NCBI GenBank assembly: GCA_018883125.1
Contig: VEQR01000010.1
Location: forward strand, 1-56,254
Direction of reading: 5' to 3'
DNA from: Candidatus Kapaibacterium sp.
Lineage (GTDB): Bacteria > Bacteroidota > Ignavibacteria > Kapaibacteriales > Kapaibacteriaceae
DNA length: 56,254 nt
Positions 1 through 56,254 of the stretch are shown here, piece after piece. The position numbers were made by a program, and so were the translations under genes. Each line of letters opens with the position of its first letter. Within the stretch, counting starts at the first letter, position 1. The notes beneath the pieces are model-generated. The model saw only the letters and a list, made by a program, of their open reading frames with translations, was not told the DNA's origin and made no database searches.

Positions 1-1597
1 CAACAATAGTCACCGACCGGTGATCGGCAAATGCCCAGCGGTTGGCATCCAGGCGGCACCATGCCTGCGCCGACACCGGAGCCAGCGTGTCGAGCATGTC
101 TCCCCCACGTCGCAGACGCCGCACCACAGCGCCGGCATGCACCAGAGTATCGCCATCGTCGGCACGCCACGCCTGTGGACGGCGGATGCCATACCATGGA
201 AGGGCCCCGTATCGAAATGTCGACAGGTAAATTTCCTTGACGCTGCCCTTGAGCTCGTCATGGAACAGTAATGGATGGGTTATGTATCCGAAACCGGGCC
301 GTACCACGCGTGTGACACATCCCTGATCCGAGACCACCATGGGCCGGCCCTCTCCATCTCGCCACGTGGCCAACATTCCCTGATATGCCGGAAACGTTGA
401 ATCCTGCCCGACGAGAGAGGTCAAGGCAAACGGATAGGGATGCGACGGTGAGGTGATCAGATCGGACAGGTAAAAGCTGTGACCAAGCGAAACTCCGAGA
501 TCTCCGTATACATACTGTGCTGGGAAGTTGTCACGCCAGGACTGAAGGTGGATGGTTTGAAAGTCGGGATGAATACTCCATCGGATCCATTGCGGCCAGC
601 GATTTCGATCGGTAAAGGCGACTCGAACGGAATCGCTGTCAAAGCGAAAGACATAGAACCATTCGTTCTGTATTCGAAAGGAATGTGGCTGAAATGGCAA
701 TGATGGTGTCGTCATTGAGTCGCCTACCATCATTGCAAAGAAGCCGGTGGAGTCTTGGTAGAAGACACTGTCAGACCACATTCGCGTCATTCGCTCCGGT
801 GAGAGCTTCCGTTTAACGCCGTTGATGGCCATACTGTCGATGCGCACAAAGGATGTATCACCCGGGAGAAAGCTGAACAGAGCACTCGGTTGTGGCGAGC
901 GATTAAGCATCGTGTACCATCGGCGGCCATTCCAGACGGGTGGATGATTTGAGAGATGATTATCTTTCGACCCGTCTCGGAGGGGTGTTCTGTGGACCGT
1001 TGGAAAATCCCACGCGGCAGTGTAGTACTTCTTGCCGCTCTTGTCCTGCAGAAACAAAACAGAGTCAACTCCTGGCCGTTGAGCGGCACCGATCCATATC
1101 TCCGGCAACGAGGCACTATCCGTCAAATCAGCGGTGTACACGTAACCGGATCGAGTCGGACCGTATGGGGCATTGTTGAATCCTGCTAGTTGAATTGCTT
1201 CATCAAGGAAATGCCGTGTCACAGTGAACCGATCCTGAATCAGGAACTGCTGCATCGCAAACTGACGCGCGCATAGTCGAACAGCCGTCCCAACATAGGC
1301 GCATTCGGCGTAGTCGAGGTTGCTTATTCCATCAAAGCCACGATTGTCGAGGCGCAGAGTCATCGAGTCTAGGTCAAACCAAAGAAATCCACGTTTCTGC
1401 ATCATAGAAACGATCCAGGACGATGCCCCAAGCCGAGCCTTTCCCTGCGTTCGATAGTCAGCCTGCGGGCCTGCTAGAACGGCATAAACCCTGCGCATTC
1501 TACTGTCGGTTTCTGAGGCCTCAGCTTCGAACGGAACACACATAGGTAAAAACAGCAGGCTGATCCACAGAAACGCAAGCAAATACGTGTTGCTCAT
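1..1597 (-). CDS. Secreted protein of unknown function (3' end beyond the window)
   Basis: An uninterrupted frame runs from an ATG at 1597 to the left edge of the window, giving 532 codons with no stop, so the C-terminus is missing. The N-terminus (MSNTYLLAFLWISLLFLP, then a stretch ending AEA) is a convincing signal peptide, so the product is exported. The mature part is rich in aromatic residues, Asp and Ser, and has short beta-type stretches such as GYVYTADLTDS and WNGRRWYTML. I recognise no catalytic motif or family. No strong Shine-Dalgarno sequence precedes the ATG (a C-rich stretch lies there). In this genome such proteins often end in a T9SS sorting domain; whether this one does cannot be seen. 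Confidence 0.8.
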   Translation of the reverse strand, partial: MSNTYLLAFLWISLLFLPMCVPFEAEASETDSRMRRVYAVLAGPQADYRTQGKARLGASSWIVSMMQKRGFLWFDLDSMTLRLDNRGFDGISNLDYAECAYVGTAVRLCARQFAMQQFLIQDRFTVTRHFLDEAIQLAGFNNAPYGPTRSGYVYTADLTDSASLPEIWIGAAQRPGVDSVLFLQDKSGKKYYTAAWDFPTVHRTPLRDGSKDNHLSNHPPVWNGRRWYTMLNRSPQPSALFSFLPGDTSFVRIDSMAINGVKRKLSPERMTRMWSDSVFYQDSTGFFAMMVGDSMTTPSLPFQPHSFRIQNEWFYVFRFDSDSVRVAFTDRNRWPQWIRWSIHPDFQTIHLQSWRDNFPAQYVYGDLGVSLGHSFYLSDLITSPSHPYPFALTSLVGQDSTFPAYQGMLATWRDGEGRPMVVSDQGCVTRVVRPGFGYITHPLLFHDELKGSVKEIYLSTFRYGALPWYGIRRPQAWRADDGDTLVHAGAVVRRLRRGGDMLDTLAPVSAQAWCRLDANRWAFADHRSVTIV

Positions 1598-1717
1598 CGG
1601 GGGAGGGCTTCCAATTCGTGGCGGTATGAATTGATTAATAAGTTGTTACACCACGTTCGTGTTTCAAGTTAAGACAACTAATGACCGCCGCGCAATCGGG
1701 AATCCATACCTAGCCGT

Positions 1718-1871
1718 CCCACACGGCGAAGGCCGGGATCCATCTTCATAACCCATGTATCCCCGCTTTCGCGAGGATGACGGCGAAGGCTGGGATCTAT
1801 CTTCATAACCCATGGATCCCCGCTTTCGCGGGGATGACGGCGACAACGGGCGAGACTGCGTCTCGCCCCTA
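1718..1871. repeat. Cluster of REP-like hairpin elements
   Basis: Several copies of a dispersed palindromic element fill the gap between the tamB-like gene and the secreted-protein gene. The core at 1816-1835 is ATCCCCGCTTTCGCGGGGAT, a perfect hairpin with a short loop. Degenerate copies lie at 1723-1745 and 1757-1785. A second module at 1848-1871 pairs GGGCGAGAC with GTCTCGCCC, and its last bases supply the TAG stop codon of the tamB-like gene. Related copies occur near 15.2, 33.7, 49.7 and 55.9 kb. Confidence 0.85.
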
Positions 1872-4800
1872 CGGCAGACGCGCTCCGAACTTTACTTCCC
1901 AGAGGCGTTGGAAGCGCGTGATGTTGCCGGTGTTGTTGACCGAGCGCGATACGTCGAGTTTGAGGTATCGCATAGCGTCGGAGTTGTTGAGCACCGTAAA
2001 AGGTACTGTTACGGTGATGGTGCTATTGCCCGCGAAGTCGCTGACCTGACCCGTAAGGCGATACGAGACGTCGCTCCAGAGCTGACCCGAAACTGTGAGT
2101 CGCGTCTGTGAGACGTCGGCACCAAGGTCCATCTGTACACTCTGGACCACTCCGCCGATGCCGCTTAGTAGATCGCCGAGAGCCGATGTTGCGACGGCGG
2201 AGAGCGATGCGTTGACTTCCCCAACAAGATTGCCCTGACCTGTCGATACCAACTCGTCCTGCGTGCGGCCAAGCAGGATCAGCATGAGCGCATCTCCGGT
2301 GATCTTTGCCGAATCTCCCTGCTGCTTCCGGTCATTGCGATAGACCGACCAGCGGGCGATGGGCTTTTGCTTTGTGCCCGTGATGGCGATCTCCACGCGG
2401 AAGTCTTCCGGACGTTCATTCACAAAGCGGCGATCGCGGTACACAGCGGTCAGATCCAACTTGGGATTGGACAAGCCCCCTACCGTGAAATCAAGGGTAC
2501 CGCTGGCAAGGAATGGCTTGTAGAACTTGTATGTGCTCGTTCCATCCTTCACACGCACGCGTCCGCGGAGATTGGTGGAATTGTCAACAAATCTACCAGT
2601 GAAGACCAACGGAACATTCGCATCCACGGGCTCGAGATCGGCGATGAGGATCTCAAACACACCAAAGACCATGGTCATCAGCGTGCGACCCTTGAGGTAG
2701 ACATTCAGATCGTACCGTAGTATATCAGAAAAGGAGGCCGTTGTGGTCTTGATGATATTCTCCACGGCCTTGCCAACATCCTGCATCCCGCTGCGCATCA
2801 TCTGTGCGGCCAGGGCGGCCGTGTCCTGACGGAGAACGTCCATCACGCTGTTATACGGTCGAGCAGAGTCCGATGACCGATTGTAAAGGAACGATGTATA
2901 GCGCGCCTTTGCCCCTTCACGTTCCTGCGGAAACACGATATCGGCAAAGAGCACATCCACGTCCCCGTCGAGATGGGGCTCATCAAGCGTACCATAGAAC
3001 TTGATCGGACCGCTCTTTCCGTTGGCGATGACCACATCGCCGAAGATCTTCGGATTCCGCGCCTGCGAGCCCTTGTTCATAACAAGCAGGCCCGGTGAGC
3101 GGACAAAGAAATCCACGCGTTCAACTGAGAGCCCGTCAAAGGTTACCGTGCCCTCGGCGCGGGCTATGCCGTTGCGTCGGTCCCGATCGTAATTCCGCAC
3201 CGTGATGGTATCGAGATAGAGCTTCTCACCGTCAAGATGGACAACCCCCTCGGCCTTATACTGAATGTTGGTGGGCGAGGCAACGAAGCTGGCATTCTTG
3301 AATCGCGCCGTTCCTCCGAGCGCCAGATCAGCCGGCGTTCCCTTGATGGTCACATTACCGTTGCCATACCCCTGTATTTTCTCCACTGCGGGTAGAAACG
3401 GCTCCACGGCCGCAAGCGCAAGGTTCGTGGCCGTCATGTCGATATCGATCGGCTTGTCCATCACCCATCGCTTATCAACCGAGGTCAACGACAGGTCAAG
3501 GGGCATGTGGTTGATCGCGCAGATGAGCGCACTCTTTTCATTGACCAGTCGAGGATTACGGATGGTCATGGTACCGACGATGTCGCGATCCGTATACGAT
3601 GCCGACGCAACCATGGAACCGATGAGTTCACCGTTGTAGGTGATGTCATCGGCATCCACTCGCATCAGGTACTGCGGCTGAGCCCACGTTCCATTCAAGA
3701 TCAGGTCGAGCTGTGTAATGCCCCCTTTCAGATATGCCAGGGGGTGACCTTCAGCAAGCTTTACAAACCGGCGAACATCGGGGATGGAGAACTGTGACAG
3801 ACGCACGCGCAGATCACGAAATCGATCCGGCGATACGAGTCCATCGATGGCCACAAGCTCCGACTGCTGACGTCGCACAAGCAGATCGTTCACGATGTAC
3901 TCGCCATGGACAATGCGAACGTCGGCCTGACGGATGGCACGCCATTCAAGTCCCTGACGTCGGTCAACGACCACATGAACAGAATCAAGCTGAACGTTCA
4001 TGGTGTCTGCCGTCGAGGTAACGTTGGCAGCAACAGCGGCCTCAATGCCATTGACGTTCGCCGCTGCACCGATCTGGTACACGTCCTGCTCACCCGATAG
4101 TCTCACTGATGGCTGTTTGATGGTCAGGCCGTTCACCTGTACCACCCCCATACCAACGAGATTCAACCGCGCATCGCGAATCTTCACCGTCGAATCCTGC
4201 CAGTCGATATTGACCATTGCAGAACCTCGCGTCGGATCAGAGGCCACCACCAGCGAGTCTGCACGAACGAGAAGATCAGTGACCGACAGCTCGCTGATGT
4301 CGATGCCGAGATTCTGCTCCGTAGCGCGAATGGTGCCTCGCGTTCGGGCACGCGTTGAAATGGTAACGGAATTGAGAAGAATATTCAGCGGAGAGACATC
4401 CTGAACATCGATGTCGAAACGCATATTCAGAGGCACGAACTCCGACACACGTCGGCGAGCATACGCTACGCTTCGCCCCTTGCTGAATGGCTGACTGCGA
4501 ACAGAGATTTCTTCCTGAACAGCATCTGCACAGTCCGCGAGTGCTTCGATGAGTGCACTCGGCTGAAAGTTTCCTGCCAAGTGAATCGTTCCGAACGGTG
4601 CCTCAAGGTCGATGAATCTCGAGTCGTCGCTTCTGCGACTGTCAACGCTCAACGTGAAGGGCAGGAGTGCGCGATCTCGCAGAGCAAACTCGTCGATGCT
4701 GGCCGTGAGTGAGCCGATGATGCTGTCTATCTCAATGCCCTGCCCCTTCAGGGCAACGGAACCACTGAGAATGTCGGGCAGCGATGGCTCGCGAAGGAGT

Positions 4801-6491
4801 TCCGCTAGATTCAGGGCATTGAAGGAGCTGACCACGTCATACGATGGGTGCTCGAGATCCGATATGTCGATGCGTCCCGACATACCGATTCGACGAAGTT
4901 GCGACTGCTCAAAAAAGGCTACGGTAGAATCCGGCACATCGATTCCAAAGCGCACATCGGCCGTGTCGAACTGCAGCGAGCCGGGTGAATCGGAGACAAG
5001 ATCAATGCGGGCGGCTGAAACACGTCGACCCATCACAACGGATGGACGTAGTGTGACGTCATACGAGCCGACAAGCTCCCGCGGGAGAAATCCCCTGCCA
5101 CGAGCAACCAGGCGACCGTTGATCGACGACTTTTCGAGATTCGAAGCGAAGACGGACGGATCTCCATCGGCGATGTCCATATTGAACGCATATCCGATCG
5201 GCCTTTGCCTTAGATACAGCGTCATGGAACCGATGGCGTGTCCTGGTTGATCGCTTACATCAACGTCAAAAGCAAGAGAATCCACCGGATGCCCCTTCAG
5301 ATGAATCTTCCTCGCCGTCGTTCGCGAGAGGAATGGAAGATCAGGCAAGCCGATGAACCGCATACGACGTCGCACATCTGCGTAGCGCACGGATGACTCG
5401 CGCACAGTGATGTCCAGACTTAACTTCTCCGGGGTCGTTATCGACCGAACATCTACCGTGCCTCGGATCTGTCCATCGCCGGCACGCAGGTCGATGTCAT
5501 CAATACGAACACGGTCACCACTGTAGCTGAGCGCGGCTTTCAAGGCGTATTCGTCCACGATGTCAATTGATGGCACGATGTACCGAACGTCTCGGCCATT
5601 GACGCGCTCGGCGTCGATGGTAACCTTCAACGGATGCTTGCGCAGCACCTGCGAGCCAACCCCTTCTCGCTCCACATCAACACCATCCAGCTCGGCGCTG
5701 CACTGCAATCGACTCGTTGGCGTGGTCAGATCAAGCATCGGGATCGATGTTCCCTGGGGCCGCACGCGGGCCGTCAGCATCAGCTGAAAGATGGAAAGGG
5801 GCTTCTGATGCAGGTCGTAGAGCGAGAGATGATCGATACCCACGATGTAATCACGGGCCCGCAGATCCAGCAGTGCAGATGCACGAAGCTCGACGTGGCG
5901 AAGTGCCAGGTGCAACGGATCGAAAGCACCATCGATTGGCCGTGGAGTCGTCTGATCGTCGACGTCAATGCTACCATTCGTGATCGATACCGCGCGCAGA
6001 CGCAGCACCAGGTTCGGAGGCGGAGCCGAGGTGGTGTCTGGAGGCAGGAGAAACCGCGTAACGTTCCAGACCGAGTCCGCCCCGCGTCGCAGGCGTACCT
6101 GCGGCTGATCGATCACGATCTTGTTCACGGCAAGCGTCTTCCCAACCAATGCCGCGATGTCGTAGGCAACGCTAATCTCATTGGCTTTCAGAAGGGGCAT
6201 GCCCTGAACGGAAAGCACTGGCTGCTCTATGACCACGCCATGAAACACGTCGATGCGAATGCTCTCGCAGTCAAACGTGCCAGCAACGTTGTCATTGACG
6301 ATGCGAACAAGGCGCGAGGTGAGGAAATCTCGCGCCATTTGCGTTTGCGCCCCGAGCACGACAAGCGTGGCAAGGATAACGGCCGTGGCAACGACGTAGT
6401 AGCCGACCCGAGCGATGCCCCACAAGAGCCGCCTCCATCGAGATGGAGGCGGAGTCACTGTTTCATCGTTCTCTGGTCGGCTGTCGATCAT
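1869..6491 (-). CDS. TamB/AsmA-type translocation and assembly module protein (DUF490)
   Basis: A 1540-residue protein with one N-terminal membrane anchor (about residues 27-50, hydrophobic YYVVATAVILATLVVLGA). A long beta-rich repetitive body follows, and the C-terminal region resembles the TamB/DUF490 domain (LRGRVRVKDGTSTYKF, then a terminal stretch ending KFGARLP). TamB-family proteins span the periplasm and are linked to outer-membrane protein and lipid transport. The N-terminal part (residues about 60-130) looks AsmA-like. The start ATG overlaps the stop of the isocitrate dehydrogenase by ATGA, so the two are translated together. The stop codon lies inside a REP-like element. The family call is firm; the cargo is not known. 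Confidence 0.88.
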   Translation of the reverse strand: MIDSRPENDETVTPPPSRWRRLLWGIARVGYYVVATAVILATLVVLGAQTQMARDFLTSRLVRIVNDNVAGTFDCESIRIDVFHGVVIEQPVLSVQGMPLLKANEISVAYDIAALVGKTLAVNKIVIDQPQVRLRRGADSVWNVTRFLLPPDTTSAPPPNLVLRLRAVSITNGSIDVDDQTTPRPIDGAFDPLHLALRHVELRASALLDLRARDYIVGIDHLSLYDLHQKPLSIFQLMLTARVRPQGTSIPMLDLTTPTSRLQCSAELDGVDVEREGVGSQVLRKHPLKVTIDAERVNGRDVRYIVPSIDIVDEYALKAALSYSGDRVRIDDIDLRAGDGQIRGTVDVRSITTPEKLSLDITVRESSVRYADVRRRMRFIGLPDLPFLSRTTARKIHLKGHPVDSLAFDVDVSDQPGHAIGSMTLYLRQRPIGYAFNMDIADGDPSVFASNLEKSSINGRLVARGRGFLPRELVGSYDVTLRPSVVMGRRVSAARIDLVSDSPGSLQFDTADVRFGIDVPDSTVAFFEQSQLRRIGMSGRIDISDLEHPSYDVVSSFNALNLAELLREPSLPDILSGSVALKGQGIEIDSIIGSLTASIDEFALRDRALLPFTLSVDSRRSDDSRFIDLEAPFGTIHLAGNFQPSALIEALADCADAVQEEISVRSQPFSKGRSVAYARRRVSEFVPLNMRFDIDVQDVSPLNILLNSVTISTRARTRGTIRATEQNLGIDISELSVTDLLVRADSLVVASDPTRGSAMVNIDWQDSTVKIRDARLNLVGMGVVQVNGLTIKQPSVRLSGEQDVYQIGAAANVNGIEAAVAANVTSTADTMNVQLDSVHVVVDRRQGLEWRAIRQADVRIVHGEYIVNDLLVRRQQSELVAIDGLVSPDRFRDLRVRLSQFSIPDVRRFVKLAEGHPLAYLKGGITQLDLILNGTWAQPQYLMRVDADDITYNGELIGSMVASASYTDRDIVGTMTIRNPRLVNEKSALICAINHMPLDLSLTSVDKRWVMDKPIDIDMTATNLALAAVEPFLPAVEKIQGYGNGNVTIKGTPADLALGGTARFKNASFVASPTNIQYKAEGVVHLDGEKLYLDTITVRNYDRDRRNGIARAEGTVTFDGLSVERVDFFVRSPGLLVMNKGSQARNPKIFGDVVIANGKSGPIKFYGTLDEPHLDGDVDVLFADIVFPQEREGAKARYTSFLYNRSSDSARPYNSVMDVLRQDTAALAAQMMRSGMQDVGKAVENIIKTTTASFSDILRYDLNVYLKGRTLMTMVFGVFEILIADLEPVDANVPLVFTGRFVDNSTNLRGRVRVKDGTSTYKFYKPFLASGTLDFTVGGLSNPKLDLTAVYRDRRFVNERPEDFRVEIAITGTKQKPIARWSVYRNDRKQQGDSAKITGDALMLILLGRTQDELVSTGQGNLVGEVNASLSAVATSALGDLLSGIGGVVQSVQMDLGADVSQTRLTVSGQLWSDVSYRLTGQVSDFAGNSTITVTVPFTVLNNSDAMRYLKLDVSRSVNNTGNITRFQRLWEVKFGARLP

Positions 6492-7870
6492 TCACCCTGC
6501 GCTTTTGAGTACCGCGCTTCTCCGGCTACCTGATTCAGGAGCTCTACGTGGCACCAGTGCTTGCCCATTGCCGTGAGCTCCTGTAGGAGCGCCAGCACGT
6601 CATTACGCGTCACAGACGAGTCGGCAACGTATCTGTTGCGGAAATGGTCAACCAGGAGAATGTCGGGCGTCGGACCCGGCCATACCTTGGTGCCACGGTT
6701 CGAGATTAGTCGCAGAGTAAATGGTCCGATCGTTTCCGGCATTTGTGGCAGACCGCCCTTGTGTTCGATGAACACATCGGCTCCGACCAGCGTCCAGTTC
6801 TCGGAGATCACCGGGAGCTCGGCTGCAGCGGCATTGGTCATGGGCACTGTCTGGGCATCAACACCATCAAGCACGAGCCGCGAAATGATCGCCTGCGTGT
6901 ATTCAGCGGTTGATGCCGTGCCACCGAGGTCACGCGTCTTCACGCCTTCGGCAAGCGCCGATTCGAGGGCGTTTTGAATTGCGCTGGCGTGACCAATAAG
7001 CCCCATGTATTGGAGCATCTGCACGCTTGACAAGAGAAGTGCCGTAGGATTGGCAAGCCCCTTACCGGCGATGTCCGGTGCCGAGCCGTGGACGGCCTCG
7101 AACACGGCGCAATCGCGCCCAATGTTTCCGCCGGGAGCAACACCAAGTCCGCCAACAATGCCCGCACACAGATCGCTGACGATATCGCCGTAGAGATTGG
7201 GCAGAACGAGCACATCGAACTGTTCCGGACGCGACACAAGCTGCATACAGCAGTTATCGACGATGATGTCTGTGGCCTCGATCTCCGGATATTCGGCCGC
7301 AACTTCACGGAACACGGTCAAGAACAGACCGTCCGTGATCTTGTGGATGTTCGCCTTGTGAACACACGTGACCTTCTTGCGACCGAGTTTGCGGGCTTCC
7401 TCAAACGAGTACCGAATGGCCGCCATAGACCCCTGACGCGTGATAAGCTTTATGCACTGAGCAACATTCGGGGTCTGCATGTGCTCGATGCCGGCATAAG
7501 TGTCCTCGATGTTCTCGCGGACGATCAGCACGTCGACATTCTCGAATCGTGTTTCCACGGCCGGCATGGACTTGGCAAGACGCACGTTCGCATAGAGCTC
7601 AAGAGCCTTGCGGATCGTCACGTTCACGCTCTTGTGTCCACCGGCAATTGGTGTGGTCGTTGGACCCTTCAAGGCAACCTTGTTGCGCTTGATGCTTTCG
7701 AGCGTCTCGGGCGGAACACCGTTGCCGAACTTTTCGATCGCCTCAAGTCCGGCCATGGCCATCTCCCACTGCACGGGTACCTTGGCGGCCGCGAAGATGT
7801 CGATGACGCTTTGACAGATTTCCGGGCCGATTCCATCGCCCTGAATGAGCGTTACTGTGCGCATGTCCAT
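6488..7870 (-). CDS. icd: Isocitrate dehydrogenase, long form with C-terminal extension
   Basis: Oxidatively decarboxylates isocitrate to 2-oxoglutarate in the TCA cycle. The 460-residue protein carries the beta-decarboxylating dehydrogenase fold: GDGIGPEI near the N-terminus, substrate residues in KSVNVTIRKALELYANVR, NLYGDIVSDL, and the cofactor loop HGSAPDIAGKGLANPTA. Asp-Ile in that loop replaces the Lys-Tyr typical of NADP-specific enzymes, which suggests NAD use. After the catalytic domain there is an extra segment of about 125 residues, as in the Thermus-type enzyme. I chose the ATG at 7870 (MDMRTVTL), which has AGGAAA upstream; longer frames would run into the thiolase gene. A second ATG at 7864 is possible. 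A homoisocitrate or isopropylmalate enzyme is less likely. Confidence 0.87.
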   Translation of the reverse strand: MDMRTVTLIQGDGIGPEICQSVIDIFAAAKVPVQWEMAMAGLEAIEKFGNGVPPETLESIKRNKVALKGPTTTPIAGGHKSVNVTIRKALELYANVRLAKSMPAVETRFENVDVLIVRENIEDTYAGIEHMQTPNVAQCIKLITRQGSMAAIRYSFEEARKLGRKKVTCVHKANIHKITDGLFLTVFREVAAEYPEIEATDIIVDNCCMQLVSRPEQFDVLVLPNLYGDIVSDLCAGIVGGLGVAPGGNIGRDCAVFEAVHGSAPDIAGKGLANPTALLLSSVQMLQYMGLIGHASAIQNALESALAEGVKTRDLGGTASTAEYTQAIISRLVLDGVDAQTVPMTNAAAAELPVISENWTLVGADVFIEHKGGLPQMPETIGPFTLRLISNRGTKVWPGPTPDILLVDHFRNRYVADSSVTRNDVLALLQELTAMGKHWCHVELLNQVAGEARYSKAQGE

Positions 7871-7928
7871 AGTGTTTGGTGTTTCCTGATTGGTGACGGT
7901 GTTTGTGTTTACAGTGAGGGTGAGCGGG

Positions 7929-9101
7929 TCAGGCAAGATTCTCGATGACCACGGCACTGGCTTCGCCGCCACCGATGCAGAGAGTGGCCAGACCATACTT
8001 CTTGTTGTGTCGCTTGAGAGCATAGATGAGCGTCGTCAGCACGCGCGCACCGGAAGCACCGATCGGGTGACCCAGGGCAACAGCACCGCCGTGCACGTTC
8101 ATCTTCTCATGAGGGATCTCCAGCTGGTTCTTGGCGGCAAGAGCAACAACCGCGAATGCTTCGTTGATCTCAAACAGGTCGATGTCCTCGAGCGTCAGAC
8201 CGGCCTTTGCAACAACGCGACGGATCGCCTCCACGGGAGACGTTGTGAACCACAGCGGGTCTTGTGCAAAGGATCCCTGGGCAATGATGCGGGCAAGGGG
8301 CTTTGCATTGTGTGCCTTCACGGCGGCCTCGGAGGCGATCACCAGAGCCGCTGCTCCGTCGTTGATCGTTGACGCATTAGCGGCGGTAACGGTGCCGTCT
8401 TTCTTGAACACCGGCTTGAGCGCTGTGAGCTTTTCGAAGTTCACCTTCGTGGGCTCCTCGTCTGTGTCGATCGTGATGTCGCCCTTTCGCCCCTTGACGA
8501 TGATCGGTGTGATCTCATCAGAGAACCATCCCTGCGCCTGAGCATGTTGCGCACGCTTGTAGCTCTCGATGGCATACTCGTCCTGCGCCTCGCGGCTGAT
8601 GGCACACTCACTGGCACAGAGCTCAGCGGCATCGCCCATCGGCACCTGATTGTAGACATCCCAAAGTCCGTCCCACTGCATGAGGTCAACCATCCGGGCA
8701 TTGCCGAACTTGACTCCCTTACGTGAATCCAGCATGGCATGGGGTGCATTGGTCATCGACTCCTGACCACCGGCCACCACGATCTCGGCATCACCACAGC
8801 GGATCGCCTGATCAGCAAGCATCACCGCCTTGAGTCCGGATCCACAGACCTTATTGATCGTCATGGCCTGCACAGACTTGGGCAGTCCGGCAAAGATCGT
8901 TGCCTGGCGTGCCGGTGCCTGACCGACGCCGCCGGCAAGGACGTTGCCCATGATCACCTCATTGATCGATTCGCCGGAAACACCGGCGCGCTCGACGGCC
9001 GCCGAAATGGCAGCAGCACCCAACTGCGGTGCGGAGAAATCACTTAGGGAGCCCAGCAGAGATCCGATGGGAGTGCGCGCGGCGGAGAGGATGTAGGACA
9101 T
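7929..9101 (-). CDS. Acetyl-CoA acetyltransferase (thiolase)
   Basis: A thiolase of 390 residues that condenses two acetyl-CoA or cleaves 3-ketoacyl-CoA. The nucleophilic cysteine lies in TINKVCGSGLKAV (about residue 86), the catalytic histidine in GGAVALGHPIGASG, and the second cysteine in CIGGGEASAVVIE close to the end. Full length for the family. The ATG at 9101 (MSYILSAARTP) matches the usual thiolase start; a TTG nine bases further upstream is possible but unnecessary. It is the first gene of a minus-strand run with icd (58 bp) and the tamB-like gene. With the Fe-S oxidoreductase and CoA-transferase at 15-19 kb it points to acyl-CoA metabolism in this organism. Confidence 0.93.
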   Translation of the reverse strand: MSYILSAARTPIGSLLGSLSDFSAPQLGAAAISAAVERAGVSGESINEVIMGNVLAGGVGQAPARQATIFAGLPKSVQAMTINKVCGSGLKAVMLADQAIRCGDAEIVVAGGQESMTNAPHAMLDSRKGVKFGNARMVDLMQWDGLWDVYNQVPMGDAAELCASECAISREAQDEYAIESYKRAQHAQAQGWFSDEITPIIVKGRKGDITIDTDEEPTKVNFEKLTALKPVFKKDGTVTAANASTINDGAAALVIASEAAVKAHNAKPLARIIAQGSFAQDPLWFTTSPVEAIRRVVAKAGLTLEDIDLFEINEAFAVVALAAKNQLEIPHEKMNVHGGAVALGHPIGASGARVLTTLIYALKRHNKKYGLATLCIGGGEASAVVIENLA

Positions 9102-9188
9102 GGGACGCAAAAATGAAGTGGCACTTACGTGTGGAAAAAGCTGTCAAAAATACCACATCGGCGCGTGTGGACGATGGCATGACTTCCC

Positions 9189-9196
9189 TATTTTTG
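9189..9196 (+). promoter_or_regulatory. Predicted -7 promoter element of atpD
   Basis: TATTTTTG matches the Bacteroidota -7 consensus TAnnTTTG. It lies 56 bp before the atpD start, in the 150-bp gap between the divergent thiolase and atpD genes. No clear -33 TTG at the ideal distance was found. Confidence 0.55.
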
Positions 9197-9227
9197 CCTC
9201 GCCATGTTTGGCATCAATGCTTTTTAA

Positions 9228-10661
<1,434 letters not shown>

Positions 10662-10664
10662 ACC

Positions 10665-12658
<1,994 letters not shown>

Positions 12659-12661
12659 TCC

Positions 12662-13765
12662 ATGGCCAGCTCCTCTCAACGTGCTGTAGCCGAACAGCGC
12701 CTCGCCTCGATCCGTCAGGCCCTGTCGGCACACAAACTCGACGCCTACGTCATCGCTCACCTGCCAAGTATCCGATACATCACGGGATTCTCCGGTTCCT
12801 ACGCAACGGTGATTGTAACGAAGAAGAAACTCTACTTCGTTACGAACGATCTGTACGAAGTACAGGTTCAGAAGGAACTCATTCAGCACAAGGGGCTCGA
12901 GGTCATTGTCGATCGCGACACCTGGGGCGCACTCGCCCGCGCTGGTGTACCATCATCGATGAAGGCGGTCGGCTTCGACCCCGGACGTCATACGCACGCC
13001 GGCTTCCTTCACATGAAGAAGCATTTGAAGGGGGCTAGTCTCACCCCGCTGGCCGGACTTATCGACTCGCTGCTTCTGCCTAAGAGCTCAGGCGAGATCA
13101 CCAGCATCAGGAAGGCTGCCGATATCACCAGTCGTGCCTATGAGAAGATGCTCGGCATGGTCGCACCGGGAATGACCGAGCGCGATGTTGCCACATTTCT
13201 TGCCACGACCACTCGTCAGATGGGATCCGAAAAGGATGCCTTCGACATCATTGTTGTTGCCGGAGCACGCTCTGCCATGCCCCATGGTCGTGCAAGCACA
13301 GCCAAGATCAAATCGGGCGATGTTATCACGGTCGATTTTGGCTGTTGCGTTGACGGTCTTTACAGTGACATGACCCGCACGTTCTGTGTGGGCACACCAT
13401 CGAAGAAAATCATGGACGTGTTTGCCGTCCTGTACCAGGCCCACATGTCGGCACTTGATGCCGCGGTAACAGGCGTCATCGCGTCTGACCTCGACAATGC
13501 CGCACGCTCGGTGATCGCCTCGGCTGGCTACGGCGAGAACTTCCGTCATTCACTTGGACATGGCCTTGGCTACGAGGTGCACGAGAACCCTCGTGTGTCG
13601 CACATGAACACCAAGGAGCCCCTTCCAACGAACTGCGTTGTCACCATCGAACCAGGCATCTATCTGCCGGGGAAGTTCGGAATGCGCATCGAAGATGATG
13701 TGGTGATCACACCAAAGGGTCCAAAGATCCTGACGACCGCGCCACGTGAACTGGTGATCGTCTGA
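12662..13765 (+). CDS. M24-family Xaa-Pro aminopeptidase
   Basis: A 367-residue cytosolic metallopeptidase that removes N-terminal residues preceding proline. A creatinase-like N-terminal domain (LDAYVIAHLPSIRYITGFSGS) is followed by the pita-bread catalytic domain. The expected metal ligands are present: Asp in VDFGCCVDGLYSDMTRTF, His in SLGHGLGYEVHENP, Glu in TIEPGIYLPGKFG and Glu in MRIEDDVVIT. It follows guaB after 3 bp and precedes the glycosyltransferase by 8 bp, so it is the middle gene of a plus-strand operon. Xaa-Pro aminopeptidase versus dipeptidase cannot be decided from sequence alone. Confidence 0.9.
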   Translation: MASSSQRAVAEQRLASIRQALSAHKLDAYVIAHLPSIRYITGFSGSYATVIVTKKKLYFVTNDLYEVQVQKELIQHKGLEVIVDRDTWGALARAGVPSSMKAVGFDPGRHTHAGFLHMKKHLKGASLTPLAGLIDSLLLPKSSGEITSIRKAADITSRAYEKMLGMVAPGMTERDVATFLATTTRQMGSEKDAFDIIVVAGARSAMPHGRASTAKIKSGDVITVDFGCCVDGLYSDMTRTFCVGTPSKKIMDVFAVLYQAHMSALDAAVTGVIASDLDNAARSVIASAGYGENFRHSLGHGLGYEVHENPRVSHMNTKEPLPTNCVVTIEPGIYLPGKFGMRIEDDVVITPKGPKILTTAPRELVIV

Positions 13766-13773
13766 GCCCATCA

Positions 13774-15054
13774 ATGCGACAACTTTCAGCACTGGTCTTT
13801 GCCTACTATTTCCCGCCGATGGGCCTGAGTGGTGTGCAACGCGTGACCAAGTTTATGAAGTATCTGCCGGACTTCGGATGGCAGCCCCATGTGATCACCA
13901 CCGGACCGGTGGCGTATTACGCACACGATCCGTCGTTGCTCGAAGAGCTCGAGGGACGTGATGTGACGATCCATCGCACGCAGGGGGCCGACATCAACTC
14001 TCGGCTCAAGGACAAGGGCACCGTGGCCATGCCACGGGAGTTCTTTCGGAAGATCCTGCGCAAGGCCAGCGATACATTCTATGTGCCAGACAACAAGAAG
14101 GCATGGTCAAAGCAGGCACTTGCTCTGGGCCGGGAGCTTGTGCAACAGCACGAGTTCGACGTCATCTTCGTCAGCGGTCCCCCGTTTTCGACGATGACGG
14201 CTGCCGCTACTCTGAGCAACGAGACGGGCATTCCTCTCGTTGTTGATTATCGCGATCTGTGGTTCGGCAACCAGTTTCATTTCTATCCGACGTTTTGGCA
14301 CTCCCACAAGCATCAGCAACTTGAACGTGATGTTCTGCGCGTTGCATCACGGATAACCGTCACCAACCGACGCATCAAAGAGCATCTCATCCGACGTCAT
14401 GATTTTCTCACATCAGAGGAAGTCGTGATCATTCCTCACGGATACGATCCAGCGGACCTGCTCGGCCATGAACGTGTGCGACGCAATGACGGGAAGTTCC
14501 GCCTGACCTACTCCGGCATTTTCTACGACATCGTCACGCCAATCCCCTTCTTCAAGGCGGTTAAGCGCGTTCGCTCTGAGCGGCCGGACATTCCGCTCGA
14601 CTTGCATTTTGTTGGCCTGCTGCGAGACGAATACCGCAAGGCAGCTCAGCGCATGGGCATTGCCGACCTCATCACTGATCACGGATACTGTCCGCACCGT
14701 GATGCCGTAGGCATGCTGATGGAGAGCGATGCCCTCTGGATGATGGTGGGCAACACCCGCAATGCCGATACGATCTCGAGTGCTAAACTCTACGAGTACT
14801 TCGGCACACGCAAGCCCCTTCTCGTTAGCGTCCCCCAAGGTGCCCTTCGCAAAGATGCTGAGCGCTATGGGGCTTCATGGATCACCGACCCCAAGGACGT
14901 AGAGGCCATCGCCACAAGCATCATCGAAATGTACGAGCACTTCAAGCGCGGCACACTACCGTCCCCCAACGCCTCAGTCGTTGATGGCTTTAACCGCATC
15001 ACCCTTACCGAGCAACTCGCAAAACAGTTTGCAATGAGCACGAGAGTGGTGTGA
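13774..15054 (+). CDS. Glycosyltransferase family 4-like
   Basis: A 426-residue GT-B fold transferase. The N-terminal half has the pattern YYFPPMGLSGVQRVTKFMKYL typical of family 4-like donors, with NRRIKEHLI and IPHGYDP before the second Rossmann domain. The C-terminal nucleotide-sugar region contains SAKLYEYFGTRKPLLVSVP, where the Glu before Y-x-G-x-x-K/R-P is the usual donor contact. Donor and acceptor cannot be told. No signal peptide or membrane span is visible. Last gene of the guaB operon; an octamer repeat array starts 6 bp after its TGA stop. Confidence 0.85.
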   Translation: MRQLSALVFAYYFPPMGLSGVQRVTKFMKYLPDFGWQPHVITTGPVAYYAHDPSLLEELEGRDVTIHRTQGADINSRLKDKGTVAMPREFFRKILRKASDTFYVPDNKKAWSKQALALGRELVQQHEFDVIFVSGPPFSTMTAAATLSNETGIPLVVDYRDLWFGNQFHFYPTFWHSHKHQQLERDVLRVASRITVTNRRIKEHLIRRHDFLTSEEVVIIPHGYDPADLLGHERVRRNDGKFRLTYSGIFYDIVTPIPFFKAVKRVRSERPDIPLDLHFVGLLRDEYRKAAQRMGIADLITDHGYCPHRDAVGMLMESDALWMMVGNTRNADTISSAKLYEYFGTRKPLLVSVPQGALRKDAERYGASWITDPKDVEAIATSIIEMYEHFKRGTLPSPNASVVDGFNRITLTEQLAKQFAMSTRVV

Positions 15055-15060
15055 GGAAGA

Positions 15061-15168
15061 ATTACGGAGGTACGGAGATACGGAGGTACGGAGGTACGGA
15101 GGTACGGAGGTACGGAGGTACGGAGGTACGGAGGTACGGAATGACGGAGGGACGGAATGACGGAGGGA
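15061..15168. repeat. Tandem octamer array (TACGGAGG)
   Basis: About 13 units of the 8-mer TACGGAGG with some divergent copies (GACGGAAT) at the right end. It begins 6 bp after the stop codon of the glycosyltransferase. There are no spacers, so it is not a CRISPR array. A related octamer array lies at 24.5-24.8 kb. Confidence 0.95.
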
Positions 15169-15170
15169 CT

Positions 15171-15272
15171 TGTAGGGGCGAGACGCAGTCTCGCCCGAAG
15201 GCACCGTCATCCCCGCGAAAGCGGGGATCCATGCGCAACCTCGATGGATTCCCGCTTTCGCGGGAATGACGA
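15171..15272. repeat. REP-like hairpin elements
   Basis: One GGGCGAGAC-GCA-GTCTCGCCC module (15175-15196) is followed by two copies of the ATCCCCGC/GCGGGGAT hairpin (about 15209-15232 and 15244-15272), the second with TTCCCGC arms. Same family and same module order as at 1.7-1.9 kb read in reverse. Confidence 0.88.
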
Positions 15273-15275
15273 TGC

Positions 15276-15320
15276 CAGTCATCAGTCATCAGTCATCAGT
15301 CATCAGTCATCAGTCATCAG
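15276..15320. repeat. Tandem heptamer array (CAGTCAT)
   Basis: About six copies of the 7-mer CAGTCAT (ATGACTG on the minus strand). The last codons and the TGA stop of the minus-strand Fe-S oxidoreductase (15303-15305) lie inside the array, so the protein's C-terminal MTDD is encoded by repeat units. Confidence 0.95.
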
Positions 15321-17339
15321 CACTCGTTCTCTGACGATCTCGGAGATGTCTTTGATAGTGACCGAGTCGATCTTTTCGGCGGCTTTAACGCCGTCGGTGA
15401 TCATGGTGGTGCAGAAGGGGCAGTTGACGGCGATGGTTGTTGCGCCGGTTTCGAGGAGTTCATTTGTGCGGACGATATTCACTCGATCGCCAACATGTTC
15501 TTCCATGAACATGCGGCCGCCGCCGGCGCCGCAGCATAGGCCGCGGTCTTTGGAGCGCGCGGGTTCAAGGATCGTAAGGCCCGGTACATTCTCCAGTGTG
15601 GCGCGGGGTGCTTCATACTCGCTGTTGTAGCGGCCGAGGTAGCACGAATCGTGATACGTGATGGTCTCCTTGGACAGTTTCGTGCGATCCACCGCTAGGC
15701 GACCCGTGTCGATGAGCTCCTTGATGAACTGTGTATGGTGGATGACCTCGGCATTGAATCCGTACTGCGGGTACTCGTTCTTGAGACTATTGAAGCAGTG
15801 TGGACACGTGGCCACGATCTTCTGCACATTGTAGCGCTGAAAGGTCTCCACATTGGTCTTCGTCAGCATGTCGGCCAGATACTCATTCCCAGTGCGACGT
15901 GCCACATCACCCGTGCAGTTCTCTTCCGTGCCGAGAATGCGGAAGTCCACACCGGCGATCTGCATGAGTTCGGCGAAAGCCTTCGTTGTTTTCTTTGCGC
16001 GCTCGTCATAGGAACCGGCGCAGCCGACCCAGAACAGCACCTCCATCGAGGCGTCTTCTGCCGCGGTCTTGATGCCCATTCCGTCGGCCCAGTTAGCACG
16101 GTCTGCCTGACCAAATCCGCCCCATGGCACGGCGTTGGTTTCCATGTTCCCATAGATGTCGGGCAGCAGCGCTGACTCGTCATTGAACTGCGACTCCATC
16201 ATCACCATTGAGCGACGCATGCCGACAATTGCCGGCACGTGCTCGATGTTCACCGGACATTCCTGCATACAGGCGCCGCATGTTGTGCAGGCCCAGAGCG
16301 CATCAGGTGAAACGTAGTCGCCAATGAGTTTCTTGTCCCACACGGCCTGCTCATCGGTTGTTAGTTCAGCCCCTTGCTCCTTCTTCAGGATGAGCGGCGC
16401 CTTATCCATGGTCCGATCGTGTATGGCCACGATGATGCCACGTGGGTCAAGCACCTTACCCGTTTGATTTGCCGGACAAACGCTGGTGCAGCGTCCGCAG
16501 TGCGTACAGGTGTATCCATCAAGCAGCGACTTCCACGAGAGGTCTTCGATGTCCACCACACCAAACTTCTCCACGCCTTCTTCTTCGAAGTTGATCGGGG
16601 CCATGGCATTTGTTGGCTGAAGGGGGCCAAGGAACACATTCGGGATGGAGGTCAGAACGTGCAGGTGCTTCGAGAACGGCAAGTAGTTCATGAAGGCCAG
16701 GATCAGCAGCGCATGCATCCAGAAGGCTACGTGAAAGGCTATCGGGGCGGCATCACCGAGGATGGCTGCAAGCCCCTTCCCTAGTGGGTGAGCAACCGGA
16801 CGCACCGCCCAGGAGAAGTCTTCTCCATGCACGGGTCCACGCAGCGAGTTCTGCACCAGCAGCGCCGATACGATGCCGAAGATCGTCAGCAGGATCATGC
16901 CGGCTTCGACCTTCTCGGCTTCTACCTGCAGACGATTGACCTTTGTGACGTAGCGACGCCAGAGCGACATCATCGTGCCGACGATGATCAGCAGGCAGAA
17001 GATGTCGGTAAGGATCGTGATGACCGAGTAGATGGGGCCAAGGAAGTTGAAGGACCATCCGTCGTGCAGGCCCTCAAGAACCATCTCAGCAGCTGAGAAT
17101 AACAGCACGAGAAAGCCCCAGAAGATCCCGGCATGAATGGGGCCGGCAACCTTATCGCGCAGGATCTTGCTTTGGCCAAACCCCACCACAAGCGTCGTCC
17201 GAATGCGCTCACCGATGCGGTCAAATCGGTTGTCGGGCTTGCCAACTCGGAGCCAGGCGATCAGACGTGATGCGTTGCGCGAGAAGATCGCTGCTGCCGA
17301 GAGCAAGACGATGATAAAGATGATGTTCTGCGTTTCCAT
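15303..17339 (-). CDS. Membrane-bound Fe-S oxidoreductase (heterodisulfide reductase/EMO-like)
   Basis: A 678-residue protein with an N-terminal membrane part of about six helices (residues 5-225) resembling nitrate-reductase gamma cytochrome b subunits. Two [4Fe-4S] motifs follow, CTHCGRCTSVCP (278-289) and CTTCGACMQECP (351-362). The C-terminal half has the two cysteine-rich CCG-type domains (CPHCFNSL and LCCGAGGGRMF). Proteins of this build accept electrons from electron-transfer flavoprotein and pass them to menaquinone, and often sit near acyl-CoA genes. That role is inferred here from the domains and the divergent CoA-transferase. Its promoter TATTTTTG is at 17360-17367; its stop lies in a heptamer repeat. 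Confidence 0.85.
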   Translation of the reverse strand: METQNIIFIIVLLSAAAIFSRNASRLIAWLRVGKPDNRFDRIGERIRTTLVVGFGQSKILRDKVAGPIHAGIFWGFLVLLFSAAEMVLEGLHDGWSFNFLGPIYSVITILTDIFCLLIIVGTMMSLWRRYVTKVNRLQVEAEKVEAGMILLTIFGIVSALLVQNSLRGPVHGEDFSWAVRPVAHPLGKGLAAILGDAAPIAFHVAFWMHALLILAFMNYLPFSKHLHVLTSIPNVFLGPLQPTNAMAPINFEEEGVEKFGVVDIEDLSWKSLLDGYTCTHCGRCTSVCPANQTGKVLDPRGIIVAIHDRTMDKAPLILKKEQGAELTTDEQAVWDKKLIGDYVSPDALWACTTCGACMQECPVNIEHVPAIVGMRRSMVMMESQFNDESALLPDIYGNMETNAVPWGGFGQADRANWADGMGIKTAAEDASMEVLFWVGCAGSYDERAKKTTKAFAELMQIAGVDFRILGTEENCTGDVARRTGNEYLADMLTKTNVETFQRYNVQKIVATCPHCFNSLKNEYPQYGFNAEVIHHTQFIKELIDTGRLAVDRTKLSKETITYHDSCYLGRYNSEYEAPRATLENVPGLTILEPARSKDRGLCCGAGGGRMFMEEHVGDRVNIVRTNELLETGATTIAVNCPFCTTMITDGVKAAEKIDSVTIKDISEIVRERVLMTDD

Positions 17340-17359
17340 GGGTTCCCCTTTTGCGTTGG

Positions 17360-17367
17360 CAAAAATA
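17360..17367 (-). promoter_or_regulatory. Predicted -7 element of the Fe-S oxidoreductase
   Basis: TATTTTTG on the minus strand, about 20 nt before the ATG at 17339. It sits back to back with the plus-strand element at 17376-17383, so the two divergent genes have promoters only 8 bp apart and may influence each other. Confidence 0.55.
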
Positions 17368-17375
17368 CCAAACTG

Positions 17376-17383
17376 TATGTTTG
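17376..17383 (+). promoter_or_regulatory. Predicted -7 element of the CoA-transferase gene
   Basis: TATGTTTG fits TAnnTTTG, with a TTG 17 nt upstream. It implies a short leader of roughly 20 nt before the GTG start at 17410, which rules out the more upstream in-frame ATG codons. Confidence 0.5.
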
Positions 17384-17409
17384 TGGTTTATCGTTCATGT
17401 GGAGGTGTT

Positions 17410-18687
17410 GTGGGTCGGGTTGTAAGCGCAGACGTAGCCATTTCAGCAGTTCAGTCGGGACACCGACTCTATCTGCATTCTGTGGCTGCTGCACCGCAGA
17501 CGCTGATCCACGAGCTGGTGCGTCAGGCACCACGACTGCGCGACGTGGAGATCGTGCACATGCACACCGAGGGGCCCGCCCCGTACGCAGAGCCGCAATA
17601 CGCCGAGAGCTTCCGAGCCAACTGTCTCTTCATCGGTGGGAACATGCGTCCGGCCATTCGCGAGGGCAGGGCTGACTTCACGCCGGTGTTCCTCTCGGAG
17701 ATACCGCAGCTGTTCCGGTCGGGCATCCTGCCGATCGATGTGGCGCTGATCAATGTGTCGCCCCCTGACCGGCATGGCTTCTGCTCGCTCGGCGTCACAG
17801 TTGAAGCAGCACACGAGGCTCTGCACTCGGCGCGGATCGTGATTGCGCAGATCAATCCACGAATGCCGCGCACACATGGTGATGCGCTTGTGCATCGGGA
17901 TACCATCACGTACATGGTCGAGGTGGACGAGCCGATCTTTGAGGTACAACCCCCTGCACTAGGTGACGTAGAGCGTCGCATCGGTGAGCATGTGGCCACA
18001 CTCGTCGAGGACGGGGCTACGCTGCAGATGGGCATCGGTGCGATTCCCGATGCTGTCCTACACCACCTTGGTGGACACAAAGACCTCGGGATCCACACGG
18101 AGATGTTCAGTGACGGACTGCTGCCATTGATCGAGAGCGGCGTGGTTACCGGACGCAAGAAGGAGGTGCACCCCGGAAAGATCGTGGCGACCTTTGTGAT
18201 GGGTACTCGTAAACTGTATGACTTTATTGACGACAATCCGATGATCGCGATGCTCGATGTTGCGTATGTGAACAATCCGGCAACCATCCAGCGCAATCCG
18301 AAGGTCACCGCCATCAATAGCGCCATCGAAGTGGACCTCACGGGTCAGGTCTGTGCCGATTCCATTGGCCCCATTCCCTATTCCGGTGTAGGGGGCCAGG
18401 TGGACTTTATGCGCGGCGCTGCCAGGTCGGTGGGTGGCAGGCCCATCATTGCCCTGCCATCGCGCACAAGCTCGGGAATCGGCCGCATCACTTCGCTCCT
18501 GAAGCCCGGTGCAGGCGTCGTATCAACACGCGCTCACGTTCACAGCATTGTTACTGAGTACGGCATTGCGCATCTGCATGGACGCACCATCCGCGAGCGG
18601 GCGAAAGCCCTCATTGCGATTGCTCACCCGGAGGATCGGGAACGTCTTGAGCGCGAGGCACTTGAACACTGGCATATTCGTATATGA
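17410..18687 (+). CDS. Acetyl-CoA hydrolase/4-hydroxybutyrate CoA-transferase family protein
   Basis: A 425-residue family I CoA-transferase that moves CoA between acyl-CoA and a carboxylate. The catalytic glutamate is in GIHTEMFSDG and the oxyanion-hole and CoA regions include IGAIPDAVLHHLG, YSGVGGQVDFMRGA and TEYGIAHLHGRT. I chose a GTG start at 17410 because GGAGG lies 4 nt before it, the promoter is just upstream, and family members begin about here (VSADVAISAVQSG). The stop overlaps the start of the next gene by ATGA. Substrate could be acetate, butyrate or 4-hydroxybutyrate. Confidence 0.88.
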   Translation: MGRVVSADVAISAVQSGHRLYLHSVAAAPQTLIHELVRQAPRLRDVEIVHMHTEGPAPYAEPQYAESFRANCLFIGGNMRPAIREGRADFTPVFLSEIPQLFRSGILPIDVALINVSPPDRHGFCSLGVTVEAAHEALHSARIVIAQINPRMPRTHGDALVHRDTITYMVEVDEPIFEVQPPALGDVERRIGEHVATLVEDGATLQMGIGAIPDAVLHHLGGHKDLGIHTEMFSDGLLPLIESGVVTGRKKEVHPGKIVATFVMGTRKLYDFIDDNPMIAMLDVAYVNNPATIQRNPKVTAINSAIEVDLTGQVCADSIGPIPYSGVGGQVDFMRGAARSVGGRPIIALPSRTSSGIGRITSLLKPGAGVVSTRAHVHSIVTEYGIAHLHGRTIRERAKALIAIAHPEDRERLEREALEHWHIRI

Positions 18688-20000
18688 GCGCCATGAAGCC
18701 ATCATCGGCCTTTGTCCTCTTTGTCTCGGGTGCGCTGGCAGGAGCCCCCTGCCCAGGGCAGCAATTGCCGGATGTGGCTAGTGCTCGCGTGCTGACCGAT
18801 GTAATCGTTCTTCGGGGTACGACGCTTGCCGCGGCAGCCCGATGCGATGTGTACGTATCTGTACCCTATCAGCTTCTGACGTTTACCGCAAACACCGATC
18901 GAATGCTGGCCGAATACTCGGTCTCGATGACGATCCGAGATGCGCTGGGCAACCGCATCGTGGATACGACCTACATGCGGAACATTTCCGAACAGTCCTT
19001 TGCCGTATCACGAGGGACAACCGGTAAGTCGGACAACAGCCTACGTCGGTTTGACCTGCTGCCGGGCTCGTACACCCTGGAGACCGTTGTTTCCGATGTA
19101 TTTGGCAGACGGGACCATGCCAGCTCGCGAAACTTCTCCGTTGGCGAATTCAATTCCGCACCCGTGGAACTGAGTTCGCCGATGTATGTGAGTCAGATCG
19201 AGCAGCGTGGGAACCGCTACGCCATCACACCGTTTGTGGGCGACATTGTCTGGTCGCATGACGTGCAGTTATTCGTCTTCTTGGAGGCCTATTTGAGCGG
19301 ACAGCCGCGCTCGCTGCGGTATCGGTGGACTCTGACGCGTAGCGATGGTCGGCAGGCATCTTCTGGCGAAAGCGATGTTGTCCGGTGTGAACGTGTGGCT
19401 ACCCAAAGCTTCTTTCCGCTGCATCTCGGGCACCGATTACTTCCCGGCACGTATGTGCTGAAGATCACGGCTCATCCGGTATCGGGTGAGGGCCTTACAG
19501 ACACGTCCATCGTTGAGGCCCGAACAGAGCGACAATACGTCGTGCCGCGCTCCATGGCCGCCGATGTCGTGGCTGACCTCAAGAAGGCAACGCGCCAGCT
19601 CATGTACGTGGCAGATCAGGACCAGATTGATGCCATACTGAACGCTCCATCAGAGGGCGAATCCCTCTCGCTCTTTGAAGACTTCTGGAAGGAGCTCGAC
19701 CCAACCCCGGGAACGCTCAAAAATGAGGCCTTCGACGAATACTATGGTCGAATCGATGAGGCGAACAAGCGATTCAAATCCTACAACGAAGGCTGGCTCA
19801 CGGATATGGGGCGCGTGTTCATCATCTACGGAGAGCCGTACACGATAGACCGCGGCATGAGCCCCAACGGAATGTCACGGATCGTCCGCTGGATCTACCC
19901 CAATGTGACCTTCATCTTCGAAGACACATCGGGTTTTGGAGACTTTCGCCTGCGCAGTGGCCTTGTGGGGAGCGGCAAGTACCGCTATCAGAAACAGTAG
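18684..20000 (+). CDS. GWxTD domain-containing secreted protein
   Basis: A 438-residue exported protein with an N-terminal signal (KPSSAFVLFVSGALAGAPC). The first 270 residues look like beta-sandwich modules. The C-terminal third carries the GWxTD domain, here YNEGWLTDMGRVFIIYGEP, followed by RWIYPNVTFIFEDTSGFG. The domain is known mainly from Bacteroidota, Acidobacteria and related bacteria and has no assigned activity. The start overlaps the CoA-transferase stop by 4 bp; a second ATG 9 bp in (MKPSS) may be the real start. Functional tie to the CoA-transferase is not obvious. Confidence 0.85.
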   Translation: MSAMKPSSAFVLFVSGALAGAPCPGQQLPDVASARVLTDVIVLRGTTLAAAARCDVYVSVPYQLLTFTANTDRMLAEYSVSMTIRDALGNRIVDTTYMRNISEQSFAVSRGTTGKSDNSLRRFDLLPGSYTLETVVSDVFGRRDHASSRNFSVGEFNSAPVELSSPMYVSQIEQRGNRYAITPFVGDIVWSHDVQLFVFLEAYLSGQPRSLRYRWTLTRSDGRQASSGESDVVRCERVATQSFFPLHLGHRLLPGTYVLKITAHPVSGEGLTDTSIVEARTERQYVVPRSMAADVVADLKKATRQLMYVADQDQIDAILNAPSEGESLSLFEDFWKELDPTPGTLKNEAFDEYYGRIDEANKRFKSYNEGWLTDMGRVFIIYGEPYTIDRGMSPNGMSRIVRWIYPNVTFIFEDTSGFGDFRLRSGLVGSGKYRYQKQ

Positions 20001-20030
20001 AAGAATCACAATCTCTTACCACGAAAAGAA

Positions 20031-20062
20031 AACGGCCGTCCAGCTTTCGCTGAACGGCCGTT
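20031..20062. terminator. Bidirectional terminator hairpin
   Basis: Arms AACGGCCGTCCAGC and GCTGAACGGCCGTT pair 13 of 14 bases around a TTTC tetraloop. It sits between two convergent genes. Read on minus, the stem is followed by TTTTCTTTT, a good U-tract; on plus the tract is poor. Confidence 0.88.
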
Positions 20063-20084
20063 GTTGATTTCGCGTGAAGGGGGC

Positions 20085-22511
20085 TTAGCGAGCCACCACT
20101 ACTGACATCACAGCGCGATCGCCACCGTTGCTTGCAACAACCGTGTATGCACCTGATGTGAGCATCGAAGCATCAATGTTGACGACTTCCGTGCCGTTGA
20201 CCATGCCGTTGAACAGCGTGGCAACTTCCTGGCCGGCAGCGTTCACAACCGTCATGCGAACGTCACCGTTTGCACGCAGGCGGATCGACGATGCAGAGCT
20301 AACAGGGTTGGCACCGACAAGCGTCATACCGATCGCACCGGTTTCGCTGACGACGTCTGTTTCAACTGAGCTGGTGGAAGCCGTACCACGAAGCTGAACA
20401 ATTGCCTGAGCATCGTTGTTCGTAATGGACAGAGCTGCAGAAGCAGTCTTGGCCATCGTCGGGGCAAAGCGAACCGTTACCGTGCGGCTACCATTTGGTG
20501 CGATCACAACATTTGAACCATCAACACCACCTGCGGTGACCGAGAACATCGATGCATCGGTTCCCGTAAGGGTCATGGCCGAGATCTCGAGGTTGGCCTT
20601 ACCTGTGTTGGTGATTGTGAATGACTGATCCTTTGTGGAACCTGTTGCAACCGTGCCGAAGCTCAGCGACGTGTTGTTCAGCGAGATCGATGGACGATCG
20701 CCAGCCGGCATCAAATAGTCCAGAATACGCTGCATGAGAACCTTGCGAGCTGCTGCGTCGCTAACGTGCTCAACACCCCAAGCAGAATAAACTACGCGTC
20801 CCTGACCAGTATTCTGGTTGCGAATACCAACGAGATTTGTCGTCTTGTTATCCGAATACGACCAACCCACAGACTTTGAACCGGCATTCACCGAGAAAGC
20901 GTCCGTCACCTGGCAGTAATAGTTCCAAGCGGTTGTCGGACGGTTCAGATTCCAGACAGCTGCTGTTCCCTTATCATTCTGACCAATTGGCTCGCTCGCG
21001 ATGCCGTTCAGGGTGAATGGGGTGAGCGTGTTGCCCGAGTAGCGATTCGTCGTAGCAAGAAGCTTCAGACCAAGCGTCTCTGTGAGCCATGCATTGGCTT
21101 CTGGATATCCCGGCTGAGACTGATTATCAGGAAACGTAGCCACTACCATACCCATCGGAGCAGATACATACACACCCTTGCCTTGCGACGTCATCAGCAC
21201 GGCAAGCTGTGCAACACCTGGAATGCTGAACCGGCCATCAATACCAACGCAGAAGACACCGGCATCAAAATCCGTAGGCGGGAATGCCTGGAGTGCTTCA
21301 TTGGTTGCTGGGATGTACGCTACATCCTTTGCAAAGGATGTCTGAGCGGCCGTCAGATACTGACCGACACCACCCGAAGAGATGCCACCCCAAACAGCAA
21401 CGCGTGTGCCTTCGGTCAGATAACCGAACACACCCTTGCCATCCTTGCTGATACCATTCGAAACATTGGCAGCAGCAACAACTTCGATACCGGCAAAGCT
21501 TGCGGCATCTGGAGCTGTAGTTGTTGCCTTCACCTTCACTGAGCCGTTGGCTGGGATATCAAAAACGTCCTTATCGAGGGCAACCGACCAACCTGCTGCG
21601 CTGAGGGCGTCACCGTTGCTCACGGAGAGGGTCACCGAAAGAGGCTCAGACGTTGGGTTCTTCACCGTGAGGTTCTGCGTCTTGCTTGTCTTGCGTCCGA
21701 TCTTTTCCCACACTGTTCCATCAACAGTAAGAACTGGCTGATACACGATCAGGTTCGTACCGGCTTGGATGACTTCACGCGTGGAGTTGTTCTGGATGTA
21801 CGCGATAACGTACTGCTGACCTGAAGGCCAGGTTTCCTGTCCCTTGCGGGTGTATGTAAAGTCGAACGTCTGATCCTTCGTTGCATCGATAGCCAGTGCA
21901 GTGCCACCAGCATTCGGAAGCATTTTGTTCATGGCATCGTCCCACTCTGTTTCGCCGTTACTATTGGCAAGGCGAGATGGCAAGTCTGGGATCTCCACGT
22001 GGTACGATACGACAGCAACGTGAAGCTTGTGTGCCTTCAGATCAACGTTCGTTGTGACCTTAATCTTCACAGCGCCGCCGTCTGCAGTTGGCGTGTGAAT
22101 CACGTCGATCTTACATGGTGACTTCTTCGCGTTGTCAGCCTTGACCGCTGCAAGTACACTCGGCCCAGCAGAAGCGCTCAGACCAACCTTCTTGCCATTG
22201 AGGTATCCATCAGGAATACCGCTCACAGCATAGAAGTTCTTGCGAGCTTCGTTATCAACCGGATTGTCGAGGTTGAATGGGTCATTCGGAGCAGGCCAGT
22301 TCATGTGAAAACGAACAGAAACAACGCCATTGGCTGGCGAGATAACATCCTTGAGCATTACTCCAACGGGCGCACATGGTGGGCACGTAGCGCTGGTGAA
22401 TTCTTCAAGTACTGAAAGACGATCGTAGGTGTTCTGAGCAGAACTACCTGCGACACCGATGAGCAGGCCCATCATCACGACAAATGCCCGCATGAGTCCA
22501 CGTGTTTTCAT
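20085..22511 (-). CDS. Omp28-like secreted protein with thioredoxin motif and T9SS sorting domain
   Basis: An 808-residue exported protein. Signal peptide RAFVVMMGLLIGVAGSSAQ, then LEEFTSATCPPCAPVG, a thioredoxin-like CPPC site of the Omp28 type. A middle region of unknown fold follows. Around residues 630-720 is a choice-of-anchor D/ASPM-type Ig module (LSFGTVATGSTKDQSFTITN). The last 75 residues (VRMTVVNAAGQEVATLF to the final MSVVVAR) match T9SS type A sorting domains, so it is predicted to cross the outer membrane. The ATG at 22511 is preceded by AGGAG at 6 nt; upstream ATGs lack this. Confidence 0.85.
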   Translation of the reverse strand: MKTRGLMRAFVVMMGLLIGVAGSSAQNTYDRLSVLEEFTSATCPPCAPVGVMLKDVISPANGVVSVRFHMNWPAPNDPFNLDNPVDNEARKNFYAVSGIPDGYLNGKKVGLSASAGPSVLAAVKADNAKKSPCKIDVIHTPTADGGAVKIKVTTNVDLKAHKLHVAVVSYHVEIPDLPSRLANSNGETEWDDAMNKMLPNAGGTALAIDATKDQTFDFTYTRKGQETWPSGQQYVIAYIQNNSTREVIQAGTNLIVYQPVLTVDGTVWEKIGRKTSKTQNLTVKNPTSEPLSVTLSVSNGDALSAAGWSVALDKDVFDIPANGSVKVKATTTAPDAASFAGIEVVAAANVSNGISKDGKGVFGYLTEGTRVAVWGGISSGGVGQYLTAAQTSFAKDVAYIPATNEALQAFPPTDFDAGVFCVGIDGRFSIPGVAQLAVLMTSQGKGVYVSAPMGMVVATFPDNQSQPGYPEANAWLTETLGLKLLATTNRYSGNTLTPFTLNGIASEPIGQNDKGTAAVWNLNRPTTAWNYYCQVTDAFSVNAGSKSVGWSYSDNKTTNLVGIRNQNTGQGRVVYSAWGVEHVSDAAARKVLMQRILDYLMPAGDRPSISLNNTSLSFGTVATGSTKDQSFTITNTGKANLEISAMTLTGTDASMFSVTAGGVDGSNVVIAPNGSRTVTVRFAPTMAKTASAALSITNNDAQAIVQLRGTASTSSVETDVVSETGAIGMTLVGANPVSSASSIRLRANGDVRMTVVNAAGQEVATLFNGMVNGTEVVNIDASMLTSGAYTVVASNGGDRAVMSVVVAR

Positions 22512-22639
22512 CCACGTCTCCTGGTGTAATAGTGAAAATGTGAGTTTCGGATTAAGTCGGCGTAAAATACGACGTTTCACCATACTGCAAAGCCCCTTGA
22601 ACAAGACCTCACGGTCAAACGTTATCCACGTACGATACG

Positions 22640-24487
22640 CTATTTTTTACCCTTACCGGAACGGGGCTTACGCGCGTCCTGGTGAGACTGTCCGGGCAGC
22701 GAACGTCCCTGAGCTGCGGCCATCTCTTGGGCTTCCCGCATCTTCTTCTGCATCCAGGATTCCTTCTTTGGCATCTTCTTCAGGTCGGCCAGGGTTAGCT
22801 GGTTCTTGGAGAACTTCTTCTGCCAGATGGTCTGGCCAATGGCAACCACGTTGAAGACGAAGTAGTACAGGTTCAGTCCCGACGGAAGCGAGGAGAACAT
22901 CAGGGTAAGCATAACAGGCATCATGTACACCATAGCCTTCTGACGGGGGTCCGTCAGCGCCTGCTTCTGCTGGATGAACATCGTTGCGCCCATGAGCAGG
23001 GCCAGACCCGAGAAATGGTCGACGTTGAACAACGGAAGCTTGAACGGTAGCGACAGAATTACGTCAGGAACACTCAGGTCGGTGATCCACACCGGCAAGA
23101 ATCCTTGCTGACGCAGGTCGATGTTCAAGTTGAGCACCGAATAGAGGGCATAGAGAAATGGCATTTGAAGGAGAAGGGGCAGGCAGCCCCCTGCGGGATT
23201 GATTCCGTATTCGGAATAGATCTTCATGGTCTCCTGCTGTTGCCGCGTCATATCATCAGGAAATCGCTCTCGTACCTGACTAATAAGCGGGGCCACAAGC
23301 TGCATCTTCTTGGCCGACTCCACCTGTCCGATGGAGAGCGGGTAGAGAAGCACCTTCATGAGCAGTGCAAAGAGGAGAATCGCGATGCCGTAGTTCGGAA
23401 TGCCAAGGTGGATCAGCTTCAGCGTCGGAAGCATGAAGTACTCGCCGATCGGCTTGACGATCCACTTCCAGCCGAAATTCATGATGCCCGTCAGGCCATA
23501 AGCTCCAAGGGTATCATACTGCATCGGACCAACGTAGAGCCGCGATGTTACCCCGCCAGCCCCCTGCTTCAGGGGCACTTGGAGTCCAAGACCATATCGC
23601 TCCATGATTCCCTCTTGGGGCAGGCCAACCTTGATTCCGCTGACAGTAGCTTTCCCGGAGAAACCGGCCTCGGGAAGCATCGCCACGGCAAAGTACTTGG
23701 ACCTCGTAGCCACGAAATCGACGGATCCTTTGGACGTGTCGCGTCGCACATCAGTAAACGACTCGGCCTCGAACTCCGTGATGTTTCCCGCCTCGGAGAT
23801 AATGCCTACAGCATTGTTAGACTCGTCAACGCTGCTTTGTTCCTGGTAGCGAATTCCACCACGCCATTCAAGATGCACCTGCTGAGCACGCTTGTGCAGC
23901 ACGGATTCAAACCCCGACATCTGCAGACCGGCAACCACGTCATAATGATCCGCAGCAAATCGATATGTCCGCACGATGGTGCCACCAAAGTCTGTCGTGG
24001 CCGTGGCGGTGATCGTCACCGAATCTCCGGGCTTCACGTCAATCCGTTCCGACATCGCATCAAAGGTGAACGGCACATCCTTGGCCTTCACAGTATCGAG
24101 AATTCCACCCGAACCGATGGTGTCGTTCTTGGCGATGAACCAGAACCCGAACTCGTGCGCACCCGGCTGCACAATGTCTACCACGGCAGCGGGATTGGTC
24201 AGCCGATACCATGGCTTGTATTGCATCAGCTTCCACGAACGCACGGTGGCCCCGAAGGAGCTCAATCGGATCGTGTACAGCGGCGTTACCACCGTTAGTG
24301 TGCGCACCGGTGCCGGCACAAACTTTACGGGTGACTGCTCACCACCGTCAACGGCGGCGATGGTTTGTGCGACCGGCGTCTTCCCTTTCGGCTGGGCGAC
24401 AGGGGGCTTTGCAGGCTGCTGAAGAAACACCCATATCCCCACAACGAGGGAGATGAGAACGATGCCGATGATTGATTGACGATCCAT
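22640..24487 (-). CDS. yidC: Membrane protein insertase YidC
   Basis: A 615-residue insertase that folds proteins into the inner membrane with or without SecYEG. An N-terminal anchor (SIIGIVLISLVVGIWVFL) is followed by the large periplasmic beta domain (about residues 60-340). Five core helices follow, including YGIAILLFALLMKVLLYPL with the hydrophilic-groove region, and EYGINPAGGCLPLLLQMPFLYALY. The C-terminal tail is basic, ending KPRSGKGKK. The gene directly follows an octamer array that separates it from yidD, its usual neighbour. No good Shine-Dalgarno sequence is visible. Confidence 0.96.
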   Translation of the reverse strand: MDRQSIIGIVLISLVVGIWVFLQQPAKPPVAQPKGKTPVAQTIAAVDGGEQSPVKFVPAPVRTLTVVTPLYTIRLSSFGATVRSWKLMQYKPWYRLTNPAAVVDIVQPGAHEFGFWFIAKNDTIGSGGILDTVKAKDVPFTFDAMSERIDVKPGDSVTITATATTDFGGTIVRTYRFAADHYDVVAGLQMSGFESVLHKRAQQVHLEWRGGIRYQEQSSVDESNNAVGIISEAGNITEFEAESFTDVRRDTSKGSVDFVATRSKYFAVAMLPEAGFSGKATVSGIKVGLPQEGIMERYGLGLQVPLKQGAGGVTSRLYVGPMQYDTLGAYGLTGIMNFGWKWIVKPIGEYFMLPTLKLIHLGIPNYGIAILLFALLMKVLLYPLSIGQVESAKKMQLVAPLISQVRERFPDDMTRQQQETMKIYSEYGINPAGGCLPLLLQMPFLYALYSVLNLNIDLRQQGFLPVWITDLSVPDVILSLPFKLPLFNVDHFSGLALLMGATMFIQQKQALTDPRQKAMVYMMPVMLTLMFSSLPSGLNLYYFVFNVVAIGQTIWQKKFSKNQLTLADLKKMPKKESWMQKKMREAQEMAAAQGRSLPGQSHQDARKPRSGKGKK

Positions 24488-24498
24488 GAGGGAGAGGG

Positions 24499-24779
24499 AC
24501 GGAATGACTGAATGACTGAGTTACAGAATTACGGAGTTACGGAATGACGGAATTACGGAGTTACGGAATTACGGAGTTACCGAATGACGGAATTACGGAA
24601 GTACAGAAGTACAGAAGTACGGAAGTACAGAAGTACGGAAGTACAGAAGTACGGAAGTACAGAAGTACGGAAGTACAGAAGTACGGAAGTACAGAAGTAC
24701 GGAAGTACAGAAGTACGGAAGTACAGAAGTACGGAAGTACGGAAGTACGGAAGTACGGAAGTACCTAAGTACAGAATTA
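24499..24779. repeat. Long tandem octamer array (ACGGAAGT/ACAGAAGT)
   Basis: About 280 bp of 8-mer repeats. The right two thirds alternate ACGGAAGT and ACAGAAGT almost perfectly; the left third is degenerate, with ACGGAATT and ACGGAATG. The TAA stop of yidD (24777-24779) is formed inside the right end of the array, and the left end lies only about 12 bp from the yidC start. The whole yidD-yidC gap is therefore repeat. Confidence 0.96.
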
Positions 24780-25007
24780 CGAAGCGGGTGGGACAGGATC
24801 ATAGCCTCCTGGGTGTAGAGGGTGGCAGCGACCGATACGTTTGATGGCCATCACGGAACCGCGCAGAGCACCATGAATCTGGATTGCCTCCATTGCATAC
24901 GTGGAGCATGTTGGCTGAAAACGACATGACGAAGGCAACAGTGGAGAGATTGCCACCTTGTAGAACCGAATGCCGGCCGTTAGAAGAAGGACGACGGGAT
25001 TCTTCAT
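24777..25007 (-). CDS. yidD: Membrane protein insertion efficiency factor YidD
   Basis: A 76-residue protein with the family hallmarks: an amphipathic N-terminal helix ([20 protein letters not shown]), [15 protein letters not shown] with its conserved cysteines, and a [13 protein letters not shown] ending. It assists insertion by YidC. Its start overlaps the end of rnpA by ATGA. Its stop codon belongs to the adjoining octamer array. Confidence 0.95.
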
Positions 25008-25399
25008 GCACCTCCACGATGGAGCGGTGCGCGAAGTAGCTTGTCGAACGCATCAGCTATGTACGTTTCAACGTCGGCCAGATGCAGCCTCATCACCGAA
25101 GTAGGTGCTTGACGCCAATTGAGGATCAGCCGCGATATCCGACGGGCTTGAAGCTGATCTCCGCGTTCAGCGACCTGACGTCGGACACCTTCGCGTAGGA
25201 GGCGTTTGACGCGATTGCGGACTACGGCACGTGGAGCGATGCGCTTGGCGATGGTGACGCCAACCATTACTGATGCGGACTCTTCGTCGGACCCAGCCAT
25301 TGTAACGGCCGTTAATGACAACGGTCCGGCCGTCACACGACGTCCGGACCGAAGAGTTTCTTCGAATGCACCAAATCCCTTCAGTGGCCTGCAGAACAT
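25004..25399 (-). CDS. rnpA: Ribonuclease P protein component
   Basis: Protein subunit of RNase P, which trims tRNA 5' ends. The RNR signature is clear in [17 protein letters not shown], and the N-terminal region [21 protein letters not shown] is family-like. The ATG at 25399 gives 131 residues. The in-frame codons upstream (FQLGSR) also look homologous to RnpA N-termini, so a non-ATG start a few codons upstream is possible. It lies 29 bp after rpmH and overlaps yidD. Confidence 0.93.
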
Positions 25400-25428
25400 G
25401 CGGCTACCGAGCTGAAATCGCTTCGCTA

Positions 25429-25575
25429 TTAGCGAGCAAATCCAACAGCGATGCGGGCACGACCCTTTGCGCGACGGCGCGAAAGGACCTTGCGGCCGTT
25501 CTTGGATGCCATGCGTGCACGGAAACCGTGGGTGTTCACGCGGCGGCGTCGACTAGGCTGATATGTACGCTTCAT
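25429..25575 (-). CDS. rpmH: Ribosomal protein L34
   Basis: A 48-residue basic protein beginning [20 protein letters not shown] and ending with RIAVGFAR, a full-length L34 of the large ribosomal subunit. It heads the rpmH-rnpA-yidD-yidC cluster. A TATATTTG promoter lies 49 nt upstream. dnaA, often next to rpmH, is not here; a DUF3467 gene takes its place. Confidence 0.97.
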
Positions 25576-25623
25576 GGGTGTTCTCGTCGTGTCGTTGTGT
25601 TGCGTTCAGGTGAGAATGAACTG

Positions 25624-25631
25624 CAAATATA
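25624..25631 (-). promoter_or_regulatory. Predicted -7 promoter element of rpmH
   Basis: TATATTTG on the minus strand matches TAnnTTTG and lies 48 nt before the rpmH start, just after the DUF3467 stop. Confidence 0.6.
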
Positions 25632-25638
25632 GGAAGGT

Positions 25639-25947
25639 TCAGTTGATATTCGTCACGCCGGGAGGGAACGGATTGTGCTGTCCGTCCACGTTGATCTCTC
25701 CGTACTGGTTCTCGTATTTGCCGATGTTATCGGCCAGAGCATGCAGAAGAAGTTTCGCATGCTGCGGCGTCATCACGATTCGAGCATGCACGCGGGCCTT
25801 GGGAACGCCCGGAAGGATGCGCGTGAAGTCAACGACGAATTCCGCCGGCGAGTGTGAAATGATCGCGAGGTTCGAGTAAATGCCTTCAGCTTCCTTTTCA
25901 CCAAGCTCGATGGTCATCTGCTGTTGTTCATTCTGTTCATTTGCCAT
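25639..25947 (-). CDS. DUF3467 domain-containing protein
   Basis: A 102-residue soluble protein that matches DUF3467 over nearly its whole length: YSNLAIISHSPAEFVVDFTRILPGVPKARVHARIVMTPQHAKLLLHALADNIGKYE. The family is common in Bacteroidota and has no known function. The start overlaps the 3' end of the TPR gene by 11 bp, so the two are translationally linked. Confidence 0.92.
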   Translation of the reverse strand: MANEQNEQQQMTIELGEKEAEGIYSNLAIISHSPAEFVVDFTRILPGVPKARVHARIVMTPQHAKLLLHALADNIGKYENQYGEINVDGQHNPFPPGVTNIN

Positions 25948-27445
25948 TGAGTTTGGCTCCCTTTGATTGTGCGTCTTTCATTTTGTCCGTCATTTTGTTT
26001 CGAGCGTACAGGCCCTCCATGACGCGGTAGTAGTTCGAATCTTTTGCGTACTTGGCTTCCAGGGCTTCAAGCTCGCTGATGAGAACCTTCACCCTCGGAG
26101 TGTCCTTGAGCACCTCGTACGTGTTCGCAAGCTCACCGATAACGATGAAGTCATCCTTGAATCGTGCCGACACTTTCCTGAGTTGCTCAAAGTACCCGGC
26201 AGCTTTCGTGAGCAGCTTCTTGTACGACGTATCCATCACGTGCTTTGGATTGTCATCCGTAAGCCTGACCTGCTCGCGTTGCTTGTCTGCTGCGAGATTC
26301 TTTGTCGCAGCCGCCCCCTCGTAGAGAGCAATCTCATTGTTTGGCTCGATGAAAAGGGCTTCCTCGCATACCTTGATGGCATCTTCGTACTTCTCAAGGT
26401 TACTGTACATGGACATCAATTGCAGACGAAGTTGGACCGACTTGGGTTCCTTGGCAATCTGCTTCTGCAGATCGGCAATGGCGGCGTCTCCCTTTCCGGA
26501 ACGCGTCAGTGACTGTGCTCGCAATGCGCTAAGCTCCTGATCATCTGGACGCACCTTCGCAACGATGTCGGCCCACTTGAGAGCATCCGCATAGTCTTCT
26601 CGAGCGTACTGAATGAAAGCAAGGTTCTTCAGCGGGTTGATCGAAAGAATACGGGCACGCTCCATTTCCTGCTGAGAAAGCGTTGACGGCGGATCATGTC
26701 GCCAGCCCTCAACAACGGCATCTGCGGAGCTTTCGGTGTAGGAGTAAATGAAGACCTTCTTGCCGGCCAGCGTAAAGGCGTCACCATACAGCACGCCCTT
26801 GTCAATGCTATCCATCTTCGTCTTTATCGGCGTACCAAGAATCTTGATCGCATCGCCACGCGTGCTGCCGAGTGTGATGCCGGCAGACGTCAGCGCATCA
26901 ATGCCGGCTTGCTCGGCCTGCCAGAACTTCGTGTACACTTCAACGGCAGCCGAGGTGTCCCCCATTTTTTCGAGGGTCTCACCAAGGTTACCGTATACCT
27001 CAGTGTACTCCGGCTTGATGCGAGTTGCGTTCTGAAAATTGTCGCGTGCCTCGGCAAGAAGTTTACGATCTCCTTTGGCCACCATCGCGTCATTGTACGC
27101 CTTGATTCCCTTGTTATACGCGGCGGCCCACTGCTGGAAGAGCGTCACGCCGATGATGTTGCGCTGTTCGGGCTTAAGATTCGGACTCGCAAGTGCCTTC
27201 TGATACGTGATCAGTGCGCTGTCGGACTGCTCCAGAGCATCATAGACGCCCCCTAACATGACGAGTGCCTCGGCATTGTCCGGATTCTGCGCAACCGCGC
27301 CGGAAAGTGCCTGCTTGGCCTTATTAAAATCCTTCTGCTGCATGGCACGGCGCGCCGTGGTCATTTCGGCCGAACCGCACTGGAAACCCTGCACCAGCAC
27401 CGCAGCAGCGATGGCGGCAGCATAGAGCACAGTAACACGTTTCAT
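25937..27445 (-). CDS. Exported tetratricopeptide-repeat protein
   Basis: A 502-residue protein with an N-terminal signal (RVTVLYAAAIAAAVLVQGFQC). The cysteine could be a relaxed lipobox, but GFQC is not canonical. TPR units cover about residues 30-190 and 280-390 (for example AKQALSGAVAQNPDNAEALVMLGGVYDAL and KNLAFIQYAREDYADALKWADIVAKVRPD). Between them is a module around residues 185-250 (GSTRGDAIKILGTPIKTKMD) that resembles SmpA/BamE-type small domains. A scaffold or assembly role in the envelope is likely but not shown. Confidence 0.82.
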   Translation of the reverse strand: MKRVTVLYAAAIAAAVLVQGFQCGSAEMTTARRAMQQKDFNKAKQALSGAVAQNPDNAEALVMLGGVYDALEQSDSALITYQKALASPNLKPEQRNIIGVTLFQQWAAAYNKGIKAYNDAMVAKGDRKLLAEARDNFQNATRIKPEYTEVYGNLGETLEKMGDTSAAVEVYTKFWQAEQAGIDALTSAGITLGSTRGDAIKILGTPIKTKMDSIDKGVLYGDAFTLAGKKVFIYSYTESSADAVVEGWRHDPPSTLSQQEMERARILSINPLKNLAFIQYAREDYADALKWADIVAKVRPDDQELSALRAQSLTRSGKGDAAIADLQKQIAKEPKSVQLRLQLMSMYSNLEKYEDAIKVCEEALFIEPNNEIALYEGAAATKNLAADKQREQVRLTDDNPKHVMDTSYKKLLTKAAGYFEQLRKVSARFKDDFIVIGELANTYEVLKDTPRVKVLISELEALEAKYAKDSNYYRVMEGLYARNKMTDKMKDAQSKGAKLNGK

Positions 27446-27463
27446 CGCTGATGTCCTTCGGTG

Positions 27464-30400
27464 TTATCGAGAGGTGCGAAGATACGCTTCGGACTGGTCC
27501 CGCGTTTCGGTGATGATTCCGTAGATCAGCTTTTCGGTCTTCTCCCGTGCCTTGACAACCTTGGACATGAGCTCACGGGCGTGTGTGGCCTGTGTATCTC
27601 CCGGACGTCCGAGATAGCCGTTGACCTCTCCGTAGAGTCCGGCAATGGTTTCGCGAAGCTGCTCTTCACCTGAGAGCCCCATCATGCTTGGACGGGTGTT
27701 AACGAGTGTGGCGTTGAGCGCAACCAGCGAATCACGCAGGACGGCAGCATCAGCCCCCTGACGCAGTGCTAGGGTGTCTATGGCCGACTGCACGCGATAG
27801 GTGGTAACGGCAAGATCCTCGAACATCCATGTGAGATCACTCATCAGTGCCTTCTGCTGATCCATTTCGCTGATCGTGAAGCCGAGTGTGGTATCGGTAA
27901 CGATGCGGATCCTGGTGGTGAAAATCTGGCCACCCTTATCGAACTCAAGGATGTAGGATCCCTCATCGAGAAGCGGACCATTGAAAGCACCGAAGGCACC
28001 TGAGACCTTGGACCGTGGAGAGATAGGAGCCGGACGCGACAGTGGCACGTCGATAACGTTCAGCCCCTTTCGCGTTGATGCCGGAACGGTACGGATGACC
28101 TTGCCGGACGTATCCTTGATGCGGATCACGAAGTTGCCACGCATGTGCTTGTCCTTCAGCACATACCAGATGCGCGGGGCATCAGACTTGTCTTCACCGG
28201 AAAATTCGCCGTCGCCGCCAAACCAGCGGTTGCCGGGCTTGCCATAGGTACGAGGGAAGGGGCGCGGCGGAATGATGGTAAGATCACTGCCGGACGACGT
28301 AGCATCGAATGAGCGAAGCACATCGAGGTTATCGATGATGAAGATGCCCCGACCGTGCGTGGCGAGAACTAACTCCTGTTCCCGTTCCTGAACCGCGATG
28401 TCTCGCACGGCCACCATTGGCAGACGGTTGCGGAAGTGGATCCACGATGAACCGCCGTTGTTGGAGATGTAGAGGCCGTTCTCCGTTCCCAGGTACAGAC
28501 TCGACGCCGCACGAGGATCCTGGCGGACAACATGGGCATATCCCCTGATGTTCGGTGTGGCAAGGGGCTTCCAGGTCGTACCCATGTCGGTTGTCATATA
28601 CACGTAGGACGTCATGTCCCCCGTCATGTGGCCGTCAAAGGTCACAAAGCACGTTGAGTCATGATGCGCTGATGGCTCAACGCTCGAAACCCAGGTATTC
28701 TTGGGCAGACCCGGGACGTTGGCCACAACATTGCGCCAGGTTGTACCGCCATCAGCCGTTACCTGCAGATTGCCGTCGTCGGTGCCCGTCCAGATGATGG
28801 ATTCTTTCCGGGGCGACTCTGCGATGGTAAACACCGTGCAGTGATTTTCAGCCGACGAGTTGTCAACCGTCAGTCCCCCGCTCTCGGTCTGCGAGAGCTT
28901 GGTTGAGTCGTTCGTTGTCAGATCCGGCGATATCCTCTTCCACGTTTCGCCAAGGTTGGTCGAGCGGTGCACGTACTGCGATCCCACATAGACCACGCCG
29001 GGTTTTGTGCCACGAATGATCGGCGAGTTCCAGTTGTAGCGAAGCTTCAGCGAACCATCATCGGGCTTTGGAGCAACAGTCTTGGACTGACCGGTCTTGG
29101 TGTTCGTGCGGACGATGTTACCGCCTTGCGACTCCCAGAAGACGATGTCCGGGTTGCCACGATCCACGGTTACATGGAATCCATCGCCCCCTCCCACAAG
29201 ATTCCAGTCGCCATTGGCAATGCCGCCCGGCTTGCGCGATGGTCCGTACCAGGAACTGTTGTCTTGCAGACCACCATAGACGCGATATGGATCCTGATCA
29301 TCCACGGTAACGTGATAGAACTGACCAAGCGGAAGGTTGCCGAACATGCGCACCGACTTACCGCGATCGAACGACTCGTGCAGTCCGCCGTCGGTGCCGA
29401 TGAGCAGGTGATCGGAGTTGGCCGGATCTACCCAAACGGCATGATGGTCGCTGTGGGCCGCATTGGCAACGGCACCAAACGTTGCGCCGCCATCATCGCT
29501 GCGGTAGAGGCTCACGCCGTGCTTATAGATGACGTCCTTGTTGTTGGGGTCGCATACAATGCGCGAGAAGTAAAAGGGGCGAATGTCAACGGCCGATCCG
29601 ACGTACCGGCGCGACCACGTCAGCCCACCATCGGTGCTGACGTAGAGTCCCGATTCCTTGGCCTCGACGCTTGCATAGACAAGCTTGGAGTCCTTTGGTG
29701 ACATGGCAAGTGCCACGCGTCCAATATCACCGGTGGGAAGCCCCTTGCTCATCTTTGTCCACGTTGACCCGCCATCGGTCGACCGATAGATGCCCCCTAT
29801 CGGACCACCCGATGAGAACGAATGCGGCGTACGCCGGAAAGACCACATCGAGGCCAGCATGAGCTTGGGGTTCTTGGGATCGATAATAACGTCGGTGCAG
29901 CCGGTTCGTCCATCCCCTGCCAGGACCTTCGTCCACGTTGCTCCGAAATCCGTCGTGCGGTACAGTCCTCGGTGGTCGCTGTCGTTGAACAGCGGCCCCG
30001 GCGCGGCCACAAAGACCGTTGCAGGATTTTTGGGATGGATCGCGATCATCGCGATGCGCTCCGTTGAATCTAGCCCAACCTTCGACCACGTCTTACCTGC
30101 ATCGGTGGTGCGGAAAAGACCTTCCCCTACCGACACGGAGTTGCGCGTCCATGGTTCGCCGGTGCCCACCCAGACCGTGTCCGGGCGCACCTGATCGATC
30201 CTGATGGCCCCGATCGACTGAGGATATTCATCGAAGATCGGCGAGAATGATACGCCGCCATTGGTACTCTTCCACACGCCCCCGCCGGCAGCGCCGACGT
30301 AGATCTTCTCGGGTGCGGTGTCAACCACGGCGATGTCGCTGATGCGTCCGCTCATTACGGCCGGCCCGATCGATCGGGCACGGACCGCCGAAAAGGCGTT

Positions 30401-30496
30401 ACTGGAAGGGGCCTGTGCATGCACGTCAGGCACGGCAACGGCCAGCGTAGCACCGACAAAGCACAGCGCGGCCACGAGACGTTCAGATCGTCCCAT
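27464..30496 (-). CDS. Sortilin/VPS10-like BNR beta-propeller exported protein
   Basis: A 1010-residue protein with a signal peptide ending VHAQ. Many Asp-box repeats (S-x-D-x-G-x-T-W) run through residues 60-680, e.g. STNGGVSFSP, TTDAGKTWSK and STDGGSTWTK, forming one or two multi-bladed propellers of the VPS10/photosystem II HCF136 type. The C-terminal 250 residues contain a beta domain (FVIRIKDTSGKVIRT) and a helical tail. Such proteins are often labelled glycosyl hydrolases without evidence of catalysis, and I see no catalytic residues. A GGAGAAAACCG stretch precedes the ATG. Confidence 0.85.
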   Translation of the reverse strand: MGRSERLVAALCFVGATLAVAVPDVHAQAPSSNAFSAVRARSIGPAVMSGRISDIAVVDTAPEKIYVGAAGGGVWKSTNGGVSFSPIFDEYPQSIGAIRIDQVRPDTVWVGTGEPWTRNSVSVGEGLFRTTDAGKTWSKVGLDSTERIAMIAIHPKNPATVFVAAPGPLFNDSDHRGLYRTTDFGATWTKVLAGDGRTGCTDVIIDPKNPKLMLASMWSFRRTPHSFSSGGPIGGIYRSTDGGSTWTKMSKGLPTGDIGRVALAMSPKDSKLVYASVEAKESGLYVSTDGGLTWSRRYVGSAVDIRPFYFSRIVCDPNNKDVIYKHGVSLYRSDDGGATFGAVANAAHSDHHAVWVDPANSDHLLIGTDGGLHESFDRGKSVRMFGNLPLGQFYHVTVDDQDPYRVYGGLQDNSSWYGPSRKPGGIANGDWNLVGGGDGFHVTVDRGNPDIVFWESQGGNIVRTNTKTGQSKTVAPKPDDGSLKLRYNWNSPIIRGTKPGVVYVGSQYVHRSTNLGETWKRISPDLTTNDSTKLSQTESGGLTVDNSSAENHCTVFTIAESPRKESIIWTGTDDGNLQVTADGGTTWRNVVANVPGLPKNTWVSSVEPSAHHDSTCFVTFDGHMTGDMTSYVYMTTDMGTTWKPLATPNIRGYAHVVRQDPRAASSLYLGTENGLYISNNGGSSWIHFRNRLPMVAVRDIAVQEREQELVLATHGRGIFIIDNLDVLRSFDATSSGSDLTIIPPRPFPRTYGKPGNRWFGGDGEFSGEDKSDAPRIWYVLKDKHMRGNFVIRIKDTSGKVIRTVPASTRKGLNVIDVPLSRPAPISPRSKVSGAFGAFNGPLLDEGSYILEFDKGGQIFTTRIRIVTDTTLGFTISEMDQQKALMSDLTWMFEDLAVTTYRVQSAIDTLALRQGADAAVLRDSLVALNATLVNTRPSMMGLSGEEQLRETIAGLYGEVNGYLGRPGDTQATHARELMSKVVKAREKTEKLIYGIITETRDQSEAYLRTSR

Positions 30497-30534
30497 CGGT
30501 TTTCTCCGTTTGAATTGAGCGGGTTATCCCGCGG

Positions 30535-31269
30535 TTACTTCTTGTCGCCGGTCTCTGCAGGAAAGGCAAATCGTGCGTCCGGCACATCAACGTTGGCCTT
30601 GATGGCCGAGTAGGTCATCGACATCATCGTCTGACCATCCGTGCGCACCTCCATCAGGTGCGGCATCGGCACGCCGTTCACATCCTGAAAATTCGAGAAG
30701 ACCATCTCAACGTCTGCCTCCTGGCCCATCATCGAGAGCTTGGTGTCGAGGCGCATTTCATAGTATGACGTGGCATCAAGGTACAAGAACGATTCCTTTC
30801 CGTCCTTGTCCGTGATCTTGAGCTTGTAGGCCGTGGTGCCGTCGATGTCTTCCGTGCCAACGTATTCGGCCTTCTTGCCCTTCTCCTTCAGATCTACGAG
30901 TTCGCCGTCAAAGTCGGCCTGCTCCACCATCTGCTTGCTCTCCTCGGCTGACTGCTTTTCGGGCTTGCCACCGGCCATCGGGTTAATTGCCCATGCCGTC
31001 TTACCGTCGTATGCCTGGATGATGTTCATGCCCTGGAACGACATGTCCATACGCGCCTTGTTCTTGCGCTTGTATGTCTGCGTGAAGTTCAGCTCCATAC
31101 CCTGGGCCATCGACATCGTGCCCTCGCGGACTAGCGTCGAGATCGACTTGATCTTGGCAAGACCGCCCTTGGCCTCGATATGCTTAGCAATGATCTCGTT
31201 GACGTCTGTACCAGCTACTGCCATGGTTGAGACGAAAGCCAACGCGAGAAGTGACGTGAGGAAACGCAT
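30535..31269 (-). CDS. LolA-like outer-membrane lipoprotein-sorting protein
   Basis: A 244-residue periplasmic protein with signal peptide RFLTSLLALAFVSTMAVAG. The body has the LolA/LolB-like half-barrel pattern: KHIEAKGGLAKIKSISTLVREGTM, then MNIIQAYDGKTAWAINPMAGG, YKLKITDKDGKESFLYLD and a YSAIKANVDVPDARFAFP ending. In Bacteroidota such proteins are annotated as outer-membrane lipoprotein-sorting proteins, but true lipoprotein binding is unproven. It lies 38 bp upstream of the propeller gene on the same strand. A TAACTTTG promoter is at 31434-31441. Confidence 0.75.
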   Translation of the reverse strand: MRFLTSLLALAFVSTMAVAGTDVNEIIAKHIEAKGGLAKIKSISTLVREGTMSMAQGMELNFTQTYKRKNKARMDMSFQGMNIIQAYDGKTAWAINPMAGGKPEKQSAEESKQMVEQADFDGELVDLKEKGKKAEYVGTEDIDGTTAYKLKITDKDGKESFLYLDATSYYEMRLDTKLSMMGQEADVEMVFSNFQDVNGVPMPHLMEVRTDGQTMMSMTYSAIKANVDVPDARFAFPAETGDKK

Positions 31270-31433
31270 GTGCGATGCTCCGGTGAAAATATCGGTTAGA
31301 AGATGAGTTTGCCGTTGTTGTGATCGGACGCATCGGCCGATCCGTGCGCTCGTCGACGTCTTTGACCGCCATGCCTACGTGAGGGTTTCACTCAAATCAG
31401 ACATCGCTCGGCATGACGTCAAACCGCCGCCGG

Positions 31434-31441
31434 CAAAGTTA
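31434..31441 (-). promoter_or_regulatory. Predicted -7 promoter element of the LolA-like gene
   Basis: TAACTTTG fits TAnnTTTG on the minus strand. It would give a leader of about 160 nt, so it is only a candidate. The rest of the 218-bp gap 31270-31487 shows an AGCCCCCTGAC word at 31474 and nothing else recognisable. Confidence 0.35.
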
Positions 31442-31487
31442 CAACCGGATAGTCATCTCAGCTTGCTGTGCAGAGCCCCCTGACGGG

Positions 31488-32198
31488 TTACTTCTGCGCG
31501 ATAAGGGGGCGAACCGGGACGGGACGAATGCGAACGCGCTCGTAGGTATAGATGCCACGCTCTGTCAGTTCAACCCGCAGGTACTGACCGTCCCGAAGCG
31601 AGGTGACGGCATCTTTCAGTGAAGTTTCCCGCTCAATGACCGTAACGGCATTGTCGGGAACACTATGCGGACGCATGTCGGCATCAAGAACCACCGAACC
31701 GTCCGGGTTTGAGGCAACAAGGTCCTCAAATGCCTCTTTTGTGAGGGCTTCCACTTCAACGGGGGATACCGATACACCGAGGAAACGCGCAGCGGCTCGG
31801 GAGAGATCCACCACACGCCTGCGGATGAATGGCCCGCGATCTGTGATCTCGACAAGGGCTACCTTGCCTGTTTCGACGTTTCGTACCCGCAGAAGTGTCC
31901 CAAATGGGAGCGTCCGGTGTGCCGCGGTGAACGCATCCATGTCGTAGCGCTGACCGCTGGCTGTTCGGCGACCGTGGAAAGTCCCACCATACCAGGATGC
32001 CAAGCCGTCGGCTACATCCGTCATCGGTACCGGAACCGGTGCTGCCAACTCCACAACCTCTGCTGCGGCCGAAACCGGGGCACTTAGATCAGGAGCATCG
32101 TGTGCCTGAACAAGGAAGCTGATGGACATGGCGATAGCCACGACAACAGCGAACACGATAAACCGTGCGATATTCTTCTGCGAGATACTCGTCGTCAT
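31488..32198 (-). CDS. RlpA-family lytic transglycosylase/3D-barrel protein
   Basis: A 236-residue exported protein with a hydrophobic N-terminal segment (IARFIVFAVVVAIAMSISFLVQA). The RlpA double-psi beta-barrel is clear: ASWYGGTFHGRRTASGQRYD, then HRTLPFGTLLRVRN, VEITDRGPF and RVVDLSRAAARFLG. RlpA proteins act on denuded septal peptidoglycan or bind it. The C-terminal 90 residues (ETSLKDAVTSLRDGQYLRVEL) do not look like a SPOR domain. GGAGG lies 9 nt before the ATG at 32198. Confidence 0.88.
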   Translation of the reverse strand: MTTSISQKNIARFIVFAVVVAIAMSISFLVQAHDAPDLSAPVSAAAEVVELAAPVPVPMTDVADGLASWYGGTFHGRRTASGQRYDMDAFTAAHRTLPFGTLLRVRNVETGKVALVEITDRGPFIRRRVVDLSRAAARFLGVSVSPVEVEALTKEAFEDLVASNPDGSVVLDADMRPHSVPDNAVTVIERETSLKDAVTSLRDGQYLRVELTERGIYTYERVRIRPVPVRPLIAQK

Positions 32199-32382
32199 AG
32201 GGTGGTCCTCCTGCGGTGTTCCAGGATATCTCACTCGAATCAGCAGTTACCCTACACTGCCGTCGAGAACAAAAACCCATAATCGGGCTCCATGACGAAT
32301 CATGAGCCACGAAAATGTGGGTTTTCCACACCACCCCTGATGAATTGTTTATGAATTGATATTCATAAGCATTCAACCTCTA

Positions 32383-33831
32383 TTATTTGCAATCTCTTAC
32401 AACGACGACCTCGATCCTGCGATTCTTGGCTCGAATGGCTTCCAGCTGGTCTTTCGGCATTTTCTTCGCAACATCCGGGGCTGGCTCAAGTACCTTTGGG
32501 CTGCTCGATCCACGTCCAACGGCACTGCGGATCTTGGATGCGGAGATGCCGTTTTCGATCAGCCATTGCTTGATACGCTCGGCCCGAAGCTCAGAGAGTT
32601 CCTGGTTGCGCTCCGGTGGTCCATCAGCCGAGGCGTGACCTTCTATGATCACCTGAAGCTCCTCACACGTATTCTTCATGTACATCCAGAGCTCCTGGAG
32701 GTTCTTTTCCGTCTGCTCATCGTCGAGATCAAGCTGGTCGGTGTTGACCACGAAGTTGATCGACTTCGAAAAGGCAACCTTTCTTGTGGCCGGAGCCGGT
32801 TCTGCCGCTGGGGGCTGAGCACTCGGCGCTGCCTCGGCGGGTTTTTCCACAGGTTTTTCCACAGGCGATTCAGCGGGTGCCTCTTCCTGCTGTGGCATAA
32901 TGTCCGGTGCTGGTTGCTCACGGGGCTCCCTGCCCGGCCTACGGATTGTGATCTCCTCCTCGACGATCTCTTCACGACGTCCGCGACGAGGTGCTTCGCA
33001 ACAACAGCCGCCGTCCATAAGGCAATGACAATCAGGGCACATACGTGGTTCACCATGAGGCATCTCGCGCGACATGCGATGACGTCGGGGCTCGTTGAAC
33101 TTGTAGGACAGACTCAACGAAAACGATGACAGATCGTCACGATTCTTCCCGACATCAAGGTCGTCAAGGGCGCCGCTGAACACCATGCGATACTCTCCCC
33201 GGAAGGTGAGCCCAACCCGTTGCGACAACGGGATGATAACGCCCCCTCCAAGCGGAATGCTGGCCACAGTTGTGGAGTACTCCCCTTTAATGTTGTTGGG
33301 AAGGGGCGAATGTTGCGACCCGTTCGACGGAGCAAAGTCCACAAGTCCAACACCTGCCGTGATGAACGGAACAGCCGGGATATTGTCCACCAGCACATAC
33401 CCCACCATCACATCAGCTGTGGTTATCCGGCTCTCATTTCGCTCCTCAATGCGTGTTAGCGAACCGGGATAGTTGTCGCCCAGTGTAGCCCCCTGACCAA
33501 AGTAGTCGGGATAGGCCGCGATCTTGGTCGGGTTTATTCGCCATGCATACTGTCCAAGTGAGGTCCTAGCCTCCACCCACAAACGATCCATGGCGTTAAA
33601 GGATAGGCTCACCACGCCACCATACCCGTAGAGATCGTCCGAGAACTCCCCGTGGTACTTGTACGTGGTGGCAGCAAACGTCCCGATCACATCCCCCTGC
33701 CGCTTCTGCGCATGCAGAGCTGAGGTGATAAGGAGAAGAAGGAAGAGGATGGATCCCTGCCTCCGCAGGGATGACGGCAGTCGTAACTCCGTCACTCCCG
33801 TCACTCCCGTCACTCCCGTAACTCTCCTCAT
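32383..33831 (-). CDS. OmpA-family outer-membrane protein with N-terminal beta-barrel
   Basis: A 482-residue protein. After a signal peptide (hydrophobic core ILFLLLLITSALHAQ) there is an eight-strand-type barrel (about residues 45-250, closing with LSLSYKF). A short cysteine cluster follows (CPDCHCLMDGGCCC), then a charged and Pro/Glu-rich linker, then a C-terminal OmpA peptidoglycan-binding domain (INFVVNTDQLDLDDEQ, IIEGHASADGP, NQELSELRAERIKQWL, NRRIEVVV). It overlaps the upstream paralogue by ATGA, which picks the start at 33831. Oddly, the segment before the hydrophobic core (VTGVTGVTGVTELRLPSSLRRQGS) is encoded by a 9-mer repeat plus a REP element. Confidence 0.9.
   Translation of the reverse strand: MRRVTGVTGVTGVTELRLPSSLRRQGSILFLLLLITSALHAQKRQGDVIGTFAATTYKYHGEFSDDLYGYGGVVSLSFNAMDRLWVEARTSLGQYAWRINPTKIAAYPDYFGQGATLGDNYPGSLTRIEERNESRITTADVMVGYVLVDNIPAVPFITAGVGLVDFAPSNGSQHSPLPNNIKGEYSTTVASIPLGGGVIIPLSQRVGLTFRGEYRMVFSGALDDLDVGKNRDDLSSFSLSLSYKFNEPRRHRMSREMPHGEPRMCPDCHCLMDGGCCCEAPRRGRREEIVEEEITIRRPGREPREQPAPDIMPQQEEAPAESPVEKPVEKPAEAAPSAQPPAAEPAPATRKVAFSKSINFVVNTDQLDLDDEQTEKNLQELWMYMKNTCEELQVIIEGHASADGPPERNQELSELRAERIKQWLIENGISASKIRSAVGRGSSSPKVLEPAPDVAKKMPKDQLEAIRAKNRRIEVVVVRDCK
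33747..33825. repeat. REP element and GTCACTCCC nonamer repeat inside the ompA signal-peptide region
   Basis: GGATCCCTGCCTCCGCAGGGATGACGG is a REP-family hairpin variant (arms ATCCCTGC and GCAGGGAT, about 33751-33777). Next to it, CCGTCACTC repeats about three times with a fourth degenerate unit (33789-33825). Both lie in frame within the first 40 codons of the OmpA-family gene. Confidence 0.85.
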
Positions 33832-35234
33832 CTCATCTTCTCCTTGCATTCTTTGCAATCGGTCACCGCAAACGGCAGTGCACCCTTGGTGATTCGCTCG
33901 GTACCGTCGGGCATGATCTGACGGCGGTACCAGCGTCCGTCGGCCTCCGCTTCGCGCAGTAGGCTCCCGTCGTCGAGGGTTTTGGCTAAATCCCAGCGGA
34001 TCTTTTGGGGTCCGCGAGGGGGCTCATTATCGACACAGATTCCAAACCCAGGCGGACCAAAGCACTCGCGGTGCTGTCCGGCCGGACATGGCACGCTCAT
34101 TGGCTCGGTTCCATCAGGTTTTTCGGGTTTCGGTTGCTCTGGGGCCGGCTTCTTAGGGGCAGCTTCGGATGGTTCGGGAGCCTTTTCTGGGGCATCGCCA
34201 TTGCCCGAGCCCTTCTGTTCCGTCGGACCATCCTCGGCATCCTGCCCGCCCCCTGCCCGCATTGGACATGGGCCACAGCAGCAGGCCGAACACGTGCGGC
34301 AGTAGCAGCACAAGCAGACGTTGCACTTTACATGGACGCATTCATCGCAGGCCGGGCACATCGTGCAGCTGGTGCATTCGGCGCATTCCTCGTCCTGACG
34401 TTCAAAGACCATATCCCAGCCCGGAGGTGCACCGCGGTGCGGCAGGCATTCTTCTTCTGGGTGCTGAGCCGGACAAACCATGTCAGCATCTGGTCGGTCA
34501 TGGTCGTGTTTCGGCGGGCGGGCCGGCATGCGGTTAAAGGTATAGCTGAGTCCGAGCGTCACCATCGTCAGACCATCGTTACTCCGCTTCGGATTCACGT
34601 CATCCAGGAACTGCGAGAATACCAGCCGACGCTCGGCTTGGACACAAAGTTCCACCCGACGCGACAGGGGGAAGCGCACGCCCCCTCCGAGGATCAGGCT
34701 TGCCACCGTGGTGCTGTACTCACCCTTGATGTTGTTCGGCAAGGGGGCATATTCGGATTCATTCGATGGATTGAACGACAGCAAACCAACGCCGGCCATC
34801 AGATACGGCTTGGCCGTAATGCCCGGCACCAGCAGGTACTTCGCAACGATGTCCACCATCGTAGCGCTGCTTGCGTTCAGCGAATCAATCAGGGTGGATG
34901 TCCCCGGATACGTATCGCCAACCTTGGCACCAGCACCAAAGTAGTCCGGATCGGCGGCGATCTTGGTAGGGGTGATCTTCCAGCGATACTCTCCCAGGGC
35001 CACCCGCGCGTCGAGCTGCAGACGGTTCATGACGGCATAGCCGAGGGAGATGCCCCCTACCGGACCGAACATGTCGTCCATCTGCTCGCCACTGTACTTG
35101 AGCGTTCCCCCGAAGACGGAGCCCTGCACGTCCCGCACACGGCCCTGCGCACCCGCCCGGAATGACCCGGACGCGAGCACCAACACCAGCAAACACCCGC
35201 TCACCACACTGCGGAACATTCTGCTCACAACCAC
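33828..35234 (-). CDS. Outer-membrane barrel protein with cysteine-rich domain (paralogue of the OmpA protein)
   Basis: A 468-residue exported protein. Its barrel (residues 31-235) is clearly paralogous to that of the next gene; both share LPNNIKGEYSTTVAS and LGGGV near residues 165-185. In place of the OmpA domain it has a cluster of 16 cysteines in residues 284-323, starting with six in strict C-x2-C spacing, then a Pro/Glu/Lys-rich linker and a C-terminal stretch (RWDLAKTLDDGSLLREAEADGRWYRR) that may be a small beta domain. The cysteines could bind metals or form disulfides. Start ATG at 35234 (or 35219). Two DnaA-box-like sequences precede it. Confidence 0.82.
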   Translation of the reverse strand: MVVSRMFRSVVSGCLLVLVLASGSFRAGAQGRVRDVQGSVFGGTLKYSGEQMDDMFGPVGGISLGYAVMNRLQLDARVALGEYRWKITPTKIAADPDYFGAGAKVGDTYPGTSTLIDSLNASSATMVDIVAKYLLVPGITAKPYLMAGVGLLSFNPSNESEYAPLPNNIKGEYSTTVASLILGGGVRFPLSRRVELCVQAERRLVFSQFLDDVNPKRSNDGLTMVTLGLSYTFNRMPARPPKHDHDRPDADMVCPAQHPEEECLPHRGAPPGWDMVFERQDEECAECTSCTMCPACDECVHVKCNVCLCCYCRTCSACCCGPCPMRAGGGQDAEDGPTEQKGSGNGDAPEKAPEPSEAAPKKPAPEQPKPEKPDGTEPMSVPCPAGQHRECFGPPGFGICVDNEPPRGPQKIRWDLAKTLDDGSLLREAEADGRWYRRQIMPDGTERITKGALPFAVTDCKECKEKMR

Positions 35235-35243
35235 TCGTTAGCT

Positions 35244-35264
35244 TGTGGATAACATTGTGGATTA
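35244..35264 (-). promoter_or_regulatory. Pair of DnaA-box-like sequences
   Basis: Read on minus, TTATCCACA (35244-35252) is a perfect DnaA box and TAATCCACA (35256-35264) differs at one base. They are 12 bp apart in the same orientation, right before the start of the cysteine-rich barrel gene. An AT-rich stretch follows to 35360. This may be regulatory; an origin is not supported. Confidence 0.35.
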
Positions 35265-35366
35265 CCGTGGAAAACAGAATCAAAAAGCATTCCAAACTTT
35301 ATCATAATAGAAGGTAACGCACTTTCAACGACAGAGGTAAATTGTTGGTATTTAGGCGCATAGCAA

Positions 35367-35398
35367 AAACGCCCTTGAAATTTACTTCAAGGGCGTTT
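35367..35398 (-). terminator. Rho-independent terminator of adk
   Basis: A perfect 13-bp stem pairs AAACGCCCTTGAA with TTCAAGGGCGTTT around an ATTTAC loop. On the minus strand it is followed by further T residues (GTTTTTGC in all), 30 bp after the adk stop. Confidence 0.92.
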
Positions 35399-35428
35399 CA
35401 TGGATATATGACTGTGGAAAGCGTTGAG

Positions 35429-35977
35429 TCAGGCCAAGGCTGTCAGGACCCGTTGGGTAACTTCGTCGACCTCGCCAACACCATTGACGGAGGTTAGGAG
35501 CCCCTTTTCCGAGTAATACTCCAAAAGAGGAGCGGTCTCGGCATTGTACACACCCAGGCGATTACGGATGATCTCTTCCTGGTCATCGGCGCGGCCACGC
35601 TGCAGAAGCCGGGCGATGATCGTGTCATCGTCGACATCGAGATTGACGACGTGGGAGATGGTAAGCCCCTTGGCAGTGAGAAGTCCATCAAGGGCATCGG
35701 CTTGGGCACGGGTCCGTGGGAATCCATCCAGAATGCAGCCTGCAGCGAACTGTTCTCCCCCCATGGCTTCCTCCACGATGCGGGCAACAACGTCATCGGG
35801 GACAAGTTTACCGGAATCGACGTATTCCTTGGCAAGCAGTCCGACGGACGTCTGGTTCTTGATGGCTGCACGGAACGCATCACCTGTACTCAGATGGGCA
35901 ATGCCCAACTTTTCAGCAAGAATTGCGGCCTGCGTGCCTTTGCCCACGCCCGGGGCACCGAATAACACGAGAATCAT
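35429..35977 (-). CDS. adk: Adenylate kinase (short form)
   Basis: Interconverts ATP+AMP and 2 ADP. The 182-residue protein begins MILVLFGAPGVGKGTQAA, with the P-loop at residues 7-15. AMP-site residues lie in STGDAFRAAI and ILDGFPRTRAQADAL, and the LID region is the short type (QRGRADDQEEIIRNRL), lacking the zinc-binding LID. Many homologues are a little longer (about 190-215). The start at 35977 has AAGGGG upstream. It lies in an operon with the pseudouridine synthase and folD and ends at a strong terminator. Confidence 0.95.
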   Translation of the reverse strand: MILVLFGAPGVGKGTQAAILAEKLGIAHLSTGDAFRAAIKNQTSVGLLAKEYVDSGKLVPDDVVARIVEEAMGGEQFAAGCILDGFPRTRAQADALDGLLTAKGLTISHVVNLDVDDDTIIARLLQRGRADDQEEIIRNRLGVYNAETAPLLEYYSEKGLLTSVNGVGEVDEVTQRVLTALA

Positions 35978-36014
35978 TTCTTCCCCTTCATGCGAATGCA
36001 ACGAAAATACAACC

Positions 36015-36776
36015 TCAGAAGAACTCTGCCTCAAATGTCGAGGCATACGGAGCAGCGTATTTCCGCAGCACCTGGAGTGTGGCAGCAAAGTCTTTCGGAG
36101 GGGGCGCCTCAATCGTCATGCCCAACCCCGTATCCGGATGGTTGAACGTGATCCGTCGTGCGTGCAGCGTCAGCCGGTCGATGATGGGACGCTCGGTCTC
36201 CCCTTTCCGCACGTTGTATCGACGCTTTATGCTCGAGAGCAGAAAGGCCTGCGAGGTTCCGTAGTCGGCATCCACCAAGAGCGGGTGTCCGATGGCCGAG
36301 CAATGCACGCGAATCTGGTGCTGACGTCCGGTAATGAGATCGCACTCAACGTGGGTGGCCAGACGGAACCGCTCCAGAACGCGCAGGACGGTGCGGGCTT
36401 CTTTGCCTTTGGCGGAGGGCTTCATTAGCCCCTTTCGACGTGAATCCGGAGCTATCGGAATGTCGATGGTCATCTCATCACGGTCAACAATACCCGAGAC
36501 GATTGCCTCATAGGTCTTTACCACCGTATGATGTTCGAACTGGTCGTTCAGGGCCTTGTGTGCTTCCGGGGTAAGGGGCATGAGCATCACGCCCGATGTT
36601 TCCCGGTCAAGGCGGTGCACCACATACGCCGATCCGAACTGCTCGCGGATGATGACCTTGACGCTGGGAAGCGTCTGGTCGTATCGGTCAGGTATCGAAA
36701 GGAGTCCGGCGGGCTTGTTCACCACCACTAGCGACGAATCAGCGTACAGGATCTCCAGGCGCGGTTTCTTGGTCAT
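36015..36776 (-). CDS. RluA-family pseudouridine synthase
   Basis: A 253-residue enzyme that isomerises uridine in rRNA or tRNA. The catalytic aspartate is in YVVHRLDRETSGVML, with NKPAGLLSIPDRYD upstream and ITGRQHQIRVHCSAIGHPLLVDADYG downstream, the standard RluA motifs. No S4 domain is present, as in the smaller family members. The ATG at 36776 overlaps the folD stop by ATGA, which makes it the likely start. Target site unknown. Confidence 0.92.
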   Translation of the reverse strand: MTKKPRLEILYADSSLVVVNKPAGLLSIPDRYDQTLPSVKVIIREQFGSAYVVHRLDRETSGVMLMPLTPEAHKALNDQFEHHTVVKTYEAIVSGIVDRDEMTIDIPIAPDSRRKGLMKPSAKGKEARTVLRVLERFRLATHVECDLITGRQHQIRVHCSAIGHPLLVDADYGTSQAFLLSSIKRRYNVRKGETERPIIDRLTLHARRITFNHPDTGLGMTIEAPPPKDFAATLQVLRKYAAPYASTFEAEFF

Positions 36777-37648
36777 ACCGAACACCTCTGGGCAGCCGTC
36801 ACCGTATTGCGCAGCAGCATGGCCCGCGTCATGGGGCCCACCCCGCCCGGCACCGGAGTGATAGCCGAGGCCACCTCGGCAACTTCATCATAGAGCACAT
36901 CGCCTGCAAGACGTGATGTTCCATCCGGCAGTTCGATGCGGTTTATTCCCACATCGATCACCACAGCCCCCTGCTTGACGTGGTCTCGCGTGATGAGACC
37001 ATGCACTCCCACGGCAGAGATCAGTATGTCGGCCCGCCGCGTATACTCGGCAATGTCCGGCGTCCCCGTGTGACACAGCGTTACCGTGCAGTTTCCTTGC
37101 GGACGCTTTTGAGCAAGGAGCATGGCAAGGGGCTTACCAACGATGTTACTTCGCCCGACAACCACCGCATGTTTTCCGGATGTTTCGATCGTGTATCGGC
37201 GAAGCATCTCCAGCACGCCATACGGCGTGCATGGGATGAATCCGTCCAGACCGATGAGTAGCTTCCCGGCATTGATCGGATGAAACCCATCAACGTCTTT
37301 ATCCGGGTCTATCGCACGGATCACGGCATGTTCATCAATGTGCTTCGGCAGCGGAAGCTGCACCAGGATCCCATGAACTGCGGGGTCGGCATTCCATTCC
37401 ATCACCTGAGCGATCACCTGCTCTTGCGTTGCCTCGGCCGTCATCCGCACAATGGTCGAGCGTATGCCCACCTTTTCGCAATCCTTGCCCTTGTTGCGCA
37501 CGTACACGGCGCTGGCCGGATCTTCACCAACGAGCAGAAGATTGAGACCAGGCACAACACCCGTGGCGTGCATCAGCGCAGCAACATCGAGTGCTACTTC
37601 CTCCCGTACCTGCGCAGCAAGCGCGTTTCCATCAATGATCGTTGGCAT
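36773..37648 (-). CDS. folD: Methylenetetrahydrofolate dehydrogenase/cyclohydrolase
   Basis: A bifunctional enzyme of one-carbon folate metabolism, 291 residues. Seen: the catalytic region YVRNKGKDCEKVGI, GILVQLPLPKHI, DPDKDVDGFHPINAG, the NADP-binding VVVGRSNIVGKPLAMLL and the C-terminal TPVPGGVGPMTRAMLL. Full length. The promoter box TATCTTTG ends 4 nt before the ATG, so the mRNA may be leaderless. First gene of the folD-rluA-adk run. Confidence 0.97.
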   Translation of the reverse strand: MPTIIDGNALAAQVREEVALDVAALMHATGVVPGLNLLLVGEDPASAVYVRNKGKDCEKVGIRSTIVRMTAEATQEQVIAQVMEWNADPAVHGILVQLPLPKHIDEHAVIRAIDPDKDVDGFHPINAGKLLIGLDGFIPCTPYGVLEMLRRYTIETSGKHAVVVGRSNIVGKPLAMLLAQKRPQGNCTVTLCHTGTPDIAEYTRRADILISAVGVHGLITRDHVKQGAVVIDVGINRIELPDGTSRLAGDVLYDEVAEVASAITPVPGGVGPMTRAMLLRNTVTAAQRCSV

Positions 37649-37652
37649 CGGG

Positions 37653-37660
37653 CAAAGATA
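37653..37660 (-). promoter_or_regulatory. Predicted -7 promoter element of folD
   Basis: TATCTTTG on the minus strand fits TAnnTTTG and is separated from the folD ATG by only 4 nt, as in guaB. Confidence 0.55.
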
Positions 37661-37678
37661 CGCACGTTGGGCCGTCAG

Positions 37679-38398
37679 CTATTGGAAGACCCATACCCTG
37701 TTGACAAACTCTTCGATGATCTTGTGACCTGACCCGACTTCGGAATTGGCGTACAAGAAAATCACAACCGCACCAACAAGTCCGAGGATCCCCAGCACCG
37801 TCCAACACCCAACCGGCGGCATCCCACTGCCTTCGAGACTCGGCCCAGAGATGACTCGGGGCAAAATTAGGGCGGCGAGCATGAGAGACAATGCAATCAG
37901 GAATCCGAAAGGGATCCAGTACCACCAGGTGCTCTTCACTTCCTGTCGCACGTTTGTGTACGTTATCTTCTCGACCTGAAAGTTGGGGATCTCCAACTTG
38001 CTGGACGAGGTTGCGGTTGGTCGGATCTCAAGCACTTCACGGTCTAGCTTTGTGATGACGACCTGCCGATAGGTGGTCTGCCGTTCTTCGACATCATCCG
38101 ATTGAGATGAATCCGAATAGGCCCTGATTGCACCGTCTCCTGATGGCGGAACACCGGCGATGACTACGTTGACGGGTTCGGTACCAACGTAGGACTTCAA
38201 CAGCTCCATTTCAGCACCGAACTTGGGGTCGGCCCGCACAAGTCGTGTCTTCTGTGTTGAGCTTGGCACACCATCTTCGGACCCAGCCGCGAGCGCTGCG
38301 AGTCTGATCAAATTCGCCGTCGATTCGGCAGTCGCGCAGCCTGCTAATGCGAATGCTAATGCTGCGAATACAATTAACAAAAGTTGTTGGGCCTTCAT
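37679..38398 (-). CDS. Lipoprotein with two membrane helices, VWVFQ terminus
   Basis: A 239-residue protein with a lipobox LAGC at residues 18-21 after MKAQQLLLIVFAALAFA. The middle is soluble (VNVVIAGVPPSGDGAI, VVITKLDREVLEI, IPNFQVEKITYTN). Two helices follow (WWYWIPFGFLIALSLMLAAL and VLGILGLVGAVVIFLYA), and it ends VNRVWVFQ. It is a distant paralogue of the genes at 38565 and 40349, which share the same layout and motifs. Family unknown to me. I start at 38398 because longer frames would translate the heptamer array. Confidence 0.78.
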   Translation of the reverse strand: MKAQQLLLIVFAALAFALAGCATAESTANLIRLAALAAGSEDGVPSSTQKTRLVRADPKFGAEMELLKSYVGTEPVNVVIAGVPPSGDGAIRAYSDSSQSDDVEERQTTYRQVVITKLDREVLEIRPTATSSSKLEIPNFQVEKITYTNVRQEVKSTWWYWIPFGFLIALSLMLAALILPRVISGPSLEGSGMPPVGCWTVLGILGLVGAVVIFLYANSEVGSGHKIIEEFVNRVWVFQ

Positions 38399-38413
38399 AC
38401 TCGATCCAATGGT

Positions 38414-38544
38414 TATGACTGATGACTGATGACTGATGACTGGTGACTGATGACTGATGACTGGTGACTGGTGACTGGTGACTGATGACTGATGACTGGT
38501 GACTGATGACTGATGACTGATGACTGGTGACTGGTGACTGGTGA
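38414..38544. repeat. Tandem heptamer array (ATGACTG/GTGACTG)
   Basis: About 18 heptamers, a mix of ATGACTG and GTGACTG, fill the space between two paralogous lipoprotein genes. Orientation is opposite to the arrays at 15.3 and 49.0 kb. No spacers. Confidence 0.95.
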
Positions 38545-38564
38545 CGTGCTCCTCACGCATTGTG

Positions 38565-39206
38565 TTACTGAGCAAACCACCAGGTTATGTCGATAAACTC
38601 AAGAATCTCGCGTCGCCACAACAACCCGACGTTCCATGCCAGCAGGATGAAGGTGCCGATGGATCCGGCAAATCCAGCGGCCAAGAGGAACCCGTTTGCG
38701 CACCCTCTCTCGGTATTTTCACCCCATTCCGTCGCCGTCGTTACAACTCCTATCAAGAGTGCCAGGGGCAAGAGCAAGAACAGCCACCACAACCACGAAG
38801 GATGCGTAACTCGTCTCCCAAACGTAGAGACACGTCGGAGCTGATTCGTCGGAACAGAAACAGATACATTTGGTTGTTGCTTTGACACAAGGACGGTGGT
38901 TGAAGCATTTATGCTCTTGACGATGACACTTTGAATCTCAACGCCTTTCGAGCTCACCGTTGTATTCGGAAAGCTCTGCAGTTCTGGCGAGATCGTTTTG
39001 CCGGCGATCACCACTGACGATGTGATCTGCGAAGCATATTCTTCAATTTCTCGGAGATCATGCGTAAACGATTCCGACTCGCGGCTCACTGTTCTGCTCT
39101 TCTGAATCACATTTGTCGATGTGCATGATCCAATCAATAAAAAGGTCAGGAAGAGAATCATGATTGGGGAATGCATCTGCACAGAAACCTTCAAACGAGA
39201 ATTCAT
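38565..39206 (-). CDS. Lipoprotein with two membrane helices, WWFAQ terminus (paralogue 2)
   Basis: A 213-residue protein with a lipobox-like IGSC after HSPIMILFLTFLL. Then TNVIQKSRTVSRESESFTHDLREIEEYASQ, SSVVIAGKTI, a beta stretch with VPTNQLRRVS, two hydrophobic helices (LWWLFLLLPLALLIGVV and LLAAGFAGSIGTFILLAW) and the end IDITWWFAQ. Closely similar in layout to the gene at 40349. The start at 39206 is 1 bp after the upstream gene's stop; an internal ATG at 39176 is possible. Function unknown. Confidence 0.78.
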   Translation of the reverse strand: MNSRLKVSVQMHSPIMILFLTFLLIGSCTSTNVIQKSRTVSRESESFTHDLREIEEYASQITSSVVIAGKTISPELQSFPNTTVSSKGVEIQSVIVKSINASTTVLVSKQQPNVSVSVPTNQLRRVSTFGRRVTHPSWLWWLFLLLPLALLIGVVTTATEWGENTERGCANGFLLAAGFAGSIGTFILLAWNVGLLWRREILEFIDITWWFAQ

Positions 39207-39207
39207 C

Positions 39208-40293
39208 TTAGTTGACCTTCATCACTGAATGTACGATCAGTCTCGCGCCCCGTTGAATGACGACGGTGTACCGGCCCTGCGGTGCATCACGAAGATGCGC
39301 ATCAACCGGCAGTCCGAGCATGGAGTATGCAGTCACGACGTCATCAGGCATCGTACCGATGATCCGAATTGACGATGATGTTGGATTGGGTGCAATGGTA
39401 ATCGTCTCATCAATGTCGTTATCCGCCTTCGTGGTTTGCCGAGGTCCGACGTAAATCATGAGCCAGCGAAGGGGGCTGATGCGCACCACAGTTGGATCGC
39501 CCCCTTGCAGTGCAACATCCTGATACGGTTGCCAGGAATATGCATCGCCTGATTCGGCGAACCAAAGACGCGGTCCGCTGCCATAAAATCGAAGGGTCGT
39601 GTCATTCACCACCGTATAGTTCCCTGTCCAGTTATGCTGTGCATCGGATGGATATGGTGGAGCGGGGACGAAGTTCAGACCGTCCAACGAGGTAGCATGG
39701 TTTGCCCCATCCTGCGGTGCACCACGTGGAGAGCTATAGTGCCATGCTCCCCGAAACCACGCCACGGCAGGGTCGATGACGGGCCGATCCGCCAGATCAT
39801 ACCGTGCGCCGGGCTCGAAGTCATACGTGAGGCCATCATCGCTGATGGCGCTGTACGTGTTGACGATCGCCGTCAGCCCGCCCATCGGCATACCGTCGCT
39901 TGAACTGAAGTACATCCGCAGGCGACCACGGTCCACCGCAAGCGTCGGATCAAACGGACGCTGGTACGTCATTGGAAGCCCCCTGACAACAACTGGCATC
40001 GGCTCCGTCCACGTTACACCCGCATCATAGGAGAACTTCACCGCTACCCTATCCCACGTCAGCGTGCCACGGGGCTCTCGAAACCACTGGAATGCGCACA
40101 CGAGCGTATCTCCCCGCCAGCGCACGGCCGAAGGAACACCCGATGAATCCTGAAACAGCGTCGGCGCAGAAAACACACGTCCATCTTCTGACCACGCCAT
40201 GCGAAGCGGACTCTGCCATGGTCCACCACCTGGCTGCGCATCAGTTGACGTCAGCATGGCCAGCAGCGCAATAGGAATGAGAATGAAGTGCAT
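39208..40293 (-). CDS. Secreted beta-propeller protein with T9SS sorting domain
   Basis: A 361-residue protein with signal peptide HFILIPIALLAMLTSTDAQ. The body resembles five-bladed glycosidase-like or BNR propellers (FSYDAGVTWTEPMPVVV, FDPTLAVDRGRLRMYFSSSDG, DRPVIDPAVAWFRGAWHYSS). The C-terminal 75 residues (IAPNPTSSSIRIIG to HSVMKVN) are a T9SS type A-like sorting domain. I start at 40293 (MHFILIP), because upstream codons read into a heptamer repeat remnant. It is placed between two paralogous lipoproteins, 1 bp before one of them. Confidence 0.83.
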   Translation of the reverse strand: MHFILIPIALLAMLTSTDAQPGGGPWQSPLRMAWSEDGRVFSAPTLFQDSSGVPSAVRWRGDTLVCAFQWFREPRGTLTWDRVAVKFSYDAGVTWTEPMPVVVRGLPMTYQRPFDPTLAVDRGRLRMYFSSSDGMPMGGLTAIVNTYSAISDDGLTYDFEPGARYDLADRPVIDPAVAWFRGAWHYSSPRGAPQDGANHATSLDGLNFVPAPPYPSDAQHNWTGNYTVVNDTTLRFYGSGPRLWFAESGDAYSWQPYQDVALQGGDPTVVRISPLRWLMIYVGPRQTTKADNDIDETITIAPNPTSSSIRIIGTMPDDVVTAYSMLGLPVDAHLRDAPQGRYTVVIQRGARLIVHSVMKVN

Positions 40294-40348
40294 CGTGTGG
40301 AAGTTGTTGATGGCTGGTGACTGATGACTCGGCATTGCCGGCGTTTTG

Positions 40349-40969
40349 CTACTGGGCGAACCACCAGACGGCATCGACAGCTTCTGTGATCTGTACACGT
40401 GAGAATATCCCCACGGAACTTGCGAGCTTAAAGAAGATTATCACGGCTCCAATCAACCCCAGACCGATCAGCATTCCGTTAAGGCAACCATCCTGTGAGT
40501 TAGAACCGAGATCTCTGGCAAACAGCCCCACGCCAAATATGAGCGCCAGGGGTGCAAGCATCCACAGCCACAACCACGCTGATCGGGATACCCTACGCAC
40601 GCCATTGACGCTTATACTCTTCAATTGCCGGGTAGGCACCGTTACGGTAACGCTTGATTCCTGCTTCGAAACCAACTGTGTCGATACCTTATCGATGCGC
40701 TTGATCACAACGTTTTCGATCGTCAGCGTCCGTTCTTCACCGACCGTTGCTCCTGGGAGTCGCCGCACCTCATCGGGAATCGTATCGCCGGCAATCACCA
40801 CGGTTGACGCAAGCTGACCAACGGTTGCTTCGATATCTCGGAGATCCCTCTCATAGGTCTTCGATCCGGGATACACCGCAACGTTCTTTTGGACGATACT
40901 GGTTGTGCTGCAGGCAACAAGAAAAACCAGACAGGTAATCGCCGCGTTCACTGCATGACGTTTTGACAT
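40349..40969 (-). CDS. Lipoprotein with two membrane helices, WWFAQ terminus (paralogue 3)
   Basis: A 206-residue protein with lipobox LVAC after RHAVNAAITCLVF. It shares with the gene at 38565 the elements S-I/V-V-Q-K, Y/H-DLR-x-IE, STVVIAGDTIP, LVSKQ, VPTRQL, a Trp-rich first helix (AWLWLWMLAPLALIFGVGLF), a second helix (GMLIGLGLIGAVIIFF) and the end VDAVWWFAQ. Short heptamer remnants flank it on both sides (40313-40328 and 41040-41056). Family not recognised; the fixed Trp-rich terminus suggests a functional tail. Confidence 0.8.
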   Translation of the reverse strand: MSKRHAVNAAITCLVFLVACSTTSIVQKNVAVYPGSKTYERDLRDIEATVGQLASTVVIAGDTIPDEVRRLPGATVGEERTLTIENVVIKRIDKVSTQLVSKQESSVTVTVPTRQLKSISVNGVRRVSRSAWLWLWMLAPLALIFGVGLFARDLGSNSQDGCLNGMLIGLGLIGAVIIFFKLASSVGIFSRVQITEAVDAVWWFAQ

Positions 40970-41062
40970 GGTACAACTTACAAACAACCAATGTTTACTA
41001 TGGCTGAAGCCCTGGGCAGATATGCGAAGAGCGGACCCAGTCATCAGCCATCAGTGCATACA

Positions 41063-42385
41063 TCAATCGGAGGTCTTGGGTTGGCGCGTTGCATACAGGA
41101 TAAGACCTGCACAGAACACAGCGCATGCTGCGAGGAAATAAAAGGCGAGGTTGTTGCTGTAGGATGACATCCGTATCTGACCGATGACCTCAGGTCCGAT
41201 GTGACCACCAAGATTCGTAACCGAAACGATCATCGCGATACCGGCAGCCGCGGCTGAGCCACGAAGGAGCATTGTTGGGAGGTTCCAAAACAGGCAACAG
41301 AACGAAAGTGATCCGCATGTTGTAATGCACAGTGCTACAATTGACAGGGGGCTCTCCGCCGGGAGATTTCCAAGAGCCACCAGGCCAACGGCAGCCACAA
41401 GGACGGATAGTACCGTGTGCCAGCGGCGTTCCTGCGTTCGGTCGGACCGTGCGGCCATGTATACCATGGTTAGTCCTCCCAATCCCCACGGAATCATTGA
41501 AATTAAACCAACTTTCAAATACTCTGCCGAGGTGATCCCCATCTCTGAGATAATCGTTGGCATCCAGAAGTTCACGCCATACAGAACAACCACACCAGCC
41601 ATGTTGGCGATACTTAGCTGCCATATTCGAGGGTTGGTAAACGCCTCGCGCATTGAGTGACTTCGCGCGTGATGTACCCTACGATTAGAACTATCAACGG
41701 CGTCGAGCACCATCTGTCGTTGCTCTTCTGTTAGCCACGTTGAATCGCGTGGACCGTTGGGCAAAAGATAGAACACTACCACGCCCATGATCATCGAGGG
41801 AATCGCTTCAATGATGAAGAGCCACCTCCACCCATGCCACTGACCTGCGCCGTGCAGGTATTCCATGAGAAAGCCCGAGAGCGGACCGCCAATGACGTTC
41901 GCAATGGCGATACCCGTCATAAACATGGCTATGATTCGCCCCCTTCGCTCCTCGGGATACCAGTACGTAAGGTAGAGTATCACTCCGGGGAAGAAGCCAG
42001 CTTCGCTTACACCCAATAGAAAGCGTAGGGCATACAGACTAAACACATTGTCTGAGAGATCGAATATCTCCGGCAAAGGGCCCCACGGAATCACGTCAAC
42101 GAAGGCAAACATGGACGATACGATTCCCCACGTCACCATGATTCGAGCAATCCACACGCGCGCACCGACGCGCTCTAGGATCAAGTTCGAAGGCACTTCA
42201 AAAATGAAGTACCCAAGGAAAAAGATACCAGCCCCGAAGCCGTAGACGGCATCAGAATAGCCGAGTTCGCCGGCCATCTGCAGCTTCGCGAATCCGATGT
42301 TCACGCGGTCGAGAAATGACACAACGTAGCTGATGAGCAGAATCGGAACGATACGTCGAGAAACCAGGGAATAGGTTGCGTCCAT
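41063..42385 (-). CDS. MFS transporter, anion:cation symporter (tartrate/hexuronate-like) family
   Basis: A 440-residue, 12-helix transporter. It has the ACS-family start SYVVSFLDRVNIGFAKLQM, RFLLGVSEAGFFPGVILYLTYWYP in helix 4-5 and a long central loop (NGPRDSTWLTEEQRQMVLDAV). Relatives take up organic acids such as tartrate, hexuronates or phthalate. The substrate cannot be told. No catabolic genes lie nearby, so the gene may have arrived alone; it sits among lineage-specific envelope genes. Confidence 0.88.
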   Translation of the reverse strand: MDATYSLVSRRIVPILLISYVVSFLDRVNIGFAKLQMAGELGYSDAVYGFGAGIFFLGYFIFEVPSNLILERVGARVWIARIMVTWGIVSSMFAFVDVIPWGPLPEIFDLSDNVFSLYALRFLLGVSEAGFFPGVILYLTYWYPEERRGRIIAMFMTGIAIANVIGGPLSGFLMEYLHGAGQWHGWRWLFIIEAIPSMIMGVVVFYLLPNGPRDSTWLTEEQRQMVLDAVDSSNRRVHHARSHSMREAFTNPRIWQLSIANMAGVVVLYGVNFWMPTIISEMGITSAEYLKVGLISMIPWGLGGLTMVYMAARSDRTQERRWHTVLSVLVAAVGLVALGNLPAESPLSIVALCITTCGSLSFCCLFWNLPTMLLRGSAAAAGIAMIVSVTNLGGHIGPEVIGQIRMSSYSNNLAFYFLAACAVFCAGLILYATRQPKTSD

Positions 42386-42418
42386 TGAGCTATAGAGTGA
42401 CCAAGGTGCTGGGTGCCG

Positions 42419-45400
42419 TTACCGAACAATCATGAGCGGAACGCTTCCGGCTGTACCGAGTTCGTCAGTGACAACCACCGAGTAGCGACCGCTTGCAATG
42501 CCGGATGTCTCGAAGGGCAATCCCTGAATTCCCTCATTGACGGTTCCCGTGAAGAGGGTCACAACGTCGTTACCAAGATTATCGACCAATCGCACGTGCA
42601 CCCGTGTTGGCTTTTGAACGATCAACGTAATCGTTGATGCATCTCGTGCCGGATTGGGAGACGGATCGACCACACGAACGCGATAACGGGCAATCCGCTC
42701 GAGATCATCAAAGGCATCACCACTAACCGAGGTAGGAGTGTTTCCAAATCGAACCGATGTGATCTTGTTGTTTTCAGTCAGACGAAACGCACGGATGACA
42801 GCATTGCAGCGACTTGGACCCAGCTGCAGACCACTGCCATACTCCTGCTGGTTACCGCGGATAGTGTCAAGCTCCTGCGTGGCAACATAGAGCGTGCTAT
42901 CGGGTCCGATTGCTGCTGACATCGACCATATCGATCGGTCTGGTGCGCTGATTGTTGCTTCGTTCTCATAGACCTGCCATCGCGAGGACGGTTCGTTGAC
43001 CGAGCCAACGCAGGCAAAGACCTTATGTTGTTCCTCTCCACCCGATCGAAAATCGACGGCATCGATCATGGCAAAGAACGTCCCGTCGCGCTTCATATCA
43101 GCTTCCAAATGCCGATAAACACCATCAACGCTACCGATCTGAAGGGGCTGCGCAGACGACCACGTTCCGTTCTGGAATCGATACACATCTAATGTGCGAT
43201 TATACTGCGTTGTCTCACCGGGGATGGATTTACTGTAGAGCAGAACGGCCATGTTGCCATTACCCACCATCTTCATGCTTGATACGACAGGTGCTTCATC
43301 AGATGACGCAACGATGCCATACGAGACCACATTTGTGTCGGTAATCACAGCCGAGACGACCCGTTCAGCACCTGTCTCACCGTCCTCGTTCATCCATGAG
43401 ACAAGGTACGACCCATCCTTCATGGCCGATACATTAACGTCGTGATCATATCCCGGAGTTGACACCAGCCGTTGAATGTCTCCCATCCTCCAGGAGCCCC
43501 CTTCCTTATGCAAACGCCGAATGTACAGATCCGAACCTGCCGATTCCCTTGCACGTGACGGCCACACAATCAATGCACTCAGTGTATCATCCGACACTGA
43601 TATGGTTGGCTTTCCATCCAGTGAATTCGAGCCGTTGCTCACGATTGGAAGCTTCTGAACGCGCTGATTCTCCGCATCATAAAAGGCGAGGTGGACATCT
43701 TCGCCCATCATCAGGTCGGAGAGAGGTTCGTTGCGATACGTTGATGTTGCACCAGTAGCGTTTTCGACCCAGGCAACAAGCGCACTACCGCGATTCCCGA
43801 ACAGCGCAACCGTGGCATCGTGAATGCCGTTCCGGTTGTCAGTGATCGACACTGTATTCCGGAGTGAATGTGTCGATCGATCGAGAGATGACAGTACGAT
43901 GCGACCCGAACTTCCCAAGAGTGACTGCTCGGTGTGAACTGAGACCATCGCATGTTCATTTGCTGAAATGGAAGGGGCTGGTCGATAAAATGGAGTCTCA
44001 TCATAGATCTTTGCGATCGGTTCGAACACCTGGACTGTCTCACCCTTGGGCCGAGACACCGAACTCTTGAACAAGCCACCCCATGACTCGTCAAAGACCT
44101 CGAATGACGGCATGATGTTCTTCGCGTAGTCATGCGTTAAACGTCCAGAAAACAACTCGATGTTCACCAAACCGAAGAACAGATTCAGTTCAAGATTGAT
44201 CCATGAGCTCAGATCGAGCGCCGTGGGGTAGTAAACGCGATTCCTTGCAGCGATCGAATTGCTGAAAATCGAACCTGATCCGAACATGTAGTTCTGGGTA
44301 TAGGAAACACCCAGACCAATGAGTCCCAGAAGCTCCGCCTCAACTGCACCTCCTCCAATGATTGTCAGTCCAACTGCCTGGCTCGTTGGAAACTCACTGG
44401 GCTCCGTCTTTGGTCCTACCGTTTTATGCTCGTGGATATTCATGAGGGCGCCCCGTTCTTCCGTACCGATGTTGACGGTTGAGATCTGCTGCGTCTTCAT
44501 GCTCAGTACGAACGACGGATGGAAGCTGACGATACCTCCGGATGCCACCAGCGAGGCAGTCTTCACGAGCTTCTCGACGGTCTTCTTGAACGTATAGACC
44601 CACTTGAGAACGTTCAGGACACCTCCTGATGACGTTGTGACTGATAGCGATCGAAGCCGCAGTTCGCGATTGTCGATCGAATCGGTGTTGTCAGCTAGCG
44701 GAGCCCGTTGAAATCGATACAACGCTGTGAACTCATCAGACTTTGCTCCATCAGCGGCGGTTACTTGGATGTTGTAATTGGCTCCAGTGAAGAAGGAGAC
44801 ACTTGGAACCCAGGTCGACCCCTTAGGGGCACTCGTCATCGTGAACTGTCCTGTTGTTGGGTTGTAGTTCGCATCAACAACCACGTTCAGTATCGAATCG
44901 GCTTTGCCAATGATCTTGTAAAACAGATCGCCCAGCATCGGCAGCGCAACGTTGAAGGTTGCTGTCGGCATCGGAATAGTTGCGCGAACAGGTATCGAAT
45001 TGGATGTAGCCGTTCCATTGAGCGTCACAGCAGCACCATTCAGCCATTCTGCGCGAGGCAGGATGGAGATTGACGTTCGCTGGGTCTTCGTCGGCTTCGT
45101 TGCTCCAGTAAACTGATAGCCGATGTTGATGTCAACCTTACGACGGTCCCTGGCAACATATGGCCATGGGTACTGCGCCACGTCACGCTGCAGAGAAAAA
45201 ACAGAGGTCTGCGCGGCCGTATCACGAGAGACGGGCTGGGTGAATGTGGTATCAAGCTTGTGCTCTGTGGAGCTCAGCATCGAAAATGTCAGACGATCCA
45301 GAGCCGATGATTGAGGCACCATACGGAAATCATAATAGCTCGGCATCACTGTCTGTCCGGACGCTCCGGCAAGGACAGACTGCTCATATCCGGCAGTATC

Positions 45401-48400
45401 GGCTTCGATGATTTGGTCCGGAAACTCAAGCATTCGAATCGGAAAGCTATACAGCGTATCGCGTGCAACCCGAACCCCGGTCATTGTGCGTTGCAACCAT
45501 CGAACATGCAACGCGATAGAGGATGCCGTATCAAACGGATTGAGATCGATAACACTCCGAACGCGTGCAGACTCGGGCAACGGAGATTCCCGTTTGTAGG
45601 AGAACGTCGCCGGGCGATCTTGGGTGAAGATCCCAATACCGGGTGTTCGACTGAAGCCGACAATGCTGATCTCAAGACTGTCCGCGATCGAAGCGCGCTC
45701 ACCGATGAACGACGCCGGATCGAAACTTGCGATGATCGATGTTCGTGGAGCACGCCCCTGCTGAAACGGTCCCCAGCCCAGTGAGGAATACATCCAATTC
45801 CGCGATGTCGGATCCGAGAATACCCTTGGTGCTTCGATGGTGATGAGAGTATCGCGAAGCACTCGATCCTGAAGGCATGTTCGAGTCTTTACAAGTCCGG
45901 TAACGCGATACGGTCCACCAGCAGGCTTCAGCCGCGTGAAGTCGAACGCCGGCATCCACATGGTATCGTTGACGGCACGAAGTTGCGGGAATGTCTGTAC
46001 TGCAGCACCAGAACGGTCAACGAGCGTTGCAGAATCTATCGACGTGATGCCATCCAGATTCGTCACGTACATGCGTTGATTCAACGTTGCCGTTACGGTA
46101 TCAGACACCCGATACGACGGGTATGACGTGCCCAGCGGAATAGACAACTTCGGATTTGTCCGCAACGTCATCGATGTTTCGAACAACAATCCGTCTGCAG
46201 GAAGGGTCAGACTCTTAGAATACATTCGGAACGCAACTCGTTCCGTTGAAAGCGGCAAACGACGAACAGGATACAGCGTGTCAGTAACGGTTCCGCTATT
46301 CGTCATCGGTGCAATTGGTCGCACCAGCTGATCATCGAGCGTGTTTCCTGCGCAGTCAAGAATGGTCATTCGAACCGAATCGATCTGCAGGCTGCTTGCA
46401 TATCCGAGAGACTTTTCAGAAGAAGGTGCATTCACGCGCCAACGTAGCGATAGGCTGACTAAGTCATTGGAGCCCTGGCGAATCTCTGACTTGTCGATTG
46501 CAGGGGGCTTAGCAGCAACGTTCATCTTTTGCACAAGGGCCTGCATTGGCTGCGGCCGGGAGACGATACGCTTGGTGTATTGCACACCCTCGATTGGGCC
46601 GCCGTCGGAAAGATACCGGACCGTTAGAGCTGAGACATTGAACGTACGGAACGGAAACTGCGTAGAGATCTTCAACGTCGAATCGAACTTGTTCCGGTAC
46701 GGCACTCCGATTGACATGGAGTCTATCTGCTCACCGACATCACTATAGGAAATGATCTCGATTGATCGCGTCTGAGCAGGAATCTTCGAGAATGTAAGTG
46801 TCGGTAGCAGACGAACAACACCCTTGATAATGCGTGTGCTCGGGTCGATGTCCCAGTCGAGCGTAAGTGTGTCGATTGGTGGAATTGCTACCATGGAAAG
46901 TGTGTCGGCTGTAGTATTGACGGTCCGTCGCAGCTCACTGCCATCGTTGTCTCCAAGCTGTCGCGACACCGAGGCCACGAGCTTAGCGTTCACTGGAAGT
47001 AGGCCGGCATTGACCGTAATGGTTGCAGAGCTCTGTCCCTGCGCAAGAGCCACGAGCTCTTCGATCACAGGTTCCGGATCCTTCGTGCCGAGAATCGAGA
47101 ACCGCACAGCCTTCGCGTCAGGAACGATGTTGGTGAGCTTCACAGTAAGGGGCGTATTTCGGGTTACGGTCAGCGTCGAATCCAGTCGCGGTGTTGTGGT
47201 AAGAACTCCCGGCGGGATAGCCATGAACACCCTGTGCTGCAATTGCTGGTCGTACACCGGGCGACCGCTATAGCTGACGATTCGCTCGAAGCGCACCTGT
47301 GCAGTTAGCGGCAGATCGACCGTTGGGATACGCTTGCGCGTTTCGATCGGCTTACCGAACACATATGAATCGTCAGGCCAGTGGACCACGGAATCCCGCG
47401 ACTTTACCTCAGACAGGTCGATTTCTGGAGATGCATACAGTGGCACCGTTGGGTTTAGTGTATCGACAAGCACAAAACGACCTACCACCTTATCCCAACC
47501 ATCAATGCCCGAGAACTTTCGAACATCGGTAATAGCCGGACTGATCGTGGCAGAGTCGCCCCTTGTAAATGGACCCCACGAGTCAGCGATCAGAAAAAAG
47601 GTGCTCGTGTCGCGAACATCAAAACCGGTGAAATAATCTGGGGCATCATCCTTGAAGTCATTGAGTGCACGAACACGCACCACGTAGGTACCAAGTCGCA
47701 GGTCACTGGCTTTGAATGTCAGCTTTGCCGTTCTGATATAGGAGGGCGCCTCACGCTTCACCGTTGTCTGCGCAATCACCGCACCGGATTGGTCCGAGAG
47801 GATCATACGCACATTCACAATTCGAGGAGGCAGACTGTCAATGGTAACCGTATCAATCGATGACGCACCGGGTGTACGTGGGGTCTTAAAGGATGTTGTA
47901 AACACTGGTGCAGGACGTTCGGCCGTTAGTTCTACGACGCTCTGCGAGGCTGGGACATACGGACCGAATGTTGCCCGAACAATCAACTTCGCATTCTGAC
48001 CAATGTCACGCATGTTGTACGTAAACATCGCTGTGTCGACGGCGCCGTTATAGGGTCGCTTGGAGTTCGCGATTGTGCGCAGCTGACCGCCGTCGGTATC
48101 GTATTGCAAAATCCATTGGATCGAATCGCACAAAGGCCCGAGACTTTTTGCAACAAAGGTGTTCTGCACGTCAACGCCACGTCGAAATGGGCCGAACCCT
48201 GCGCTTGCCTCAATCACTGGCGCTGGAATGGAGTCAGGAATAGTTCTCTCGACCACATATCCTGCGGCTGGTCCATCATCATAAAACACCCGTCCGCGTA
48301 GGAGGCATCCTCCCGACCACTGCTTCATATACGCCGTATCAATCATCGTGGTCTGAACTGCGCCAAAGGTAGCCTGAGTAAAATTCAGCGTGTCACCGCG

Positions 48401-48922
48401 CGGTCCAATCACGGCAAATGTTGCCGATCGGGCAGTTTTGGGGAAGCCGCCAAAATAGTAGATCCTGCCCTGCTCCTGTCCGACGATGAGCGGATCGAGA
48501 TTCTTTTGTATATCCCATCGGCTGCCCCATTTCAGCTGGCCCAATTCGGCGATGGGGTCGATAAACCGGATCGGGAAAACCTTCGAGACATTGTAGGCCA
48601 CACCGCTATATCGATGACGAACGCGCAGCGTCACGGCCAACTGCGGCTCGGGTGAGGATGGCAGATTCAATAGGTCAACCCACATCCACCATTGTGAACC
48701 GCTCTGCGACTGCAATGTGCGCGTTACGCCCCCTTCTGTCACATAGAGCTGAAATGCATATTCCTCAACGGAGAGGTCCGGATCGATACTGAAGACCTCA
48801 AAGCCAACCGGATTCTTGATGTTCCGCTTGTCAAATGTTCCGCCTGGACGGACGTTGAATTGTGATGAAGCCGCAATAGCACAAACGACGAGCGCGATTG
48901 TGCACGCAAATAGACGGGACAT
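42419..48922 (-). CDS. Giant secreted protein with T9SS sorting domain
   Basis: A 2167-residue protein with signal peptide RLFACTIALVVCAIAASSQ. Residues about 20-1450 are beta-rich repeated modules with phrases like SRPAPVFTTSF and PPIDTLTLDWDIDPST, suggestive of Ig-like domains. A Gly-rich part follows around 1480-1650 (LTIIGGGAVEAELLGLIGLGVSYTQ). Then comes a propeller-like region (VALFGNRGSALVAWVEN, ISVSDDTLSALIVWPS). The last 90 residues (VVDPSPNPARDAS to PLMIVR) are a T9SS sorting domain. Surface or secreted location is inferred. No enzyme motif seen. Confidence 0.85.
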   Translation of the reverse strand: MSRLFACTIALVVCAIAASSQFNVRPGGTFDKRNIKNPVGFEVFSIDPDLSVEEYAFQLYVTEGGVTRTLQSQSGSQWWMWVDLLNLPSSPEPQLAVTLRVRHRYSGVAYNVSKVFPIRFIDPIAELGQLKWGSRWDIQKNLDPLIVGQEQGRIYYFGGFPKTARSATFAVIGPRGDTLNFTQATFGAVQTTMIDTAYMKQWSGGCLLRGRVFYDDGPAAGYVVERTIPDSIPAPVIEASAGFGPFRRGVDVQNTFVAKSLGPLCDSIQWILQYDTDGGQLRTIANSKRPYNGAVDTAMFTYNMRDIGQNAKLIVRATFGPYVPASQSVVELTAERPAPVFTTSFKTPRTPGASSIDTVTIDSLPPRIVNVRMILSDQSGAVIAQTTVKREAPSYIRTAKLTFKASDLRLGTYVVRVRALNDFKDDAPDYFTGFDVRDTSTFFLIADSWGPFTRGDSATISPAITDVRKFSGIDGWDKVVGRFVLVDTLNPTVPLYASPEIDLSEVKSRDSVVHWPDDSYVFGKPIETRKRIPTVDLPLTAQVRFERIVSYSGRPVYDQQLQHRVFMAIPPGVLTTTPRLDSTLTVTRNTPLTVKLTNIVPDAKAVRFSILGTKDPEPVIEELVALAQGQSSATITVNAGLLPVNAKLVASVSRQLGDNDGSELRRTVNTTADTLSMVAIPPIDTLTLDWDIDPSTRIIKGVVRLLPTLTFSKIPAQTRSIEIISYSDVGEQIDSMSIGVPYRNKFDSTLKISTQFPFRTFNVSALTVRYLSDGGPIEGVQYTKRIVSRPQPMQALVQKMNVAAKPPAIDKSEIRQGSNDLVSLSLRWRVNAPSSEKSLGYASSLQIDSVRMTILDCAGNTLDDQLVRPIAPMTNSGTVTDTLYPVRRLPLSTERVAFRMYSKSLTLPADGLLFETSMTLRTNPKLSIPLGTSYPSYRVSDTVTATLNQRMYVTNLDGITSIDSATLVDRSGAAVQTFPQLRAVNDTMWMPAFDFTRLKPAGGPYRVTGLVKTRTCLQDRVLRDTLITIEAPRVFSDPTSRNWMYSSLGWGPFQQGRAPRTSIIASFDPASFIGERASIADSLEISIVGFSRTPGIGIFTQDRPATFSYKRESPLPESARVRSVIDLNPFDTASSIALHVRWLQRTMTGVRVARDTLYSFPIRMLEFPDQIIEADTAGYEQSVLAGASGQTVMPSYYDFRMVPQSSALDRLTFSMLSSTEHKLDTTFTQPVSRDTAAQTSVFSLQRDVAQYPWPYVARDRRKVDINIGYQFTGATKPTKTQRTSISILPRAEWLNGAAVTLNGTATSNSIPVRATIPMPTATFNVALPMLGDLFYKIIGKADSILNVVVDANYNPTTGQFTMTSAPKGSTWVPSVSFFTGANYNIQVTAADGAKSDEFTALYRFQRAPLADNTDSIDNRELRLRSLSVTTSSGGVLNVLKWVYTFKKTVEKLVKTASLVASGGIVSFHPSFVLSMKTQQISTVNIGTEERGALMNIHEHKTVGPKTEPSEFPTSQAVGLTIIGGGAVEAELLGLIGLGVSYTQNYMFGSGSIFSNSIAARNRVYYPTALDLSSWINLELNLFFGLVNIELFSGRLTHDYAKNIMPSFEVFDESWGGLFKSSVSRPKGETVQVFEPIAKIYDETPFYRPAPSISANEHAMVSVHTEQSLLGSSGRIVLSSLDRSTHSLRNTVSITDNRNGIHDATVALFGNRGSALVAWVENATGATSTYRNEPLSDLMMGEDVHLAFYDAENQRVQKLPIVSNGSNSLDGKPTISVSDDTLSALIVWPSRARESAGSDLYIRRLHKEGGSWRMGDIQRLVSTPGYDHDVNVSAMKDGSYLVSWMNEDGETGAERVVSAVITDTNVVSYGIVASSDEAPVVSSMKMVGNGNMAVLLYSKSIPGETTQYNRTLDVYRFQNGTWSSAQPLQIGSVDGVYRHLEADMKRDGTFFAMIDAVDFRSGGEEQHKVFACVGSVNEPSSRWQVYENEATISAPDRSIWSMSAAIGPDSTLYVATQELDTIRGNQQEYGSGLQLGPSRCNAVIRAFRLTENNKITSVRFGNTPTSVSGDAFDDLERIARYRVRVVDPSPNPARDASTITLIVQKPTRVHVRLVDNLGNDVVTLFTGTVNEGIQGLPFETSGIASGRYSVVVTDELGTAGSVPLMIVR

Positions 48923-48982
48923 GGAATTACCTTGAAGTAGCCGGATTTTTCGCCGCAATACTACTACATCCCGATGATTTTG

Positions 48983-49117
48983 TCAGTCATCAGTCATCAG
49001 TCATCAGTCATCAGTCATCAGTCATCAGTAATCAGTCATCTGTCATCAGTCATCAGTCATCAGTCATCAGTCATCAGTCATCAGTAATCAGTCATCAGTC
49101 ATCAGCCATCAGTCATC
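48983..49117. repeat. Tandem heptamer array (CAGTCAT)
   Basis: About 19 heptamers CAGTCAT, with single-base variants (CAGTAAT, CTGTCAT, CAGCCAT). The TGA stop of the minus-strand membrane protein (49113-49115) is supplied by the first repeat unit. Confidence 0.95.
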
Positions 49118-49517
49118 TTAGCGGAAAGCCCTCCTTGCGGGCTTGGTTGAGCATCATCACGAAGGGGGCCCACCAGATTAGGTCATTGGTGATGAGCGTA
49201 TACCCAAAGGACGCCGGTGCTGCATCCATAAGGATGTTATAGATGTAGCCGATAGGACCAAACACCTTGCCCATCAGGCCGATGGCCACGATGGGCCAGT
49301 GCCGGACGTAGTCGAATGAGGCCCAGTAGTATGCCAGACCATAGAGTCCGATCACCATACCGAGTCCCTGCCACACCATGGGATGATTCAAGGGCGTCAT
49401 CCCCATCAGGTTGAAGTAGCTGTTCGGCGCAAGCACCTGCCAGGTGCCCCATGCGATGTTATACACCGCGGCAATACGCAGCACCGTGACAAGAGAGGGT
49501 TTGAGGTTAGAGGTCAT
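49113..49517 (-). CDS. Small integral membrane protein of unknown function
   Basis: A 134-residue protein with about four hydrophobic segments: VLRIAAVYNIAWGTWQVLAP, WQGLGMVIGLYGLAYYWA, WPIVAIGLMGKVFGPIGYIYN and LIWWAPFVMML. I start at MTSNLKPS (49517), since longer frames add a polar, cysteine-containing leader. No family recognised. The stop lies in a heptamer array, as for the Fe-S oxidoreductase at 15.3 kb. Confidence 0.75.
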   Translation of the reverse strand: MTSNLKPSLVTVLRIAAVYNIAWGTWQVLAPNSYFNLMGMTPLNHPMVWQGLGMVIGLYGLAYYWASFDYVRHWPIVAIGLMGKVFGPIGYIYNILMDAAPASFGYTLITNDLIWWAPFVMMLNQARKEGFPLR

Positions 49518-49618
49518 AGCTGGTTTGAAATCGAACGAATCGCAGATCATGCAACATACGTGTGCAACCGCGTCGAAGAATACCGTCCTTGCATTCACGA
49601 CAATCACCGCGCACGCGA

Positions 49619-49646
49619 TTATTCACCGCAAATCTGCGGTGAATAA
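49619..49646. repeat. Perfect hairpin with tetraloop
   Basis: A 12-bp perfect stem pairs TTATTCACCGCA with TGCGGTGAATAA around AATC, about 100 bp upstream of the small membrane protein. There is no U-tract on either strand, so it is not a standard terminator. Confidence 0.7.
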
Positions 49647-49649
49647 CAT

Positions 49650-49717
49650 GTAGGGGCGAGACGCAGTCTCGCCCGCAGGGGTCCCACGTACCCCCGGCGC
49701 AGGCCGGGGCCCATGGG
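49650..49717. repeat. REP-like hairpin elements
   Basis: A GGGCGAGAC-GCA-GTCTCGCCC module (49654-49675) is followed by a variant hairpin with CCCCGGC and GCCGGGG arms (about 49689-49712). The same pair of variants recurs at 55.85 kb. Confidence 0.82.
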
Positions 49718-49737
49718 CCATTAAGGTTCACATTTCA

Positions 49738-49807
49738 AACCCATCACCTACAACCCATCACCTACAACCCAAAACCTAGAACCTAGAACCTAAAACCTGT
49801 AACCTGT
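49738..49807. repeat. Degenerate heptamer array (AGGTTNT on minus)
   Basis: About ten 7-mer units read on minus as AGGTTTT, AGGTTCT, GGGTTGT and AGGTGAT. It begins within 2 bp of the stop of the WYL regulator gene. It is the same word class as the GGGTTTT array at 55.8 kb. Confidence 0.85.
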
Positions 49808-49808
49808 T

Positions 49809-50903
49809 TCACAACATCTCCATCAGCGCTTTGGCACGCTCTCGTACCTTATCCTTGAGGAACTCGGGCTCGACGACGCGGACATGGGGGGCCCAGCGCA
49901 GGACCCAGGAGACGAGCTCAGGAGAAACGCCGCATGTGAAGGTCAGTCGGACGGTCTTGTCGTTGATGACCTTCTTTTGCTGCGTAGGGTGCCAGACACG
50001 ATCAACAAACTCGTTGAGTAGATGGGGCTTGTCATCTTCGGCCAACACATCCACAACGACCTTGTAGGTGCCAGAGGGGTTCTCGTCATTCTTTATTGTC
50101 GACCAGATTCCGAAGCGCGTTTTCATGAACTTCTTTTCGTCGAATTCATGCTGGTGAACCCTGCTCTTGGGGTCCGGACGAATCTCGTGAATCCTATCAA
50201 TTGCAAAAACGAAGTAGTCATTCTTCTTCGCTTCGAACACAATCAGGTAGAGGCGACCCAAGTACATAACGATGGTACATGGAAGCACATGCTGCTGCTT
50301 CCCTACCGATGAGCCGTAACGTATGAAAACCAGCTTCTTCTTCGCAACCGCAGCAAATGACTCAGAGAGAATTCCAGCATTGACCTCACGCTGCCATGTT
50401 CCGGCATGAACGGAATGCATCAGCTTAGCACTTCCTAAGGTCTGAATGTCTCCCTCATTCCTTACAATGTTTGCTATCTGATCCACCATTCCGTCAACGT
50501 CAATCTTCGATGATTGCGGCAAGATGTCCTTCAGCAGCTGTGTTACAAGCTGCGCCCCTTCTTGAATGGACTTCAGCGATAGTACCCGCTCATTTGCCGG
50601 AATCTTATAAACCGGTGTCTTACCGATGCGTTCAACTTCCAGTCCGATACCCGCTTCACCGATGAACTTCAGGTCGCGATTGATCTGCCGCCTATCAATC
50701 TCCGCACTGTGCTTGCTGAACAACTTCGCCATGATTTCATTCACGGAAAGACCTTTAGGAGCATCGTGAAGCATCTTTAGAATCATCACGACACGCACAC
50801 CCTGATTCGGCGCGCCGTTGTCCTTCGTACCTACGGCACGATCTGTTGATGCTGACTGCTTGCCACTCCTCTGTGCTGACTTTGTGCTCTTCTTCCGTGC
50901 CAT
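49809..50903 (-). CDS. WYL-domain transcriptional regulator
   Basis: A 364-residue regulator with a basic, Ser/Lys-rich N-terminal tail (residues 1-35), a winged-helix domain (VVMILKMLHDAPKGLSVNEIMAKLF and RRQINRDLKFI, about 36-100), and a WYL domain (about 185-245: KKLVFIRYGS, VLPCTIVMYLGRLYLIVFEA, AIDRIHEI). It ends in a WCX-like part (VDVLAEDDKPHLLNEFVDRVWHP, SPELVSWVLRWAPHVRVVEP). WYL regulators sense ligands, often nucleic acids or nucleotides, and several control phage-defence operons. A palindrome lies 15 bp upstream of its start, consistent with self-regulation. Confidence 0.87.
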   Translation of the reverse strand: MARKKSTKSAQRSGKQSASTDRAVGTKDNGAPNQGVRVVMILKMLHDAPKGLSVNEIMAKLFSKHSAEIDRRQINRDLKFIGEAGIGLEVERIGKTPVYKIPANERVLSLKSIQEGAQLVTQLLKDILPQSSKIDVDGMVDQIANIVRNEGDIQTLGSAKLMHSVHAGTWQREVNAGILSESFAAVAKKKLVFIRYGSSVGKQQHVLPCTIVMYLGRLYLIVFEAKKNDYFVFAIDRIHEIRPDPKSRVHQHEFDEKKFMKTRFGIWSTIKNDENPSGTYKVVVDVLAEDDKPHLLNEFVDRVWHPTQQKKVINDKTVRLTFTCGVSPELVSWVLRWAPHVRVVEPEFLKDKVRERAKALMEML

Positions 50904-50917
50904 AGTAGCCCCCTTAC

Positions 50918-50934
50918 AAATGGTAATACCGTTT
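50918..50934. promoter_or_regulatory. Palindromic candidate operator of the WYL regulator gene
   Basis: AAATGGTAATACCGTTT is an inverted repeat (AAAnGGTA and TACCnTTT) with 15 of 17 symmetric positions, lying 15-31 bp before the ATG at 50903. Winged-helix WYL dimers bind sites of this kind. Confidence 0.45.
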
Positions 50935-50975
50935 CATGTGAATTCAATTATCGACCCTCACCGGTGAAATATAGC

Positions 50976-51011
50976 GCAAGCCCCCTGACAGTCCACGAAC
51001 AGGGGGCTTGC
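50976..51011 (-). terminator. Hairpin built from inverted AGCCCCCTG words, after the AAA+ gene
   Basis: A perfect 12-bp stem pairs GCAAGCCCCCTG with CAGGGGGCTTGC around a 12-nt loop. It lies 40 bp beyond the stop of the AAA+ ATPase gene. The U-tract is poor on minus (GCGCTATATTT). Each arm carries the over-represented genome word. Confidence 0.7.
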
Positions 51012-51050
51012 ACGGATACACAACCATCCAACAATCAGCGGATTCACATA

Positions 51051-52550
51051 CTACACGAAGCCGAATCCCTTTGATGAGCTGTTGCGCTCGCCAAGACTGC
51101 GGTCAAAGGACGAAAGCTGCTGGCGGATGGAAACAATGAGCTCTTCCGTTGTGAGTATGGCATTGTCACCATCGCGGATGAGCAAGCGCTCCACTGTTTC
51201 ATCTACACACTTCACAATCAGAGCTCCCGTTAGGGAAGCCACTTCAAGCAAGGCATCAACATTGATGGCATCTGCCCCATTCATGGAGATGTTGAGATAG
51301 TGGCGCCACATTTGGGCCTGACTGTTCTTCGATGGATAGTCGAGCAGGATGCTGCTGCGCACACGGCGCGCGAAGGCCTCATCAATCGCGTCAATCGAAT
51401 TGGTGGTCATGATGAGCGTGCCCTTGAAGGCGGCGATCTCCTGTAGGGCAATGTTGACAACATTGGTCATTGCACGGTCTGCGCCGCCCTGTTCGCTCGT
51501 CGTGCGACGTCGCATCAACGAGTCGCACTCATCCATGAGCATTACTGGATAGGTGCCAAGTGCTTTGGCCACCTGGCGGTATTCGTCAAATGCAGCGCGC
51601 ATGTTTCGCTCTGCAGCTCCGAAATAGGGGCTGAGGATGTTGTCAACGTTCAACGTGTAGAGCGGAACGTTCAGTTCACCAGCAATGGCGAAGGCAGCAG
51701 ACGTCTTGCCAGTGCCCGGCGGACCATATAGCAGGATGACATTACGTTGGTCGCTCTTGCCTGTAGCTTCTGACTTGACGGGGCCTCGGTGAATGCCCAT
51801 CCGGCGCATCGTCTCGCGGACAGTTTCGCCGTCGGCATGCGCGGCCCGATGGATCTGCTCGGCGATCTCTGGCTCAAGGAAATGATCCTTCAGTGTGATT
51901 TCACTTTCCACTTTGGTCAGCAAACGAAGTTTCGGTTCTGCTGACGTCTCTTCTGCAACGCCGAAGACCCGCAACGGTACGTTGCCTTCATTCATGGTAT
52001 CCTCGGCAGGAAGGTACTCCTGATCACGCTGGGCAATGTGATCGATGAATGGTGCAGAGAGCACAACGCGTCGGTTCAAGAAAGGAGTATTCTCCACATC
52101 CTCTTTCGCGCCAAAGAATCCTTCGCTGGCATGGTATTGGAGAACGCCACGCTTGAGCATTGCCTCCATCGTACGGATCTTGGTGAAGGCTGCTTCCTGT
52201 CCGTACACTGTGTGCAGAAGTTCGCAGATGGTATTTACGCCCCGGTCACGGCGTCGGGATGTTGGGAATGTTGCTTCAATCCAGAGCATGCCGATAATTC
52301 GGAGCTCCTCCTTCGCCGTGACGACGTCGTTGAAAAGCGCAAGGAGCTGCATTTCATCAGCAGATTCCGGGTCTCCACGGCGCCACTCGGGCGTTTCTAT
52401 GCCTGTATATCGCCCAGTGGGCTTGTACAGAGACAATCCATACTTGGTCAGCAGTGCGGAAGGGGGCATGGCAGCGGTGCTGGCGCACACTCCAACTTCC
52501 CCACTCTTCATCATTTCCTTCTCTTCTCTCATCTTTTTCTTCTTTCCCAT
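51051..52550 (-). CDS. AAA+ ATPase with winged-helix-like N-terminal domain
   Basis: A 499-residue protein. Residues 65-175 form a helical domain of unknown role (LLALFNDVVTAKEELRIIGMLW, LKRGVLQYHASEGFFGAKED). The AAA core has Walker A GPPGTGKT (276-283), Walker B VMLMDECDSL (336-345), sensor-1 TLIMTTNSIDAID and an arginine-finger-type FARRVRSSILLDYP. The lid domain follows. The start is lysine-rich (GKKKKMREEKEMMK), with AAGGAGGAG before the ATG. Its promoter (TAGATTTG at 52598-52605) has the same upstream element as the GIY-YIG gene. No protease or nuclease domain is fused, so the ATPase likely remodels a partner. Confidence 0.87.
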   Translation of the reverse strand: MGKKKKMREEKEMMKSGEVGVCASTAAMPPSALLTKYGLSLYKPTGRYTGIETPEWRRGDPESADEMQLLALFNDVVTAKEELRIIGMLWIEATFPTSRRRDRGVNTICELLHTVYGQEAAFTKIRTMEAMLKRGVLQYHASEGFFGAKEDVENTPFLNRRVVLSAPFIDHIAQRDQEYLPAEDTMNEGNVPLRVFGVAEETSAEPKLRLLTKVESEITLKDHFLEPEIAEQIHRAAHADGETVRETMRRMGIHRGPVKSEATGKSDQRNVILLYGPPGTGKTSAAFAIAGELNVPLYTLNVDNILSPYFGAAERNMRAAFDEYRQVAKALGTYPVMLMDECDSLMRRRTTSEQGGADRAMTNVVNIALQEIAAFKGTLIMTTNSIDAIDEAFARRVRSSILLDYPSKNSQAQMWRHYLNISMNGADAINVDALLEVASLTGALIVKCVDETVERLLIRDGDNAILTTEELIVSIRQQLSSFDRSLGERNSSSKGFGFV

Positions 52551-52597
52551 TACTCACTCCTCCTTCCCAAATGAATCATGAAACAACAGATAGTCCA

Positions 52598-52635
52598 CAA
52601 ATCTACTATTGTCGTGCGACGCTATTTGTCGTTTT
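52598..52635 (-). promoter_or_regulatory. Promoter of the AAA+ gene with conserved upstream element
   Basis: The -7 box TAGATTTG (52598-52605) fits TAnnTTTG. Nine bases upstream begins a 21-bp element (52615-52635), shown here on plus as CGACGCTATTTGTCGTTTT preceded by TG. It has CGAC/GTCG half-sites and would overlap the -33 region. The same element at the same spacing lies before the GIY-YIG gene. Confidence 0.65.
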
Positions 52636-52664
52636 GATATTCTCGACATTTCTTTGTTTACCGA

Positions 52665-55163
52665 TTAGCGTCCGGTGGAAACAGTGCCGCCAATGATCGG
52701 AGCAAGTGCCTTGGACAGATTGTACAAGCGCGCCCCATCGCCGTAGATGGCCTCAGCAAGTACGGAACGCGGGTGTGCCAGCAGGTCCGCCGGGAGCTTG
52801 TCGAGTTGGGCGTCAAGGCAAACGTGGTCGGAGCAGAGATCTGCATTACGCAGATTCATCATTTCCGGAACGAGCGATGAGACGTTCTGGACGAGCAGAT
52901 GCTGTGAGAGGGGCAGATGCATCGTGACATCGGGTTGAACACGAGCATCGCTCCCGACGTGGAATCGTGACCAGATGTATCCGATGCTGATCTGTGGAGA
53001 GATCTCCAACATGCGGCGCTGAGCCAACTCACCGGCTGTTGTCTGTCCAATGATCATCGAGTTACCCCGACGTTTGATCGAGGCTGCAAAGACCTCGGCA
53101 GCGCCCTTCGTTGCGCTGTCAACCACCACATACACTGCCCACTCACGATAGTCGCCATGGCGCGTGATGATTGCGTGGTCTGTTGCCCCATCGTTAAATC
53201 GCGCAACTGCCATCGTATCACCCATGCGATGGAAGGTTGCCAAGAGAGTTAACATTCGGGTGAAATCACCCACCTGTGAACCTCGGAGATCGAACACCAC
53301 CGTGCGGACACCGCGGTCGCGAAATGCGTTGAGCGAGCGCCGCATTTGATAATCGCCGGCATCAGAGGTGCAGAATCGGTCTGTGGCAATGTACCCGACG
53401 CTACCTGCTTGGTAGGTTAGCGGAACCGCCACGATGCGCACGTTCGCGTCACACGTTACCGTAAGCTCACGCTGTCCACGGCGAACTGTAAGAACCACCG
53501 GCTGCCGATCCCGGACGAGTTGGATGATGCGCACCTGGATGTTCTCGAGCTCCTTGTCAAGGGGCTTGCGATTCATCGCAAGAAGCCTGTCCCCGGCACA
53601 TACCCCTGCATAGTAGGCGCTTGAGCGTGGATGGACACGAGCAACGATTATCGCACCAGATACAGTCGTCAGAACCAGCCCAAGGTCACAGGCAACCGGC
53701 CGCCTTGCATCAGCCTCGATCACGTCGGATGCAGGAACAGCAGCTGGTGGTAGCTGCCGCAGGCGCTTCATCATCGAATGAACGGACATGTCGCGAGCAA
53801 ACGATGCATCCATCACCCCTGTATAGCGCTCATGCAGCGCCCGCACAATCTCCGGTTCGTCTGCCCTGGTGTACATGCTGCTCTCGGCGTAGTTCGGCGA
53901 TGGTGTAAATGGTTTTACGATCAGCCGACTGCGCATGGTGTCGATAGCACGGTATGCTTCAAAGGGGCGCACGCGCTGACACCAGATCATGTAGGCCACA
54001 TCTTTGCCGGCCACACGATTAATGCTATCAATGGTTGCCCGTGTCGGATTCGTTACCCGCAGGCGCAATGCGGGAACATCGATCGTTGGCGGAATGCCGA
54101 CGATCGGCGGCAGCGAAAGGTCAGCCAGCATGTGCGGCGTAACACCGATCGAATCCACAGTCATTGTGCCTCCGGCCAGATATCGGGCAACGGTGATCTT
54201 CACTGCCGCTACGACGGAGTCGGCAAAGCTCGTTGCATGCAGCCCCCTGACCAAGCGTTGGATGCGCCCCTTCCCATACGTCGTTGAACCGATCAGCACA
54301 GCATTCGTGCGAACGGATATTCCACCGACGAAGATCTCTCCCGCAGATACTGTTTCGTCGGAAAGCAAAACGTAGGTTGGACGCATGCGTCTCCATCGGC
54401 CGTTCCCATGGCTGTGGATGGCATTGCTGCGCTGACGGTATTGCTCAACGAGGAGGGTATCTCCGTCAGGAATGAACTCCGACATCAGATCCGTGGCTTC
54501 GGACACAACGCCCCCTCCATTATCCCGGAGGTCAAGAATGATCGTGTCGATATCTTCATCTTGGATGTGTCTGGTAAGCTCTACGAATCGGTCATACGTG
54601 CCGCTATTAAATCCCAACACAACAACACACATCGTCCGGTTGATAACCGACACATAAACCGTCTGAGTCGGAAACGCCGCAAATGGCATCGGCTGCTGAA
54701 AGCAGGTGTCGCCGCGCCTCACGTCAAGCATGACCCATGTGCCCGGCTCACCCGATGCGCTGACGTAGCGACCGTATTCGTTCGGCCAGACTGTGGAGAT
54801 GCCATCGACGCTTGTGACCACATCGCCCGGCAGAAGCCCCATGTCATAAGCGGGACTATTTGGCGTGATGTCTTTGATCACCCAGCCACGACGTCTCCAG
54901 TCATAATCGAAGCCAAGCTCACCATCGGCACCACCACTGAAGCGCTGATCCCAGTTTCGGACTTGCTCCGGTGAGAAGATGTAGGTGTAGGGATCGAGAT
55001 ACTTCGCGAACTCATCCCACGGTAGGGTTTCGATGCCCTTGGGAAGGGGCGTCACATAGTTCTCGACGATGTACTTCTTGGCGGCCAGCGTATCGGCGCT
55101 GGTGCGGGGTGAACCGCACAAACAACAGAAAGCAATGAACGATGCAGCAATGGCGTGACGCAT
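52665..55163 (-). CDS. Exported S41-type peptidase with duplicated PDZ-protease halves
   Basis: An 832-residue protein with signal peptide RHAIAASFIAFCCLCGSPR. The first half is a C-terminal-processing-protease unit: helical cap (WDEFAKYLDPYTYIF), PDZ (AYDMGLLPGDVVTSVDG), DLRDNGGGVVSEA, the serine in ETVSAGEIFVGG and the lysine in TTYGKGRIQ. The second half repeats PDZ (YAGVCAGDRLLAMN) and protease fold (VVVDSATKGAAEVFAASIKRRG, QTTAGELAQ), but Ser and Lys are replaced by Gly and Glu. Only the first site should cleave. GGAGG precedes the ATG by 6 nt. Confidence 0.85.
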   Translation of the reverse strand: MRHAIAASFIAFCCLCGSPRTSADTLAAKKYIVENYVTPLPKGIETLPWDEFAKYLDPYTYIFSPEQVRNWDQRFSGGADGELGFDYDWRRRGWVIKDITPNSPAYDMGLLPGDVVTSVDGISTVWPNEYGRYVSASGEPGTWVMLDVRRGDTCFQQPMPFAAFPTQTVYVSVINRTMCVVVLGFNSGTYDRFVELTRHIQDEDIDTIILDLRDNGGGVVSEATDLMSEFIPDGDTLLVEQYRQRSNAIHSHGNGRWRRMRPTYVLLSDETVSAGEIFVGGISVRTNAVLIGSTTYGKGRIQRLVRGLHATSFADSVVAAVKITVARYLAGGTMTVDSIGVTPHMLADLSLPPIVGIPPTIDVPALRLRVTNPTRATIDSINRVAGKDVAYMIWCQRVRPFEAYRAIDTMRSRLIVKPFTPSPNYAESSMYTRADEPEIVRALHERYTGVMDASFARDMSVHSMMKRLRQLPPAAVPASDVIEADARRPVACDLGLVLTTVSGAIIVARVHPRSSAYYAGVCAGDRLLAMNRKPLDKELENIQVRIIQLVRDRQPVVLTVRRGQRELTVTCDANVRIVAVPLTYQAGSVGYIATDRFCTSDAGDYQMRRSLNAFRDRGVRTVVFDLRGSQVGDFTRMLTLLATFHRMGDTMAVARFNDGATDHAIITRHGDYREWAVYVVVDSATKGAAEVFAASIKRRGNSMIIGQTTAGELAQRRMLEISPQISIGYIWSRFHVGSDARVQPDVTMHLPLSQHLLVQNVSSLVPEMMNLRNADLCSDHVCLDAQLDKLPADLLAHPRSVLAEAIYGDGARLYNLSKALAPIIGGTVSTGR

Positions 55164-55272
55164 GATGTCCTCCCATGACGATGTGTTACGGATCCATCTG
55201 TACTGCGTCAGCTATGCTTCATGTCACCCCTGAGTATGTTCATTAATCCCCTGCAAGCCCCGTGCCGATTCT

Positions 55273-55725
55273 TCAGTCAAACTCGGGTGGCGAATCAACC
55301 GGCGGGTTCACATTCCAAAGTGGGTCGAGCCGCTCAATGAGTGCCGGCTCGATACCATAGACATTTACATACCGATTCGGATCATTCTGAGCCGCCGGGA
55401 TGTAGCACCGCAGTTCGTCCTCGCTTGCGGCATAGACATGAACGGTGCGATCATCGGCCAGAGCCGCTGCCAAACGGTCCCGCTTGTGATGATAGACCGT
55501 GCGCTTGCGATCATAGATCCAGTGCTTGGCAAACGTTTGCGTGAACTTCCCAACGTAATAGATAACGTCATCGACCGCGATCAGGTACACACCACGGTCA
55601 AGCGTCGAAAGGTCCCCGTGCTCCACGTACCGTACAACTTGATGCGTCGACGAAGCACCACGCAGAAGTGTGGGCGTCAGCACGTGACGAAAGAGCAGCC
55701 CTTCTACAAGCATTCCTTCTCTCAT
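55273..55725 (-). CDS. GIY-YIG-type nuclease domain protein
   Basis: A 150-residue protein. DRGVYLIAVDDVIYYVGKFTQ (residues about 43-64) is a GIY-YIG motif variant (GVY...YYVGK). It is followed by basic residues KHWIYDRKRTVYHHKRDRL and, near the end, EPALIERLDPLWN, which matches the family's C-terminal Glu plus P-x-W-N pattern seen in Eco29kI-like restriction enzymes and other GIY-YIG nucleases. The call rests on these motifs only. GGAGG lies 7 nt before the ATG at 55725. It shares a promoter element with the AAA+ ATPase gene. Confidence 0.7.
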   Translation of the reverse strand: MREGMLVEGLLFRHVLTPTLLRGASSTHQVVRYVEHGDLSTLDRGVYLIAVDDVIYYVGKFTQTFAKHWIYDRKRTVYHHKRDRLAAALADDRTVHVYAASEDELRCYIPAAQNDPNRYVNVYGIEPALIERLDPLWNVNPPVDSPPEFD

Positions 55726-55750
55726 ACCAAACCTCCATACGAATACTCAT

Positions 55751-55788
55751 GCAATATACATTCATCATGCGACGCTATGTGTCGTTTT
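55751..55788 (-). promoter_or_regulatory. Promoter of the GIY-YIG gene with conserved upstream element
   Basis: The -7-like box TATATTGC (55751-55758) is followed after 9 bases by the 21-bp element at 55768-55788 (CGACGCTATGTGTCGTTTT on plus, preceded by TG). It is identical to the one before the AAA+ gene except for one base. Confidence 0.6.
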
Positions 55789-55789
55789 A

Positions 55790-55828
55790 GGTTTTGGGTT
55801 TTGGGTTTTGGGTTTTGGGTTTTGGGTT
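55790..55828. repeat. Tandem heptamer array (GGGTTTT)
   Basis: Five to six copies of GGGTTTT on plus, telomere-like in composition but internal. It adjoins the promoter element of the GIY-YIG gene at its left end. Confidence 0.95.
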
Positions 55829-55844
55829 ACTGATAACTCGTCTC

Positions 55845-55994
55845 TCGCACCCCCAGCGCAGGCCGGGGCCCATCTCCGTCATCCCCACGAAAGCGGGGAT
55901 CCATGCGTTCAATCGTCATCCCCGCGAAAGCGGGGATCCATGCGGTCATTCTATTGCTACCCCATGGATCCCGGCCTTCGCCGGGATGACGGCC
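55845..55994. repeat. Cluster of REP-like hairpin elements
   Basis: Four hairpins in a row: a CCCCAGC/GGCCGGGG variant, two ATCCCC(A/G)CGAAAGCGGGGAT copies, and an ATCCCGGC/GCCGGGAT copy. The cluster ends directly at the stop codon (55995-55997) of the partial gene at the right edge. Confidence 0.88.
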
Positions 55995-56254
55995 TTACAT
56001 CACAAGATCGTCGATCGTCATTGTGAGGAAGACATCGAAGGGAATGCCCCCTTCACCAACGAGCAGTGCTTTTGCATCGGGGAATTTTCGAACGAAGGCG
56101 GTGAGTCCGTTACGGTGATGTGCAGCTGACGTGGAGACTTCAACGGCGATGGTGGCGGTTGGAGTGTGGATTACGTAGTCGACTTCGTCAACGTCTTCAC
56201 GCCACCACGATAGCGCATAGAGTGTTCCTGGTAGGGAGCATCGCAGTTGTGCGC
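55995..56254 (-). CDS. C-terminal part of a DUF4143-type AAA family ATPase (5' end beyond the window)
   Basis: An open frame of 86 codons enters from the right edge and ends at TAA (55995-55997). It reads LYALSWWREDVDEVDYVIH, then ATIAVEVSTSAAHH, NGLTAFVRKFPDAKALLVGEGGIPFDVFLT. This is the typical C-terminal PD-(D/E)XK-like DUF4143 tail (W-R/K, D-E-V-D-Y/F, E-V-S/K). The Lys of the usual E-V-K is Ser here, so nuclease activity is doubtful. The N-terminal ATPase is not in view. Confidence 0.75.
   Translation of the reverse strand, partial: AQLRCSLPGTLYALSWWREDVDEVDYVIHTPTATIAVEVSTSAAHHRNGLTAFVRKFPDAKALLVGEGGIPFDVFLTMTIDDLVM

Follow-up and report, generated by a model that had tools for sequence, protein, structure and literature searches.

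Gene content and flanking repeats of the locus

The analysed window is a stretch of 56,254 nt corresponding to contig 107 (C107; VEQR01000010.1) of a Candidatus Kapaibacterium sp. genome of 2.90 Mb in 199 contigs (GCA_018883125.1). On its minus strand lie a gene for a WYL-WCX regulator (nt 49809–50903), with Pfam matches to both the WYL and the WCX domain, and genes for an AAA+ ATPase (nt 51051–52550), an 832-aa S41/PDZ protease with a signal-peptide-like N-terminus (nt 52665–55163) and a 150-aa GIY-YIG-like protein (nt 55273–55725). The AAA+ label assigned by the first-pass annotation was corroborated by PF00004 (E = 2e-25). Its ATPase domain is IetA-like, with PADLOC IetA at E = 2e-31 and NCBIfam IteA at E = 9e-28, the latter scoring 97 and thus far below the cutoff of 510, and the N-terminal part of about 260 residues has no assigned family. 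By contrast, the nuclease label given to the 150-aa protein was not corroborated, no significant GIY-YIG domain profile being found for nt 55273–55725 in Pfam or NCBIfam; the resemblance is by eye. An IetAS system, composed of the IetA AAA+ and the IetS subtilase, was rejected, as the resemblance to IetA is confined to the ATPase domain and the protease encoded next to it belongs to S41, not to the subtilases; an IetAS-like pairing of the AAA+ with the S41 protein was also considered and dropped. By eye, the protease consists of two S41/PDZ halves, the first retaining the VSAGE serine and the TYGKG lysine and the second (TKGAAE) seeming to be without the serine.

Comparison with relatives showed that the WYL-AAA+-S41-GIY cassette is accessory. 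The block is flanked by inverted 7-nt minisatellites (nt 49738–49805 and 55784–55828, about 80% complementary) and is bracketed also by a direct repeat (nt 49681–49714 and 55840–55873), which gives a cassette-like span of nt 49681–55873. Being the cassette accessory and enclosed by inverted minisatellites, the operators described below may have arrived with it. Because the AAA+ and GIY-YIG-like genes are accessory, no footprint of the elements could be obtained through their orthologues.

Two matching elements and their copies in the genome

Direct reading of the sequence confirmed that two 21-mers, TGCGACGCTATTTGTCGTTTT at nt 52615–52635 and TGCGACGCTATGTGTCGTTTT at nt 55768–55788, are identical at 20 of 21 positions, and that in both cases 9 bases on the minus strand separate the 21-mer from a further box (TAGATTTG and TATATTGC, respectively); the genes lie downstream of both elements on this strand. 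The 21-bp unit originally proposed is real as an element, but its conserved part is limited to 17 bp. Operator 1, ACGACAAATAGCGTCGC (nt 52616–52632, minus strand), is found upstream of the AAA+ ATPase gene, its predicted target, and is followed 10 nt downstream by the -7 box TAGATTTG (nt 52598–52605, minus strand), a perfect TAnnTTTG. Operator 2, ACGACACATAGCGTCGC (nt 55769–55785, minus strand), is located upstream of the GIY-YIG-like gene, predicted to be its target with the S41/PDZ protease as the probable second gene of the unit, and the -7 box TATATTGC (nt 55751–55758, minus strand) follows at 10 nt; in this genome, the -7 box of W2 matches only in part. A search for E. coli-type sigma-70 promoters at both sites gave nothing above shuffles.

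At up to three mismatches, no third copy of the 21-mer was found in the window, where shuffles predict 0.01 and no shuffle contained two. Genome-wide, the same threshold retrieved four copies, namely the two in the window plus C112:8734 and C85:3033, against none for the reversed pattern. The first-pass annotation had stated that dozens of copies unrelated to promoters would speak for a dispersed repeat; as the scan brought up only two copies besides those of the window, and the reversed pattern brought up none, the 21-mers are not such a repeat. The core ACGACANAYAGCGTCG occurs exactly four times (twice on C107, once each on C112 and C56), with no genome-wide occurrence at one mismatch and a count equal to the control at two. 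The core sites are therefore a very small and sharply bounded set. On the plus strand the element can be folded into a stem of 6–7 bp followed by TTTT, which would suit an intrinsic terminator. The chance that it is a terminator or a dispersed repeat is nevertheless close to nil: stem plus TTTT was seen in this genome only, the TTTT tail showing no conservation elsewhere in the alignment of sites, copies are very few, and the flanks of the sites fail to align, in agreement with the non-conserved flanks reported at first.

The composite of operator and -7 box was detected at five sites in total in this genome and at none in the controls. Two types of site can be distinguished, an AGC type with a 10-nt spacing (C107 twice, C112 and C56) and a core type with a 9-nt spacing (C85 and C147). 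On C112, ACGACAAATAGCGTCGA is followed after 10 nt by TAGTTTCG and then by the gene of an 849-aa S41/PDZ protease sharing 30% identity with the S41 protease of the window. On C85, ACGACATATTACGTCGC, 9 nt and TAGCGTTG precede the gene of a 219-aa protein, HEPN-like by eye only and with no assigned family, on which the gene of a second WYL-WCX regulator converges. On C56, ACGACACACAGCGTCGC, 10 nt and TATCGTTG precede the gene of a 649-aa protein without family. By their arrangement, the remaining copies in this genome are read as promoters too.

Conservation and promoter geometry in the family

The family was sampled with 23 Kapabacteria-type genomes, whose members are named Candidatus Kapaibacterium or Ignavibacteria MAGs in public records. 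Conservation covers a 17-bp operator, RCGAC-N7-GTCGY, for which the family consensus is RCGACAnnATACGTCGY; the arms, which contain the CGAC/GTCG half-sites noticed at the outset, are nearly invariant in 32 aligned sites and form a near-palindrome. Since a relaxed operator-only scan of the relatives stayed at background level, scans were performed with the composite, i.e., the operator plus the -7 box at fixed distance, and on WYL neighbourhoods. Composite matches amounted to 28 versus 0 in the control in 22 family genomes, and to 19 versus 22 in the control when 369 genomes from elsewhere in the class were scanned, indicating that the operator/box module is family-specific. In genome G004, of the same genus, three composite sites were found, two of them separated by 2.9 kb, and in G015, of another genus, a perfect composite falls among clustered genes for AAA+, WYL, AAA+, nuclease-like and S41 proteins. 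Exact operators in the family were 12, where a calculation assuming equal base frequencies gives about 0.4; 8 of these 12 adjoin a WYL gene and one (G021) falls inside a gene. Two genomes with no WYL match, G007 and G010, still have weak matches, that of G007 being a weak composite. When about 85,000 species genomes were scanned for the exact pattern, four matches fell in Kapabacteria/Ignavibacteria and four were scattered, near chance.

In the 32 aligned sites, the strongly conserved columns are those of the operator and of A..TTTG at offsets 27 and 30–33 from the operator start, with hardly any position conserved outside operator and box. As several of these sites had been found with the box, the unbiased spacing test relied on the 12 exact operators, chosen blind to it: at least four of the five letters of xAnnTTTG were present at offset 9 in 9 of the 12, while any other offset had a box in at most 1/12 downstream and 2/12 upstream. 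The nominal binomial value of 3e-15 for the box at offset 9 is too optimistic, some genomes being closely related. The spacing from operator to box is mostly 9 nt in the family and 10 nt at the AGC-type sites of this genome, and this distance to the -7 box would place the operator over the -33 region, as had been suggested; a conserved -33 box is absent at the aligned operator sites.

Fixed spacing to a -7 box together with absence of the usual -33 box would also be expected if the whole element were a promoter motif with an unusual -35 box, read by an alternative sigma factor, and no operator at all. This is quite improbable given the near-palindrome with its invariant CGAC/GTCG arms, the recurrence of the operator at WYL promoters, its identity with the half-site arrangement of the WYL activator DriD (see below) and a -7 box that resembles the housekeeping Bacteroidota box.

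WYL regulators, predicted targets and proposed mechanism

Exactly three WYL genes of the DriD-like kind are present in this genome, one in the window (C107) and one each on C85 and C147. Matches to the window WYL protein were sought across the family, and the surroundings of each were scored with a matrix derived from the nine known sites. An operator was found directly before WYL genes, often 20–80 bp upstream of the gene, in nine genomes (G000, on C147, G006, G009, G014, G016, G018, G019, G022 and G011) and at a distance of up to about 2 kb from a WYL gene in G001, G013 and G017; about half of the WYL genes of the family (e.g., in G002, the G004 core, G005 and G008) have no operator close upstream. 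At the core WYL genes, the box is on the side facing away from WYL; the WYL gene of the window has no operator of its own. Because of this, and because a 12-bp perfect inverted repeat, GCAAGCCCCCTG/CAGGGGGCTTGC (nt 50976–51011), read directly from the sequence as a possible terminator, separates it from the AAA+ gene, the window WYL gene may be constitutive. Constitutive expression has been reported for PafBC (PMC10693628).

A regulator of another kind could also be considered, either the NarL-type response regulator encoded divergently from the core WYL in four genomes or LexA. Indeed, a response regulator gene adjoins the operator in G000 (core), G001, G006 and G009, and NarL-family proteins bind palindromes. 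The operator is, however, equally conserved at WYL loci of other genera that have a lipoprotein, Cas9 or HIRAN gene alongside, WYL being the common factor, which makes ownership by such a regulator highly improbable.

A profile of 15 WYL proteins of the family matched DriD (8tp8/9pfq) over the full length, positions 5 to 317, with E = 1e-20. The AlphaFold model of the window WYL protein is of modest confidence (pLDDT 73, pTM 0.54); its seven best PDB fold matches, and hence the nearest solved structures, are all DriD (fold match E = 2e-16), with PafBC, CapW and BrxR ranking behind. The WYL motif RRQIxRDL is conserved and aligns in sequence with the DriD recognition helix VGRRTAERM. By profile comparison, the WYL proteins are homologous to DriD along their length, comprising the HTH, WYL and WCX domains.

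In Caulobacter crescentus, DriD is a ssDNA-triggered WYL activator of an SOS-independent DNA damage response, which binds ATACGAC-N7-GTCGTAT over the -35 at a constant distance to the -10 and switches on an operon transcribed divergently from driD (PMC12340889). In the driD promoter as published, a gap of 9 nt from the 17-mer to the -10 (GG-ACAATC) would fit, although 5 nt scores equally. The Kapabacteria sites share with the DriD regulon the CGAC-N7-GTCG operator, its position over -35/-33 at a constant distance to -10/-7, a promoter divergent from the regulator (at the core WYL genes), scattered targets and full-length homology of the WYL proteins. They differ in the phylum (Bacteroidota/Kapabacteria), in the TAnnTTTG -7 box, in an operator centre of AnnATAC or AnAYAGC, in the presence of several WYL paralogues in one genome and in their predicted targets, where Cas9, GmrSD, a methylase, AAA+, proteases and lipoproteins stand in place of didA, bapE, recJ and dnaG. 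Mycobacterial PafBC, which works by sigma adaptation (PMC11804915), is likewise a ssDNA-triggered WYL activator replacing the -35 contact, with a promoter-specific motif upstream of the -10, but it acts as a heterodimer, one HTH of which contacts a -26 motif, whereas the palindromic Kapabacteria site suits a homodimer. In Mycobacterium smegmatis, SiwR (PMC10693628) is a WYL homodimer activator with a 19-bp imperfect palindrome at the -35/-10 of adjacent genes; it differs in having a single adjacent operon and other targets.

The same operators might alternatively serve a WYL repressor of BrxR/CapW type, whose binding over -33 would block the polymerase until ligand release. WYL repressors of defence islands, such as BrxR, do bind promoter-near inverted repeats, and the operator often lies very near the WYL start, where autorepression would be possible; in addition, BrxR and CapW share with our sites the association of a WYL regulator with defence genes (PMC9122601). 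Those are, however, local repressors with longer inverted repeats (for BrxR, 11-bp repeats with a 5-bp spacer, a grammar different from that of our operator), whereas the Kapabacteria sites are scattered. Furthermore, a spacing of 9–10 nt fixed across genera, with no conserved -33 box, is what an activator needs, while a repressor tolerates any overlap, and in structure the WYL proteins come closest to the activator DriD and then to PafBC, with BrxR and CapW behind. Repression thus appears unlikely.

The reading we favour, with a probability of about 0.78, is a DriD-type operator/promoter module at which a WYL activator would act in place of the -33 contact. At the sequence level it is supported by the rarity of the operator, its palindrome, the fixed spacing, the promoter position, the recurrence next to WYL genes and ahead of orthologous targets of other genera and the homology of the WYL proteins with DriD; the proposal of the first-pass annotation, which took the element for an operator or activator site shared in the control of two genes, is in line with it. 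We infer binding at these promoters, and activation rather than repression. A homodimeric DriD-like WYL regulator would bind RCGAC-N7-GTCGY, situated where a -33 box would otherwise be, and would hold RNA polymerase at a promoter whose other recognisable element is only xAnnTTTG, 9–10 bp downstream. On the model of DriD and PafBC, a ligand of the WYL domain would free the regulator, which could then bind and activate its target promoters; that this ligand is ssDNA, arising from damage, replication stress or phage attack, is suggested by analogy only. We infer in the same way which WYL protein pairs with which site. The window WYL protein, which the first-pass annotation had named as the regulator to be tested, is a plausible candidate for the two operators, and the simplest assignment, by which it serves the AGC-type sites, is favoured somewhat over others. 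In this genome, the jointly induced set would comprise the IetA-like AAA+, the GIY-YIG-like/S41 pair, the C112 S41 protease, the C56 649-aa protein and, from a core-type site, the C85 219-aa protein.

Predicted targets recur across genomes or genera. They include lipoprotein-family genes (G001, G013, G017 and G018, with related ones in G004 and G022), GmrSD (G002, G003 and G008), Cas9, divergent from WYL in G014 and behind WYL in G011, and a 67-aa protein after the operator in G003 and G015. A response regulator gene is found downstream in G000 (core), G001, G006 and G009, a DNA methylase gene in G001 and a HIRAN gene in G019; in G004, the downstream genes encode DUF6577, a lipoprotein/DUF4041-T5orf172/HNH/Schlafen-helicase run and a VWA protein. 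Many of these genes are of defence type; for the lipoproteins and the secreted S41 proteases, no role in damage response or defence is obvious. The 67-aa protein is basic and carries a RGWGWLTNPKK motif (L042 8470–8673; L155 548–781), standing behind the operator in two genera. Cas9 genes at L102:10572–13748 and L106:10575–13739 adjoin WYL genes with operator promoters and are candidates for a WYL-controlled type II CRISPR system.

A wider and tentative reading is that in Kapabacteria a DriD-like, ssDNA-sensing WYL might be a genome-wide immune switch, with a single 17-bp operator, its promoter geometry fixed, placed before unrelated and horizontally acquired defence genes (Cas9, modification-dependent GmrSD, restriction-type methylase, IetA-like AAA+ and nuclease operons) and paralogous WYL proteins running sub-regulons through slightly different operators. 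Known WYL defence regulators mostly repress their own locus, and DriD and PafBC activate DNA-repair regulons; a DriD-type operator that recurs ahead of Cas9, GmrSD, methylase, AAA+ and nuclease genes would tie ssDNA sensing to the co-induction of scattered immune genes. Under the DriD-type reading, the 17-mer, 9–10 nt and the -7 box also supply a readable code for predicting uncharacterised members of the response, and the DriD promoter grammar is extended to Bacteroidota-type promoters.

Outside the family, in genus g28 of the same order, ACGACTCAATARGTCGT and a -7 box were found in the interval separating an LCP-type from a polyphosphate-kinase-like gene. This palindrome, similar to the operator, was seen at L194 (nt 1501–1517), L195 and L196, and is probably for a different regulator, as no WYL gene is nearby. 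Other repeats were also observed in the window, namely CATCAGT/ATGACTG 7-nt minisatellites between genes (nt 48983–49117, 15276–15320 and 38415–38545) and several copies of palindromic intergenic repeats, CGTCATCCCCGCGAAAGCGGGGATCC (including nt 1723–1843 and 55877–55992), which resemble a dispersed small repeat family and are also translated as spurious ORFs on contig C112.
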